A DNA stretch of 50,889 nucleotides, taken from positions 1 to 50,889 of the forward strand of contig JAFQDM010000003.1 of NCBI GenBank assembly GCA_017416065.1, read 5' to 3'. Every line of letters starts with the position of its first letter. The first letter of the stretch is position 1. The DNA is from Ruminococcus sp. (GTDB lineage: Bacteria > Bacillota > Clostridia > Oscillospirales > Acutalibacteraceae). The notes under the pieces were generated by a model. That model was not told the DNA's origin, searched no databases, and saw only the letters and a list, made by a program, of their open reading frames with translations. Both the position numbers and the translations under genes were made by a program. Below are positions 1-50,889 of this stretch, in pieces.

Positions 1-67
1 TAAATAAAGAAAAATAAAAACAAATGAAGTGAACTGAAGCATTTTTGCGGGCAAAAATCTGCCGATA

Positions 68-110
68 TGTTGAAAACTATGTGGAAAACTTACGCAAACC
101 TGTGGAAAAC
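68..110. repeat. Three direct repeats TGT(G/T)GAAAAC, DnaA-box-like
   Basis: TGTTGAAAAC (68-77), TGTGGAAAAC (80-89) and TGTGGAAAAC (101-110) lie in an AT-rich stretch. TGTGGAAAA is the complement of TTTTCCACA, one base from the classic DnaA box TTATCCACA. A 16-bp palindrome of TTTTTGC/GCAAAAA sits just upstream at about 42-57. They may be DnaA boxes or simply operator-like repeats; the window starts here, so the context is missing. Confidence 0.35.
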
Positions 111-118
111 ACCAAAAC

Positions 119-160
119 TTTACAGATAAGTTGACAGATGTAAAGGTGTGATGGTATAAT
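119..160 (+). promoter_or_regulatory. nadA promoter with probable NiaR operator
   Basis: A consensus promoter is visible: -35 TTGACA (131-136), an 18-base spacer, -10 TATAAT (155-160). TTGACA and TGTAAA (139-144) form an imperfect inverted repeat with a 2-base centre over the -35 box, and TTTACA (119-124) is a perfect inverted match to TGTAAA. Since niaR is the last gene of this operon, the repeat is a plausible site for niacin-dependent NiaR repression. The promoter is seen directly; the operator assignment is inference. Confidence 0.75.
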
Positions 161-198
161 CTTCCTGATAAAACATTGGGTTAAAAGGAAAGTTGTTT

Positions 199-1098
199 AT
201 GCTTAAAACACAGATCGAAGAACTTAAAAAACGCAAGAATGCTGTTATATTGGCTCATTACTATGCTCCTGCCGAAACTCAGGCGGTTGCAGACTTTGTG
301 GGAGATTCCTTTTACCTTGCAAAGATTGCCAAGGAGTCTTTGGCGGATGTGATAGTTTTCTGCGGAGTACAGTTTATGGGCGAGAGTGCAAAGATCCTCT
401 GTCCTCAAAAAAAGGTGCTGATGCCCGATCTTACTGCTGACTGTGCCATGGCGCATATGGTAGAGGAGGGGCTCATTGAGAGGATGCGGCAGGAATACGA
501 GGACCTGGCGGTGGTTTGCTACATAAACTCCACAGCGGCCTTAAAATGCAAAAGCGACGTGTGCGTTACCTCCTCAAATGCGGTGAGGATAGTTTCCTCT
601 TTGCCCAATAAGAATATTTTCTTTATCCCTGACAAAAACCTGGGCAGCTTTGTTAAAGCTCAGGTGAAGGATAAAAACATAATCCTCAACGATGGCTGCT
701 GCCCTGTGCACGTAAGGATGCAGGCTCAGGACGTAAAGGCAGAGCTGGATGCTCACCCCGGCGCTTTGGTGCTTTCTCACCCTGAGTGCGAGTCAGGGGT
801 TCTGGAGCTTTCTCACTTTATAGGCAGTACGGCAGACATCATTGCTTATGCCAAGGAGTGTGGGGCAGAGGAGTTCATCATTTGTACTGAGGACGGAGTG
901 GAGTTTAAGCTCCTTGCAGATAATCCTGAGAAAAGATTTTATTTTCCCAACCCCCGTCCCTGCTGTGCAGATATGAAGCTCAACACCCTGCAGGCGGTGC
1001 TTGATGTGCTTTTGCAAGAGGACAAGGAAGTATTTATAGACGAAAAGGTGCGGGAGAGAGCGCTCCTGCCCCTTGAGAGAATGCTGGAGTTAGGTTGA
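199..1098 (+). CDS. nadA: Quinolinate synthase NadA
   Basis: NadA condenses iminoaspartate with dihydroxyacetone phosphate to make quinolinate, the second step of de novo NAD synthesis in the cytoplasm. It uses an oxygen-sensitive [4Fe-4S] cluster. Of 299 residues, the likely cluster ligands are Cys82 (DCAMAH), Cys167 or 168 (GCCPVH) and Cys255 (PRPCC), matching the spacing known for NadA. The N-terminal ILAHYY motif is also typical. ATG at 199 is preferred to TTG at 193 because AAAGGAAAG (184-192) is then about 6 bases upstream. It is the first gene of nadABC-niaR, with nadB starting 4 bases after its stop. Confidence 0.97.
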   Translation: MLKTQIEELKKRKNAVILAHYYAPAETQAVADFVGDSFYLAKIAKESLADVIVFCGVQFMGESAKILCPQKKVLMPDLTADCAMAHMVEEGLIERMRQEYEDLAVVCYINSTAALKCKSDVCVTSSNAVRIVSSLPNKNIFFIPDKNLGSFVKAQVKDKNIILNDGCCPVHVRMQAQDVKAELDAHPGALVLSHPECESGVLELSHFIGSTADIIAYAKECGAEEFIICTEDGVEFKLLADNPEKRFYFPNPRPCCADMKLNTLQAVLDVLLQEDKEVFIDEKVRERALLPLERMLELG

Positions 1099-1102
1099 TG
1101 AT

Positions 1103-2377
1103 ATGAGAACTGATATTTTGATAGTGGGCTGCGGCGTTGCAGGGCTTTACTGCGGACTTAACCTGCCCGAGGATAAAAAAATAACCATAGTCACCAAGAA
1201 CAAGGCAAGGCGAAGCGACTCCTTCCTTGCTCAGGGGGGCATTTGCGTGCTGAGGGATGAGGCGGACTTTAAGCCTTTTTATGAGGACACAATGAAGGCA
1301 GGCCACTACGAGAACGACCCTGACTCCGTAGAGGTTATGATCCGTTCTTCTCAGGATGTAATAGGCGACCTGGTGGGTTTTGGGGTTAAATTTGAAATGG
1401 ACGGAGAGGCCTTCAGCTACACCCGTGAGGGCGCTCACTCCAGACCCAGGATACTCTTTCACGAGGACGAGACAGGCAAGGAGATCACCTCCTGCCTTTT
1501 GGAGACCGCAAGGAGCAGAGAAAACATAACCCTGATTGAGAACTTCACAATGATAGACCTTATCTGCAAGGATAACGTGTGCACAGGCATTGTGGGCAGG
1601 GACGAGGACGGCGAGTACGTGAGCGTGCAGGCAGACTACACCGTGCTTGCCACAGGCGGCATAGGGGGACTCTTCAAGCATTCCACCAACTACCGCCACC
1701 TGACAGGCGATGCAATTGCCCTTGCTCTTAAATACGGAATTAAGCTTAAGAATATTGACTATATTCAGATCCATCCCACTACCCTCTACACAAAGAAGAA
1801 CGGCAGAGAATTCCTTATCTCTGAATCTGTGAGGGGTGAGGGAGCAGTGCTCCTGGATGCAAATGGAGAGAGGTTTACTGACGAGCTTCAGCCCCGTGAC
1901 GTGGTGGCAGGAGCTATCTTTGACAAAATGCGTGAGCAGGGGACAGAGCACGTGTGGCTCTCGTTGGCACCTATCCCTCAGGAGGAGATCAAGTCCCACT
2001 TCCCAAACATATATCAGCATTGCCTGGAGGAGGGCTATGACGTGACCCGCGAGCCCATTCCCGTGGTGCCCTCTCAGCACTACTTTATGGGCGGCATTGA
2101 CGTGGACCTTGTGAGCAAGACCTCCATGGACAGGCTCTACGCTGTGGGAGAAACCGCCTGCAACGGAGTTCACGGCAAAAACCGTCTGGCAAGCAATTCA
2201 CTTTTGGAGAGCCTGGTGTTTGCAAAGCGTGCGGCACTTGACATTACAAAGGCTTACACCCCTGCACAGCTTCATGAGGACTTTGTTCCAAACCCCGAAA
2301 AGTACCAAAACTACGAGGAAGAATACAAAGAGCTTGTGCTCGATGCAATAGAAAAGGAGAGAAAAAACCATGAATAA
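1103..2377 (+). CDS. nadB: L-aspartate oxidase NadB (short form)
   Basis: NadB oxidises L-aspartate to iminoaspartate with FAD, feeding NadA. The N-terminal dinucleotide fold (VGCGVAGLY, residues about 8-16), the REGAHSRPRILF segment near residue 110 and GGIGGLF near 183 are typical of the succinate dehydrogenase/aspartate oxidase flavoprotein family. At 424 residues it is about 110 shorter than the E. coli enzyme, lacking most of the C-terminal helical domain; short forms are usual in Clostridia as far as I know. It overlaps nadC by 8 bases, suggesting translational coupling. Confidence 0.95.
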   Translation: MRTDILIVGCGVAGLYCGLNLPEDKKITIVTKNKARRSDSFLAQGGICVLRDEADFKPFYEDTMKAGHYENDPDSVEVMIRSSQDVIGDLVGFGVKFEMDGEAFSYTREGAHSRPRILFHEDETGKEITSCLLETARSRENITLIENFTMIDLICKDNVCTGIVGRDEDGEYVSVQADYTVLATGGIGGLFKHSTNYRHLTGDAIALALKYGIKLKNIDYIQIHPTTLYTKKNGREFLISESVRGEGAVLLDANGERFTDELQPRDVVAGAIFDKMREQGTEHVWLSLAPIPQEEIKSHFPNIYQHCLEEGYDVTREPIPVVPSQHYFMGGIDVDLVSKTSMDRLYAVGETACNGVHGKNRLASNSLLESLVFAKRAALDITKAYTPAQLHEDFVPNPEKYQNYEEEYKELVLDAIEKERKNHE

Positions 2378-3221
2378 TATATCTATGAAGGTAAACGCTG
2401 ACGAGCTTATACTCAGCGCGCTGAAAGAGGACATTACAAGCGAGGACATCACAACCTGTTCCGTTATGCCCTGCTACTGTGCAGGCGAGGTGGAGCTTAT
2501 CTGCAAGCAGGACGGAGTAGTGGCAGGACTGGATGTTTTTAAGAGGGTTTTTGAGCTCCTTGATGCAGATACTCAGGTTGAGTTCTTCTGCAAAGACGGC
2601 GACAAGGTGCAAAACGGACAGAAGCTTGCTGTAGTTAAAGGCGATATCCGTGTGCTCCTCTCCGGGGAGAGAACGGCACTTAACTATCTGCAGAGAATGA
2701 GTGGCATTGCAACCTACACAAGGAACATTGCGGATATGCTTGAGGGTACGGGCACAAAGCTTCTGGATACACGCAAGACAACTCCCAATATGAGAGTTTT
2801 TGAGAAATATGCAGTAAAGGTTGGCGGAGGCTACAATCACCGCTATAACTTAAGCGACGGCATCCTGCTGAAGGACAACCACATAGGTGCCGCAGGCTCT
2901 GTGAAGAAAGCGGTGGAGATGGCAAAGGAATACGCCCCCTTTGTGCGCAAGATAGAGGTTGAGGTTGAAAACCTTGAGATGCTTAAGGAAGCGCTGCAGG
3001 CAGGGGCAGACATCATTATGCTTGACAATATGAGCCCTGAGGATATGAGAGAGGCGGTAGCCCTTTGCAAGGGCAAGGCTGAGACCGAGTGCAGCGGCAA
3101 CGTAACACGGGAGAACATTGCACGCCTTGTAGACATTGGAGTGGACTACATCTCCAGCGGTGCGCTTACTCATTCTTCTCCCATACTTGACCTTTCTCTT
3201 AAAAACCTCCACGCTGTCTGA
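2370..3221 (+). CDS. nadC: Quinolinate phosphoribosyltransferase NadC
   Basis: NadC decarboxylates quinolinate and joins it to PRPP to give nicotinate mononucleotide. The 283-residue length is normal. The RKTTPNMR motif near residue 137, KVGGGYNHR near 150 and LLKDNHI near 168 are the substrate and phosphate binding motifs of the family. The C-terminal barrel segment carries VDYISSGALTHS. The start ATG follows GAAAAGGAGAG in the end of nadB. It completes the aspartate-to-NaMN route in one operon. Confidence 0.97.
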   Translation: MNNISMKVNADELILSALKEDITSEDITTCSVMPCYCAGEVELICKQDGVVAGLDVFKRVFELLDADTQVEFFCKDGDKVQNGQKLAVVKGDIRVLLSGERTALNYLQRMSGIATYTRNIADMLEGTGTKLLDTRKTTPNMRVFEKYAVKVGGGYNHRYNLSDGILLKDNHIGAAGSVKKAVEMAKEYAPFVRKIEVEVENLEMLKEALQAGADIIMLDNMSPEDMREAVALCKGKAETECSGNVTRENIARLVDIGVDYISSGALTHSSPILDLSLKNLHAV

Positions 3222-3235
3222 TACGGGGTGAGAGT

Positions 3236-3748
3236 ATGAAAGCAGAAGAAAGAAGAAAGGCCATAGCTCACCTGCTTATGTCGGAAGACAAGCCTGTTTC
3301 GGGCAGTACGCTTTCTGAGCAGTTCGGGGTATCCAGGCAGATAATCGTGCAGGATATCTCTGTGCTCAAGGGGCAGGGCTTTGAGGTGCTCTCTACCCAC
3401 AGCGGCTACATTGTGCAGAAATCCCCATACAAGGAGAGGGTCTTCAAGCTCTTTCACACCACACAGCAGACGGAGCAGGAGCTGAATCTGATCGTTGACA
3501 ATGGGGGCACGGTAGTGGACGTGTTTGTCTGGCACAAGGTCTACGGCAGGGTTGTGGCGAAGCTCAACATCTTCTCGCGGCTTCAGGTGAAGCAGTTCAT
3601 TGAGGGTGTCAGATCCGGCAAATCCACGGAGCTGATGCACATCACAGGTGGCTACCATTACCATACCGTGAGGGCAGAGAGTGAGCAGGTGCTGGATAAG
3701 ATAGAGGCTCTGCTCAGCGAGCAAGGGTTCATAGCGCCTGAGATATGA
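3236..3748 (+). CDS. niaR: NAD biosynthesis repressor NiaR (HTH + 3H domain)
   Basis: The 170-residue protein has an N-terminal helix-turn-helix of the HTH_11 type (KPVSGSTLSEQFGVSRQIIVQ, shortened here) and a C-terminal 3H domain named for conserved histidines. Candidate metal/niacin ligands are the His in VWHKVYG and the pair in GGYHYHT. Family members repress nad and niacin-uptake genes when niacin is present. Position at the end of nadABC suggests autoregulation through the site at 119-144. Its stop codon overlaps the first hairpin of the repeat array that follows. Confidence 0.92.
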   Translation: MKAEERRKAIAHLLMSEDKPVSGSTLSEQFGVSRQIIVQDISVLKGQGFEVLSTHSGYIVQKSPYKERVFKLFHTTQQTEQELNLIVDNGGTVVDVFVWHKVYGRVVAKLNIFSRLQVKQFIEGVRSGKSTELMHITGGYHYHTVRAESEQVLDKIEALLSEQGFIAPEI

Positions 3749-3840
3749 TGCAAAGCATCAAACTAAGTTTGCCTTGCAGACAAGTGAAGTTGCGATTGCG
3801 CAGTGAAGTTATCTTTGATAGTGGAGTTTGCGCTGCAAGT
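3746..3840 (+). repeat. Array of variable palindromes with AGTGAAGTT spacers (copy 1)
   Basis: Starting on the niaR stop codon, short palindromes alternate with a fixed spacer: TGATG-CAAAG-CATCA, spacer ACTAAGTT, imperfect TGCC..GACA, spacer AGTGAAGTT, TGCG-ATTG-CGCA, spacer AGTGAAGTT, ATC-TTT-GAT, spacer AGTGGAGTT, TGC-GCT-GCA. The period is about 18-22 bases. The palindromes differ in sequence but nearly all stay self-complementary. A second copy of this architecture is at 33932-34055. Confidence 0.85.
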
Positions 3841-3862
3841 GACTTTTGATTGCAGGGGAGGA

Positions 3863-3897
3863 TTACCTGTTACTTATTACTTATTACTTCTTACCTC
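3863..3897. repeat. Five heptamer repeats TTAC(C/T)TN
   Basis: Five tandem 7-base units: TTACCTG, TTACTTA, TTACTTA, TTACTTC, TTACCTC. The same heptamer family, five units in the opposite orientation, is at 20737-20771. It is too short and regular to be coding. Confidence 0.85.
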
Positions 3898-3905
3898 AAT
3901 ACGTA

Positions 3906-3965
3906 TCCCCCTGAATTGCTTTGCAATTCTTCCCCCCTTTAGCCTTTAGGCAAGGGGGCTTTTTG
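3906..3965. repeat. Nested-hairpin repeat, CCCCCT...AAGGGGG family
   Basis: Outer arms CCCCCT (3907-3912) and AAGGGGG (3952-3958) enclose a perfect hairpin GAATTGC-TTT-GCAATTC (3913-3929), followed by CTTTTTGCC. A relative at 9391-9443 has the same outer arms but an inner hairpin of GATTGCC-GAT-GGCAATC, so the pairing is kept while the bases differ. It could also act as a terminator on +. Confidence 0.7.
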
Positions 3966-4019
3966 CCTTTTCTCCTGAGGGAGTGGCAATTGCATAGCAA
4001 ATGACGGAGGGAGTGATTT

Positions 4020-4080
4020 GTAGGGGCGAATCACGATTCGCCCGAAAGGTTTCGCATAGAGGAAATGTAACGGGCGGGCA
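4020..4080 (+). repeat. GTAG-hairpin (REP-like) repeat with tail
   Basis: GTAG (4020-4023) is followed by stem GGGCGAATC, loop AC, stem GATTCGCCC (4024-4043). The next bases (GAAAGGTTTCGCATAGAGG and onward to a GGGCGGGC at about 4070) match the reverse complement of the repeats at 16098-16175 and 20454-20530, but the partner hairpin of those pairs is incomplete here. Bases 4137-4170 resemble the inverted flank seen at 20674-20720. Confidence 0.85.
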
Positions 4081-4181
4081 ACGGATGTCAAGAGTAACAT
4101 AGTATACAACGGTGTAAGGACATGGTATACACATTTATAGACGATAAACGTTTTGATGTGAATTGCAGGGGAATTTCCCCA

Positions 4182-4440
4182 AAGGAGGAGCCTTTTATGC
4201 CTTCCCCTACGAGGGGAAGGTGGGCAACGACAGTTGCTCGGATGAGGTGTAGCTCACATCGTGAGCGTTATCTATCAATCACAAGCCGCAGGCTGACAGA
4301 TTTATTATCAATTAATTCAGTACGCCTTACGGCTATTAATAATTTACGAGCACAAGTGCTCTACACCTCATCAGTCTTTGCCTACGGCAAATCCAGCTTC
4401 TCCTCAAGGAGAAGCCTTTTATGCCTTCCCCTACGAGGAA
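4182..4440. repeat. Composite hairpin repeats incl. inverted GATGAGGTGTAG pair
   Basis: Two copies of a CCTTTTATGCCTTCCCCTAC segment occur (4191-4210 and about 4415-4434); a third relative is at 5080-5111. Between them are two GATGAGGTGTAG elements facing each other: + copy 4241-4265 with hairpin CTCAC-ATC-GTGAG and - copy 4349-4372 with hairpin AGCAC-TT-GTGCT (read on -). GCTTCTCCT/AGGAGAAGC at about 4397-4416 followed by CTTTTATG could terminate transcription. No gene is supported in this stretch. Confidence 0.75.
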
Positions 4441-4519
4441 ACTCCCTTGATAAGGGAGATGTCACGAAGTGACAGAGGGTTTGCCGTTCCTGCAAGGAAA
4501 AGGGGGACCGCTTGCGGTG

Positions 4520-4544
4520 GATGAGGTGTAGCCAACATCGTTGG
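4520..4544 (+). repeat. Third GATGAGGTGTAG-hairpin element
   Basis: GGATGAGGTGTAG is followed by hairpin CCAAC-ATC-GTTGG and CGTTAT. Compared with CTCAC-ATC-GTGAG at 4253-4265, the two stem arms have changed together, which indicates that the fold is conserved. The upstream segment 4440-4520 holds further small hairpins such as CTCCCTT/AAGGGAG and GTCAC/GTGAC. Confidence 0.8.
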
Positions 4545-4649
4545 CGTTATATATCAATATTAAGCCGTAGGCTGACCGAATTATTATTTGGTGCGCCTGC
4601 GGCTTTTTTTATCTTTTGTGCCTTGTTGCTCTTGATTTATATTTAGTTG

Positions 4650-4678
4650 TTGTAAATGTAAAAAAATTGTGATATAAT
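4650..4678 (+). promoter_or_regulatory. Promoter of the structured RNA
   Basis: -35 TTGTAA (4650-4655), 17-base spacer, -10 TATAAT (4673-4678). The expected start site, about 7 bases downstream, falls on G4685, the first base of the closing stem of the RNA that follows, which supports both calls. Confidence 0.8.
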
Positions 4679-4684
4679 CCTTTT

Positions 4685-4900
4685 GTCACACAAAATTAAA
4701 TTAGTAAGCTGTTTTTTTAACTCTCTGTATTTGGAGGGTTTATTTGTGATGAAATCACCGAATAATAAATTTTGCAAAAACGCAGATTCTACTTATTTGG
4801 TGATTTGAGTGAAAACTCGTTGCTTACTAAGTTTTGTGTGACAACAACCGGAGTTTGCGTTTTTCAGTGTGTGTGGCTTCGGTTGCACACACTTTTTTAT
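4685..4900 (+). ncRNA. Structured non-coding RNA with pseudoknot, family not identified
   Basis: About 216 bases. A closing stem pairs 4685-4695 with 4832-4842 (11 bp) and 4701-4709 with 4822-4830 (9 bp). Inside are hairpin 4719-4725/4734-4740, a 14-bp hairpin 4752-4765/4793-4806 with a 27-base loop, and GAGT-GAAA-ACTC (4807-4818) with a GNRA loop. The large loop (AAAAACGCAGATTC, 4776-4789) is complementary to 4851-4864 over 14 positions (two G.U), giving a long pseudoknot outside the closing stem. A terminator with a UUCG loop ends the transcript. No ORF explains these pairings. Size invites comparison with 6S RNA and the raiA-motif RNA, but I cannot assign it. Confidence 0.8.
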
Positions 4901-4904
4901 TTTA
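4866..4904 (+). terminator. Intrinsic terminator of the structured RNA
   Basis: Stem AGTGTGTG (4866-4873) with CACACACT (4886-4893), extended by wobble pairs to a C-UUCG-G tetraloop (4877-4882), followed by a T-rich run from 4893. Confidence 0.92.
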
Positions 4905-4917
4905 GGGGTTATAAGCT

Positions 4918-5079
4918 GTGGGAGATTCAATAATAGAGTATTTGGAAAGATGTTCGGTGGGTGAATTGCAAGGGATACTGCATTTATGCCAAACAGACCC
5001 TGAGTATGATTTTTGGGAAGACACAGTAAAATATGTTCTGAATAAAAAAATAAAAGAAGAAAAGCAACAGGATGATTGA
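4918..5079 (+). CDS. Small hypothetical protein, 53 aa
   Basis: An ORF of 53 codons begins with GTG at 4918, the first start after an in-frame stop, with AGGGG (4904-4908) about 9 bases upstream. The product starts MGDSIIEYLERCSVGELQG, has an acidic middle (DPEYDFWEDT) and a lysine/glutamate-rich tail. No family is recognised. It follows the terminator of the structured RNA by 14 bases, so its RBS lies next to the T-run; it may be expressed only by read-through. Coding status rests on length, RBS and balanced composition only. Confidence 0.5.
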   Translation: MGDSIIEYLERCSVGELQGILHLCQTDPEYDFWEDTVKYVLNKKIKEEKQQDD

Positions 5080-5151
5080 AAGCTTCTCCTCAAGGAGAAA
5101 CCTTTTATGCCTCCCGCTTAATGGGAGATAGTTAGCCTTCACTCGGATATG

Positions 5152-5187
5152 AAAAAGAGCCGATACCTTTTTACGGGTATCGGCTCT
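5152..5187 (-). terminator. Terminator of the hydrogenase operon
   Basis: A perfect 12-bp stem, AGAGCCGATACC (5156-5167) with GGTATCGGCTCT (5176-5187), loop of 8. Read on - it is followed by TTTTT (5152-5156). It lies 54 bases past the hndD stop. Confidence 0.92.
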
Positions 5188-5240
5188 GTGCTTTTATATG
5201 AAGTCTTTTGCTTTGTCAGCATCGCTTACGAAGCGGAAGA

Positions 5241-6980
5241 TTAATACTTCTTTCTCTCAACGTAGGTTGTGTGGAGCAGCTCGTGTGCCTTGTGGCTGCC
5301 GGGCTCGCCCAGGTAATCCTCATAGAGCTTCTTAACGATGGGGGACTCGTGGGACTTTCTCATGGGGAGACCTGCGTCCTCTGCATAGAGAACCTTTGCA
5401 CGCTCTGCCTTGATGTCTACGAAGTTGCGAACGTTTGCGGGAACTACGGGCTGACCGCCGCCGTTTACGCAGCCGCCGGGACAGCACATGATCTCAACAA
5501 ACTGGTAGTCTGCTTTGCCTGCGCGGATCTCGTCCAGAAGCTTTGCAGCGTTGGAGAGGCCGGAGGTAACTGCAACCTTAACGGGCATACCTGCAACCTC
5601 GTAGGTAGCGTACTTGATGGGCTCTGTGCCGCGAACCTCTTCGTAGTCAAGCTTCTTAAGGTCTTCGCCTGTGAGGATATCTGCAACGGAACGCAGAGCA
5701 GCCTCCATAACGCCGCCTGTTGCGCCGAAGATAACTGCAGCGCCTGTGAACAGACCCAGAGCAGGATCGTACTCCTCGTCAGGCAGGTTTACAAAGTCAA
5801 GACCTGCGATCTTGATCATATCTGCAAGCTCTCTTGTTGTGATTACGATATCTACGTCTGCGATGCCGTCTCTGCCCTCGTTGTCTCTCTTATGCTCGAA
5901 CTTCTTAGCAGTACAGGGCATTACGGAAACGGAAACGATCTTCTTGGGATCGATGCCCTCTTTCTCTGCGTAGTAGCTCTTGATGATGGCACCTGTCATC
6001 TGCTGAGGAGACTTACAGGTGGAGAGGTTGGGCAGAAGGTCGGGATAGTAGTGCTCGCAGAACTTGATCCAGCCGGGTGAGCAGGATGTGATCATGGGCA
6101 GTACTCCGCCGTTCTTAACTCTGTTGATGAACTCTGTGCCTTCCTCAAGGATAGTAAGGTCAGCACCGAAGTTTGTATCAAATACCTTGTCAAAACCAAG
6201 TCTTCTGAGGGAAGCAACCATCTTACCCTCAACATTTGTGCCGATAGGCAGACCGAACTCTTCACCCAGAGCAGCTCTTACTGCGGGAGCAGTCTGAACG
6301 ATAACTACCTTCTCGGGATCTGCAATTGCCTCAAATACCTTGTCTGTCTCGTTCTTAACTGTGAGAGCGCCTGTGGGACAAACAACAGTACACTGACCGC
6401 AGGAAACGCAAGCAACTGCGCCCAGATCCTGGTCGAATGCACAGCCGATGGTGGAGTCAAAGCCTCTGTGGTTGGGACCGATAACGCCAACGTGCTGCTC
6501 TTTACAAGCGGCTACGCAGCGACGGCAGAGGATACACTTGTTGTTGTTGCGAACAAGGTGAGCTGTTGAGGTGTCGATGGGCTGAACGGGGTTTGCACCC
6601 TCGAACTTTGTCTCGTCAACGCCGTACTCCTTACAAAGTGCCTGAAGCTCGCAGTTGTTGCTCCTTGGGCAGGAGAGGCACTTTTTGTCGTGGTTGGAGA
6701 GGATGAGCTCCAGAGTTGTTCTTCTTGCTTCCTGAACCTTGGGGGTGTTTGTGAAGATCTCTGTGCCCTCTCTGTCGATGGGATATACGCAAGCAGCAAC
6801 AAGGCTTCTTGCACCCTTAACCTCTACTACGCACATACGGCAAGCGCCGATCTCGTTAATATCGCGCAGGAAGCAGAGTGTGGGGATCTTTATGCCGAAC
6901 TGACGGCAAGCATCAAGAATGGTTGTGTTCTTCTCAACAGAGAAAGGCATACCATTGATTTTAATGTTTATCATTTCCAT
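5241..6980 (-). CDS. hndD: [FeFe]-hydrogenase catalytic subunit HydA/HndD
   Basis: This 579-residue subunit carries the H-cluster and an electron relay. In order: a plant-type [2Fe-2S] domain (Cys36, 47, 50, 64), a His-ligated [4Fe-4S] site (HDKKCLSC, about 97-104), two ferredoxin clusters (CILCRRC near 149 and CVSCGQC near 191), then the H-cluster motifs TSCSPGW (298-304), MPCTAKKFE (354-362) and EIMCCPGGC (496-504), and a small-subunit-like C-terminus. The second residue of the usual TSCCP is Ser, which I believe is common in HndD-type enzymes. In HndABCD complexes this subunit makes or uses H2 with electrons from NAD(P)H and ferredoxin. It is the last gene of the operon, 18 bases after the hndC remnant. 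Confidence 0.97.
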   Translation of the reverse strand: MEMINIKINGMPFSVEKNTTILDACRQFGIKIPTLCFLRDINEIGACRMCVVEVKGARSLVAACVYPIDREGTEIFTNTPKVQEARRTTLELILSNHDKKCLSCPRSNNCELQALCKEYGVDETKFEGANPVQPIDTSTAHLVRNNNKCILCRRCVAACKEQHVGVIGPNHRGFDSTIGCAFDQDLGAVACVSCGQCTVVCPTGALTVKNETDKVFEAIADPEKVVIVQTAPAVRAALGEEFGLPIGTNVEGKMVASLRRLGFDKVFDTNFGADLTILEEGTEFINRVKNGGVLPMITSCSPGWIKFCEHYYPDLLPNLSTCKSPQQMTGAIIKSYYAEKEGIDPKKIVSVSVMPCTAKKFEHKRDNEGRDGIADVDIVITTRELADMIKIAGLDFVNLPDEEYDPALGLFTGAAVIFGATGGVMEAALRSVADILTGEDLKKLDYEEVRGTEPIKYATYEVAGMPVKVAVTSGLSNAAKLLDEIRAGKADYQFVEIMCCPGGCVNGGGQPVVPANVRNFVDIKAERAKVLYAEDAGLPMRKSHESPIVKKLYEDYLGEPGSHKAHELLHTTYVERKKY

Positions 6981-6998
6981 AGTAGTTTCTCCTTTCTC

Positions 6999-7171
6999 TT
7001 ACTCTTTAACGATTGCGCCGAACTTACATTTCTCCATGCAAGCTCCGCACTTGATACACTTGGACTGGTCGATTACGTGAGGCTCCTTAACCTTGCCTGA
7101 GATTGCGCCTACGGGGCAAACTCTTGCGCAGGCTGTGCAGCCCTTACACTTGTCTGCAACTACAACGTAGG
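6999..7171 (-). pseudogene. Frameshifted C-terminal ferredoxin domain of hndC
   Basis: In another frame from the hndC ORF, this segment encodes the expected 2[4Fe-4S] tail: KCKGCTACARVCP and KCIKCGACMEKC, ending KFGAIVKE. It has no start codon or RBS and joins the upstream frame at about 7169-7174. A single extra base there (for example restoring ATT-TCC-TAC) would fuse the two. So this is a true indel, a sequence error, or less likely a recoding site. Confidence 0.85.
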
Positions 7172-8797
7172 AATCAGGGACTTACATACGCCAGCAGGAC
7201 ACTTCTTGTCTACAACGTGAGCAATGTACTCATCGCGGAAGAAGTTGAGGGTGGAGAGAACGGGGTTGGGAGCTGTCTGGCCAAGGCCGCAGAGTGCGTT
7301 GTCCTTGATGTAGTAGCAGAGCTTCTCCATCTCGTCAATAAGCTCCAGAGTACCGTTACCGGAAACGATCTGGTCAAGCATCTCCAGCAGTCTCTTTGTG
7401 CCGATACGGCAGGGAGTACACTTACCGCAGGACTCGTCAACGGTGAACTCAAGGAAGAACTTAGCCATATCTACCATACAGGTGTCCTCATCCATAACGA
7501 TAAGTCCGCCTGAACCCATCATACAGCCGATAGCTGTCAGGTTGTCGTAGTCAACGGGAGTATCGATAAGACGTGCGGGAATACATCCGCCGGAGGGACC
7601 GCCTGTCTGAGCAGCCTTGAACTTCTTGCCGCCGGGAATACCGCCGCCGATTTCGTATACGATGTCGCGTACTGTGGTGCCCATGGGGATCTCTACAAGA
7701 CCTGTGTGCTCGATCTTACCGCCCAGAGCGAATACCTTGGTACCCTTTGATTTCTCTGTACCCATGGATGCAAACCAATCTGCACCCTTGAGGATGATCT
7801 GAGGAATGTTTGCAAATGTCTCTACGTTGTTCTCAACTGTGGGACGCTCGTAAAGACCCTTGACTGCAGGATAGGGAGGACGGGGACGGGGCTCACCGCG
7901 GTTACCCTCGATAGAGGTCATAAGAGCAGTTTCCTCGCCGCAAACGAATGCGCCTGCGCCCAGACGGATCTCCAGGTCAAAGTCAAAGCCTGAGCCGAAG
8001 ATATCCTTGCCCAGAAGTCCCATCTCCTTAGCCTGGTCAATTGCAAGCTGGAGACGTCTTACGGCGATGGGGTACTCTGCACGAACGTAAACGTAGCCCT
8101 TTGTGGCGCCGATTGCGTAGCCTGCAATAGCCATAGCCTCAATAATACAGTGGGGGTCACCCTCCAGAACTGAACGGTCCATAAATGCGCCGGGGTCGCC
8201 CTCGTCTGCGTTACAAACAACGTACTTCTGGTCTGCTTTGTTGGGAGCTGTGAGAGCCCACTTTCTGCCGGTGGGGAATCCGCCGCCGCCACGGCCGCGA
8301 AGTCCAGAATCGGTAACTACCTGGATAACCTGCTCAGGGGTCATCTCTGTGAGTACCTTACCCAGTGCGGCGTAGCCGTCCATAGCGATGTACTCGTTGA
8401 TGTCCTCAGGGTTAATAACACCGCAGTTTCTGAGAACTACACGCTGCTGTGTTTTGTAGAATGCTGTGTCATTAAGTGAAACATTAGCAATAGCCTCTGC
8501 CTGCTCCTCGCCTGTGTCTGCGTAAACAAGACGCTCAACAACACGGCCCTTGAGCAGATGCTCTGTAACGATCTCTTCTACGTCCTCGGGGGTAACACGG
8601 CTGTAGAACGTGCCCTCGGGATGAATGATAACAACAGGGCCCAGAGCACAAAGACCGAAGCAACCTGTCTGAACGATTTTAACCTCTTCGGTGAGACCGT
8701 TTGCCTCAAGTGCTCTTACAAATTCATCCTGAATTTTAAGGCTTCCTGAGGAAGTACAACCGGTACCGCCGCAGATCAGAACATGTGAACGAATCAT
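7160..8797 (-). CDS. hndC: NADH-binding hydrogenase subunit HndC/HydB, truncated by frameshift
   Basis: This NuoF-like subunit binds FMN and NAD(H). Visible in order: an N-terminal thioredoxin-like [2Fe-2S] domain (GGTGCTSSG, then Cys about 46 and 50), the glycine-rich nucleotide site GRGGGGFPTG near 170, the NADEGDPGAFMDR flavin motif near 200, GAGAFVCGEETAL near 280, and the [4Fe-4S] motif ESCGKCTPCR near 465. The frame ends at 545 residues with SLIPTL, just before the C-terminal double ferredoxin domain, which is intact in another frame (6999-7171). If repaired, the protein would be about 599 residues, a normal length. RBS GGAGGTAGG precedes ATG at 8797. It follows hndB by 15 bases. Confidence 0.93.
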   Translation of the reverse strand: MIRSHVLICGGTGCTSSGSLKIQDEFVRALEANGLTEEVKIVQTGCFGLCALGPVVIIHPEGTFYSRVTPEDVEEIVTEHLLKGRVVERLVYADTGEEQAEAIANVSLNDTAFYKTQQRVVLRNCGVINPEDINEYIAMDGYAALGKVLTEMTPEQVIQVVTDSGLRGRGGGGFPTGRKWALTAPNKADQKYVVCNADEGDPGAFMDRSVLEGDPHCIIEAMAIAGYAIGATKGYVYVRAEYPIAVRRLQLAIDQAKEMGLLGKDIFGSGFDFDLEIRLGAGAFVCGEETALMTSIEGNRGEPRPRPPYPAVKGLYERPTVENNVETFANIPQIILKGADWFASMGTEKSKGTKVFALGGKIEHTGLVEIPMGTTVRDIVYEIGGGIPGGKKFKAAQTGGPSGGCIPARLIDTPVDYDNLTAIGCMMGSGGLIVMDEDTCMVDMAKFFLEFTVDESCGKCTPCRIGTKRLLEMLDQIVSGNGTLELIDEMEKLCYYIKDNALCGLGQTAPNPVLSTLNFFRDEYIAHVVDKKCPAGVCKSLIPTL

Positions 8798-8812
8798 AAT
8801 TCCTACCTCCGA

Positions 8813-9184
8813 TTATGCGTTTTCTGCTGCAAAGGTGTATTCTGTAACTACTTTGCCGCCTTTGATATGTTCCTCGACTACCCTCTTTGCTTTTTCGGCA
8901 GTCATTTTTACATAAGTAACCTTTTCTTTGTCTGCCTCGTAAACCTCAACAACGGGCTCAAACTGGCAGATGCCGATGCATCCTGTCTGGGATACTGTGA
9001 CCTTGCTTGTAAGGTCTGCTTTTGCAACCTCTTCAACAAAGGCTGAAAGAACGGGACGAGCGCCTGCTGCGATACCGCAGGTAGCCATACCGACTACAAC
9101 TCTCATGTCGCCTGAACCTTCACGCAGAGCAACTTTGTTCTGCATCTTTGCTTTGATTGCCTGGAGTTCTGCTAATGACTTCAT
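8813..9184 (-). CDS. hndB: Thioredoxin-like [2Fe-2S] ferredoxin, HndB
   Basis: A 123-residue thioredoxin-fold ferredoxin. The ligand pattern is Cys in ATCGIAAGA, then SQTGCIGIC downstream. HndB is the small electron-transfer subunit of the HndABCD hydrogenase. The start is ATG at 9184, which has GAAAGGAAAA upstream; the longer frame to 9259 begins in an AT-rich region and lacks an RBS. It is separated from the upstream operon gene by 284 bases that hold an inverted pair of GTAG-hairpins. Confidence 0.92.
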   Translation of the reverse strand: MKSLAELQAIKAKMQNKVALREGSGDMRVVVGMATCGIAAGARPVLSAFVEEVAKADLTSKVTVSQTGCIGICQFEPVVEVYEADKEKVTYVKMTAEKAKRVVEEHIKGGKVVTEYTFAAENA

Positions 9185-9267
9185 ATTTATTTTCCTTTCT
9201 GAATATAAAATATAAATTAATTTTATTAATTTCTGATTGCGGGCGGGAACTGAGGACAATGTTTTTT

Positions 9268-9340
9268 GTAGGGGCGATTCGTGAATCGCCCGTTCCTCCC
9301 GTGTGATCTGTATTTCGGGCGATTCGTGAATCGCCCCTAC
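9268..9340. repeat. Inverted pair of GTAG-hairpin repeats (BIME-like)
   Basis: Plus copy: GTAG 9268-9271, stem GGGCGATTC, loop GT, stem GAATCGCCC (9272-9291). Minus copy: the same 20-base hairpin at 9317-9336 followed by CTAC (9337-9340). The GTAGs point outward with 25 bases between the hairpins. The pair lies within the 284-base gap of the hydrogenase operon and could stabilise or pause the mRNA. Confidence 0.9.
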
Positions 9341-9390
9341 GCAAGCCTCCTCCTCAGTAAAGGAAGGTGGGTTTTGCGTTTAAGGTTAAT

Positions 9391-9443
9391 CCCCCTTGAT
9401 TGCCGATGGCAATCTTTCCACCTTGAGGTAAGGGGGACTTTTG
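9391..9443. repeat. Nested-hairpin repeat, CCCCCTT...AAGGGGGA family
   Basis: Outer arms TCCCCCTT (9391-9398) and AAGGGGGA (9431-9438), inner hairpin GATTGCC-GAT-GGCAATC (9399-9415), then CTTTT. It is related to 3906-3965 with a different but self-complementary inner stem. It lies between the hndB gene and the ATPase gene; no coding sequence is seen in 9185-9468. Confidence 0.7.
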
Positions 9444-9468
9444 CTCCTTGAATATATAAGGACGGCTT

Positions 9469-10026
9469 TTAGTAGCCTATGGCTTCGTATTGCTCTCTCA
9501 GGTACTCTGTTATCCACATTATGATCTCGTATTCGCCGAGGGAGATCTCGCTGCCCAGCTGGGCTTTGAGGTCTCTTGTGTCAAGGGAGACCTCTCCCTT
9601 TGGAGTGCGGTGGATGAACAGAAAATCTACCTGAGGGTCGCCCTGGATCAGGGTGGTGACGGAAAAGACTACGTCTCCCAGTGGGGTGTAGTCTATGTGG
9701 TTTTTGTTAAAAACTGCGGTGACCTTTGTGCCGTGGTCATCGGGGAACTCCTCCTCTGACTTTGACTCAATGCAAAAGCTTCCCTGTGTCTGCTCTGCTG
9801 AGAGCTTTAAAAGTGGGATTCCCATTCCAACCTTGCGTGTGGTACGTGTGGTGTAGAAGGGGTCGCACACACCCTTGAGGGTCTCCTCGCTCATACCACA
9901 GCCGTTGTCTTCGATCACAAGGGTCAAAGCGGAGTCTGTTTCTTCCAGAATTATCTGAGTGAGTGAGGCACCTGCCTTGGTGGAGTTCTTTGCTATATCA
10001 AGGATGTTGAGTGATATTTCTTTCAC
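9469..10026 (-). CDS. HATPase-domain protein in hydrogenase operon
   Basis: A 185-residue GHKL ATPase-fold protein without a recognisable phosphoacceptor domain. The N-box is in EISLNILDIAKNSTKAG (about 3-19), G1 is DNGCGM (near 41), the F-box-like CDPFYTT follows, and G2 is GMGIPL (near 67). The C-terminal half (LIQGDPQVDFLFIHR onward) is unassigned. It starts with GTG at 10026, with GAGGTGAT about 6 bases upstream inside the end of the PHP gene. Such genes accompany hydrogenase genes in Clostridia; whether it acts as a kinase or ATP sensor is unknown. Confidence 0.85.
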   Translation of the reverse strand: MKEISLNILDIAKNSTKAGASLTQIILEETDSALTLVIEDNGCGMSEETLKGVCDPFYTTRTTRKVGMGIPLLKLSAEQTQGSFCIESKSEEEFPDDHGTKVTAVFNKNHIDYTPLGDVVFSVTTLIQGDPQVDFLFIHRTPKGEVSLDTRDLKAQLGSEISLGEYEIIMWITEYLREQYEAIGY

Positions 10027-10030
10027 AGCA

Positions 10031-10756
10031 TCACCTCAGTTGCTCAAAGATTCGGCGCCTTACAAGGTCTGAGCTGTAGGGCTCGTCGTCTATAAGGAAA
10101 AAGTCGTTTTCTTCTCTCATATCCCACAGGTAGTGGGCATCTGAGGAGATGATGATCTTTCTTTGGCCGATGGGGTATTGCTCAAGGTACTCCTGCACCT
10201 TGTCTGCGTCGTGAAATTCACAGCATTTAAAGCCTTTAATGTCCGGGAAGGTACCCAGAGTGGCTATGATGCCGTTTGCCTGTCTGTCCACGTGAGCCGG
10301 GTAGCAGATGCCGCCGAAGCGCTCTGCAAGCGCCGGGCACTCCTCAACGGTAACGGTGGTGGCGTTGGAGAGAAGGTTGGGCTCGGTCTCGAGCACGTTG
10401 TCTTCTCCGTCCATAACGTACTGCTCGCCGTAAATATCCACACGGTTTGGAAAGAGTATCCTGCGTGAGTTTATCTCTTTGTCAAACTCTAAGGCATCCT
10501 CTAAATTTTCAAAGAGGAAGACTATGTGGATATCCTCTGCGGTGGTCAGCTCCATTCCCGCAATGGGGATGATGCCGTGCCGCTTTGCCGCCTGAAAGAA
10601 GCCGGGGCAGTTGCGGCAGGTGTTGTGGTCTGTCAGAGCCACAACCTGCAGATTGTTGAGAGTTGCCATACCTGCAATGTTTGCAGGGGTGCTGTCGTCG
10701 TCTCCGCAAGGGGACAGGCAGGAGTGAATATGAAAATCGTAATAGTACTTATTCAT
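10031..10756 (-). CDS. PHP-domain phosphoesterase
   Basis: A 241-residue PHP family protein. Metal-binding motifs are DFHIHSCLSPC (7-17), LTDHNTCRNC (41-50), a Glu in GMELTTAED near 68, AHVD near 155 and SDAHYLWDM near 205. PHP proteins hydrolyse phosphate esters at a metal cluster; the substrate here is unknown. Conserved linkage with H-cluster and HATPase proteins suggests a role in the same signalling set, perhaps as a phosphatase, which is inference. It ends 4 bases before the HATPase gene start. Confidence 0.88.
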   Translation of the reverse strand: MNKYYYDFHIHSCLSPCGDDDSTPANIAGMATLNNLQVVALTDHNTCRNCPGFFQAAKRHGIIPIAGMELTTAEDIHIVFLFENLEDALEFDKEINSRRILFPNRVDIYGEQYVMDGEDNVLETEPNLLSNATTVTVEECPALAERFGGICYPAHVDRQANGIIATLGTFPDIKGFKCCEFHDADKVQEYLEQYPIGQRKIIISSDAHYLWDMREENDFFLIDDEPYSSDLVRRRIFEQLR

Positions 10757-10772
10757 ATATTAATGTATATAC

Positions 10773-11099
10773 TTACTGCGCCTTACTGAGGATAAGGGCC
10801 GTGTCGTATGCGGAATAGGCGGATGTGATAACGTTTATGCCCTTGTTCTCTGCAGCGTTCTTGACCTCTTCCTCAAGGGTCACACCCTCTGCAAGGATCA
10901 CGCAGGCTACATCGGTCAGGGATGCAACCGCCAGAGTGTTGATGTTGGACATAATGGTTATCCACGCGTTGTCGCTTCTTGCCTTGCCCATAACCCAGCT
11001 TAAGAGGTCTCCGATGTAGACCCCGGAGATCTCTCTGTCGCCCTCGGGCAGGGTCAGGGGATTGAAGCCTTCTATGTTACACAAATCATTTACTGTCAT
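10773..11099 (-). CDS. DRTGG-domain protein (second copy)
   Basis: A 108-residue single-domain protein of the DRTGG type, found alone or with CBS domains. The segment GVYIGDLLSWVMG and a C-terminal ITSAYSAYDTALIL resemble the domain, but the DRTGG residues are not all preserved. ATG at 11099 is preferred because AAAAAGGTG lies 6 bases upstream; a GTG at 11108 is possible. It overlaps the end of the upstream H-cluster gene by 14 bases. A paralogue sits at 12852-13205 in the same operon. Function unknown. Confidence 0.8.
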   Translation of the reverse strand: MTVNDLCNIEGFNPLTLPEGDREISGVYIGDLLSWVMGKARSDNAWITIMSNINTLAVASLTDVACVILAEGVTLEEEVKNAAENKGINVITSAYSAYDTALILSKAQ

Positions 11100-12381
11100 C
11101 TGTGTCACCTTTTTTGTTCAGATACTGCTTGAGCTCTTCTTTGTAAAGAATGGGGCAGTTTGAAAGCTCTGCCGTGCCCTTTACCACGTCCTCTGCAAAG
11201 GCTCTGCAGGTGGGTGCACCGCAGGCGCCGCAGTCGATCCCCGGCAGGGTCTGCCGCAGGGTCTGGATCTCTGCCATCATCCGCATGGATTCGCTCATGC
11301 TGGGACTGAGGCGGGAGATGGGGTAGTAGGAGGGCATATCAGAGAAGAAGAAATCCTCCGGTATCTCCTTTGAATCCTCTTTTGAAAGGAAGTTCTGGGA
11401 TACGGGAAGGTATCTCCTCAAAGTCTGAAGCTTTGCCTTTGCAATAAAGGGGTTCTGCATTGTGAGAGCTCCTCCCACACAGCCGCCCGTGCAGGCGTTG
11501 AGCTCTATGAACTCCAGGGGTGGGATGGTGTCGTTCTCTATCTGGTCAAGAATGTGGTTAACGTTCTCTATTCCGTCAGCGGCCAGGTACGCATCGTTCA
11601 GAAGTGCCGTAGCCTCTCCGCCTGAGGTTGCCCAGCCGATGCCTATCTTGCCCGATTTAGACAAAGGGTGAGTGTTCTCTGAATGCTCCATTGCATTTAA
11701 AAGCTCAAAATAAAGGTCGCTGATGGACACTACGGTGTCCACCTTACTTTTATAGGTTCCGAAGCCGTTCTTTACGTAGCTTGCCTTGGCAGGGCAGGGG
11801 GAGATGAAGCAGACGCCTATCTCTTCCTGCGAAAGCTCCGGGTGGAGCTCCTTTGCTTTGTCCCTTGCCATTTTAGCCGCGATCTCCATAGGCGGGAGCA
11901 TGGGCATTATGTTGTCCTGAAGTGAAGGGAAGCGCAGGCTGATGAGCCTGAGCACCACGGGACAGGCAGAGGAGATGACGGGCTTTCTTACGTTTTCTCC
12001 CTTAAGGTAGAGCCTTGTGTATGCAGAGACGATTTCTGCTGCGGTGGCAACCTCAACCACGTCGTCAAAGCCCAGCTTCAGAAGTCCCTCCAGAATGTAG
12101 TCTGCGTTTTCAAGGTTTTCAAACTGGCCGTAAAGGGTGGGGGCAGGCAGGGCTATCTTCCACTTGAACCTGTCCATATCCGAAAGCTTGTTGCACACAG
12201 CCTTCTTTGCCTTTTTGGGGCAGACCTTGATGCATTCTCCGCAGTCTATGCACCTGCCCTGGTTGATCTCTGCCTTGCCGTCTTTGATGCGGATGGCCTG
12301 AGTGGGGCAATGGCGCAGGCAGGTTGTACAGCCTATGCACTTTTTAACATCAAGAAAAACGGAATGCTCGTAATTATCCAT
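11086..12381 (-). CDS. H-cluster-domain protein, sensory-type [FeFe]-hydrogenase homologue
   Basis: A 431-residue protein with two N-terminal ferredoxin clusters (CIGCTTCLRHCP near 15, CIDCGECIKVCP near 44), then a divergent H-cluster domain. The three H-cluster loops are recognisable but altered: SSACPVV (about 138-144) for TSCCP, SPCPAK (near 194) for MPCxxK, and ACTGGCVGG (near 301) for CxxGCxxGG, so all four likely cluster cysteines are kept. The C-terminus adds a CGACGAPTC Fe-S motif near 395 of the RnfB/CFeSP type. It lacks the catalytic-subunit context residues and lies among signalling-type genes, so a hydrogen-sensing role is plausible. There is no PAS domain, unlike the best-known HydS proteins. 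Confidence 0.88.
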   Translation of the reverse strand: MDNYEHSVFLDVKKCIGCTTCLRHCPTQAIRIKDGKAEINQGRCIDCGECIKVCPKKAKKAVCNKLSDMDRFKWKIALPAPTLYGQFENLENADYILEGLLKLGFDDVVEVATAAEIVSAYTRLYLKGENVRKPVISSACPVVLRLISLRFPSLQDNIMPMLPPMEIAAKMARDKAKELHPELSQEEIGVCFISPCPAKASYVKNGFGTYKSKVDTVVSISDLYFELLNAMEHSENTHPLSKSGKIGIGWATSGGEATALLNDAYLAADGIENVNHILDQIENDTIPPLEFIELNACTGGCVGGALTMQNPFIAKAKLQTLRRYLPVSQNFLSKEDSKEIPEDFFFSDMPSYYPISRLSPSMSESMRMMAEIQTLRQTLPGIDCGACGAPTCRAFAEDVVKGTAELSNCPILYKEELKQYLNKKGDTDDSK

Positions 12382-12429
12382 AGGGTCAACACCTGCCTTT
12401 CCTTTGGAACTCGGTAAATGAACCGGAGC

Positions 12430-12855
12430 TTACTCCAGATTCACTCTCATTGTAATGGTCGTGCCTACACCTACCTGTGATTCAATGTTCATATAGTCTG
12501 TGTAGCGCTTCATATTGGGAAGACCCATACCTGCACCGAATCCCAGAGTGCGGATGTTGTCGGGTGCTGTGGAGAAGCCTTCCTGCATGGCCTGCTCAAT
12601 ATCGCTGATGCCGGGACCTTCGTCCTTGAGGATGATCTCAATGTATTCCTCGCTGACGGAAACGGTAGCCACACCGCCGCGGGCGTGGATGACCATATTG
12701 ATCTCTCCTTCGTACATTGCGATGGAAACACGCCTGATGATGTCGGGGTCAATACCAAGCTGCCTGAGGTTTTTCTTTACCTGCATGGACGCATGCCCTG
12801 CAGATGTAAAGTCGTCCCCGTCTACATCAAAAGTAAAAACTACCTGCTCGCTCAT
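12430..12855 (-). CDS. RsbW-like HATPase protein
   Basis: A 141-residue ATP-binding protein of the anti-sigma-factor/serine kinase fold. N-box residues are in AMYEGEINMVIHARGG (about 48-63), G1 is KDEGPGI near 77, and G2 is GFGAGMGLPNMKR near 102. RsbW relatives bind sigma factors or phosphorylate small partner proteins. No partner sigma factor or STAS protein is seen in the window. The start ATGA overlaps the stop of the DRTGG gene by 4 bases. Confidence 0.88.
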   Translation of the reverse strand: MSEQVVFTFDVDGDDFTSAGHASMQVKKNLRQLGIDPDIIRRVSIAMYEGEINMVIHARGGVATVSVSEEYIEIILKDEGPGISDIEQAMQEGFSTAPDNIRTLGFGAGMGLPNMKRYTDYMNIESQVGVGTTITMRVNLE

Positions 12856-13205
12856 GCTCTGAGCTTGTTACCTACAAGGCCATTGGTATAAAGAATACCG
12901 CAGGCGTCGTACATACGCTTTTTGGTAGTCAGGATAGCGATGCCGCTTTCCTTTGCAAGTTCTATCATTTCCGGTGTGGGCAGCTTGGAGCGCACCAGAA
13001 CAATGCAGATCATATCCATCATTTCTGCTGTGCGTATGACCTGAGAATTCACAAGACCTGTGAGGAGCACCGCCTGGTCCTTGACAAAAGCCAGAACGTC
13101 GCTCATCATATCGCTGCCGCAGGCGGAGTACACGTGCTCATTGAGGAGATCCTCACAGCATACGATGTCTGCCTCAAGCAGTTCTTTCATAGTGCTTATT
13201 TTCAT
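12852..13205 (-). CDS. DRTGG-domain protein (first copy)
   Basis: A 117-residue protein similar in layout to the one at 10773: an N-terminal MKELLEADIVCCEDLLNE, a central SDMMSDVLAFV and a C-terminal ILTTKKRMYDACGIL. It matches the small DRTGG-containing proteins next to clostridial hydrogenases. No catalytic residues are evident, and a ligand-binding role is inference. RBS AAGGAAGTGG is upstream of ATG at 13205. It is coupled to the RsbW-like gene by an ATGA overlap. Confidence 0.82.
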   Translation of the reverse strand: MKISTMKELLEADIVCCEDLLNEHVYSACGSDMMSDVLAFVKDQAVLLTGLVNSQVIRTAEMMDMICIVLVRSKLPTPEMIELAKESGIAILTTKKRMYDACGILYTNGLVGNKLRA

Positions 13206-13270
13206 GGGACCACTTCCTTAGAGTTTAGTTTGAGTGTCCGTTATCTGAAAAGATCAGAGATGTTTTAAGA

Positions 13271-13765
13271 TCAGAGGTACTTTGCAAGTATGTCGTCTAC
13301 GTCGTCAACGGTAAGTCTGCCGTAAACTTCCTCGTTGATGGTAAGTACGGGAGCAAGACCGCAGGCGCCGATGCAGCGGCAGGCTGTAAGTGAGAACTTG
13401 CCGTCGGGTGTGCACTCCTCTGAGCCGATGCCGAGACGCTCTGAAAGCTTGTCAAAAATATCGCCTGAGCCCTTAACGTAGCAAGCTGTACCCAAACAAA
13501 CGGAGATGGTGTACTCGCCCTTGGGGGTCAGAGAGAACTGGCTGTAGAAGGTGGATACGCCGTATACTTCCTCCAAGGGAACGTTCAGTCCCTCTGCGAT
13601 CATAGCCTGAACCTCAATGGGCAGGTAGCCGTAGATGTCCTGAGCCTTCTGAAGAACGGGCATAACTGCACCGGGATCGTCCAGATGTGCTTTGATTACT
13701 TCTTTGAGTTGTGCCTCCTGCTCCGGAGTGCCGGAGAAGGGAAGTGTGCTGAGTTTCTTTTGCAT
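13271..13765 (-). CDS. hndA: NuoE-like [2Fe-2S] hydrogenase subunit HndA
   Basis: The first gene of the operon encodes a 164-residue thioredoxin-fold [2Fe-2S] subunit. The ligands are in CLGTACYVKG (near 87) and CRCIGACGLAP (near 128), the standard NuoE spacing. An N-terminal helical part includes DIYGYLP and VYGVSTFYSQF. In HndABCD it links the NADH-binding subunit to the other centres. ATG at 13765 has GGAGG about 8 bases upstream; the frame extends to 13834 without an RBS. It is separated from the other three hydrogenase subunit genes by six regulatory-looking genes. Confidence 0.95.
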   Translation of the reverse strand: MQKKLSTLPFSGTPEQEAQLKEVIKAHLDDPGAVMPVLQKAQDIYGYLPIEVQAMIAEGLNVPLEEVYGVSTFYSQFSLTPKGEYTISVCLGTACYVKGSGDIFDKLSERLGIGSEECTPDGKFSLTACRCIGACGLAPVLTINEEVYGRLTVDDVDDILAKYL

Positions 13766-13849
13766 TATTAAATCCTCCCTGTAATTGGAATTAAATGATA
13801 GGTAGCCGCGGCGAAAAAAATCCTTTTTCACCACTTCACATACAATGAT

Positions 13850-13878
13850 ATCATATCATAAATTTACTTGATTGTCTA
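13850..13878 (-). promoter_or_regulatory. Promoter of the hydrogenase operon
   Basis: Read on -: -35 TAGACA (13873-13878), 17-base spacer, -10 TATGAT (13850-13855). The expected start is near 13843, giving a leader of about 78 bases before hndA. A second TATGAT overlaps at 13855-13860. Confidence 0.7.
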
Positions 13879-13977
13879 CAATAAATTACAGAAACTTTGC
13901 GGAAAAATTCAGTTATTTTATATAAAATAAGTAAACATCGGTGATTTTTGTTAAATAAATAACATTTTATTCCGTAA

Positions 13978-14014
13978 AAGAAAAAGGAGCAGGAAGAAAA
14001 AATATGCTTCCTGC
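13978..14014 (-). terminator. Probable terminator after trmO
   Basis: Stem GCAGGAAG (13989-13996) with CTTCCTGC (14007-14014), followed on - by TCC and a T-rich run. It lies 34 bases beyond the trmO stop. Bases 13879-13977 are AT-rich and hold no other feature I can support. Confidence 0.7.
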
Positions 14015-14047
14015 CCGTCTGATTCGGGATATTATTCTGATTTAGAA

Positions 14048-14713
14048 TTAAGATTCCAAGATGTCTTCAACCGTGAGCACTGAATCAGACACGGTGAACT
14101 TAACCTCAAAGCCTGCAAAATTAAAGCCGTAGATCCTGTTTGGATCTTCAATGTAAGAGGGTCGGGGGTCCTGAGCCAGAATCTGCAGCAGGGGGGTCTG
14201 CTTATCCTTTGGCAGAAGTGCGAGGAGCTCCTCGCGGCAGTAAACCTTGAGGCAGTAGTCCTTTTTGTCCTCTGCAAAGCCTGCCGTGGCCTCGGGCTTG
14301 CAGTCTGCGTAGGGGATGTAGGGCTTTATGTCGTAGATGGGAGTGCCGTCCATAAGGTCTGCTCCCTCTACAAGGAGCACCGTGCCCTGCGGAGTTTTTT
14401 CAACACCCTTGAGCCTTACGCAGGAGAGCCCCAGGGGATTTGGGCGAAAGGGCGAGCGAGTGGCAAACACCCCCACCCGTTTGTTGCCTCCAAGGCGGGG
14501 AGGCCGCACCGTGGGCGACCAGGGCTTGCCCTTAACCTGAGAAAACTCCCACAAAAGCCAAAGGTGGCTGTATTCCTCAATTCCTCTGAGGGCTTCGTCG
14601 CATCTGTACTCAGGCTCAAAGACGACTGAGGCCTGTGTGTCTGCAAGTCCGCTTTGCCGAGGGATTCCGAACTTTGCAGGGAAATCCGTGTGTATATATG
14701 CAATGGTCTTCAT
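14048..14713 (-). CDS. trmO: tRNA m6t6A37 methyltransferase TrmO
   Basis: TrmO (TsaA/YaeB family) methylates N6-threonylcarbamoyladenosine at tRNA position 37 with SAM. The 221-residue protein has the family beta-barrel domain: IGIxH-type start (AYIHTDFPAKFG), IEEYSHLWLLWEFS near 46, and the conserved VGVFATRSPFRPNPLGLS near 80, followed by GADLMDGTPIYDIKPYIPY near 115. The C-terminal part is the small domain common to longer members. RBS AAGGAGAG precedes ATG at 14713. It is a single gene, with its own probable terminator. Confidence 0.95.
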   Translation of the reverse strand: MKTIAYIHTDFPAKFGIPRQSGLADTQASVVFEPEYRCDEALRGIEEYSHLWLLWEFSQVKGKPWSPTVRPPRLGGNKRVGVFATRSPFRPNPLGLSCVRLKGVEKTPQGTVLLVEGADLMDGTPIYDIKPYIPYADCKPEATAGFAEDKKDYCLKVYCREELLALLPKDKQTPLLQILAQDPRPSYIEDPNRIYGFNFAGFEVKFTVSDSVLTVEDILES

Positions 14714-14858
14714 AAGCTCTCCTTGAGTTTTGGGTGTAGAATTTCGTATGAAATAATTATAGCAAAATAAATTATATTTTCAATATTTATATTGTGGGAG
14801 GCGGCGGTTTGTGGTATTATTTTTTCAGTATGATTATATATTGTTCTGAGGTGTGTGT

Positions 14859-16040
14859 ATGAAATATCGCAAGGATAAATACGGCAACGAGCTTTCGGCT
14901 CTGGGCTTTGGATGTATGCGCTTTACAACCAAGATGGGCAGGATAGATTTTGAGAAGGCGGAAAGGGAGATACTCACCGCCTATGAGCAGGGTGTGAACT
15001 ACTTTGACACAGCCTACATCTATCCCGGAAGCGAGGCCTTTCTGGGGGAAGTGCTGGAGAAGAATAACCTGAGGGATAAGGTGTATATTGCCACCAAGCT
15101 TCCTCATTATCTTGTGAAGAGCCGCGAGGGGATAGAGAAGATATTCCGTGAGGAGCTGCGGCGCCTGCGCACGGATCACATAGACTACTATTTTATGCAT
15201 ATGCTCACAGACGTTGCCGCCTGGGAGAGGATGAAATCTCTCGGTATCCTTGAGTGGATAGAGGAGAAGAAGGCTCAGGGGCAGATCAGACAGGTGGGCT
15301 TTTCTTACCACGGAAATTCCGCTATGTTCTGCACTTTGGCGGATGCCTACGATTGGGACTTCTGTATGATTCAGTATAACTATATGGACGAAAACTCTCA
15401 GGCAGGGGTTACGGGGCTTAAATACGCAAACAAAAAGGGTCTGCCCGTGATGATAATGGAGCCGCTGCGTGGAGGCAAGCTTGTGAGCCGCCTGCCCTCT
15501 GAGGCAAAGGAGATCTTTGCAAAGCATAAGGTGCGGCATACTCCTGCTCAGTGGGCGTTCAAGTGGCTTTGGAATCAGAGTGAGGTCACGGTGGTGCTCT
15601 CAGGTATGAACAGCACAGAGATGGTGCTTGACAACGCAAAGACCGCCTCTGAAACAGAGATCGGAGAATTAACGGAACAAGATAAAGCGATGCTTCAGAA
15701 TGTGGTTGCCGCCATAAATTCAAAGATGAAGGTTGGGTGCACCGGCTGCGGATACTGTATGCCCTGCCCCAAAATGGTGGATATCCCCGGGACCTTTGCG
15801 GCATATAACAGAAAGTACTCGGAGGGGTGGTTCCCCTCTATGAAGGAGTACGTTATGTGCACCGCTTTGCGCAAGGATTCCACCGCCGCCTCCAACTGCA
15901 TCGGCTGCGGCAAGTGCGAGCAGCATTGCCCTCAGGGCATCAGCATCAGAGAAGAGCTCAAAAACGCAAGCCGAGAGCTGGAGACCCCCGTCTACAAGAT
16001 CGCCCGTAAGGTGGCACCCTGGTTTGTGAAGTTCGGGTAA
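14859..16040 (+). CDS. Aldo/keto reductase with C-terminal 2[4Fe-4S] domain
   Basis: A 393-residue oxidoreductase. Residues 1-280 are an aldo/keto reductase barrel: GFGCMRF near 17, NYFDTAYIYPGSE near 47 with the catalytic Asp/Tyr, and HIDYYFMH near 110. The tail has ferredoxin motifs CTGCGYCMPCP near 292 and CIGCGKCEQHCP near 347. This fused type is frequent in anaerobes; the substrate is unknown. ATG at 14859 has GAGGTG 5 bases upstream and is preferred to GTG at 14853. It stands alone between repeat-rich gaps. Confidence 0.93.
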   Translation: MKYRKDKYGNELSALGFGCMRFTTKMGRIDFEKAEREILTAYEQGVNYFDTAYIYPGSEAFLGEVLEKNNLRDKVYIATKLPHYLVKSREGIEKIFREELRRLRTDHIDYYFMHMLTDVAAWERMKSLGILEWIEEKKAQGQIRQVGFSYHGNSAMFCTLADAYDWDFCMIQYNYMDENSQAGVTGLKYANKKGLPVMIMEPLRGGKLVSRLPSEAKEIFAKHKVRHTPAQWAFKWLWNQSEVTVVLSGMNSTEMVLDNAKTASETEIGELTEQDKAMLQNVVAAINSKMKVGCTGCGYCMPCPKMVDIPGTFAAYNRKYSEGWFPSMKEYVMCTALRKDSTAASNCIGCGKCEQHCPQGISIREELKNASRELETPVYKIARKVAPWFVKFG

Positions 16041-16175
16041 GACGCAAAAAGGCTTCTCCTTGAGGAGTTTCCCTACAAATATTATCAGACGTCTATCGTA
16101 GGGGAGGGCCTCTGCGCCCGCCCGTTACACTTCCTCTATGCAAAACCTTTCGGGCGAATCGTGATTCGCCCCTAC
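16041..16175. repeat. Inverted GTAG-hairpin pair (BIME-like) after the reductase gene
   Basis: GTAG (16098-16101) starts a hairpin with arms GGGAGGGC and GCCCGCCC (16102-16123, one mismatch). After 28 bases comes stem GGGCGAATC, loop GT, stem GATTCGCCC (16152-16171) and CTAC (16172-16175). The GTAGs face outward. Bases 16049-16075 hold a relative of the CTTCTCCT..AGGAG element of 4396-4416. Confidence 0.88.
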
Positions 16176-16267
16176 AATCCACTCCTTCCGGTAAAGGGAG
16201 CTCCCCCGAAGGCGGTGAGAGATTGCTGTTTGAGAGAAAGGAGAATAGAGAGAAGAGAGAAAAGTCT

Positions 16268-16344
16268 GTAGGGCAGGGGCTTGCTCCTGCCGAGGGGCTT
16301 GCTCCTGCCGAGGGGCTTGCTCCTGCCGAGGGTTTGCTCCTGCC
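16268..16344. repeat. 18-base minisatellite, locus A
   Basis: GTAGGGCAGGGGCTTGCTCC and CTGCC are followed by units of GAGGGGCTTGCTCCTGCC, about four in all with the last one shortened. Each unit can fold as GGCAGG..CCTGCC-like arms. Flanks AGAAAGTCT-like upstream and GATCCTATTCTCC downstream recur at loci B and C. The gap 16041-16502 has no gene; frames across it encode only GLAPAEG-type repeats. Confidence 0.9.
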
Positions 16345-16502
16345 GATCCTATTCTCCTTGAGGAGTTTGCTCTGCAATTCAAATCAAACTTTTGCTTTGA
16401 TTTGTAACAGCATTTCATTTATATTTTGTTTACAAAAGAACTATTGTCTAAAGGGCAGAAATCGTGGTATAATATAACAGTATCTTTTATAGGAGTGATT
16501 TT

Positions 16503-17084
16503 ATGAAGATTTGTGTGTTCGGTGCGGCATCGCCGAAGATCGACAACGTGTATATTGAGAAGGTGGAAGAGCTTGGCCGCGAGATGGTAAAGCGCGGTCA
16601 TTCCCTTGTGTTCGGCGGAGGTAATAACGGACTTATGGGTGCGGCTGCCCGCGGAGTTATGATGGAGGGCGGCTACATTGAGGGAGTTATCCCCAGCTTC
16701 TTTGAGAATGAGGATATTGAGGAGGTCTTCCCTCATTGTGACAATATCTTTGAGACTCGCACCATGCGCGAGAGAAAGCAGATGATGGAGGAGATGTCCA
16801 ATGCCTTTATCATTGTGCCCGGAGGCATCGGCACCTTTGAGGAGTTTTTTGAAATTATGACTCTGCGCCAGCTCTGCCGCCACAACAAGCCCATTGCGCT
16901 TTACAACGTATCCGGCTACTACAACGAGCTCAACACTATGATGAAGGCGGCTGTGGAGAAGGGCTTTGTGCGCTCTGCCATGGAGGAGCTTTACCTGACC
17001 ACGGACAGCCTTGAGGAGCTCTTTAAATTCCTGGAAACTCCTCAGGGAGAAAACCTGCTTGTAAAAGACTTAAAGGACGGCTGA
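16503..17084 (+). CDS. LOG family protein (TIGR00730 type)
   Basis: A 193-residue Rossmann-like protein. The signature PGGIGTFEEFFE near residue 101 and MRERKQMM near 83 are those of LOG family nucleoside 5'-monophosphate phosphoribohydrolases, which release the base from cytokinin or purine nucleotides. The N-terminal GAASPKID and FGGGNNGLMG match the nucleotide-binding loop. Bacterial physiological substrates are often unknown. It starts after TATAGGAGTGATTTT and is followed after 4 bases by the beta-CASP gene, so the two are likely co-transcribed. Confidence 0.93.
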   Translation: MKICVFGAASPKIDNVYIEKVEELGREMVKRGHSLVFGGGNNGLMGAAARGVMMEGGYIEGVIPSFFENEDIEEVFPHCDNIFETRTMRERKQMMEEMSNAFIIVPGGIGTFEEFFEIMTLRQLCRHNKPIALYNVSGYYNELNTMMKAAVEKGFVRSAMEELYLTTDSLEELFKFLETPQGENLLVKDLKDG

Positions 17085-17088
17085 TGAT

Positions 17089-18699
17089 ATGAAAGTTACC
17101 TTTATCGGCGCCTGCCACGAGGTGACGGGCAGCTGTACTCTCATAGAGGTAGGTGGCAAGTATTCTCTGGTGGATTTCGGTATGCCTCAGGGAGTTGACG
17201 TGTTTGAAAATGCACCCTTGCCCGTGGCACCGAATCAGATAGAAAACCTCTTTCTGACCCACGCTCACGTGGACCATTCGGGCTATATTCCTCTGCTTTA
17301 CAAAAACGGGTTCAGAGGTACTGTGTTTGCAACCGCAGAGACCTGCAACCTGTGCGAGATAATGCTCCGCGATTGCGCTCACATTCAGGAGGCTGAGGCA
17401 AACTTTAAAAGCCGCAAGGCCAAGCGCGCAGGCAGAAAGACGGTGGAGCCTTTGTTCTCTATGGAGGATGCAGAGGCTGTGCTTGGGCATTTCAGAGCTG
17501 TGGCTTACTCTCAGCGCGTGCAGTTGAGCGAGAATATAAGCGTGCGGTTTTCCGATATAGGACATCTGCTGGGCAGTGCCTGCGTGGAGCTGTGGCTTAC
17601 GGAGGACGGGGTTGAGAAGAAGATCATCTTCAGCGGTGACGTGGGCAACACAAACCAGCCCATCATCAACGATCCCCTGCCTGTGGAGGGGTGCGATTAC
17701 CTGGTGATAGAATCCACCTACGGCAACCGTGTGCACGAGATGAGGCGAGAGGATACGAGAGAGCTCCTTGCAGGCTACATCCAGTCAACCCTTGATAAGG
17801 GCGGCACCTTGCTCATACCCTCCTTTGCGGTGGGCAGAACTCAGGAGCTTCTGTATTTTATCCGTGATATCAAGAACAGGGGAATGGTGAAGGGACACGA
17901 TAACTTCCCCGTTTACGTGGATTCACCCCTTGCAAACGAGGCCACCAGCATCTATATGCAGTGCAGTCTGGATTGCTTTGATGAAGAGATAAAAGAGGTT
18001 ATGAAAAGGGGAGAGAATCCCCTTGTTTTCCCGGGGCTCAACACCTACGTAAGCATTGAACAGTCTAAAAAGCTCAATGCTGACCAAAGCCCCAAGGTGG
18101 TGATCTCTGCCAGCGGAATGTGCGAGGCGGGCAGAGTCTGCCATCATTTGAAGTACAACCTGTGGAAGCAAAACACCACGGTGCTCTTTGTAGGGTATCA
18201 GGCTCAGGGGACCTTGGGCAGAAGGATACTTGACGGGGCAAAAAGTGTGAAGATCTACGGGGATGAGATCGCGGTGAATGCAAGGATAGAATCCCTTGCA
18301 GGCATCAGCGGCCACGCAGACAAAAACGGACTCCTTGACTGGATAGACAAAATGGAGCAAAAGCCCTCTCAGGTCTTTGTGAATCACGGAGAGGACACCT
18401 CCTCCACGGAGTTTGCACAGAGTGTTAAGGAGTGCTTCCGCATTGAGGCCATGGCGCCCTACAGCGGCACGGTCTATGACCTTAAGGCTGGGGAGTTTGA
18501 GTACACCGCAAGGGCTGTGCCCGTGGTGCCCCGTGCACAGGAATCCTCGTTCTCCAAAAAACGGGTGGAGTTTACCGAGCTTACCTCTGCAGTCAGAAGG
18601 CTTGAGAGATTGGCAGAAACTCTGGAGGGAATTCCCAACAAGGAGCTCAGAGCCATGACCCGGGAGGTAGAGGCTCTCATAGAAAAATACAAAAGATAA
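17089..18699 (+). CDS. Metallo-beta-lactamase/beta-CASP RNA-processing nuclease
   Basis: A 536-residue protein of the CPSF73/YSH1-like bacterial group. Zinc motif THAHVDHSGYIP is near residue 62, a later GHLLGSAC near 165 and FSGDVGN near 185, the beta-CASP domain spans about 230-370 (including SASGMCEAGR), and the RMMBL part has GISGHADKNGLLDWI near 405 and VNHGE. The family cuts or trims RNA; the exact target is unknown. The C-terminal 60 residues are charged and probably helical. It overlaps nothing and ends before a terminator at 18753. Confidence 0.93.
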   Translation: MKVTFIGACHEVTGSCTLIEVGGKYSLVDFGMPQGVDVFENAPLPVAPNQIENLFLTHAHVDHSGYIPLLYKNGFRGTVFATAETCNLCEIMLRDCAHIQEAEANFKSRKAKRAGRKTVEPLFSMEDAEAVLGHFRAVAYSQRVQLSENISVRFSDIGHLLGSACVELWLTEDGVEKKIIFSGDVGNTNQPIINDPLPVEGCDYLVIESTYGNRVHEMRREDTRELLAGYIQSTLDKGGTLLIPSFAVGRTQELLYFIRDIKNRGMVKGHDNFPVYVDSPLANEATSIYMQCSLDCFDEEIKEVMKRGENPLVFPGLNTYVSIEQSKKLNADQSPKVVISASGMCEAGRVCHHLKYNLWKQNTTVLFVGYQAQGTLGRRILDGAKSVKIYGDEIAVNARIESLAGISGHADKNGLLDWIDKMEQKPSQVFVNHGEDTSSTEFAQSVKECFRIEAMAPYSGTVYDLKAGEFEYTARAVPVVPRAQESSFSKKRVEFTELTSAVRRLERLAETLEGIPNKELRAMTREVEALIEKYKR

Positions 18700-18752
18700 A
18701 TTTTATAATTTCAGTAAATTTACCGAAAAGAAATTTTAACATTTGAGGAAAT

Positions 18753-18795
18753 GCAAGGTGAGGGTGTTCACGTGTTCTGAATACCCTTGCCTTTT
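18753..18795 (+). terminator. Terminator after the beta-CASP gene
   Basis: GCAAGG (18753-18758) pairs with CCTTGC (18785-18790) and GGGTGTTC with GAATACCC inside, followed by CTTTTGG. It ends only about 8 bases before the MATE start codon, so it could also act as an attenuator of that gene. Confidence 0.7.
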
Positions 18796-18803
18796 GGTGT
18801 GTT

Positions 18804-20213
18804 ATGATACTTAGAAGATTTATAGGAACAAAGGAATTTTACAGGAAGGTGTTTGTGATAACCCTGCCCATACTTGTGCAGCAGATCATCACCAACTTTG
18901 TAAGCCTTGTGGACAACATAATGGTGGGGCAGATAGGCACGGAGCAGATGTCAGGCGTTGCCATTGTGAACCAGCTTTTGTTTGTCTTTAACGTGTGCGT
19001 GTTCGGCGGAGTTTCCGGAGCAGGCATCTTCACGGCTCAGTACCACGGCAAGGGCGACCACAAGGGAGTGCGTGCCACCTTCCGTGCAAAGATCATAATC
19101 TGCTTGCTGATGGCTGCTCTTTGCATAGGCTTGTTTGTGGTGTTTGACAAGGAGCTGATCTCACTCTTCCTACATAAAGGACAGGATGACCTGGACCTTG
19201 AGGCGACCCTTGGATTCGGCAGGGAGTATCTTAAAATTATGCTTTGGCAGATTCCGCTTTTTGCCATTAACTCCGCCTATGCGGGCACCCTCAGGGAAAC
19301 AGGCAGGACCGTGCCTCCCATGGTGGGAGGAATCGTGGCTGTGGGAGCAAACATAGTCCTTGACTATGCGCTTATCTTCGGCATAGCTCCCCTGGGAATC
19401 CCCTCTATGGGAATAAAGGGTGCGGCAATTGCCACCGTTGCCTCCAGAGTTTGCGAGTTCTTGGTGGTTGTGCTGTGGACGCATACCCACAAGGATAAAA
19501 ACAGATTCATAAAGGGTGCCTACAAAAGCCTGCATATCCCTGCTGAGCTTATGAAGGGAATTATGAGAAAGGGTATGCCCCTTATGCTCAACGAGGTGCT
19601 TTGGTCAACGGGTCAGGCTGTGCTCACACAATGCTATTCCGTTCGCGGATTGGAGACCGTGTCTGCGCTGAACATAAGCTCCACCGTTTCTAACCTGTTC
19701 TTCTGTGCGTACTTTGCCTTTGGAAGTGCCATCAGCATTATCGTCGGTCAGCTGCTGGGTGCAGGAGAGCTTCAGCGTGCAAAGGAAGAGGACACAAAGC
19801 TCATTGCCTGTGCGGTGGGAGTTTGCGTGGTGATTGGCGGAGTTATGGCGGCGTTTGCCCCCTTGTTCCCCCAGATCTACAACACAACGGATACTGTAAA
19901 GCTGATCGCAACCCGTTGCCTGCTGATAAGCGCGGTGATGATGCCCTTCCACGGATTTATTCACACAGCCTACTTTACCCTGCGCTCAGGGGGAAAGACC
20001 GTTATCACCTTCCTCTTTGACAGCGTGTACGTGTGGGCGGTGCTGATCCCTGCGGCGTTTCTGCTTTCAAGGTTTACGGCTATGCCTATCGTGCCTATGT
20101 ACGCATTGGTGCAGAGCCTGGAGGTCATCAAGTGTGTGCTGGGCTTTGTGCTTATCAAAAAAGGCGTATGGCTCAATAACCTGGTTGCAGATAATTCTGA
20201 AACAGAAAAATAA
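18804..20213 (+). CDS. MATE family efflux transporter
   Basis: A 469-residue integral membrane protein with about 12 hydrophobic segments, beginning with VFVITLPILVQQIITNFV and a conserved VDNIMVGQIG near 38. It resembles the NorM/DinF branch of MATE exporters that expel cationic drugs or metabolites using an ion gradient. The second half repeats the motif pattern (MPLMLNEVLWSTGQ near 258). The start has only a weak RBS (GGTGTG) and sits directly behind a hairpin terminator, so expression may be low or attenuated. The substrate is unknown. Confidence 0.93.
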   Translation: MILRRFIGTKEFYRKVFVITLPILVQQIITNFVSLVDNIMVGQIGTEQMSGVAIVNQLLFVFNVCVFGGVSGAGIFTAQYHGKGDHKGVRATFRAKIIICLLMAALCIGLFVVFDKELISLFLHKGQDDLDLEATLGFGREYLKIMLWQIPLFAINSAYAGTLRETGRTVPPMVGGIVAVGANIVLDYALIFGIAPLGIPSMGIKGAAIATVASRVCEFLVVVLWTHTHKDKNRFIKGAYKSLHIPAELMKGIMRKGMPLMLNEVLWSTGQAVLTQCYSVRGLETVSALNISSTVSNLFFCAYFAFGSAISIIVGQLLGAGELQRAKEEDTKLIACAVGVCVVIGGVMAAFAPLFPQIYNTTDTVKLIATRCLLISAVMMPFHGFIHTAYFTLRSGGKTVITFLFDSVYVWAVLIPAAFLLSRFTAMPIVPMYALVQSLEVIKCVLGFVLIKKGVWLNNLVADNSETEK

Positions 20214-20238
20214 ATACAGATAAAGACAGAAAAAATTA

Positions 20239-20272
20239 ATGCCATTCCGAGATCCGTCGGAATGGCATTTTT
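20239..20272 (+). terminator. Terminator of the MATE gene
   Basis: Perfect 12-bp stem ATGCCATTCCGA (20239-20250) with TCGGAATGGCAT (20257-20268), loop GATCCG, followed by TTTTT. Confidence 0.93.
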
Positions 20273-20322
20273 GCGTGTTGTATAAGGGGGAGAGAAAGGA
20301 GAATAGAGAAAAGAGAAAGTCT

Positions 20323-20400
20323 GTAGGGCAGGGGCTTGCTCCTGCCGAGGGGTTTGCTCCTGCCGAGGGGCTTGCTCCTGTCGAGGGGTTTGCTCCTGCC
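20323..20400. repeat. 18-base minisatellite, locus B
   Basis: Starts GTAGGGCAGGGGCTTGCTCC and continues with GAGGGG(C/T)TTGCTCCTG(C/T)C units, four in all. The upstream flank GAGAGAAAGGAGAATAGAG and downstream GATCCTATTCTC are shared with locus A. It leads through CAATTCAAATCAAAACGTCT into the GTAG-hairpin pair at 20454. Confidence 0.9.
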
Positions 20401-20453
20401 GATCCTATTCTCTTTGAGGAAATTTCCCCACAATTCAAATCAAAACGTCTATC

Positions 20454-20530
20454 GTAGGGAGGGACTCTGTGCCCGCCCGTTACACTTCCTCTATGCAAAA
20501 TCCTTCGGGCGAATCGTGATTCGCCCCTAC
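20454..20530. repeat. Inverted GTAG-hairpin pair (BIME-like)
   Basis: GTAG (20454-20457) with hairpin 20458-20478 (arms GGAGGG.. and ..CCCGCC, imperfect) and, inverted, GGGCGAATC-GT-GATTCGCCC (20507-20526) followed by CTAC (20527-20530). The spacer TTACACTTCCTCTATGCAAA is shared with 16098-16175. An incomplete further copy begins GTAGGGGCGGG at 20719. Confidence 0.88.
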
Positions 20531-20605
20531 AATCCATTCCTTCCGGTAAAGGGAGCTCCCCCGAAGACGGTGAGGGATTGCTGTTTGAGAGAAAGGAGAA
20601 AGTCT

Positions 20606-20665
20606 GTAGGGCAGGGGCTTGCTCCTGCCGAGGGGTTTGCTCCTGCCGAGGGGTTTGCTCCTGCC
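20606..20665. repeat. 18-base minisatellite, locus C
   Basis: Three units in the same family as loci A and B, starting GTAGGGCAGGGGCTTGCTCC. The stretch 20454-20705 reproduces the order seen at 16098-16380: inverted hairpin pair, a TTCCGGTAAAGGGAGCTCCC linker, minisatellite, then CAATTCAAATCAAA. The gap 20214-20829 contains no supported gene. Confidence 0.9.
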
Positions 20666-20736
20666 GATCCCATTCTCTTTGAGGAATTTTCCCTGCAATT
20701 CAAATCAAAACGTCTATCGTAGGGGCGGGTCGGAGC

Positions 20737-20771
20737 GAGGTAAGAGGTAATAGGTAAGAGGTAAGAGGTAA
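20737..20771. repeat. Five heptamer repeats GAGGTAA
   Basis: Units GAGGTAA, GAGGTAA, TAGGTAA, GAGGTAA, GAGGTAA. They are the reverse complement of the family at 3863-3897, again with five units. Confidence 0.85.
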
Positions 20772-20829
20772 GAAGGCGGCTTCAAAGGGGAAGGCTTGGG
20801 TTTGGAGGTGCTTCTTGTGCACTTTGCTT

Positions 20830-21051
20830 TTAAATCCTGCACTCCAGGTAGCCCGTGATGTCGCCTATTGTCTCAAACCCCACAAACTGATTGAATCGGA
20901 AGCCGAAGCCCTCCTCAAGCTCTGTCAGGAGCATCATCATACTTATGGAATCAAACTGCAGATCCTCAAAAAGCCGTGTGTTTTCCGTTAGGGTGTCTTT
21001 GTCTGTGCCCGGCAGGATGACTGCAATAATTTCTTTTATTTTATCAAGCAT
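20830..21051 (-). CDS. Acyl carrier protein-like protein
   Basis: A 73-residue four-helix carrier protein. The phosphopantetheine attachment motif is FDSISMM, with Ser36 as the acceptor. It is acidic, as ACPs are. It is not next to fab genes; instead it is the last gene of a set FakA-DegV-GNAT-ACP, starting 6 bases after the GNAT gene. It is therefore probably a dedicated carrier that supplies or receives an acyl group for the neighbouring acyltransferase. That role is inference. Confidence 0.9.
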   Translation of the reverse strand: MLDKIKEIIAVILPGTDKDTLTENTRLFEDLQFDSISMMMLLTELEEGFGFRFNQFVGFETIGDITGYLECRI

Positions 21052-21057
21052 TATTAA

Positions 21058-22179
21058 TTATCCTATCTCCTTAATGTAGGAGCGTCTGCGCTTGTGCTGA
21101 CGGGAGGAGAAATACTTCCACTGAGCCTGCACGGCTGTGTTTGTCTCAAGGTTCAGGTTTGTTTCGCATTTCTCAACGGTGCCCTCTGTGAGCATTTTGA
21201 TCATTCCCTCCAGCAGTACTGCGTTTACCGCTTTGCGCTGGTATTCGGGGCGCACCGCCACAAGCCCTAAGTCTATCACCTTGGGTTTTCTGACGACCCT
21301 CAGTATCTTAAGCAGAGTCAGGGGTGTGAGCTTGCCTTTGGAGTATCTCAGCGCATCCGAAAGTCCGGGGAAGCACAGCCCGAAGCCCACAACCCTGTCG
21401 TTTTCGTCGCATATGAACACAAGGTATTTTTTGTTCACAATAAGCAGGAACTGGTCTATGAGCTCGTCCTGAGCCTCTCTTGTGATGGGAACCGTGCCGT
21501 AGAGCTTTCTGTAGCACTCGTCAAGGCAATCAAAGAATCCGTCGCGGTACTTTGCAATGTATCTGCGCTTGGACATATTGGAAGATGCCACGTGAAGCTT
21601 GTTCATCTCAAGCGAGCGCTTGGTGATACGTGCCAGGGTCTTGTTCTCCTCCTTGGGAGCTCTCAGCTCGTACTCCAGCCAGTCTGCATCCTTTTTGAAT
21701 CCGTAAGCCTCCACAAGCTGTGGGTAGTAGGGGAAGTTGTACTGCTCCTCAAAGGTGGAATCCTCTTCAAAGCCCTCCACAAGCATACCCTCTCGGTCCA
21801 GGTCGCTGAATCCCAGAGGACCTACTATTTGCTTCATATTGCGGGCTTTGCCCCAGTCTTCTGCAGCCTTAAAGAGTGCGTGTGCCACCTCTTTGTCGTC
21901 TATGGAGTCAAAGCGTGTGAAGCGCACCTGAGTCGTGGAGTGGAGCTCATTGTACTGCTTCTGGATGATTGCGTGGAGCCTGCCTGCGGTCTTGCCGTCT
22001 TTCAGGGCAAGGAAGAAGGCGGACTCTGCATACTTTGTGTTGCCTCCTGAGGTGAGGAGCTTTTTTTCGTCACCGTACAGGGGAGGGATAAAGTAGGGGC
22101 ATTTTTTGTAGAGCCTCAGGGGGAATTCAATGAATTCCTTTATGTCCTTTTTGGTTTTGACCTGTCTTACTTCTACCAT
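21058..22179 (-). CDS. GNAT-fold acyltransferase-like protein (YghO-like)
   Basis: A 373-residue protein with an N-terminal segment typical of YghO-like proteins (FIEFPLRLYKKCPYFIPPL, residues about 16-34), a GPLGFSDLDREGMLVEGFE motif near 120 and a C-terminal GNAT-like core (VFICDENDRVVGFGL near 254, VRPEYQRKAVNAVLLEGM near 310). GNAT enzymes move acyl groups from CoA or ACP to amines. Its place between a DegV protein (3-base gap) and an ACP (6-base gap) suggests a long-chain N-acyltransferase, but the substrate is unknown and no activity can be read from the sequence. Confidence 0.82.
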   Translation of the reverse strand: MVEVRQVKTKKDIKEFIEFPLRLYKKCPYFIPPLYGDEKKLLTSGGNTKYAESAFFLALKDGKTAGRLHAIIQKQYNELHSTTQVRFTRFDSIDDKEVAHALFKAAEDWGKARNMKQIVGPLGFSDLDREGMLVEGFEEDSTFEEQYNFPYYPQLVEAYGFKKDADWLEYELRAPKEENKTLARITKRSLEMNKLHVASSNMSKRRYIAKYRDGFFDCLDECYRKLYGTVPITREAQDELIDQFLLIVNKKYLVFICDENDRVVGFGLCFPGLSDALRYSKGKLTPLTLLKILRVVRKPKVIDLGLVAVRPEYQRKAVNAVLLEGMIKMLTEGTVEKCETNLNLETNTAVQAQWKYFSSRQHKRRRSYIKEIG

Positions 22180-22182
22180 AGC

Positions 22183-23082
22183 TTAACCCTCCAGGGGCTC
22201 GTCGTCACGTCTGAGGAACAAAAGTCCGTAGCCTGCAAGCCAGGGACCGTTGTGACAGCCGCTGACGGGGGACATGATTACTGCCTCGTGGTTGGTTTTG
22301 ATATCGTATTTTTTCTCTATCTCCAGGAGCTTGTCAAGGAGAGATGGGCCTGTGTAAACGTGCCAGAGCATATAGTCTTCGGGGGATCTGTCGCCGATTT
22401 TTTCTTTGAGTATTTCGCAGGTGCGTGAGAGGGCCTTCTTCTGAGTGCGGACACTCTCCAGGGGCACGATCTCTCCCTTTTCAAGGTGGATAACCGGGCA
22501 GATGTTCAGAAGCTGACCCATCAGCGCCTTGCCGCCCTTGAGCCTGCCGTTGTAGATAAGGTAGTCAAGCTTGCCGTCAACACCCATAAACTCCTGGTGG
22601 CGCTTCATCCACTCCACCTCTTTGAGTATCTCCTCTGAGGACATACCACGGTCGGCAAACTCCTTTGCCTTGACTGCCAGCATACCCTCGTTGAAGGTGG
22701 TGGTTTCTGTATCCACAACGTGGATCTTGATCTTGTCCTCGTAGTCCTTTGCAAGGAGTGACAGCTTGTTGTAGGTGCCGCCCAGACCTGATGAGATGGC
22801 AAAGACTATTGCCTCGTCGTAGCCCTCTGCTACCGCTTTGTCGTAAGCCGCAAGGATATCCTCGGATTTGGGCATATCCGTGTGGGGAAGGTTTGACTTG
22901 GGGTCTTCTATTGTTTCAAGGTAGTCGTAGAACTCAACAGGGTCAAGGCCGATGCCTTCTCTGTACTCTTTGCCGTTAAAGTATACCTGAACGCGGATGA
23001 TCTCTATATCCATATTTCTGTAGCGCTCGGGTGCGTATTCAATGCATCCTGTGGATGTGCACATAATTTTGATCTTAGACAT
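22183..23082 (-). CDS. DegV family fatty-acid-binding protein (FakB-like)
   Basis: A 299-residue DegV protein. DegV/FakB proteins hold a fatty acid and present it to the FakA kinase, which phosphorylates the carboxylate. Seen here: N-terminal TSTGCIEY in place of the usual DSTADL, the TDMPKSEDIL motif near 63, FAISSGLGGTYN near 95, DTETTTFNEGM near 122 and a C-terminal GPWLAGYGLLF. It follows fakA by 47 bases, which supports a kinase pair. Residues that fix chain-length preference cannot be read here. Confidence 0.93.
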   Translation of the reverse strand: MSKIKIMCTSTGCIEYAPERYRNMDIEIIRVQVYFNGKEYREGIGLDPVEFYDYLETIEDPKSNLPHTDMPKSEDILAAYDKAVAEGYDEAIVFAISSGLGGTYNKLSLLAKDYEDKIKIHVVDTETTTFNEGMLAVKAKEFADRGMSSEEILKEVEWMKRHQEFMGVDGKLDYLIYNGRLKGGKALMGQLLNICPVIHLEKGEIVPLESVRTQKKALSRTCEILKEKIGDRSPEDYMLWHVYTGPSLLDKLLEIEKKYDIKTNHEAVIMSPVSGCHNGPWLAGYGLLFLRRDDEPLEG

Positions 23083-23129
23083 TTTTGTTACCTCTCTGTT
23101 TTGTATATTATATTTGTGAAGCTTATATT

Positions 23130-24794
23130 TTATTCAACGGCTACGTAGTAGTCGTAGACCTCCTGCTCGCCGTGGTAGACCACAACCTCACAGTCGGGAT
23201 AAAGCTCCTCAAGCTCTTCTTTAAGGTCGGCGCTCACCTGAGGCTCTCTGCTCTTTCCTGCAAAGAGGGTGATTATCTCCGCCATATCCATATCCTCGTA
23301 GGCCTCAAGGGCACTTTTTACTGCTTCTTCTGCAGAGCTTTCAACTGCTAATGCCGAGCCTTCGCCCAAGGCCATATAGTCGCCGTTTGTGATCTGCACT
23401 CCCTCGATGACTGCGTCACGCACTGCCCTTGTGACCTCTATGCTCCATACGTCCTTTGCGGCACGCTCTGCGCTGTCCTTTACGGCTTGCGCGTCCATAA
23501 TATCCATAATTCCCGGGGTGAGCACGGACATGGCGCTGTAGCCCTCGGCCACGTTCTTTGTTTCTATAACAAGTACCTTTGCGTTTTCGTAGAGCTCTGC
23601 CGCACCCTTTGCCGCAAGGATAACGTTTTTGTTGTTGGGCAGTACGAAGATGTACTCGCTGTTGCAATTTTTAAAGGCATCTATGAACTCCTCTATTGAG
23701 GGGTTTGCGGTCTGACCGCCGTTTATGACGGTGCTCACTCCCAGGTCCTTGAAGAGTGCAGAGATCCCCTCGCCCGTGGAAACGGAAACTACTGAGAATT
23801 TTGATCTCTTCTGTGGCTTTGCAGGAGCCTGCTCGCCCTGCTGAGAATGTCCCACGGACATATTCTCAACCTTCACCGTCAGAAACTCTCCGTATGCGTG
23901 CATTTTTGCAAGCACCTCGCCCGGGGTGAAGGTGTGCACGTGAACCTTTACGATATCCTCCTGCTTGTAGGCTACGATGCTCTCTCCGCCCATAGCCTCC
24001 AGCTCTGCGATCAAAGGCTTGATGTCAAAGGAGTCGGGGTCTACCTTGGCTGTGGTGAGCCTCAGCAGAAACTCTGTGCAGTAGCCGAACTCAAGCACGC
24101 TGTCACGGGTGAAGGAGTCTATGTCCACCTCTGCCGCGGCCTCGCTTTTCATAAGAGGAAGGTCTTCTGCCTGCATTTCTCCCGTTAATGCCTGATACAT
24201 TCCCTTTGCAACGTACAGATACCCTGCGGCACCTGAGTCCACCACGTTTGCCTCCTTGAGCACGGGAAGCCTGTCGGGAGTTTTTGCAAGGGAGCGCTCT
24301 GCCTCCTCCAAGTGCAGGCGGTAGAAATCCTCAATGGAGGAATCGTCCCTCAGGTGCTCTGCGGCATATCTTGTGCTCTCGCGAAATACCGTGAGTATGG
24401 TGCCCTCCGTGGGATTTTGCACCGCACAGTAGGATTTTTCTATGCCTTTCTCAAAGGCGGCGGCAAGCTCCCTGGCGCTTACCTTCTCATAGCCCTTGAG
24501 CCCTTCGTTGATGCCTGCAAAGATCTGGGAGAGGATAACTCCCGAGTTGCCCCTTGCAGAAAGCAGGATTCCCTTGGCAAAGCAGCCTGAGGCGGCTTCT
24601 ATGGTCTCTTCGTTTTCCTTTTGAAGCCGTGAGAGCCCGCCCTCCATGGTGCGGGTCATATTGGTGCCTGTGTCTCCGTCGCAAACAGGAAAGACGTTCA
24701 GGTCGTTGAGCTCCTGAGCGTGAGCAGAAAGGCTCACACAGCCACCCATAAGCATTGAGGCAAAAAGCTTGCCGTCTATTGTTGCTGTCTTCAT
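23130..24794 (-). CDS. fakA: DAK2-domain fatty acid kinase subunit FakA
   Basis: A 554-residue protein of the FakA/YloV family, which phosphorylates fatty acids bound to a DegV partner. The N-terminal DAK2 domain has the nucleotide/metal motif NVFPVCDGDTGTNMTRTM near 33 and SARGNSGVILSQI near 85. The middle and C-terminal domains include VDSGAAGYLYV near 180, VHVHTFTPGEVLA near 290 and the DegV-like C-terminal EELEELYPDCEVVVYHGEQ. ATG at 24794 has GAGGTGG upstream; the frame extends 28 codons further without support. It heads the four-gene lipid set. Confidence 0.93.
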   Translation of the reverse strand: MKTATIDGKLFASMLMGGCVSLSAHAQELNDLNVFPVCDGDTGTNMTRTMEGGLSRLQKENEETIEAASGCFAKGILLSARGNSGVILSQIFAGINEGLKGYEKVSARELAAAFEKGIEKSYCAVQNPTEGTILTVFRESTRYAAEHLRDDSSIEDFYRLHLEEAERSLAKTPDRLPVLKEANVVDSGAAGYLYVAKGMYQALTGEMQAEDLPLMKSEAAAEVDIDSFTRDSVLEFGYCTEFLLRLTTAKVDPDSFDIKPLIAELEAMGGESIVAYKQEDIVKVHVHTFTPGEVLAKMHAYGEFLTVKVENMSVGHSQQGEQAPAKPQKRSKFSVVSVSTGEGISALFKDLGVSTVINGGQTANPSIEEFIDAFKNCNSEYIFVLPNNKNVILAAKGAAELYENAKVLVIETKNVAEGYSAMSVLTPGIMDIMDAQAVKDSAERAAKDVWSIEVTRAVRDAVIEGVQITNGDYMALGEGSALAVESSAEEAVKSALEAYEDMDMAEIITLFAGKSREPQVSADLKEELEELYPDCEVVVYHGEQEVYDYYVAVE

Positions 24795-24922
24795 AATCCA
24801 CCTCTTTTGAATTTGCAATCCGTAAGCGAATTGCAGAAAAAACAATGCATATCTGCATTTTTCTTCATTATGCGACAAAGTTTACCACGTAAATATAAAC
24901 TGAAAATAAACTCGGAATCAAA

Positions 24923-24954
24923 GCAAAACAGCACTCTCACCTGAGTGAAAGTGC
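24923..24954 (-). terminator. Terminator of the two-component operon
   Basis: Read on -, GCACTTTCAC pairs with GTGAGAGTGC (24945-24954 and 24931-24940; one G.U) with loop TCAG, followed by TGTTTTGCTTT. It lies 9 bases past the kinase stop. Confidence 0.8.
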
Positions 24955-24962
24955 CGTTTGAG

Positions 24963-26087
24963 TTACCATTTGTATTGTCTTTTGGGGAGCTTGACCGTGA
25001 TGGTGACGATGCCGTCTGCGGCCTCTGCCCACACCTTGCCTGAGTGAAGCTCTGTTATCTTCTTCACAATGGCAAGCCCCACTCCCGTGCCCTGACCTGA
25101 GTGGGATTCGTCTGCCTGATAGAATTTATCAAATATCTTGTCTATGTTCTCTGTGTCTATGGAGCCTGAGTTTGAGATCTTGCAGACGTAGGTGCTGTTT
25201 GTGCTTTCAACGCTGAGCTCCAGGGTGCCCTTTTGAGGAGAAAACTTCACCGCGTTGTCAAGGAGGTTTATCCACACCTGCTTTAAAAGCTCCTCGTTGG
25301 CAGAGATGCTGAATTCTCCCACGTCAAGAGAGAGCTCCAGCTCCTTTTTGCTCCATTTATCCTCCAGAAGAAGTACGCAGGAGCGTAACTGCTCGGACAG
25401 GTTGAAGGAGGCTACGTCTGTGAGGATGCTCTGATTCTCTACCTTTGTAAGGGCAAGCACGTTGGTGGCAACGTGGGAGAGCCGCAGGGACTCCTCCTCT
25501 ATAATTGCCAGGTATTCTTCCTTTTGTTCTTCTGTAAGGTTGCCCTTTCTTATTAGCTTTGCAAAGCCTGCAATGGACACGATGGGGGTCTTGAATTCGT
25601 GAGAGAGATTGTTGATGAAATCCGAGCGCAGGAGCTGACTTCCCTCCAGCTCCTGAGCCATTTTGTTGAAGCTTTCAGAGGTTTCTCTGAAGGTAGGGTG
25701 AGAGGAGATCGCCTTTGAAAACTCCAGCCTTGCCTTAAAGTCACCTGCCGCCAGGCGGTTCATCTGGGTTATAAGCTGAGTAAAGGGCTTTAAGGGGTAC
25801 TTCATTGTGAGCAATGCAACTCCGAAGCCGATGATAATGCTGATAAGTGCAACGCCGATGATCAGGGTGGTTATGTCCGGGGATTTGACGTTTTCAGGCT
25901 CCAGAAGCCCCACGTGAGAGAAGATGAAGGTTGCGGTTACGAATATTGCAATGGAGATAAGAAGCACCGCCGCAACTATGAGTGCGAAGAGCATCGTCAG
26001 AGAAAATTGCCTTTTGTACTCCTCTTTAATAAAGTCTTTCTTTATGAAATCCTTATTGAATATTTCTTTTTTCTTAGTCTTTTTCAT
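24963..26087 (-). CDS. Membrane sensor histidine kinase
   Basis: A 374-residue kinase. Two transmembrane segments lie at about 33-55 and 70-92, with a short outer loop between them (about 15 residues), followed by a HAMP-like linker (PFTQLITQMNRLAAGDFKA), the dimerisation domain with the phosphoacceptor His in LSHEFKTP near 165, and the ATPase domain with N-box (WINLLDNAVKFSP), G1 and G2 (GTGVGLAIVKK near 333). The short sensor loop suggests signal sensing within the membrane or through a partner, as in intramembrane-sensing kinases. It overlaps the regulator gene by 4 bases (ATGA). Confidence 0.93.
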   Translation of the reverse strand: MKKTKKKEIFNKDFIKKDFIKEEYKRQFSLTMLFALIVAAVLLISIAIFVTATFIFSHVGLLEPENVKSPDITTLIIGVALISIIIGFGVALLTMKYPLKPFTQLITQMNRLAAGDFKARLEFSKAISSHPTFRETSESFNKMAQELEGSQLLRSDFINNLSHEFKTPIVSIAGFAKLIRKGNLTEEQKEEYLAIIEEESLRLSHVATNVLALTKVENQSILTDVASFNLSEQLRSCVLLLEDKWSKKELELSLDVGEFSISANEELLKQVWINLLDNAVKFSPQKGTLELSVESTNSTYVCKISNSGSIDTENIDKIFDKFYQADESHSGQGTGVGLAIVKKITELHSGKVWAEAADGIVTITVKLPKRQYKW

Positions 26088-26758
26088 ATAAGCTTCACCG
26101 CCTTGTAGCCAAGTCCTCTCACACTTTCTATGCGAAACTCCGCAAAGTCTTCAAACCTTTTTCTGAGCCTTCCGATGTGAACGGTGACTGTCTCCCAGCC
26201 TGTGTCGGAATCCGAACCCCATATCTCGTCCATAAGCTGAATTCTTGTGAAGATCTTGCCGGGGTAGGAGAGGAGCTTGTAAAGCAGCATAAACTCCTTT
26301 TGGGGCAGCTCCTGCACTTCGTTTCCTTTTGTAACGGTAAGGCTGTCGTAATCCAGCACCACGTCGCCTATAACTATCCTGCGCTCGCTGACTATCTTTG
26401 CACGGCGCAGCAGGGCCTTTATCCTCAGGAGCATCTCTTCCTCGTCAACGGGTTTTGTCATATAGTCGTCTGTACCAACCAAAAAGCCCCTGCGCTTGTC
26501 CTCGGGGGTGTGCTTGGCAGATACCATAAGTATGGGCAGGTTGTTGCCTGCATCCCTGATGGCTTTGGTAAACTCGTAGCCGTCAAGGTTGGGCATCATA
26601 ATGTCCAGCACCACCAGGTCAAGGTGCTCGCGGTCTAAAATATCAAGGGCTTCCTTGCCGTCTTTGGCGGTGAACACGGTGTACCTTTCTGCCTCCAGCA
26701 CAGCCTTCATAAGCAGCCGTGTGTTTTTGTCGTCATCTGCTACAAGTACGTTGAACAT
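26084..26758 (-). CDS. OmpR/PhoB-type response regulator
   Basis: A 224-residue regulator. The receiver domain has the acidic pair DDDKN near 8-10, phosphoacceptor Asp52 in VVLDIMMPN, Thr/Ser in MVSAKH and Lys in MTKPVDEEE. The winged-helix DNA-binding domain follows with WGSDSDTGWETVTVHIGRLRKR (shortened here by length limits: VTVHIGRLRKR) and ESVRGLGYKAV at the C-terminus. ATG at 26758 has GGAGGC about 8 bases upstream; an in-frame extension to 26863 is unlikely. The target genes are unknown; the neighbouring fatty acid genes are candidates by proximity only. Confidence 0.93.
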   Translation of the reverse strand: MFNVLVADDDKNTRLLMKAVLEAERYTVFTAKDGKEALDILDREHLDLVVLDIMMPNLDGYEFTKAIRDAGNNLPILMVSAKHTPEDKRRGFLVGTDDYMTKPVDEEEMLLRIKALLRRAKIVSERRIVIGDVVLDYDSLTVTKGNEVQELPQKEFMLLYKLLSYPGKIFTRIQLMDEIWGSDSDTGWETVTVHIGRLRKRFEDFAEFRIESVRGLGYKAVKLI

Positions 26759-26892
26759 AGAGCCTGCCTCCATAAGGTGAATATAATGCGAACATACAAT
26801 ATATATTTTATATTTATGCGCACAAAGTGTCAAGGCAGGATATATGCAAAGCAAATGACACAAGAAAAATTTGTTATATTTCTTTTACGGCA

Positions 26893-26921
26893 TTGACTTT
26901 GTATATAATTAATGTTATTAT
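26893..26921 (+). promoter_or_regulatory. Promoter of the pyrimidine operon
   Basis: -35 TTGACT (26893-26898), 17-base spacer, -10 TATTAT (26916-26921). The expected start is near A26928, leaving a leader of about 178 bases before pyrC. Confidence 0.78.
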
Positions 26922-26927
26922 ATCTGC

Positions 26928-27105
26928 AATGAATCTTTAAAGCGGTACAGAGATGCCGACAAGATTTGTGTATATATACGTTCGCAGTGTATCTGCGTGC
27001 CTTATGTTACTGTGTCTTGTCGTGCGTTCTGCGGCAGGATTTTTTTCATATTTACCGCTTTTTTTGGCCACAATATAGTGAATTGCAGAGCATAGGGAGA
27101 GAGTT
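26928..27105 (+). promoter_or_regulatory. Attenuator-like leader of the pyr operon
   Basis: Two mutually exclusive hairpins can form. One pairs CGACAAGA (26957-26964) with TCTTGTCG (27015-27022). The other pairs CTTGTCG (27016-27022) with CGGCAGG (27032-27038, two G.U) and is followed by A and seven T (27040-27046), a terminator. In addition AAAGCGGTA (26939-26947) matches TACCGCTTT (27053-27061), also followed by T, and CGCAG/CTGCG makes a small inner hairpin. A 41-codon ORF (26953-27078) with a weak RBS spans the region. The classic PyrR-binding sequence is not recognised. Confidence 0.6.
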
Positions 27106-28380
27106 ATGAAGTACTTACTTAAAGGCGCAAAAGTATATACCGACAGCAAGTTTTCACCTTGTGACGTACTTGTTGACGGTTCTGTTGTTGTTGCTCTGGG
27201 TAATGACCTTAAGAGTGACGGCGCTGTTGTTCTCGATTATAGCGGTTGTGTTATTTTCCCCGGTTTTGCGGATGTGCACGTGCATTTCCGTGAGCCGGGC
27301 TTTTCTTATAAAGAGACCATTGCCACAGGCTCCCGTGCGGCGGCAAGAGGAGGCTACACCACGGTGTGCACCATGCCGAACCTGAGCCCCGTGCCCGACA
27401 GCAAAGAGCATTTGAAGCAGCAGCTGGACATCATTGAAAAGGATGCAGTCATCAGCGTTTTGCCCTATGGCTCCATTACGGTGGGTCAGATGGGAGAGGA
27501 GCTCTCTGACTTAGAGGGGATGGCTTCGCAGGTAATTGCCTTTTCTGACGACGGCAGGGGAGTGCAGAGCGAGGATATGATGAAAGAGGCAATGCTTCGC
27601 GCAAAAAGCCTTGGGAAGATGATAGTTGCTCATTGTGAGGATAATTCCCTCTTAAAAGGCGGCTACATTCACGACGGAGAGTACGCAAGGGCTCACTCTC
27701 ACAAGGGAATCTGCTCCGAGAGCGAGTACCTGCCCATAGAAAGGGACGCAAAGCTTTCAGAGGAAACGGGCTGCCCCTACCACGTGTGCCACGTGTCTGC
27801 CAAAGAATCTGTTGAGGTTATCCGCCGGGCAAAGGAGAGGGGAGTGGACATCACCTGCGAGACAGGCCCCCACTACCTGGTGCTTGACGACAGCAACCTG
27901 CAGGAGGACGGAAGGTTCAAGATGAACCCGCCCTTGCGCGGTAAGGACGACAGGCTGGCGCTTATTGAGGGCATTAAGGACGGCACGGTGGATATGATAG
28001 CCACCGACCACGCACCCCACAGCCTTGAGGAGAAATCAAAGGGTCTTGCAGGCAGTGCCATGGGCATTGTGGGAATTGAGACCGCATTCCCCGTGCTCTA
28101 CACAAAGCTTGTAAAGCCGGGCGTGATCTCCCTTGAAAAGCTTACGGAGCTTCTCAGCGTTAACCCTTCAAGGCGGTTCGGCTTTGATATAGAAATTGCC
28201 GGGGGCAAAGAGGCAAACCTGACTGTCTTTGACCTGGATGCAGAGTATGAGATAGACCCCGAGGATTTTATTTCCAAGGGCAGAGCAACTCCCTTTGCGG
28301 GAGAAAAAGTATTCGGAAAATGCCTGATGACGATGTGCAAAGGTGACATCGTCTGGAAGGATAATGAAAAAATAGATTGA
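27106..28380 (+). CDS. pyrC: Dihydroorotase PyrC
   Basis: Dihydroorotase closes carbamoyl-aspartate to dihydroorotate. This is the 424-residue class I type. Metal-binding motifs are DVHVHFREPG (about 55-64), His in VAHCEDN near 174, CHVSAKE near 230 and DHAPH near 305. GGRGGYTT-like AARGGYTTVCTMPN near 84 is typical. RBS AGGGAGAGA precedes ATG. It is the first gene of the operon, which otherwise follows the order carB-pyrK-pyrD-pyrF-pyrE-pyrB. Confidence 0.97.
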   Translation: MKYLLKGAKVYTDSKFSPCDVLVDGSVVVALGNDLKSDGAVVLDYSGCVIFPGFADVHVHFREPGFSYKETIATGSRAAARGGYTTVCTMPNLSPVPDSKEHLKQQLDIIEKDAVISVLPYGSITVGQMGEELSDLEGMASQVIAFSDDGRGVQSEDMMKEAMLRAKSLGKMIVAHCEDNSLLKGGYIHDGEYARAHSHKGICSESEYLPIERDAKLSEETGCPYHVCHVSAKESVEVIRRAKERGVDITCETGPHYLVLDDSNLQEDGRFKMNPPLRGKDDRLALIEGIKDGTVDMIATDHAPHSLEEKSKGLAGSAMGIVGIETAFPVLYTKLVKPGVISLEKLTELLSVNPSRRFGFDIEIAGGKEANLTVFDLDAEYEIDPEDFISKGRATPFAGEKVFGKCLMTMCKGDIVWKDNEKID

Positions 28381-28405
28381 AAACAGGAAACAGGAGGAAA
28401 AATTT

Positions 28406-31400
28406 ATGCCAAAACGTACAGACATCAAAAAGATCCTGATTATCGGCTCAGGTCCCATCATCATCGGCCAGGCTGCAGAGTTTGACTATGCAGGCACCCA
28501 GGCTTGTCTGGCTTTGAAGGAAGAGGGCTACGAGGTTGTGCTTTGCAACTCTAACCCTGCAACCATTATGACAGACACCACCATTGCCGACAAGGTGTAC
28601 ATGGAGCCTCTCACTCTGGAGTATATCGCAAGGATTCTCCGCTACGAGCGCCCCGACGCCATCATCCCCGGCATCGGAGGACAGACAGGCCTCAACCTTG
28701 CAACCCAGCTGGAGAAAAAGGGCATACTTGAGGAATGCGGCGTAGAGCTTCTGGGCACAAGCTCAGAGAGCATTGAGCGCGCAGAGGACAGAGAGCTCTT
28801 TAAGGAGCTTTGCGAGAGCATCGGCGAGCCTGTTATCCCCTCAAGAATTACTTATAACATAGAAGAAGCCAGAGAAGCCGCAAAAGAGATCGGCTACCCC
28901 GTGGTGCTTCGTCCTGCATTTACTCTGGGCGGCACAGGCGGCGGCTTTGCAAATAACGAAGAGGAGCTCAATGAGAAGGCAGTCAACGCATTCCGCCTTT
29001 CTCCCGTATCCCAGGTGCTCATTGAGAAGAGCGTCAAGGGCTACAAGGAGATCGAGTTTGAGGTTATGCGCGACGGCTCAGACCACGCAATCATGATCTG
29101 CGGTATGGAGAACATAGACCCTGTTGGCGTGCACACAGGCGACTCCATGGTTGTAGCTCCCATTATGTCTCTTAATGACCACGACTTCACAATGCTCAAG
29201 GAGTCAGCACTGAAGATCATCAAATCCCTGAAGATCGCAGGCGGATGCAACGTTCAGTATGCGCTCAATCCGGATTCCTCAGAGTATTACCTCATTGAGG
29301 TTAACCCCAGAGTTTCCCGTTCATCAGCTTTGGCTTCCAAGGCATCAGGCTATCCCATTGCAAGGGTTACCGCAAAGATCGCAGTTGGTATGACTCTGGA
29401 GGAGATAGGCATTGCAAACACAAACGCTGCCTTTGAGCCTGACCTTGACTACGTGGTAGCAAAGCTTCCCCGTTTCCCCTTTGACAAATTCCCCACGGTA
29501 TCCAACGAGCTTTCCACTCAGATGAAAGCCACCGGTGAGGTTATGGGCATCGGCTCCACCTTAGAGGAATGTCTCCTCAAGTCCGTCCGTTCACTTGAGA
29601 CGGGCGTGTGCCACTTCCATATGCCCAAGTTTGACACCATCCCCACAGATGAGATCAAGAAATACATCGAGATCTTCCACGACGACAACTTCTTTGCTGT
29701 TGCAGAGCTGCTCAGACGCGGTGTGAGCGTAGAGGAGCTTCACGAGATCACGGCAATCACAGAGCTCTTCCTTGAGAGCCTTAAGAAGATCACTGACTTT
29801 GAGCCTGTGATCAAGGAGAACAAGGGCGACGTTGCAACCTTGAAGGAAGCAAAGAAGATAGGCTTCAGCGATAAATTCATTGCAAAGCTCTGGGATATGA
29901 CAGACGATGAGATCTACGCTATCCGTAAGTCAGAGAAGATATTCCCCATCTACAGAATGGTTGACACCTGCCACACAGGTGCATATATCCCTTATTTCTA
30001 CTCAAGCTATCAGGGTGAGAACAAGTCCATAGTTACAGACAGAAAGAAGACCCTGGTGCTGGGTGCAGGTCCTATCCGTATCGGTCAGGGCGTTGAGTTT
30101 GACTACTCCACGGTTCACGCAGTTTCCACCATCCGCAAGTCAGGTATTGAGGCTATCATCATCAACAACAACCCCGAGACCGTTTCCACAGACTACACCA
30201 CGGCAGACAAGCTGTACTTTGAGCCCTTGACTCCCGAGGACGTTATGAACGTTGTGGAGTTTGAGGGTGCAAACGAGGCCATTGCCTCTTTGGGCGGACA
30301 GACAGCCATCAACCTGGCAGAGCCCATCGGCAGACGCGGAGTGACCGTTATCGGCACAGACGTTGAGGCTATTGACCGCGCAGAGGACAGAAAGAGCTTT
30401 GAGCGTATTCTGGCAGAGCTCAACATTCCCCAGCCCAAGGGCAGAGCAGTTACCAACATTGAGGACGGAGTTTCCGCCGCATCAGAGATAGGCTACCCCG
30501 TGCTTGTTCGCCCCAGCTTTGTTCTGGGCGGCAGAGCAATGCAGATAGTTGCCAACGAGGAGCAGCTCAGAAGATACCTGAGAACTGCCGTTGAAATAGA
30601 CGAGGACAAGCCCGTGCTTGTTGACAAGTACATTATGGGCAAAGAGGTAGAGGTTGACGCAGTATGCGACGGACAGGACGTTTTCGTTGCAGGAATTATG
30701 GAGCTTGTAGAGAGAACGGGCGTTCATTCAGGCGACTCCATCAGCGTTTACCCTGCGTTCAGCATCTCTGACAAGGTAAAGGGCGTCATCCTTGAGTATG
30801 CAAAGAAGCTGGGTCTGGGACTTGGAATCGTGGGACTTTACAACATCCAGTTCATTGTGGATAAAAACGAGGATGTGTTCATCATCGAGGTTAACCCCCG
30901 TTCCTCCAGAACAGTTCCCTTCCTTTCAAAGGCTACGGGCTACTCTCTTGCAGATATTGCAACAAACGTTATCATGGGCAAGACCTTGAAGGAGCAGGGC
31001 ATCTTCACCATCTATCCCAACGAGAAGAACCGTTGGTACGTAAAGGTTCCCGTGTTCTCCTTTAACAAGATCAAGGGACTGGATGCATACCTTTCACCTG
31101 AGATGAAGTCCACGGGTGAGGCCATCGGCTACGACAGAAAGCTCAACCGTGCAATGTACAAGGCAATCCAGGCAGCAGGCATGACAGTTCAGAACTACGG
31201 CACGGTGCTGGCTACCATTGCAGACAAGGACAAGGAGGAGGCTCTGCCTCTTATCCGCCGCTTCTACAAGCTGGGCTTTAACATTCAGGCTACAGAGGGC
31301 ACGGCAAACTTCCTTATTGAGAACGGCATCCGCACCCACAAGATGGGCAAGATCTCAGACGGCTCTGAGGATATCCCCAAGGCTATCCGCCGTGGTCACA

Positions 31401-31582
31401 TCGCATACGTTATCAACACCCGCGACGTAGGCTCCATGAGCCAGGCAACAGACGGATACGAGATCCGTTCCTGTGCATCAGAGAACAACGTGACCATGTT
31501 CACGGCACTTGACACGGTCAAGGTTCTCCTTGATGTTTTAGAAGAAACAACACTCACTATCTCTACAATAGACGCAGAGTAA
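28406..31582 (+). CDS. carB: Carbamoyl phosphate synthase large subunit CarB
   Basis: The 1058-residue large subunit makes carbamoyl phosphate from bicarbonate, ammonia and 2 ATP. It has two homologous ATP-grasp halves, each starting with a similar motif (IIGSGPIIIGQAAEFDYAG near 13 and LGAGPIRIGQGVEFDYS near 550), metal-binding EVNPR twice, and a C-terminal MGS-like allosteric domain (from about 935). The glutaminase subunit gene carA is not in the window: pyrC lies 25 bases upstream and pyrK 13 bases downstream. So either carA is elsewhere or ammonia is used directly. Confidence 0.97.
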   Translation: MPKRTDIKKILIIGSGPIIIGQAAEFDYAGTQACLALKEEGYEVVLCNSNPATIMTDTTIADKVYMEPLTLEYIARILRYERPDAIIPGIGGQTGLNLATQLEKKGILEECGVELLGTSSESIERAEDRELFKELCESIGEPVIPSRITYNIEEAREAAKEIGYPVVLRPAFTLGGTGGGFANNEEELNEKAVNAFRLSPVSQVLIEKSVKGYKEIEFEVMRDGSDHAIMICGMENIDPVGVHTGDSMVVAPIMSLNDHDFTMLKESALKIIKSLKIAGGCNVQYALNPDSSEYYLIEVNPRVSRSSALASKASGYPIARVTAKIAVGMTLEEIGIANTNAAFEPDLDYVVAKLPRFPFDKFPTVSNELSTQMKATGEVMGIGSTLEECLLKSVRSLETGVCHFHMPKFDTIPTDEIKKYIEIFHDDNFFAVAELLRRGVSVEELHEITAITELFLESLKKITDFEPVIKENKGDVATLKEAKKIGFSDKFIAKLWDMTDDEIYAIRKSEKIFPIYRMVDTCHTGAYIPYFYSSYQGENKSIVTDRKKTLVLGAGPIRIGQGVEFDYSTVHAVSTIRKSGIEAIIINNNPETVSTDYTTADKLYFEPLTPEDVMNVVEFEGANEAIASLGGQTAINLAEPIGRRGVTVIGTDVEAIDRAEDRKSFERILAELNIPQPKGRAVTNIEDGVSAASEIGYPVLVRPSFVLGGRAMQIVANEEQLRRYLRTAVEIDEDKPVLVDKYIMGKEVEVDAVCDGQDVFVAGIMELVERTGVHSGDSISVYPAFSISDKVKGVILEYAKKLGLGLGIVGLYNIQFIVDKNEDVFIIEVNPRSSRTVPFLSKATGYSLADIATNVIMGKTLKEQGIFTIYPNEKNRWYVKVPVFSFNKIKGLDAYLSPEMKSTGEAIGYDRKLNRAMYKAIQAAGMTVQNYGTVLATIADKDKEEALPLIRRFYKLGFNIQATEGTANFLIENGIRTHKMGKISDGSEDIPKAIRRGHIAYVINTRDVGSMSQATDGYEIRSCASENNVTMFTALDTVKVLLDVLEETTLTISTIDAE

Positions 31583-31595
31583 TGGGAGCATAAAT

Positions 31596-32327
31596 ATGAA
31601 GCAGTTAATTTTTACAATAAATTCCAACGTTAAGATCGCCAAGGACGTTTATAAAATGGTGCTTTGCGGCGACTGCACGGATATAAAGTGCGGTCAGTTT
31701 GTGAACATTCAGATAGACGGACTTTACCTGCGCAGACCCATTTCCGTCTGCGAGGTTGAGGGCGAGGAGCTGACCCTTATCTACAAGGTAGTGGGCAAGG
31801 GCACAGAGGCTATGAGCCGTATGCTCAAAGGATGCGAGCTTGACGTGCTCACGGGTCTTGGCAACGGCTACGACCTGACTGTTTGCGGAGAAAAGCCCCT
31901 GCTTATAGGCGGCGGTGTGGGAGTACCTCCCATGTACGAGCTCTGCAAGCAGCTTGTAAAAGAAGGCAAGAGCGTCTCCGTTATCCTGGGCTTTAACAAG
32001 GCAGAGGAGGTCTTCTACTCAGAGGAGTTCAAGGCCTTGGGCGCGCAGGTTTTTGTGGCAACTGCAGACGGCAGTATGGGAACAAAGGGCTTTGTTACAG
32101 ACGTGATGAAGGATATGACCGACTACACATACGTGTACACCTGCGGTCCCGAGCCTATGCTCAAGGCTGTTTACAATATGAGCACCACCTCAGGTCAGTT
32201 CAGCTTTGAGGAGCGTATGGGTTGCGGCTTCGGCGCTTGCATGGGTTGCTCCTGCAAGACCAAGTACGGCAACAAGCGAATCTGCAAAGAGGGTCCCGTG
32301 CTTACAAAGGAGGAGATAATATGGTAA
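31596..32327 (+). CDS. pyrK: Dihydroorotate dehydrogenase electron-transfer subunit PyrK
   Basis: PyrK carries FAD and a [2Fe-2S] cluster and lets PyrD pass electrons to NAD. The 243 residues show the FAD motif LRRPISVCEV (about 47-56), the NAD-site GGGVGVPPMYEL near 103 and the cluster ligands GCGFGACMGCSCKT near 208 plus Cys in RICKEGP. It starts after ATGGGAGCATAAAT, and its stop overlaps pyrD by 7 bases, consistent with an equimolar PyrDK complex. Confidence 0.96.
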   Translation: MKQLIFTINSNVKIAKDVYKMVLCGDCTDIKCGQFVNIQIDGLYLRRPISVCEVEGEELTLIYKVVGKGTEAMSRMLKGCELDVLTGLGNGYDLTVCGEKPLLIGGGVGVPPMYELCKQLVKEGKSVSVILGFNKAEEVFYSEEFKALGAQVFVATADGSMGTKGFVTDVMKDMTDYTYVYTCGPEPMLKAVYNMSTTSGQFSFEERMGCGFGACMGCSCKTKYGNKRICKEGPVLTKEEIIW

Positions 32328-33232
32328 ATACAAAGGTTACACTTTCAGGCCTTACTCTTGACAATCCCATTATCCCCGCCAGCGGTACCTTTGGCTACGG
32401 CTACGAGTTTGCAGAGCTTTATGATATCAACATCCTGGGCTCCTTTTCCTTCAAGGGTACGACTTTAGAGCCTCGCTTCGGCAACCCCACCCCCAGGATC
32501 GCAGAGACTCCCATGGGTATGATAAACGCAGTGGGACTGCAGAATCCGGGAATTGACAAGGTCATCTCTGAGGAGCTTCCCAAAATGAGGCAGGTGTTCC
32601 ACAAGCCGGTGGTTGCCAACATCAGCGGATTTTGCATTGAAGAATATGTAAAATGCTGTGAGAAGATAGACAAAGAGGACTGCGTGGGCATTATTGAGGT
32701 GAACATCAGCTGTCCCAACGTGCACGGGGGCGGAATGGCTCTGGGCACAGATCCGCAGATGGCGGCTGAGATCACAAGAGCCGTGAAGGCTGTCACCACA
32801 AAGCCTGTGTACATCAAGCTCACACCCAACGTTACAAACATCGTGTCCATTGCCAAGGCGGTGGAGGAGGCAGGAGCAGACGGCATCAGCCTTTGCAACA
32901 CCTTCCTTGGAATGAGGATAAACCTTAAAACAAGAAAGCCCATCATTGCAAACAAAATGGGCGGCTTCTCAGGTCCTGCGGTCTTCCCTCAGGCTCTGAG
33001 ACTTGTGTATCTTGTGTATGAAGCGGTGAGCATTCCCATCATCGGCATTGGCGGAGTATCCTCTGCAGAGGACGTTATTGAGATGATGCTTGCAGGCGCA
33101 ACCGCCGTGCAGGTGGGTGCTGCAAACCTGGTTGACCCCTTTGCATGCAAGAAGATCATTGAGGAATTACCGGCTGTAATGGAAAAATACGGCATTACAG
33201 ACCTTAAAGAAATTATAGGAGGCGCACACTAA
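32321..33232 (+). CDS. pyrD: Dihydroorotate dehydrogenase, class 1B (PyrD)
   Basis: Cytosolic FMN enzyme that oxidises dihydroorotate to orotate, working with PyrK. ATG at 32321 has AAGGAGGAG just upstream inside pyrK, so the start is secure and the product has 303 residues. Family motifs are [13 protein letters not shown] near 14, [11 protein letters not shown] near 127 with the catalytic-base Cys at 130 typical of class 1B, LTPN near 167 and [15 protein letters not shown] near 240. Its stop shares a base with the pyrF start (TAATG). Confidence 0.97.
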
Positions 33233-33930
33233 TGGGTAAAGACGTAATCATCGCCTGCGACTTTGCAGGCAAGGAGCAGTGCATTGAATTCTTAGATAAA
33301 TTCACAGACTGCAAGCCTTTTGTTAAGATAGGCATGGAGCTGTTCTACGCAGCAGGTCCCGAGATAGTAAGGGAGATCAAGGCAAGAGGACACAAGATCT
33401 TCCTTGACCTTAAGCTTCACGATATCCCCAACACGGTTATGAAGTCTATGTCCGTGCTCAAAAACCTTGACGTGGATATGACCAACCTCCACGCATCAGG
33501 CACAAAGGCTATGATGGAGGCAGCTTTGAAGGGTCTCACCCGTGAGGACGGCACACGTCCCCTGCTTATAGCAGTAACTCAGCTCACCTCCACAAGCGAG
33601 GAGGCTATGAAGGAGGATCTGCTCATTGATGCTCCCATTGACGAGGTGGTTATGCACTATGCAAACAATGCAAAGGACGCAGGACTTGACGGCGTAGTTT
33701 GCTCACCCCTGGAGGCAGGCAAGGTGCACGCAAGATGCGGAGAAAAGTTTATGACAGTAACCCCCGGTGTACGCTTTGCAGACGGCGACGTGGGCGATCA
33801 GAAGAGAGTTACCACACCCGAGCGCGCAAAGGAGCTGGGCTCAGACTACATCGTTGTGGGCAGACCCATCACAGCAGCAGAGGATCCCGTTGCCGCATAC
33901 AAGAGATGCGTCAAAGAATTTGTAGGCTGA
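33232..33930 (+). CDS. pyrF: Orotidine 5'-phosphate decarboxylase PyrF
   Basis: Decarboxylates OMP to UMP. The 232-residue barrel has VKIGMELF near 31 and the active-site [13 protein letters not shown] near 59-71 with the Lys-Asp-Asp network, then [16 protein letters not shown] near 182 and [12 protein letters not shown] near 207. RBS ATAGGAGGCGC overlaps the end of pyrD. The stop is followed directly by a hairpin array that separates it from pyrE by 171 bases. Confidence 0.97.
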
Positions 33931-33931
33931 T

Positions 33932-34055
33932 GTGAGCCAAAGACTCACAACTAAGTTTGCCCTGAGGGCAAGTGAAGTTATCTTTGATAGTGAAGTTGTC
34001 CTGCGGACAGTGAAGTTTGCTTTGCAAGAGTTCCTGCAAACTTAACTTCACTTTT
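33932..34055 (+). repeat. Array of variable palindromes with AGTGAAGTT spacers (copy 2)
   Basis: Directly after the pyrF stop: GTGAG-CCAAAGA-CTCAC, spacer AACTAAGTT, TGCC-CTGA-GGGCA, spacer AGTGAAGTT, ATC-TTT-GAT, spacer AGTGAAGTT, GTCC-TGC-GGAC, spacer AGTGAAGTT, TGC-TTT-GCA, then an inverted spacer (AACTTCACTTTT, 34044-34055). As in copy 1 the palindromes differ but keep their pairing. The terminal inverted spacer plus T-run could fold with the last direct spacer as a terminator, lowering pyrE-pyrB expression. Confidence 0.87.
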
Positions 34056-34101
34056 CGGTAAAAAACAAACATACACGTTACATAGAAAGGAATTTTGAAT
34101 T

Positions 34102-34734
34102 ATGGAAAAGAAAGTTGCAAAAGCATTACTTGAGATACAGGCAGTATTCCTCAGACCCGACGAGCCCTTTACCTGGGCTTCAGGCATCAAGAGCCCCATC
34201 TACTGCGACAACCGCCTCATACTCACATCTCCTGAGCAGAGAAACATTGTTGAGAATGCCATCGCAGAAACAGTAAAGAGAGAATATCCCGAGGCAGAGG
34301 TGCTGATGGGTACCTCCACCGCAGGTATTGCACACGCTGCAATCGCTGCAGATATTTTAGGTATGCCCATGGGCTACGTTCGCGGCTCTGCCAAGGATCA
34401 CGGCAGACAGAACCGCATCGAGGGCAGACTGAAAGAGGGTCAGAAGGTTGTAGTTGTTGAGGACCTTATCTCCACAGGCGGCTCAGTTATTGACGTTGTA
34501 GATGCACTCAGAGAGGCAGGCGCAGAGGTGCTGGGCATTGTTTCCATCTTCACCTACGGTATGCAGAAGGGTCTTGACAGACTTGCAGCAGCAAACGTTA
34601 AGAACGTAAGCCTTACAAACCTTGATGCAGTAGCAGAGGCTGCTGCAGAGAGTGGCTACATTAAAGAGGAGGACGTTGCACGTCTTCTTAAATTCAGAGA
34701 TAACCCCTCCGACGAGAGCTGGATCGGCGCATAA
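34102..34734 (+). CDS. pyrE: Orotate phosphoribosyltransferase PyrE
   Basis: Joins orotate to PRPP, giving OMP. The 210-residue protein has the PRPP-binding motif VVVVEDLISTGGS near 116-128, KSPIYCDNRL near 30 and a flexible-loop segment KDHGRQNRIEG near 99. RBS AGAAAGGAA precedes ATG. It is separated from pyrF by the hairpin array and followed by pyrB after 32 bases. Confidence 0.97.
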   Translation: MEKKVAKALLEIQAVFLRPDEPFTWASGIKSPIYCDNRLILTSPEQRNIVENAIAETVKREYPEAEVLMGTSTAGIAHAAIAADILGMPMGYVRGSAKDHGRQNRIEGRLKEGQKVVVVEDLISTGGSVIDVVDALREAGAEVLGIVSIFTYGMQKGLDRLAAANVKNVSLTNLDAVAEAAAESGYIKEEDVARLLKFRDNPSDESWIGA

Positions 34735-34766
34735 TCTTTACAATTTTTGGCAAGGCGGTGTAAGTT

Positions 34767-35870
34767 ATGAGAGGACTTCTTGATATCAGCGAGCTCACCA
34801 TAGAAGAACTTGACTCTATGATGGACACGGCTGAGGATATAATTGCAAACCCCTGGAAGTACGCAGAGAGCTGCAAGGGCAAAAAGCTTGCAACCCTTTT
34901 CTTTGAGCCTTCCACACGCACACGCCTCTCCTTTGAGGCGGCAATGCACGAGCTGGGCGGCTCGGTCATCGGCTTTTCTGACGGAGATAACTCCTCTGCA
35001 GTAAAGGGAGAGAGCGTTGCAGACACGGCAAGGGTAGTTGGCTGCTATGCAGACATTATCGCAATGCGCCACTTTATTGAGGGTGCACCCTTTGTGGCAG
35101 ACAGAAACTGCGTGGTGCCCGTTATCAATGCAGGTGACGGAGGTCACAACCATCCCACACAGACCCTGGCAGACCTTCTCACAATCAGACGAGAGAAGGG
35201 CTCCTTCTCAGGGCTGACCGTTGGCTTCTGCGGTGACCTTAAATACGGCAGAACGGTGCACTCCCTGTGCACGGCTCTGGCACGGTATAAGGACGTAAAG
35301 TTCGTATTCATCGCTCCCAAAGAGCTCAGAATCCCCAGCTACCTTGTGTACGAGGTGATCGAGAAAAACGGCATTGAGTACGTAGAGGTTGAGAGCCTGG
35401 AGGAGGCAATGCCTCAGCTTGACATTCTCTATATGACCCGAGTTCAGGGGGAGAGGTTTGAGGACAAGGCGGAGTACGAGCGTCTTAAGGACAGCTACAT
35501 CTTAACTGCGGACAAGCTCAGGAGTGCAAAAGAGGATATGATAATCCTTCATCCTCTGCCCAGAGTGAACGAGATCTCCGTTGAGGTGGATTACGACAGC
35601 AGAGCCTGCTACTTTAAGCAGGTATTAAACGGCAAATATATGCGTATGGCACTTATCCTTAAGCTCCTTGAGGGTGCAAAGCAGGGAATTTCTGCAGACG
35701 CAGTGCGTCCCACACCCATAGAGGACGACGCACAGGGCAAGTACAAATGCCGGAATCCCAAGTGCATTACCCACACGGAGCAGGAGCTCCCTCAGGCGTT
35801 CAGACTTGTAGATAAGGAGAAGAACATCCTTCGTTGCAAATACTGCGAAACAAGGGTAAAGAACGTCTGA
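34767..35870 (+). CDS. pyrB: Aspartate carbamoyltransferase PyrB with PyrI-like zinc tail
   Basis: The catalytic part (residues 1 to about 310) joins carbamoyl phosphate and aspartate. It has the carbamoyl phosphate motif [13 protein letters not shown] near 48, [12 protein letters not shown] near 130, and MTRVQGERF near 218. The tail from about 320 matches the zinc-binding domain of PyrI, with ligands Cys328, Cys333, Cys357 and Cys360 (CRNPKC and CKYC). The nucleotide-binding allosteric domain of PyrI is absent: only about 15 residues join the catalytic part to the zinc domain. So this is a fusion of PyrB to part of PyrI, probably structural rather than allosteric. No separate pyrI is seen. 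Confidence 0.95.
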
Positions 35871-35901
35871 TTATTCCATAACAGAATAATAAATTATATA
35901 G

Positions 35902-35939
35902 CAAATGCTGACATCGTTTCATTATGATGTCAGCATTTG
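35902..35939. terminator. Long hairpin after pyrB, probable terminator
   Basis: A perfect 14-bp stem CAAATGCTGACATC (35902-35915) with GATGTCAGCATTTG (35926-35939), loop of 10. The T-run after it is weak (ATTTGAG), so it may act poorly as a terminator or be part of the transposase element end. Confidence 0.55.
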
Positions 35940-35988
35940 ATTTGAGTAGAGTTGAGTTTATTATATTGATTGAATAGGAGGCGAGGGT

Positions 35989-36573
35989 ATGAATTTGCCA
36001 AAGCGAAAGTCCCCAAGACTCAAGGCATATGATTACAGTACACCCGGGTATTATTTTGTAACCATATGCACCCACAACAAGCAGAAGATGTTTGGTGAAG
36101 TTGTTACGCAAAAGGCGTGCAACCCAACCGTAGGGGCGATTCACGAATCGCCCGAAAAAGAGTTTTGCATAACAAGTGAAGTTTTTTATAGATTACCTGA
36201 TATTAATTATACAAAGACAGGCAGAATAGTTGATGATATTATAAATCATCTGCCAAAGCGATTTGGGGTAACGATTGACAAATATATAATTATGCCCAAT
36301 CATATTCATATGATTATGATTATAGAAGATAACTCCTGCTCGCGGGCGATTCGTGAATCGCCCCTACGCTCACGGGACATAATTGAAATGGTAGTCGGGT
36401 ACATAAAAATGAATGCATCTAAAAAGATACATAAAGAAATATCAAAAGGCAAAATCTGGCAACGCTCCTTTCACGACCACATAATCCGCGGTGAGAAGGA
36501 CTACCAAAAAATATGGCAGTACATAGATTCAAACCCTGCAAGGTGGAAGGATGATTGCCTGTATATTGAATAA
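35989..36573 (+). CDS. REP-associated tyrosine transposase (RAYT, Y1/HUH family)
   Basis: A 194-residue Y1 transposase of the RAYT type. It has YYFVTICTHN near 21-30, the HUH motif MPNHIHMI (His105, His107), and the C-terminal WQRSFHDHIIRGEKDYQ..YIDSNPARW pattern with candidate catalytic Tyr172 or Tyr178. The DNA for residues about 47-55 and 118-126 consists of two GTAG-hairpin repeats in opposite orientation (36130-36153 and 36344-36367), both read in frame (TVGAIHESP and RAIRESP). RAYTs in other bacteria act on REP hairpins marked by GTAG. RBS AATAGGAGGCGAGG precedes ATG. No IS ends are visible, as expected for single-copy RAYTs. Confidence 0.92.
   Translation: MNLPKRKSPRLKAYDYSTPGYYFVTICTHNKQKMFGEVVTQKACNPTVGAIHESPEKEFCITSEVFYRLPDINYTKTGRIVDDIINHLPKRFGVTIDKYIIMPNHIHMIMIIEDNSCSRAIRESPLRSRDIIEMVVGYIKMNASKKIHKEISKGKIWQRSFHDHIIRGEKDYQKIWQYIDSNPARWKDDCLYIE
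36130..36153 (+). repeat. GTAG-hairpin repeat inside the RAYT gene (copy 1)
   Basis: GTAG, stem GGGCGATTC, loop AC, stem GAATCGCCC. It is inserted in the variable region between the first strand and the GRIV motif, in frame. It differs from the 9272-9291 hairpin only in the loop (AC against GT). Confidence 0.93.
36344..36367 (-). repeat. GTAG-hairpin repeat inside the RAYT gene (copy 2)
   Basis: GGGCGATTC, GT, GAATCGCCC then CTAC on +, that is the same element inverted. With copy 1 it makes an outward-facing pair around the HUH-coding part. Confidence 0.93.
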
Positions 36574-36594
36574 AAGTGACATATAAAAATATCA

Positions 36595-36637
36595 AAGGTC
36601 GGCATAGTTTTTGCTATGCCGACCTTGGTGTTTTTAT
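36595..36637. terminator. Bidirectional terminator between RAYT and dockerin gene
   Basis: A 13-bp stem AAGGTCGGCATAG (36595-36607) with CTATGCCGACCTT (36614-36626). It is followed on + by GGTGTTTTT and on - by TGATATTTTT, so it can end both convergent genes. Confidence 0.88.
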
Positions 36638-36671
36638 TGAATATTGAGCTTGTGATCTGCCGCTTTTGCTC

Positions 36672-37673
36672 TTATTTAACTCTGGTGAATACCATGGGGT
36701 ACATGGAGCTTATGATGTCTGCGGGGATATCTTCTGGGATTTCCCCTGCGGTGCCTGTAAGGGTGAGGGTGTTGTCGTTTACTGTGTATGTCTCGTAAAC
36801 GTCCTCTGCGCCGTCCATATACAGCCTGCCGTTTTCTGCGCGGTAGGTGCCTTCTGCGGGAGCCAGGTACTCACGTACCAAATCTGCAGGAAGCATCTCG
36901 TCAAAGATGGCATCTACGGATTCAAATCCCATAAGTCCCACCATCTGGTCAGGAGTCAGGGGAAGATTCTTCTCCTTTGCGTATGCCTTGAGGAAGCTCT
37001 CAGTGTCGCCCTTCAGGTCTTCCTTCAACGTGTCCACAGTCTGTGTAAGCGCTGCTTCATCAAATATAACCTCATAGGTGCCTTCAGGGGAGAAAGTGTA
37101 GACTGCCGTTATGGGGAAGGTCTCGATGTGGATGTTCTCGGGTATAAGGTGGAATTCCTCAAAGCCCGGCACCATTTCCCCGATCATTTCCTTTGTGGAT
37201 TCATCCTGGGAATAGGCAGCAATAAGTTCGTTGATAAGGTCTGCCGCATCCGTTGTGTTCTCCCATGAGCCCACGATGTCCGGTACATAGGGAAGTAGAA
37301 CAACTTCCCTGCCGACTTCTATACCAATGCAATCTCCTGTGGGAATGGGAAGCTCTGCGATCCACTTCTGGATTGCTGTGGCATCTCTTACTGTGATGTC
37401 ACCTGACAGGTCTGTGTCTGCAAGCACCTGTGTCTCCTGAGAAAGCTCCACAAGTGAAGCCAAGTGCTTCTGAATGTTTGTGGCATCCTTTATGTTTACA
37501 GTTTGTGTGTTGTCTGTGTCGCCGAGGAGTCCAAGAATCTCGAAGTCAGAATCCGGAATCTCGTCAATATAGTAGCGGTCGCCTTGGAATACAGTGGTTT
37601 TGGCAGAGGCTGTCAATGTGCAGAAGCCTGCAAGAAGTGATAGCACCATAAGGATCGATATAAGCTTTTTCAT
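36672..37673 (-). CDS. Secreted protein with N-terminal dockerin repeats
   Basis: A 333-residue exported protein. The signal peptide is KKLISILMVLSLLAGFCTL with cleavage near TASA. Residues about 48-110 hold two dockerin/EF-hand-like repeats (GDTDNTQTVNIKDATNIQK and ADTDLSGDITVRDATAIQK), here N-terminal rather than at the usual C-terminus. The rest, from VGSWENTTDAADLI (near 133), looks like a lipocalin-like small beta domain with a helical insert; no enzyme motif is recognised. ATG at 37673 has AGGAGGAAG upstream; the 43 upstream codons are unlikely. It may attach to a cohesin scaffold at the cell surface. Confidence 0.88.
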   Translation of the reverse strand: MKKLISILMVLSLLAGFCTLTASAKTTVFQGDRYYIDEIPDSDFEILGLLGDTDNTQTVNIKDATNIQKHLASLVELSQETQVLADTDLSGDITVRDATAIQKWIAELPIPTGDCIGIEVGREVVLLPYVPDIVGSWENTTDAADLINELIAAYSQDESTKEMIGEMVPGFEEFHLIPENIHIETFPITAVYTFSPEGTYEVIFDEAALTQTVDTLKEDLKGDTESFLKAYAKEKNLPLTPDQMVGLMGFESVDAIFDEMLPADLVREYLAPAEGTYRAENGRLYMDGAEDVYETYTVNDNTLTLTGTAGEIPEDIPADIISSMYPMVFTRVK

Positions 37674-37782
37674 CTTTCTTCCTCCTGTTATCGTTTTAAT
37701 AAATCGGTGTGAGAACTCCTTATTCTGTTTGAATAAATAAGCTTCCTCACACCGTTTTCGCAGAATTATTTGATATGTAGCT

Positions 37783-39420
37783 TTAAGATTTGTTCTGAGC
37801 ATCTACAAGCTTTGCGGCACCGTACATCTCGCGAAGCTTGGGCTTTTCTATTTTACCCGTTGGGTTACGGGGTACCTTTGCAAAGATGACCTTGTGGGGG
37901 CGCTTGTAGCGGGGCATTCCCTTGGAGAATTCGTTAATATCCTCCTCTGTAGCGGTAAAGCCCTCTTTAAGCTCGATTATAGCGGCGGCGATCTCTCCCA
38001 GACGTTCGTCGGGCAGACCGATAACAGCCACGTCGTTTATTGCGTTGTGACCGCGCAGGAAGTCCTCTATCTGAACGGGGTAGAGGTTCTCTCCGCCGGA
38101 GATGATAACGTCCTTCTTTCTGTCTACAAGGAAGATAAAGCCGTCCTCGTCCTCTTTAGCCATATCTCCCGTGTAGAGCCAGCCGTCCTTAAGAGAAGCG
38201 GCGGTTGCTTTTTCGTCGTTGTAGTAGCAGGTCATAACTCCGGGACCCTTAACGCAGAGCTCGCCGACCTCGCCCTGCTTCACTTCCTCTCCCTGCTCGT
38301 CTACGATCTTTACCTGCCAGCCGTAGCCTGCCTTGCCTATAGCGCCTATCTTGTGGATGTTCTCAACTCCAAGGTGAACGCAGCCGGGACCTATGGACTC
38401 AGAAAGACCGTAGTTTGTGTCGTACTGATGATGGGGGAAGTATTCCTTCCAGCGCTTGATAAGGCTTCTGGGAACGGGCTGTGCGCCAATGTGCATAAGC
38501 CTCCATTTTGAAAGGTCGTAGTCCTTTGCACTGAGTGCACCTGAGTCAAGTGCGTTGAGTATATCCTGTGCCCAGGGAACAAGCAGCCACACGATGGAGC
38601 ACTTCTCCTTGGATACTGCATCCAGCACGTACTCGGGCTTTGTGCCCTTGAGGAGTACTGCCTTTGAGCCGGAGATAAGGCTGCCGAACCAGTGCATCTT
38701 GGCACCTGTGTGGTAAAGGGGAGGGATGCAAAGGAACACGTCGTCCTTTGTCTGTCCGTGGTGCTTCTGCTCTACCTTGCAGGAGTGACTCAGGCTCTCG
38801 TGCTTGTGAAGGATAGCCTTGGGGAAGCCTGTGGTGCCTGAGGAGAAGTAGATGGCCGCATAGTCCTGCTCAGTAAGCTCCACGCAGGGTGACTGAGAGG
38901 AGCACTCCAGGGTCATATCGCTGTAGTCCTCTGAGAAGGTGGGGCAGCCCTGGGAGCCTGCAAAGATCAGCAGACGGTTTTTGCTGATAGATTCCACGAT
39001 ATCCTCTACTCGGCCTATAAACTCAGGGCCGAACACAAGGGCATCGCACTCTGAAAGATTCAGACAATACTCAATTTCGTCGCTTGCATAGCGGAAGTTA
39101 AGGGGAACAGCCAGTGCACCCGTCTTAAGGATGCCAAAGTAAATGGGAAGCCATTCAATGCAGTTCATAAGCAGAATTGCAACCTTGTCGCCCTTTTTGA
39201 TGCCGCGGGCAATGAGGGCGTTTGCAAAGCGGTTTGCCTTTTCGTCAAAGACTCTCCAACTTATCTCTCTGCGGAAATATTTCTTTTCTGTTTCCTGCAC
39301 CAGGTCGTAGTCGCGCCAGGTAAGGCGTCTGGTCTCGGGCTGGCCGGGATTGATCTCTACAAGGGCGGTGTCTGAGCCGAACTCCCTTGCGTTTCTTTCA
39401 AGCATCTGGATAATAGTCAT
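37783..39420 (-). CDS. Acyl-CoA synthetase/AMP-forming ligase under T-box control
   Basis: A 545-residue class I adenylate-forming enzyme. It has the P-loop-like YFSSGTTGFPKA near 190, the aromatic-pocket segment YGLSESIGPG near 320, LYTGDMAKEDEDGF near 400, DRKKDVIISGGENLYP near 418 and the catalytic Lys in NPTGKIEKPKL near 523. Such enzymes activate a carboxylic acid as acyl-AMP and then form the CoA thioester. The substrate cannot be read from the sequence. The gene is preceded by a T-box leader with a Tyr codon, so expression should rise when tyrosine is short; an aryl acid such as 4-hydroxyphenylacetate is a candidate substrate by inference. ATG at 39420 has AAGGAG about 9 bases upstream. 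Confidence 0.93.
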   Translation of the reverse strand: MTIIQMLERNAREFGSDTALVEINPGQPETRRLTWRDYDLVQETEKKYFRREISWRVFDEKANRFANALIARGIKKGDKVAILLMNCIEWLPIYFGILKTGALAVPLNFRYASDEIEYCLNLSECDALVFGPEFIGRVEDIVESISKNRLLIFAGSQGCPTFSEDYSDMTLECSSQSPCVELTEQDYAAIYFSSGTTGFPKAILHKHESLSHSCKVEQKHHGQTKDDVFLCIPPLYHTGAKMHWFGSLISGSKAVLLKGTKPEYVLDAVSKEKCSIVWLLVPWAQDILNALDSGALSAKDYDLSKWRLMHIGAQPVPRSLIKRWKEYFPHHQYDTNYGLSESIGPGCVHLGVENIHKIGAIGKAGYGWQVKIVDEQGEEVKQGEVGELCVKGPGVMTCYYNDEKATAASLKDGWLYTGDMAKEDEDGFIFLVDRKKDVIISGGENLYPVQIEDFLRGHNAINDVAVIGLPDERLGEIAAAIIELKEGFTATEEDINEFSKGMPRYKRPHKVIFAKVPRNPTGKIEKPKLREMYGAAKLVDAQNKS

Positions 39421-39440
39421 GGGGGAAAACTCCTTGGGAT

Positions 39441-39780
39441 AAAATAAAAAAGCCTCAAAAGCACGGAAAAAAGTGCTTTTGAGGGCGAGTTGATCGCGGT
39501 ACCACCTCAATTTGCCTTTACCTTGCGGCAAAGACCTCTGTGGGTATCTTCCGATACCCTGCCCGTTAACGGGGGCAAGCCGTCGTAGCCTACTGTGCTC
39601 GGCAAATTGTGCTGTCGCCACCCATTTTTTAGGGCTGCGGTGCTCGGCGCTTCGGTACGAAGCTCACGGGATGTATTGGGCAAGGGCTTGCTGTCGGCTT
39701 GCACCGTCCGCCGACTCTCTGAAAGCTACACCGTTGCTTACTTCTTCCCGGTCAATGCTTTTGTGCTTTTGAATACTAAA
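39441..39780 (-). ncRNA. T-box riboswitch, Tyr (TAC) specifier
   Basis: Read on -. Stem I: CGGGA (39746-39750) pairs with TCCCG (39667-39671); the specifier loop lies between these and the next helix GCAACGG/CCCTTGC. Its 3' side is CCAATACA, giving TAC (39673-39675) followed by A, and its 5' side has AGTA. The AGAGAG bulge and a GGTGCAA distal loop are present. The T-box AGGTGGTACCGCG is at 39495-39507; TGGT predicts discriminator base A, which fits tRNA-Tyr. The terminator is CCTCAAAAGCAC/GTGCTTTTGAGG (39453-39484) with a T-run at 39441-39451. No gene lies in 39421-39843. Confidence 0.95.
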
Positions 39781-39784
39781 CTAA

Positions 39785-39813
39785 ATTATATCATTATAAT
39801 TATTTATTGTCAA
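39785..39813 (-). promoter_or_regulatory. Promoter of the T-box/acyl-CoA ligase transcript
   Basis: Read on -: -35 TTGACA (39808-39813), 17-base spacer, -10 TATAAT (39785-39790), a full consensus. The start should be near 39778, just before the T-box stem I. Confidence 0.9.
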
Positions 39814-39843
39814 TAACCGTAAATCTGAAAGGAAGTGGCCTGC

Positions 39844-40860
39844 TTAGTAATTACCCTTGTGCACCTCTTTGGAAAGATAGGTAAGGTAATCCGCCTGGGT
39901 CATATAGTATTTAAGCTGACCTCTGGAGGTGACCTGAGGCACGTTGTTCACCTCGATGATGTAAGGGGACAGGGTGCTGTAGTCAAAGCCTACGTCAATG
40001 CCCAGGGCCATTACGTTGTCATCTCCTGCATTTTCAAGCAAGGGTGGCAGGGTGCGGCCTATATGCTCAAGAATGCCGAGCACCTTATCTGCATTTTCCT
40101 TGTAGTCGATCTCTATTGTAGGCTCAGGTTTGCTTGCGTAGCCTCCGTGGCTCAGGTTTGAGATGATGTTGCCTCTTGATGTGCGGGGCACGATGAACAT
40201 GGTCTCCCATTCTCCGCGGCCGTTTTTGGCAACGTTTATGCGGAAATCCATGGTGTTTCCGTCTTTGTTTACAAAGTTCATTCTGGGCTGAACTATGACC
40301 GTGCATTTCTCGTACATTTCCTCAAGAAAGCTTACTGCCTCTGCTTTAGTCAGGGACCTTGCACCCTTGTCTGCATCGTGGAGCACGTAGCCTTCCTCAG
40401 CCCTTTTAAGGCTTATTACGGACATACCCTGAGAGCCTACGAAGGGCTTTACTATTATCTCGCTCCACATTGCAAGAAAGCCCAGCACGTTCTGAGGGTT
40501 TGCCGTGTACATAGTGGGAATCACCATATCTGCAAATTCAGTGTTTATAAGAAAATCATACAGGTCTTTTTTAGAGAACTTGAAGTCGTCTGCAACCCGT
40601 GCCTTTTCTCTGAAGTAATCACGGCATTTGTAGGAGCCGTCGCACTCTATCCAGCAGGGGAGCATTACCCTTTCTCTCTTAAATCCGTCGGGAGTCCAGA
40701 CCCTTGCGTTGACCGTGTCGTTTTCAAAGTCTATGTCATCGTAGCAGAAGTACACCAGGTCAGCTCCGTTTGCATAGCAGAGCTTGATCTTTGCAAGCAT
40801 TCTTCTGAGGGGTACTTCTCTGTTAATTTCATCAAAAATTCCCACTGCGGGTCTTCTCAT
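39844..40860 (-). CDS. YheC/YheD-like ATP-grasp protein
   Basis: A 338-residue ATP-grasp-fold protein of the type called YheC/YheD (endospore coat-associated) in Bacillus. ATP-site features are IIVKPFVGSQGMSVI near 135, VQPRMNFVNKDGNTMDFRINV near 190 and the metal-binding IEVNNVPQV near 310. It probably ligates a carboxylate to an amine, as the superfamily does, but the substrate is unknown. ATG at 40860 has AGGAAGTG 7 bases upstream. It follows the CDF gene by 23 bases on the same strand. Confidence 0.8.
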   Translation of the reverse strand: MRRPAVGIFDEINREVPLRRMLAKIKLCYANGADLVYFCYDDIDFENDTVNARVWTPDGFKRERVMLPCWIECDGSYKCRDYFREKARVADDFKFSKKDLYDFLINTEFADMVIPTMYTANPQNVLGFLAMWSEIIVKPFVGSQGMSVISLKRAEEGYVLHDADKGARSLTKAEAVSFLEEMYEKCTVIVQPRMNFVNKDGNTMDFRINVAKNGRGEWETMFIVPRTSRGNIISNLSHGGYASKPEPTIEIDYKENADKVLGILEHIGRTLPPLLENAGDDNVMALGIDVGFDYSTLSPYIIEVNNVPQVTSRGQLKYYMTQADYLTYLSKEVHKGNY

Positions 40861-40883
40861 GGTCAACACTTCCTGTCGTTAAA

Positions 40884-42056
40884 TCAGATGGTTGTATAGG
40901 GTCTGTCAACGGTCACTACTGCAAAGCACTGTGCAAGGTTTTCCTCCACAAGGCTGCAGATCTTTTCTCTTATTTCTTCCTCTGAATCCTTAATATCGTG
41001 GGGAATCACAGCGTCAAAGATCAGGTTATTGTGCGAAGGACCGGGTACCATACGGAAATCGTGAATGCCTGCATCCTTGTGAATGCTCTTTATGATGCTT
41101 GTGACCTTGTCCTTGTACTCGTTTGTGACCTTGTTGTCTGTTTCTATGGGGTCCATATGGATTACGGCCTCACAGCCGAATCTGGCCCTGAGCTCCTGCT
41201 CAATGATGTCTATCTCATCGTGGATCTCAAAGATATCTCCCTTGCCGTCTACCTCAGCGTGCAGAGAAAGCATAACCCTGCCGGGACCGTAGTCGTGCAC
41301 CACCAGGTCGTGGATTCCCACAACGGTTTTGTGAGCCATAACCGCCTCTTCCACGTTCTTAACAAATTCCTCTTCAGGAGGAGTGCCCAGCAGAGGACCT
41401 ATGGTCTCAAGGGCTGAACGGAAGCCTGCAAACAGCACAAAGCCGGACACTGCGGCGCCGAACCATCCGTCCAGCTTAGCACCCGTAAGTGCTCCCACAA
41501 GCACGGAAATGAGCACCACCGTGGTTGCAACGCAGTCGCTTACACAGTCTATGGCGGTTGCCTTCATGCCTGCTGAGTTTATCTCTTTGCCCACCATCCT
41601 GTTGTAAAAGAACATATAGCCTTTTACCAGCACAGAGGCTCCCAGAATTATAAGGGAGAGCAGGAAATTGCCTGCAAGGGGCTCGGGATTTATTATCTTC
41701 TGAATGGAAGAGATTAAAAGCTCAAAGCCTACAAGCACAATGAGAAAGGACACTATAAGCCCTGAGATGTACTCTATTCTGCCGTGACCGAAGGGATGCT
41801 TTGTGTCAGGCTTCATACCCGCAAACTTAAAGCCTATGAGGGTTATGACGGAGGAGCCTGCGTCAGAAAGGTTGTTGAAGGCATCTGCAGTAATTGCAAT
41901 GGAGCCTGAGAGCGTGCCTGCCGCAAGCTTGCCTGCAAAAAGCAGAAGGTTCAGGCATATGCCCAGAATACTGCACAGCATACCATAGGCTCGTCTGCCT
42001 GCGTCTGTTGCTTTATCTACTCCCTTAAGGAAGATAGAAGATAGAATTTTTACCAT
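40884..42056 (-). CDS. Cation diffusion facilitator transporter
   Basis: A 390-residue CDF exporter. The N-terminal region has six membrane segments; metal-site motifs are DAFNNLSDAGS near 58 and HPFGHGRIEYI near 86, and the second DCVSDCVATT near 170. The C-terminal cytoplasmic domain is long and carries VHDYGPGRVMLSLHAEVD near 255, a ferredoxin-like metal-sensing fold. Zinc, iron or manganese are possible; the metal is not decidable. ATG at 42056 with GGGTGG upstream is preferred to the longer frame. Confidence 0.92.
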   Translation of the reverse strand: MVKILSSIFLKGVDKATDAGRRAYGMLCSILGICLNLLLFAGKLAAGTLSGSIAITADAFNNLSDAGSSVITLIGFKFAGMKPDTKHPFGHGRIEYISGLIVSFLIVLVGFELLISSIQKIINPEPLAGNFLLSLIILGASVLVKGYMFFYNRMVGKEINSAGMKATAIDCVSDCVATTVVLISVLVGALTGAKLDGWFGAAVSGFVLFAGFRSALETIGPLLGTPPEEEFVKNVEEAVMAHKTVVGIHDLVVHDYGPGRVMLSLHAEVDGKGDIFEIHDEIDIIEQELRARFGCEAVIHMDPIETDNKVTNEYKDKVTSIIKSIHKDAGIHDFRMVPGPSHNNLIFDAVIPHDIKDSEEEIREKICSLVEENLAQCFAVVTVDRPYTTI

Positions 42057-42190
42057 ATGTACCACCCTTGTAAGGACAATTGTGTTTGTGTGAAACAGAT
42101 CGGTTTCAATTTTGCCCATACCAACACATTATATCACATAAGAATAAAAAATGCAAATTCTTGAAATTATGGCAAGATTTTGTATAGATC

Positions 42191-42226
42191 AAAAGGCAGG
42201 ATACACACAGCCGTGCATACCCTGCC
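42191..42226 (-). terminator. Terminator of the LysM gene
   Basis: Read on -, GGCAGG pairs with CCTGCC (42221-42226 and 42195-42200) and the inner eight positions pair with several G.U, then TTTT (42191-42194). Confidence 0.8.
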
Positions 42227-42234
42227 CTGATTAA

Positions 42235-42546
42235 TTATGCTCTGAGGCTTATTATCTGACCGGGAAAAATAAGGTTGGGATTTGCAAAGCCGTTGAGCTT
42301 TACAATGTCATCCACCGCAAGTGAGTATCTGCTTGCAATGCCGTATAATGTGTCGCCGGGGCGAACTGCGTAGAACCTTGGGGGCTGGGGTTTTGAAACA
42401 GGAACAAGGATCACCTGACCCGGAAATATAAGCTCAGGCTCCTTGAGCTCGTTAAGGCTTATTATCTCGTCTGCATCTGCTCCGAAGAAGTTTGCAATAC
42501 CCCAAAGGGTGTTGCCCTCCTGAACCGTGTATTTTACCGTCTCCAA
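42235..42546 (-). CDS. Double LysM-domain protein
   Basis: A 103-residue protein made almost wholly of two LysM domains: YTVQEGNTLWGIANFF (about 5-20) ending LIFPGQVILVPV, and YAVRPGDTLYGIASRYS near 58 ending LIFPGQIISL. LysM binds glycan chains of peptidoglycan or chitin. There is no signal peptide, as in some spore-coat LysM proteins. TTG at 42546 has GGAGG 8 bases upstream; TTG at 42552 would be only 3 bases away. It is divergent from eno. Confidence 0.9.
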   Translation of the reverse strand: METVKYTVQEGNTLWGIANFFGADADEIISLNELKEPELIFPGQVILVPVSKPQPPRFYAVRPGDTLYGIASRYSLAVDDIVKLNGFANPNLIFPGQIISLRA

Positions 42547-42573
42547 AAACAATACCTCCTTTCTATTAAATAA

Positions 42574-43905
<1,332 letters not shown>

Positions 43906-43990
43906 GTGCTTTCAAGGGATACCTCTCGGTGGTTTAGTAAGATAAAATATGACAATTGGTGCAAGTTTTTGCCTTGTGCTTTCAAAACTC

Positions 43991-44020
43991 TTTACAGAAA
44001 CAGATTTATTATGATATAAT
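43991..44020 (+). promoter_or_regulatory. Promoter of pulA
   Basis: -35 TTTACA (43991-43996), 18-base spacer, -10 TATAAT (44015-44020). Downstream, GGAGA (44038-44042) pairs with TCTCC (44051-44055) and is followed by six T (44058-44063), a small hairpin that could attenuate pulA. Confidence 0.7.
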
Positions 44021-44076
44021 ACGCGCATATGTAAAATGGAGAGAAGTTTTTCTCCTGTTTTTTACGAGGGGTATTT

Positions 44077-46056
44077 ATGAAAAATTACAAGCACATTTTA
44101 GAGAATTCAGGTGCAAAACTGGATAAGTTTTATTTTGACGGAGAACTGGGCGCCATCTACAACAGAGGCTGTACCGAGTTCAGACTCTGGGCACCTACTG
44201 CTACTGACGTTAAGGTCAAGTTCTTTTCAACAGGCAGCGACTCAGAGCAGGGCGCCAAATGTCTGGGTGTTCACCAGATGATATTCAATAAGGAAACAGG
44301 TGTGTGGAGCTACATTGCCGCAGGGGACCTTGCAGGTATTTACTACACCTACCTTGTTACTCATCCCGAGCTTGGACAAAGAGAAACGGGAGATATATAC
44401 GCAAAGGCCGCAGGTGTAAACGGCGACCGTTCAATGGTTATTGATCTGAAGCAGACAGACCCTGAGGGCTGGGACAAAGACGAGAGGATACTCTTTGAGC
44501 ATCCCACAGATGCCATAATCTGGGAGGTTCAGGTGAGGGACTTCTCTTACTGCGAATCTTCGGGTGTCAGCGAAAAGCACAGGGGAAAGTTCCTGGCATT
44601 TACTGAGAAGGGCACCACCCTTTTCGGCAAAGAGGGGGCACAGGCTACCTGTGTTGATTACCTCAAGGAGCTTGGGGTAAACTGCGTGCAGATAAATCCT
44701 TTCTACGATTTTGCCTCCATTGACGAGGCATCTGATGCTGAGCAGTACAACTGGGGATACGACCCCAAAAACTACAACCTGCCCGAGGGAAGCTTTTCCA
44801 CAAATCCCTACAAGGGCGAGGTAAGAATAAACGAGTGCAAGAGAATGATCAAGGCACTCCATGAGGCAGGCATTGCGGTTGTAATGGACGTTGTGTACAA
44901 CCACACCTACGCAAGCTACGATTCCTGGTTCGATATTTCCGTTCCCGGATATTACTACAGATACAACGCAGACGGCTCCTGGTCAAACGGCTCAGGCTGC
45001 GGCAACGACACAGCCTCCGAGCACAAGATGTACCGCAAGTTTATGGTGGACAGCATTATGTACTGGGCAAAGGAATACCACCTTGACGGCTTCCGCTTTG
45101 ACCTGATGGGTCTGCACGACGTAGAGACCATGAAGGCTATCCGTGAAGCTCTCAACACCCTCCCAAGTGGCGAGAAGATCCTTATGTACGGTGAGGCATG
45201 GGATATGTTCACAGCCTGCGAGCCCGGCACGATCATGGCTAACCAGAACAATATGCGTCATCTGCCCGACAACATCGGCGCATTCTGCGACAATATCCGC
45301 GATGCCATCAAGGGCAACGAGTTTGAGGCAGGCAGCTGCGGCTTTGTGCAGAACGGCTCAAGGAGAAACGACGTGTTCCGCGGTGTCCGCGCAGACACAG
45401 ACTTCTGGGCACGCACTCCCTCTCAGGCAGTGAACTACTGCTCCTGCCACGACGGCCGCACAATGTACGACAAGCTCTGTGTTTCCGTGCGGTACTCAAG
45501 CCCTCAGTACGACAAGCGTCACGAGGATATTATCCGTATGAACAAGCTTGCCGCCGCCATTAACATCACAAGCCAGGGCATTCCCTTTATGCTTGCAGGT
45601 GAGGAGATGGCGCGTACAAAGGGCGGAGAGCACAACACCTACAAATCCCACTCAAAGATCAACCGCATAGATTGGCAGAGGCTTGAGGAGTACTCTGACC
45701 TTGTGGATTACTACAAGGGACTTATCAAACTGCGCAAGGCTTTTGCTCCCTTCCGCGACAACACCCGCGAAGCCATCAACAAGGGTATGTGGCTGTTTAC
45801 GGATAATCCCTCAGGCGTAGGCTACACCCTTGAGGGCACGGCCTACGGCAAAGAGAGAAAGATGCTCCTTCTCTTCAACGGAGCCAAGGAGCAGGCATGC
45901 TTTGACCTGTCAGCTCACAACCTTACCGGCTGGTGGGATGCTCTGGTGAATGCAGAGAGCGCAGGCACAGACTTTTTGGGCGAATACTCAAGGGTCATCT
46001 GTGTTCCCCCCACAAGCGCACTCATCCTTGTGGAGCAGGACGAGATCGAGCCCTAA
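44077..46056 (+). CDS. pulA: Type I pullulanase, cytoplasmic form
   Basis: A 659-residue GH13 debranching enzyme that cuts alpha-1,6 links. There is an N-terminal CBM48-like part (FRLWAPTATDVKVKFF near 37), the type I signature YNWGYDPKNY near 225, and the four GH13 regions: DVVYNHTY near 271, GFRFDLMG near 338 with the Asp nucleophile, MYGEAWDM near 370 with the Glu acid, and SCHDGRT near 455. Region IV reads CHDGRT rather than the common SHDNHT. No signal peptide is seen, so it likely acts on imported dextrins or glycogen. Confidence 0.95.
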   Translation: MKNYKHILENSGAKLDKFYFDGELGAIYNRGCTEFRLWAPTATDVKVKFFSTGSDSEQGAKCLGVHQMIFNKETGVWSYIAAGDLAGIYYTYLVTHPELGQRETGDIYAKAAGVNGDRSMVIDLKQTDPEGWDKDERILFEHPTDAIIWEVQVRDFSYCESSGVSEKHRGKFLAFTEKGTTLFGKEGAQATCVDYLKELGVNCVQINPFYDFASIDEASDAEQYNWGYDPKNYNLPEGSFSTNPYKGEVRINECKRMIKALHEAGIAVVMDVVYNHTYASYDSWFDISVPGYYYRYNADGSWSNGSGCGNDTASEHKMYRKFMVDSIMYWAKEYHLDGFRFDLMGLHDVETMKAIREALNTLPSGEKILMYGEAWDMFTACEPGTIMANQNNMRHLPDNIGAFCDNIRDAIKGNEFEAGSCGFVQNGSRRNDVFRGVRADTDFWARTPSQAVNYCSCHDGRTMYDKLCVSVRYSSPQYDKRHEDIIRMNKLAAAINITSQGIPFMLAGEEMARTKGGEHNTYKSHSKINRIDWQRLEEYSDLVDYYKGLIKLRKAFAPFRDNTREAINKGMWLFTDNPSGVGYTLEGTAYGKERKMLLLFNGAKEQACFDLSAHNLTGWWDALVNAESAGTDFLGEYSRVICVPPTSALILVEQDEIEP

Positions 46057-46088
46057 CCGCAACTTTTTATACTATAATATTTTACGTT

Positions 46089-46122
46089 GACACTTCCGAT
46101 GTTTTTCGGGAGTGTCTTTTTT
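46089..46122 (+). terminator. Terminator of pulA
   Basis: GACACTTCCGA (46089-46099) pairs with TCGGGAGTGTC (46106-46116) with one G.U, followed by six T. Confidence 0.93.
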
Positions 46123-46238
46123 GTTGTTACTAAAAAACTCCTTGTAATTGCAATCTGATTGTGCTAAACTGAAAATATAAACAAATTTTATAAATATAAA
46201 ACATATAAATTATTGATATTGTCAAAGGAGGAATCTCT

Positions 46239-49199
46239 ATGAAAAAACAAACCTACAAACGGATTTTATCCTGCATCTTAGCGCTTGTTATGCTTCTGAG
46301 CATAGTCCCTGCGCTAAACATCTCCGCTGCAGAAGCACAAACAGCAGACATAGCGGCAGATGCTCCTGCGGCAGAGCTTAAAGCCGACACCTCCCTTGCA
46401 GAGGTTGCAGACGGCACAACCGAAGATGGCCTGGAATACTCAATTTCAGATAATGAGGTTACGATTACCAAATACACCGGCTCTCCTACAGAGCTTACAA
46501 TCCCCTCAACTATTGAGGGTTATCCTGTTACATACATAGCTGACTATGCATTTTGGGATGACTCATCCCTTGCGAGCGTCACAATCCCCGAGAGCGTTAC
46601 AAGCATAGGTATTTGGGCGTTTTGCGATTGCACATCCCTTGAGAGTATTACACTCTCCGAGGGAGTTACAAGTATAGGTGGTGGTGCGTTCTGGGGATGC
46701 ACATCCCTTAAGAGCATCACAATCCCCTCGAGTGTAACATGTATAGATGATTATGCGTTTGATGATTGCACATCCCTTGAGAGCATCACAATCTCTGAGG
46801 GTGTCACAAGTATAGGTAATTATGCGTTTACGAATTGCACATCCCTTGAGAGCATCACACTCCCTGAGAGTGTTACAAGCATAGGTGGTCGTGTATTTTG
46901 GGGGTGCACATCCCTTTCGAGTGTCACAATCCCCCAGGGTGTCACAAGTATAGGTAATTATGCGTTTGCGGATTGTACATCTCTTTCGAGCATCACAATC
47001 CCCCAGAGTGTTACAAGCATAGGTGATGGTGTGTTTTGGGGGTGCACATCCCTTGAGAGTATCACACTCCCCCAGGGTGTCACAAGCATAGGTGTTTGGG
47101 CGTTTTTCGATTGCACATCCCTTTCGAGTGTCACAATCCCTCAGGGTGTCACAAGTATAGGTAATTATGCGTTTGATGATTGCACATCACTTTCGAGCAT
47201 CACAATACCATCCAGTGTCACAAGTTTAGGCGATTCTGTGTTTACGTGTTGCTCAAACCTTGAAAGTATTGTTGTAGATAAAAACAACAGTACCTACGAC
47301 AGCCGAGATAACTGCAATGCAATAATTGAAACCGCAACAAATAGTTTGATTGTTGGGTGTAAAGAAACGACTATCCCCGAGGGTGTCACAAGTATAGGTG
47401 ATGATGCATTTGAATATTGCACATCCCTTGAGAGCATCACAATCCCTGAGGGAGTCGTAAGTATAGGCCATGGTGCGTTTTACGAATGTGAATCACTTTC
47501 GGGTATTACAATTCCCTCGAGTGTCACACGTATAGGTAATGGTGCGTTTGAAGGTTGTACTTCACTTTTGAGTATCACAATCCCCGAGAGTGTTGCAAGT
47601 ATAGGTGGTTGGGCGTTTCATTATTGCTCAAATCTTGAAAGTATTGTAGTAGATAAAAATAACAGTACCTACGACAGCAGAGATAACTGCAATGCAATAA
47701 TTGAAACCGCAACAAACAGTTTGATTGTTGGATGTAAAAATTCCATTATTCCATCAAGCATCACAAGTGTAGGAAATTCTGCGTTTAGGGGTTGCACGTC
47801 TCTTGAGAGCATAACAATCCCCGAGAGTGTGACCGACATAGATTATAATGCGTTTAACGCTTGTTCAAGCCTTGAAACTATTGTAGTAGATGAAAATAAC
47901 AGTACCTATGATAGCAGAAACGGTTGCAATGCAATAATTGAAACAGCAACAAACAGGTTGCTTTATGGATGTAAAAATACCATTATTCCATCAAGTGTCA
48001 CAAGTATAGATGATTATGCGTTTGATGATTGCACATTCCTTGAGAGCATAACAATCCCAGAGAGTGTGACCAAAATATATGGACATGCGTTTTCCGGATG
48101 TACATCGCTTGAAAGCGTCACACTCACCGAGGGTGTTACAAGTATAGATGATGGTGCATTTTGGGGTTGCACATCCCTTGAGAGCATCACAATACCCCAG
48201 AGTGTCACAAGTATGGGAGATGAGGTGTTTGGAGATTGCACATCCCTTTCGAGTGTAACACTCACCGAGAGTGTTACAAGTATAGGTTATGGTGCATTTT
48301 GGGGTTGCACTTCTCTTAAAGATGTGTATTATAGTGGTTCAGAGGATCAGTGGAATGATATTGAAATTGGTTCGAACAATGTTGGTCTCGAAAACGCAAC
48401 TGTACATTATGCATGGGATATGCCTGAGATACCCACAGAAGCACCCACAGAGGTACCCACAGAGGTTCCCACAACTGTTCCTACTACAGAGGCAACCGAC
48501 TCTACAGAACCCGTAACAACAGCTCCTTCAACAACACCGGATGTTACAGTGCCTACCACAACTGTACCCGGATCAACCGACTCTGCGGAGGTCACCTTCC
48601 CCGAGGAATACATCTCGGATGAGGATACAGATATCGCCGTAGCAGGTGACACCGCAGATGCAGAGCTTGTGGTATCAGAGATCACAAGCGATAAGCAGAT
48701 CGAGAATATCGACCTGATCCTTGTTGGGGAAAAGGTGTCCAAGGTGTTCGATATTACCCTGCAGAAAGATGGGGTAGAGGTTCAGCCTGACGGCAAGGTG
48801 TGGGTAAGAATTCCTGCGGAGAATCCCGATTCCAGGGTTTATCGTATGGAAACAGACGGAACCCTCACGGATATGAACGCAGTATTCCTTGACGGATACC
48901 TTATCTTTACAACCGAGCATTTCAGCCTTTATGTTGTGGCAGAAAAGGCCGATGAGCCCACAGAGCCTGAGGTGACTTACCTTGTTGGTGATGCAAACGG
49001 TGACGGCAAGATCAACGTCAAGGACGCAACCCAGATCCAGAAAGCGGCGGCATCCCTTGTGACCCTTGACGAGGTGCAGACCCTGGCGGCAGATGCAAAC
49101 GCTGACGGCAAGGTGAATGTTCGCGATGCAACTGCAATCCAGAAATTCGTTGCAGGAATTCCCGTAAGCTTACCAATTGGTGAGGAAAGAACCAAATAA
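46239..49199 (+). CDS. Secreted leucine-rich-repeat (BspA-like) dockerin protein
   Basis: A 986-residue exported protein. Signal peptide residues 1-31 (ILALVMLLSIVPALN, cleavage near ISAAEA). Residues about 80-715 are BspA/LRR_5-type repeats of about 23 residues (pattern SITIPxxVTSIGxxAFxxCTSLE), broken by three near-identical VDKNNSTYDSR blocks (DNA near 47275, 47645 and 47885). A Thr/Pro/Glu-rich linker spans about 727-782, a beta domain follows, and two dockerin repeats end the protein (GDANGDGKINVKDATQIQK and ADANADGKVNVRDATAIQK). The LRR part is more AT-rich than its neighbours and repetitive at DNA level. Likely a cell-surface or scaffold-attached adhesion protein; the ligand is unknown. 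Confidence 0.95.
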   Translation: MKKQTYKRILSCILALVMLLSIVPALNISAAEAQTADIAADAPAAELKADTSLAEVADGTTEDGLEYSISDNEVTITKYTGSPTELTIPSTIEGYPVTYIADYAFWDDSSLASVTIPESVTSIGIWAFCDCTSLESITLSEGVTSIGGGAFWGCTSLKSITIPSSVTCIDDYAFDDCTSLESITISEGVTSIGNYAFTNCTSLESITLPESVTSIGGRVFWGCTSLSSVTIPQGVTSIGNYAFADCTSLSSITIPQSVTSIGDGVFWGCTSLESITLPQGVTSIGVWAFFDCTSLSSVTIPQGVTSIGNYAFDDCTSLSSITIPSSVTSLGDSVFTCCSNLESIVVDKNNSTYDSRDNCNAIIETATNSLIVGCKETTIPEGVTSIGDDAFEYCTSLESITIPEGVVSIGHGAFYECESLSGITIPSSVTRIGNGAFEGCTSLLSITIPESVASIGGWAFHYCSNLESIVVDKNNSTYDSRDNCNAIIETATNSLIVGCKNSIIPSSITSVGNSAFRGCTSLESITIPESVTDIDYNAFNACSSLETIVVDENNSTYDSRNGCNAIIETATNRLLYGCKNTIIPSSVTSIDDYAFDDCTFLESITIPESVTKIYGHAFSGCTSLESVTLTEGVTSIDDGAFWGCTSLESITIPQSVTSMGDEVFGDCTSLSSVTLTESVTSIGYGAFWGCTSLKDVYYSGSEDQWNDIEIGSNNVGLENATVHYAWDMPEIPTEAPTEVPTEVPTTVPTTEATDSTEPVTTAPSTTPDVTVPTTTVPGSTDSAEVTFPEEYISDEDTDIAVAGDTADAELVVSEITSDKQIENIDLILVGEKVSKVFDITLQKDGVEVQPDGKVWVRIPAENPDSRVYRMETDGTLTDMNAVFLDGYLIFTTEHFSLYVVAEKADEPTEPEVTYLVGDANGDGKINVKDATQIQKAAASLVTLDEVQTLAADANADGKVNVRDATAIQKFVAGIPVSLPIGEERTK

Positions 49200-49233
49200 C
49201 TGAATAAGTCAATTTGCAATTTGCAATGAAGAG

Positions 49234-49269
49234 AAGCCCGACGATGATTTTCTCATCGTCAGGCTTTTT
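49234..49269 (+). terminator. Terminator of the LRR-dockerin gene
   Basis: AAGCC with GGCTT and GACGATGA with TCATCGTC, separated by a C/A mismatch (49234-49266), then TTTTTC. Confidence 0.92.
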
Positions 49270-49404
49270 CTTCTTAAGCTTGTTTTGCAAAAATATAACA
49301 ATTTTTATCATTTACCTATGGAAATTTTTGTTTGATTGTATTATAATGTATATGAATATTTTCTGCTCTCTGCAAAAAGGGCAGAATAAGGAGGAAACAA
49401 TACT

Positions 49405-50889
49405 ATGACAGGTAAGAAGATTATTTCTCTGTTGCTTGTGCTCGCTCTGCTTTGCGGTACTCTGGCAGGTACTTTGTTTACTGCAAATGCTGAAGACGCC
49501 ACAGCAGAGACAGGCCCCGTGCTGCCCCCTAACCCTTATGCAGAAGCAGCTCAGGCACTGGATCGTGAGTTTGCTTATTCAGGTGATGACTTGGGCTGTA
49601 CCTACACACCCGAGCGCACCACCTTTAAGGTATGGGCACCCACATCCTCAGAGGTCATCCTGAACCTTTACGCCACAGGAAGCGACCTGGAGGACGGCAA
49701 CAAAAAGCTGGGCTCACATCCTATGGAAAAGGATATGGACGGCGACAAGTGGACAGGCTGCTACACCCTGACCCTTGAGGGTGATCAGAAGAACGTTTAT
49801 TACACCTACACGGTTACAAACAAAATGCTTGTAAGCGATATTGAGCGTACCTTCGAGATAGTTGACCCCTATGCAAAGGCTGTGGGTGTTAACGGCAAGC
49901 GTGCCATGGTAGTTGACCTTGACTCCACAGACCCCATGGGCTGGGACAAGGATGCATACGTACTTGCAGACACACCTACAGATGCTGTGGTGTGGGAGCT
50001 TGTTATCCGCGATTTCTCTGGATCTGAATCCTCAGGTGTGAGCGAGGAGAACAGAGGTAAGTTCCTGGCATTTACGGAAAGCGGCACAACCTTAAACGGT
50101 GAGGGCAGCATTGCTACCTGCGTGGATTACCTCAAGGAGCTGGGCGTTACTCACGTGCAGATAAACCCCATGTTCGACTTTGCAACTGTTATGGAGAATC
50201 AGGATCTTTCCGTTCAGTACAACTGGGGATATGATCCCGAAAACTACAACGTTCCCGACGGAAGCTACTCCTCAAATCCCTATGACGGAAACGTGAGGAT
50301 CAACGAGTGCAAGCAGATGATAAAGGCACTCCACGATGCAGGAATCGGCGTTATTATGGACGTGGTCTACAACCATACCTACCACAACAATGCCTCCAAC
50401 TTCCAGCGCCTTGTGCCTAACTACTACTACCGCTTCAACGCAAACGGAAGCTTCTCTACAGGCACAGGCTGCGGCAACGACACAGCCTCTGAGCGTGCAA
50501 TGTTCCGCAAGTTTATGATAGACAGCATTATGTACTGGGCTCAGGAATACCACATCGACGGCTTCCGCTTTGACCTTATGGGCACACACGATGTGGAGAC
50601 CATGAACCTTATCCGCGAGAACCTTGACACCATCGACCCCCGTATTCTTATGTACGGCGAGGGCTGGGAGCGTCCCTCTGTTTTTGATGCTACCACCTGC
50701 ACCGGGGAGAAGACCCTGCCTGCAACTCAGGTGAACTCTGAGTTTATGAGCGACAGGATCGGCCAGTTTAACGACGAGGTCCGTGACGGAATCAAGGGCT
50801 ATGTTTTTGAGCCTAAGGACAAGGGATTTATTCAGGGCGACGTCACCGCCTACACCACTATCTACGACAGCGTGCGCGCCAACACAACA
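49405..50889 (+). CDS. Secreted type I pullulanase, 3' end outside the window
   Basis: An open frame of 495 codons that runs off the window end. RBS AAGGAGG (49388-49394) precedes ATG. The signal peptide is KKIISLLLVLALLCGTLAG with cleavage near ANA. It is similar throughout to the cytoplasmic pullulanase at 44077: KVWAPTSSEVILNLY near 75, YNWGYDPENY near 272, DVVYNHTY near 319, GFRFDLMGTHD near 386 and MYGEGWE near 417. Exported, it would debranch starch outside the cell. The part past the catalytic domain, where a dockerin or binding module could be, is not visible. Confidence 0.95.
   Translation, partial: MTGKKIISLLLVLALLCGTLAGTLFTANAEDATAETGPVLPPNPYAEAAQALDREFAYSGDDLGCTYTPERTTFKVWAPTSSEVILNLYATGSDLEDGNKKLGSHPMEKDMDGDKWTGCYTLTLEGDQKNVYYTYTVTNKMLVSDIERTFEIVDPYAKAVGVNGKRAMVVDLDSTDPMGWDKDAYVLADTPTDAVVWELVIRDFSGSESSGVSEENRGKFLAFTESGTTLNGEGSIATCVDYLKELGVTHVQINPMFDFATVMENQDLSVQYNWGYDPENYNVPDGSYSSNPYDGNVRINECKQMIKALHDAGIGVIMDVVYNHTYHNNASNFQRLVPNYYYRFNANGSFSTGTGCGNDTASERAMFRKFMIDSIMYWAQEYHIDGFRFDLMGTHDVETMNLIRENLDTIDPRILMYGEGWERPSVFDATTCTGEKTLPATQVNSEFMSDRIGQFNDEVRDGIKGYVFEPKDKGFIQGDVTAYTTIYDSVRANTT

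Follow-up and report, generated by a model that had tools for sequence, protein, structure and literature searches.

What is a switch of the tyrosine-sensing type doing in front of a gene for an acyl-CoA ligase? That rumen and gut bacteria rebuild aromatic amino acids from aryl acids is an old physiological idea, and the locus described here may bear on it. The DNA analysed, called the window below, is a stretch of 50,889 nucleotides from contig JAFQDM010000003.1 of the Ruminococcus sp. assembly GCA_017416065.1 (G000; 1.86 Mb, 85% complete). A preliminary description of it had read a tyrosine T-box on the minus strand as the regulator of an AMP-forming acyl-CoA ligase gene, and had proposed that the enzyme serves the salvage of 4-hydroxyphenylacetate.

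A predicted T-box leader upstream of the ligase gene

The leader RNA lies at positions 39478-39764 of the minus strand, where cmscan with the Rfam T-box model RF00230 returns 110.9 bits (E 9.5e-24; gathering score of 93) in a match that spans the full model (1-219). It was found again in a scan of the whole genome, which gave 10 T-box matches across the assembly, and it is the sole T-box among the window's Rfam matches listed. Reading of the sequence places a consensus promoter at 39785-39813 of the same strand (TTGACA at 39813-39808, a 17-base spacer and TATAAT at 39790-39785), and sequence and folding together place an intrinsic terminator at 39446-39484 (hairpin 39484-39453 followed by a U run). 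A ribosome-binding site (AAGGAG, 39430-39435) and the ATG start codon of the ligase gene (39420-39418) were read further on, both also on the minus strand. The T-box motif, stem I, promoter and terminator noted in the preliminary description are all present and, within what sequence alone can tell, regulation of the ligase gene by a T-box is supported.

A fold of the terminator region reaches -22.9 kcal/mol (z -7.3). Taken in isolation, the stretch 39511-39478 adopts the usual antiterminator with a seven-base bulge (-9.3 kcal/mol); when the terminator arm is added to it, the terminator prevails (-24.2 kcal/mol). A terminator and a competing antiterminator 5' of the gene can both form in these isolated folds, and the minimum-energy fold of a longer piece (39570-39478; z -4.75) differs from the usual antiterminator. 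Stem I folded alone does no better than shuffled sequences (z -0.64; 47 of 200 shuffles fold equally well), so that its assignment rests on the covariance model and on conservation. By these features the RNA is classed as an ordinary T-box.

The leader shares with known transcriptional tyrosine T-boxes of the RF00230 family a UAC codon in stem I, a UGGU bulge, an antiterminator and a terminator, and differs from them in preceding an AMP-forming acyl-CoA ligase gene. PMC2494555 names tyrosine T-boxes for tyrS and for an NhaC-type transporter, and T-boxes for a tyrosine synthesis operon and for a phenylalanine hydroxylase gene; in its main text the terms 'CoA' and 'ferredoxin' occur 0 times. Among the open-licence papers searched, nothing on point turned up for a T-box with a CoA ligase or a ferredoxin oxidoreductase and, within that scope, a CoA ligase looks to be a new T-box target.

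The specifier codon points to tRNA-Tyr

The specifier codon was assigned as UAC (39673-39675, minus strand) from the Rfam alignment, the sequence and the relatives. The helix adjoining the specifier loop, located by the Rfam alignment and the sequence and also seen in the fold, pairs CGGGA (39746-39750) with UCCCG (39667-39671), both on the minus strand. The Rfam alignment inserts one U before this helix, and spacing alone would permit ACA; however, A39746 and U39671 lengthen the helix to CGGGA/UCCCG, and this extra A-U pair gives UAC. UUCCG paired with CGGAA replaces the UCCCG helix in several relatives.

The same reading follows from the other end of the RNA. The T-box bulge UGGU (39501-39504, minus strand; placed by the Rfam alignment, the sequence and the tRNA ends) can base-pair with the terminal ACCA (A73) of the tRNA-Tyr(GUA) gene product, whereas all three tRNA-Thr genes found end in UCCA (U73), which is matched by a UGGA bulge in the genome's own thrS leader. 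TBDB assigns specifiers by the same tRNA discriminator test (PMC7778990). UAC is therefore preferred on account of the extended helix, the match of A73 to UGGU and the relative G027, in which the usual spacing yields UAC, in agreement with the codon and bulge picked out in the preliminary description. We take the leader to be specific for tRNA-Tyr, which it would bind in the manner of its class. An ACA specifier, with tRNA-Thr as the molecule sensed, is hardly tenable: its five bases before GAG equal the spacing in the genome's other leaders (read by eye), but U73 of the three tRNA-Thr genes cannot pair with UGGU, UGGA recurs in the thrS leader of L091, G027 has UAC at the usual spacing and a leader before paaK in genome G010 reads UUC in the same geometry as the window leader; this register was rejected on the evidence of the discriminator base and the relatives.

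The ligase and the ior gene row

The gene downstream of the leader (P0001, 37783-39420, minus strand) encodes a protein of 545 amino acids with PF00501 (257.8 bits) and PF13193 (47.2 bits) domains, which places it in the AMP-binding superfamily and bears out its description as an AMP-forming acyl-CoA ligase. The best 25 of its 108 NCBIfam matches are mostly fatty acid ligase models and all fall under the cut-off; the nearest family model, the long-chain fatty acid ligase PRK06187, scores 421 bits against a cut-off of 476, and the best solved relative is FadD13 (242 bits). The phenylacetate ligase model TIGR02155 (PaaK; cut-off 646.3 bits) is absent from these best 25 of 108, the last of which stands at 211 bits. 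The window ligase belongs to the longer AMP-binding/AMP-binding_C type, and not to the PaaK type represented by a protein of 437 amino acids elsewhere in the genome. Its function as an arylacetate-CoA ligase is proposed from gene context.

That context begins on another contig of the assembly (C32), where the gene row reads Na+/solute symporter-iorA-iorB-paaK-ACT. Both subunits of an indolepyruvate-type oxidoreductase, which the preliminary description had suggested looking for elsewhere in the genome, exceed their curated cut-offs in this row (iorA: TIGR03336, 708.1 bits, cut-off 650.9; iorB: NF005325, 279.8 bits, cut-off 230). The PaaK-like ligase beside them matches TIGR02155 across the whole model with 554 bits, below its cut-off. 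The order iorA-iorB-paaK-ACT is kept in all ten close relatives in which iorA was detected, and the symporter heads the row in nine of them, the contig of the tenth starting ~400 bases before iorA; iorA was not found in one of the 11 close relatives (G153). The genome scan with RF00230 shows no T-box on the C32 row, and none was seen on the row of the ten relatives (motif search in all ten, Rfam in four).

The ligase and a second PaaK exclude each other

The relation of the ligase to iorA was followed through an even sample of 150 genomes of the family. Of these, 44 contain the ligase (E up to 1e-100) and 102 contain iorA (E up to 1e-80). Loci of iorA were fetched from 95 of these 102, one each, the seven omitted including G013 and G048, which have the ligase; the 88 loci with at least 1.5 kb upstream form the comparison set. 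On the same strand and no more than 3.5 kb upstream of iorA, 24 of the 88 have the ligase (in G027 a fragment where the contig ends), and 43 have a second PaaK; none has both. In genomes that are without the window-type ligase, iorA has a PaaK copy upstream. None of the 43 genomes with a second PaaK contains the ligase anywhere, whereas 40 of the remaining 45 do (Fisher p 7e-20), and five of the 88 have neither (G101, G082, G096, G030 and G059). On the iorA tree, 7-8 of nine independent pairs on well supported branches change in opposite directions and none changes the same way (p 0.008-0.016). G074, the one further member of the genus sampled, has the second PaaK and is without the ligase. 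The exclusion is most simply explained if the ligase and the second PaaK perform the same job.

Downstream of iorA, among the 82 loci with a 3 kb flank, iorB is present in all 82, paaK in 55 and ACT in 64. A separate scan for orthologues of the ligase, in which 80 loci were kept from 420 confirmed stretches, places iorA inside the fetched flanks of 14 loci (five on the same strand, nine divergent); full 6 kb flanks were available in 44 of the 80 loci, and ten of those 44 contain iorA. In the nine divergent loci and in L091, iorA is more remote, sharing 53-54% identity with the copy in the present genome. In L058, L060, L063 and L073, the ligase is followed, in one case after a symporter, by iorA, iorB, paaK and ACT.

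Occurrence of the T-box among ligase orthologues

Eleven of the 80 orthologue loci, all with at least 83% identity, have a T-box motif 73-89 bases ahead of the ligase gene, and ten of these 11 close relatives carry UAC. In the eleventh (L022), the T-box is cut down to promoter, antiterminator and terminator, stem I being missing upstream of 6001. The motif search finds no T-box motif in the other 69 loci, all with at most 79% identity (five of the 69 have fewer than 300 bases upstream).

Within the family sample, the window's T-box was called by cmscan and those of the fetched loci by Rfam, at the gathering score for 40 and at E 1e-4 for three, so that weaker T-boxes could escape; the motif was used as well for the family loci. 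On these calls, six of the 44 genomes with the ligase have the T-box before it (G000, which holds the window, G058, G108, G092, G043 and G027) and all six read UAC, five of them being distant T-box/ligase pairs. No T-box was found before the ligase in 37 of the 44, and G048 has just 77 bases upstream. A lack of the T-box in orthologues, which the preliminary description had named among the findings that would speak against its reading, is largely borne out beyond the close clade, but the pairing recurs in several lineages. A ligase tree (quick method, 67 rows) requires at least five changes of T-box label, which may reflect five gains or an older presence with losses, both being compatible with the count. 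Judged from sequence, the pairing of T-box and ligase arose or persists in several separate lineages, each time with UAC.

In two of these genomes the T-box and the ior genes come together. A UAC T-box in G058 is followed on the same strand by ligase-SSS-iorA-iorB-paaK-ACT, and one in G092 by ligase-iorA-iorB, ~1.2 kb of unassigned sequence and paaK-ACT, also on the same strand; we infer that each row is co-transcribed. In G010, a phenylalanine (UUC) T-box lies between iorB and paaK (L234, 6199-6438), as if PaaK served phenylalanine and the window-type ligase another acid. Before the 43 rows with a second PaaK, the motif search found no T-box in the fetched flanks.

A proposed route from aryl acids to tyrosine

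The reading that we favour, and hold to be probable, is that the tyrosine T-box switches on the activation of an arylacetate, most plausibly 4-hydroxyphenylacetate, for reductive carboxylation to tyrosine. Under tyrosine shortage, uncharged tRNA-Tyr would contact the leader twice, at the UAC specifier and, by way of its free ACCA end, at the UGGU bulge; the antiterminator would form instead of the terminator, and the ligase gene would be transcribed. The enzyme would then attach CoA to an aryl acid imported from the gut, 4-hydroxyphenylacetate being the likeliest candidate, and IorAB, encoded on another contig, would use reduced ferredoxin and CO2 to convert the CoA ester to 4-hydroxyphenylpyruvate, which transamination would turn into tyrosine. 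The salvage idea of the preliminary description gains from the presence of iorAB, and from the tie of the ligase to the ior row by neighbourhood and by its exclusion with the second PaaK; the choice of 4-hydroxyphenylacetate and the anabolic direction stay suggestions. Several findings tell against this reading: most orthologues are without a T-box, G074 has no ligase, the nearest family model is of the long-chain fatty acid type, the ior rows of this genome and of the ten close relatives show no T-box, iorA was not detected in G153, and the close relatives retain genes for tyrosine synthesis.

The proposal has precedents. In Bacteroides, the AMP-forming ligase encoded next to IOR is reported to be an arylacetate-CoA ligase, the substrates of IORs are reported to include phenyl-, hydroxyphenyl- and indolepyruvate, and the building direction has been suggested for the Bacteroides pair (all PMC13285125). 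Reductive carboxylation of arylacetates, in which IOR works with an AMP-forming ligase, is a system of methanogens, suggested also for Bacteroides (PMC13285125), and adjoining iorA, iorB and AMP-forming ligase genes are likewise found in the relatives studied here; the present genome differs in that its ligase gene stands under a predicted tRNA-Tyr switch and apart from iorAB.

Three other readings of the ligase have to be weighed. The ligase may act on a different aryl acid (phenylacetate or indole-3-acetate) or on more than one, with the tyrosine T-box acting as a general signal of aromatic shortage. We regard this as unlikely, if worth keeping in mind. In its favour, both ligases and iorAB stand behind a UAC T-box in G058 and G092, IORs accept all three arylpyruvates (PMC13285125) and the T-box is absent from most orthologues. 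However, the separate phenylalanine T-box of the G010 paaK gene, and in this genome a tyrosine T-box on the ligase with none on the ior row, suggest a division of labour.

A catabolic role, in which IorAB oxidizes arylpyruvates and the ligases release arylacetates, seems to us quite improbable. Gut acetogen 2-oxoacid:ferredoxin oxidoreductases do oxidize aromatic 2-oxoacids (PMC13290082), and IOR takes part in the conversion of phenylalanine to phenylacetate in Bacteroides thetaiotaomicron (PMC13285125). However, a switch operated by uncharged tRNA-Tyr would then start tyrosine breakdown during tyrosine shortage, and AMP-forming ligases favour formation of the CoA ester (PMC13285125). A switch that opens on tyrosine shortage favours the building direction, and would provide regulatory evidence that IorAB of these bacteria runs that way. 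Finally, an ordinary fatty acid-CoA ligase, which acquired its T-box fortuitously or in connection with lipids, would suit the fatty acid type of most of its best family models (all below cut-off) and its likeness to FadD13, but is very improbable given the iorAB-paaK-ACT neighbourhood, the exclusion with the second PaaK and the recurrence of UAC T-boxes.

On the arylacetate reading, the rebuilding of amino acids from aryl acids becomes testable gene by gene, since the product to be expected can be read from the specifier, and a role is proposed for a ligase that is present in 44 of 150 family genomes and whose nearest family models are fatty acid ligases.

Tyrosine synthesis genes

Loss of tyrosine synthesis was considered as a reason for the switch and rejected. 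Chorismate synthase was not found in this assembly (85% complete), in which PF02153 has a match below its cut-off only; however, all 11 close relatives have a chorismate synthase and a PF02153 (TyrA-type) gene, a few kb apart on one contig, which makes a gap in the assembly likelier than a loss in this genome. With both genes kept throughout the close relatives, tyrosine is probably also made de novo, and the aryl-acid route would be an additional one. In G058 (98% complete), chorismate synthase and a PF02153 gene are both absent, which could be a real loss.

Other T-boxes of the genome and neighbouring features

Specifiers and downstream genes of the other leaders of this genome were read and named by eye. 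Five of them precede pheS (UUC), a cysE/cysS-like pair (UGC), trpB (UGG), alaS (GCC) and thrS (ACC). A leucine T-box (CUC, by eye) at L101 (G000:C23:24000-43900) precedes an isopropylmalate synthase-like gene, followed by an AMP ligase fusion, an ilvE-like gene, VOR-like subunits, an XRE-cupin gene and another AMP ligase; this row resembles a T-box-controlled pathway from isovalerate to leucine. An isoleucine T-box (AUC, by eye) at L102 (G000:C33:24000-33120) precedes a 766-residue XRE-cupin-AMP-ligase fusion, for which MbcS is the highest-scoring NCBIfam model (450.6 bits, cut-off 850). We count it in favour of the arylacetate reading that leucine and isoleucine T-boxes precede, in the same genome, a VOR row with acyl ligases and an MbcS-matching ligase. 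Whether the T-boxes of gut Clostridia (tyrosine and phenylalanine on arylacetate ligases; leucine and isoleucine on branched-chain acyl ligases and VOR) make up a tRNA-sensing regulon for the synthesis of amino acids by reductive carboxylation, from acids shed by neighbours, is a wider proposition that we see as evenly balanced.

A tandem T-box lies before an ilvA-like gene (L010, 1501-1935; G000:C25). Its second copy reads AUC, and the first seemingly CUC, without a clear antiterminator of its own (42.5 bits).

In the window itself, a gene for a YheC/D-like ATP-grasp protein (PF14398, 129.4 bits; 39844-40869, minus strand) lies directly upstream of the T-box, and a Gut-1 RNA (RF01706, 54.3 bits; 33948-34021, plus strand) lies between likely pyrF and pyrE genes (by eye) in a pyrimidine gene row. 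The proteins encoded at 36672-37802 (minus strand) and 46239-49199 (plus strand) have repeats that we take to resemble dockerin motifs, and the latter protein is rich in repeats of the leucine-rich type (by eye).
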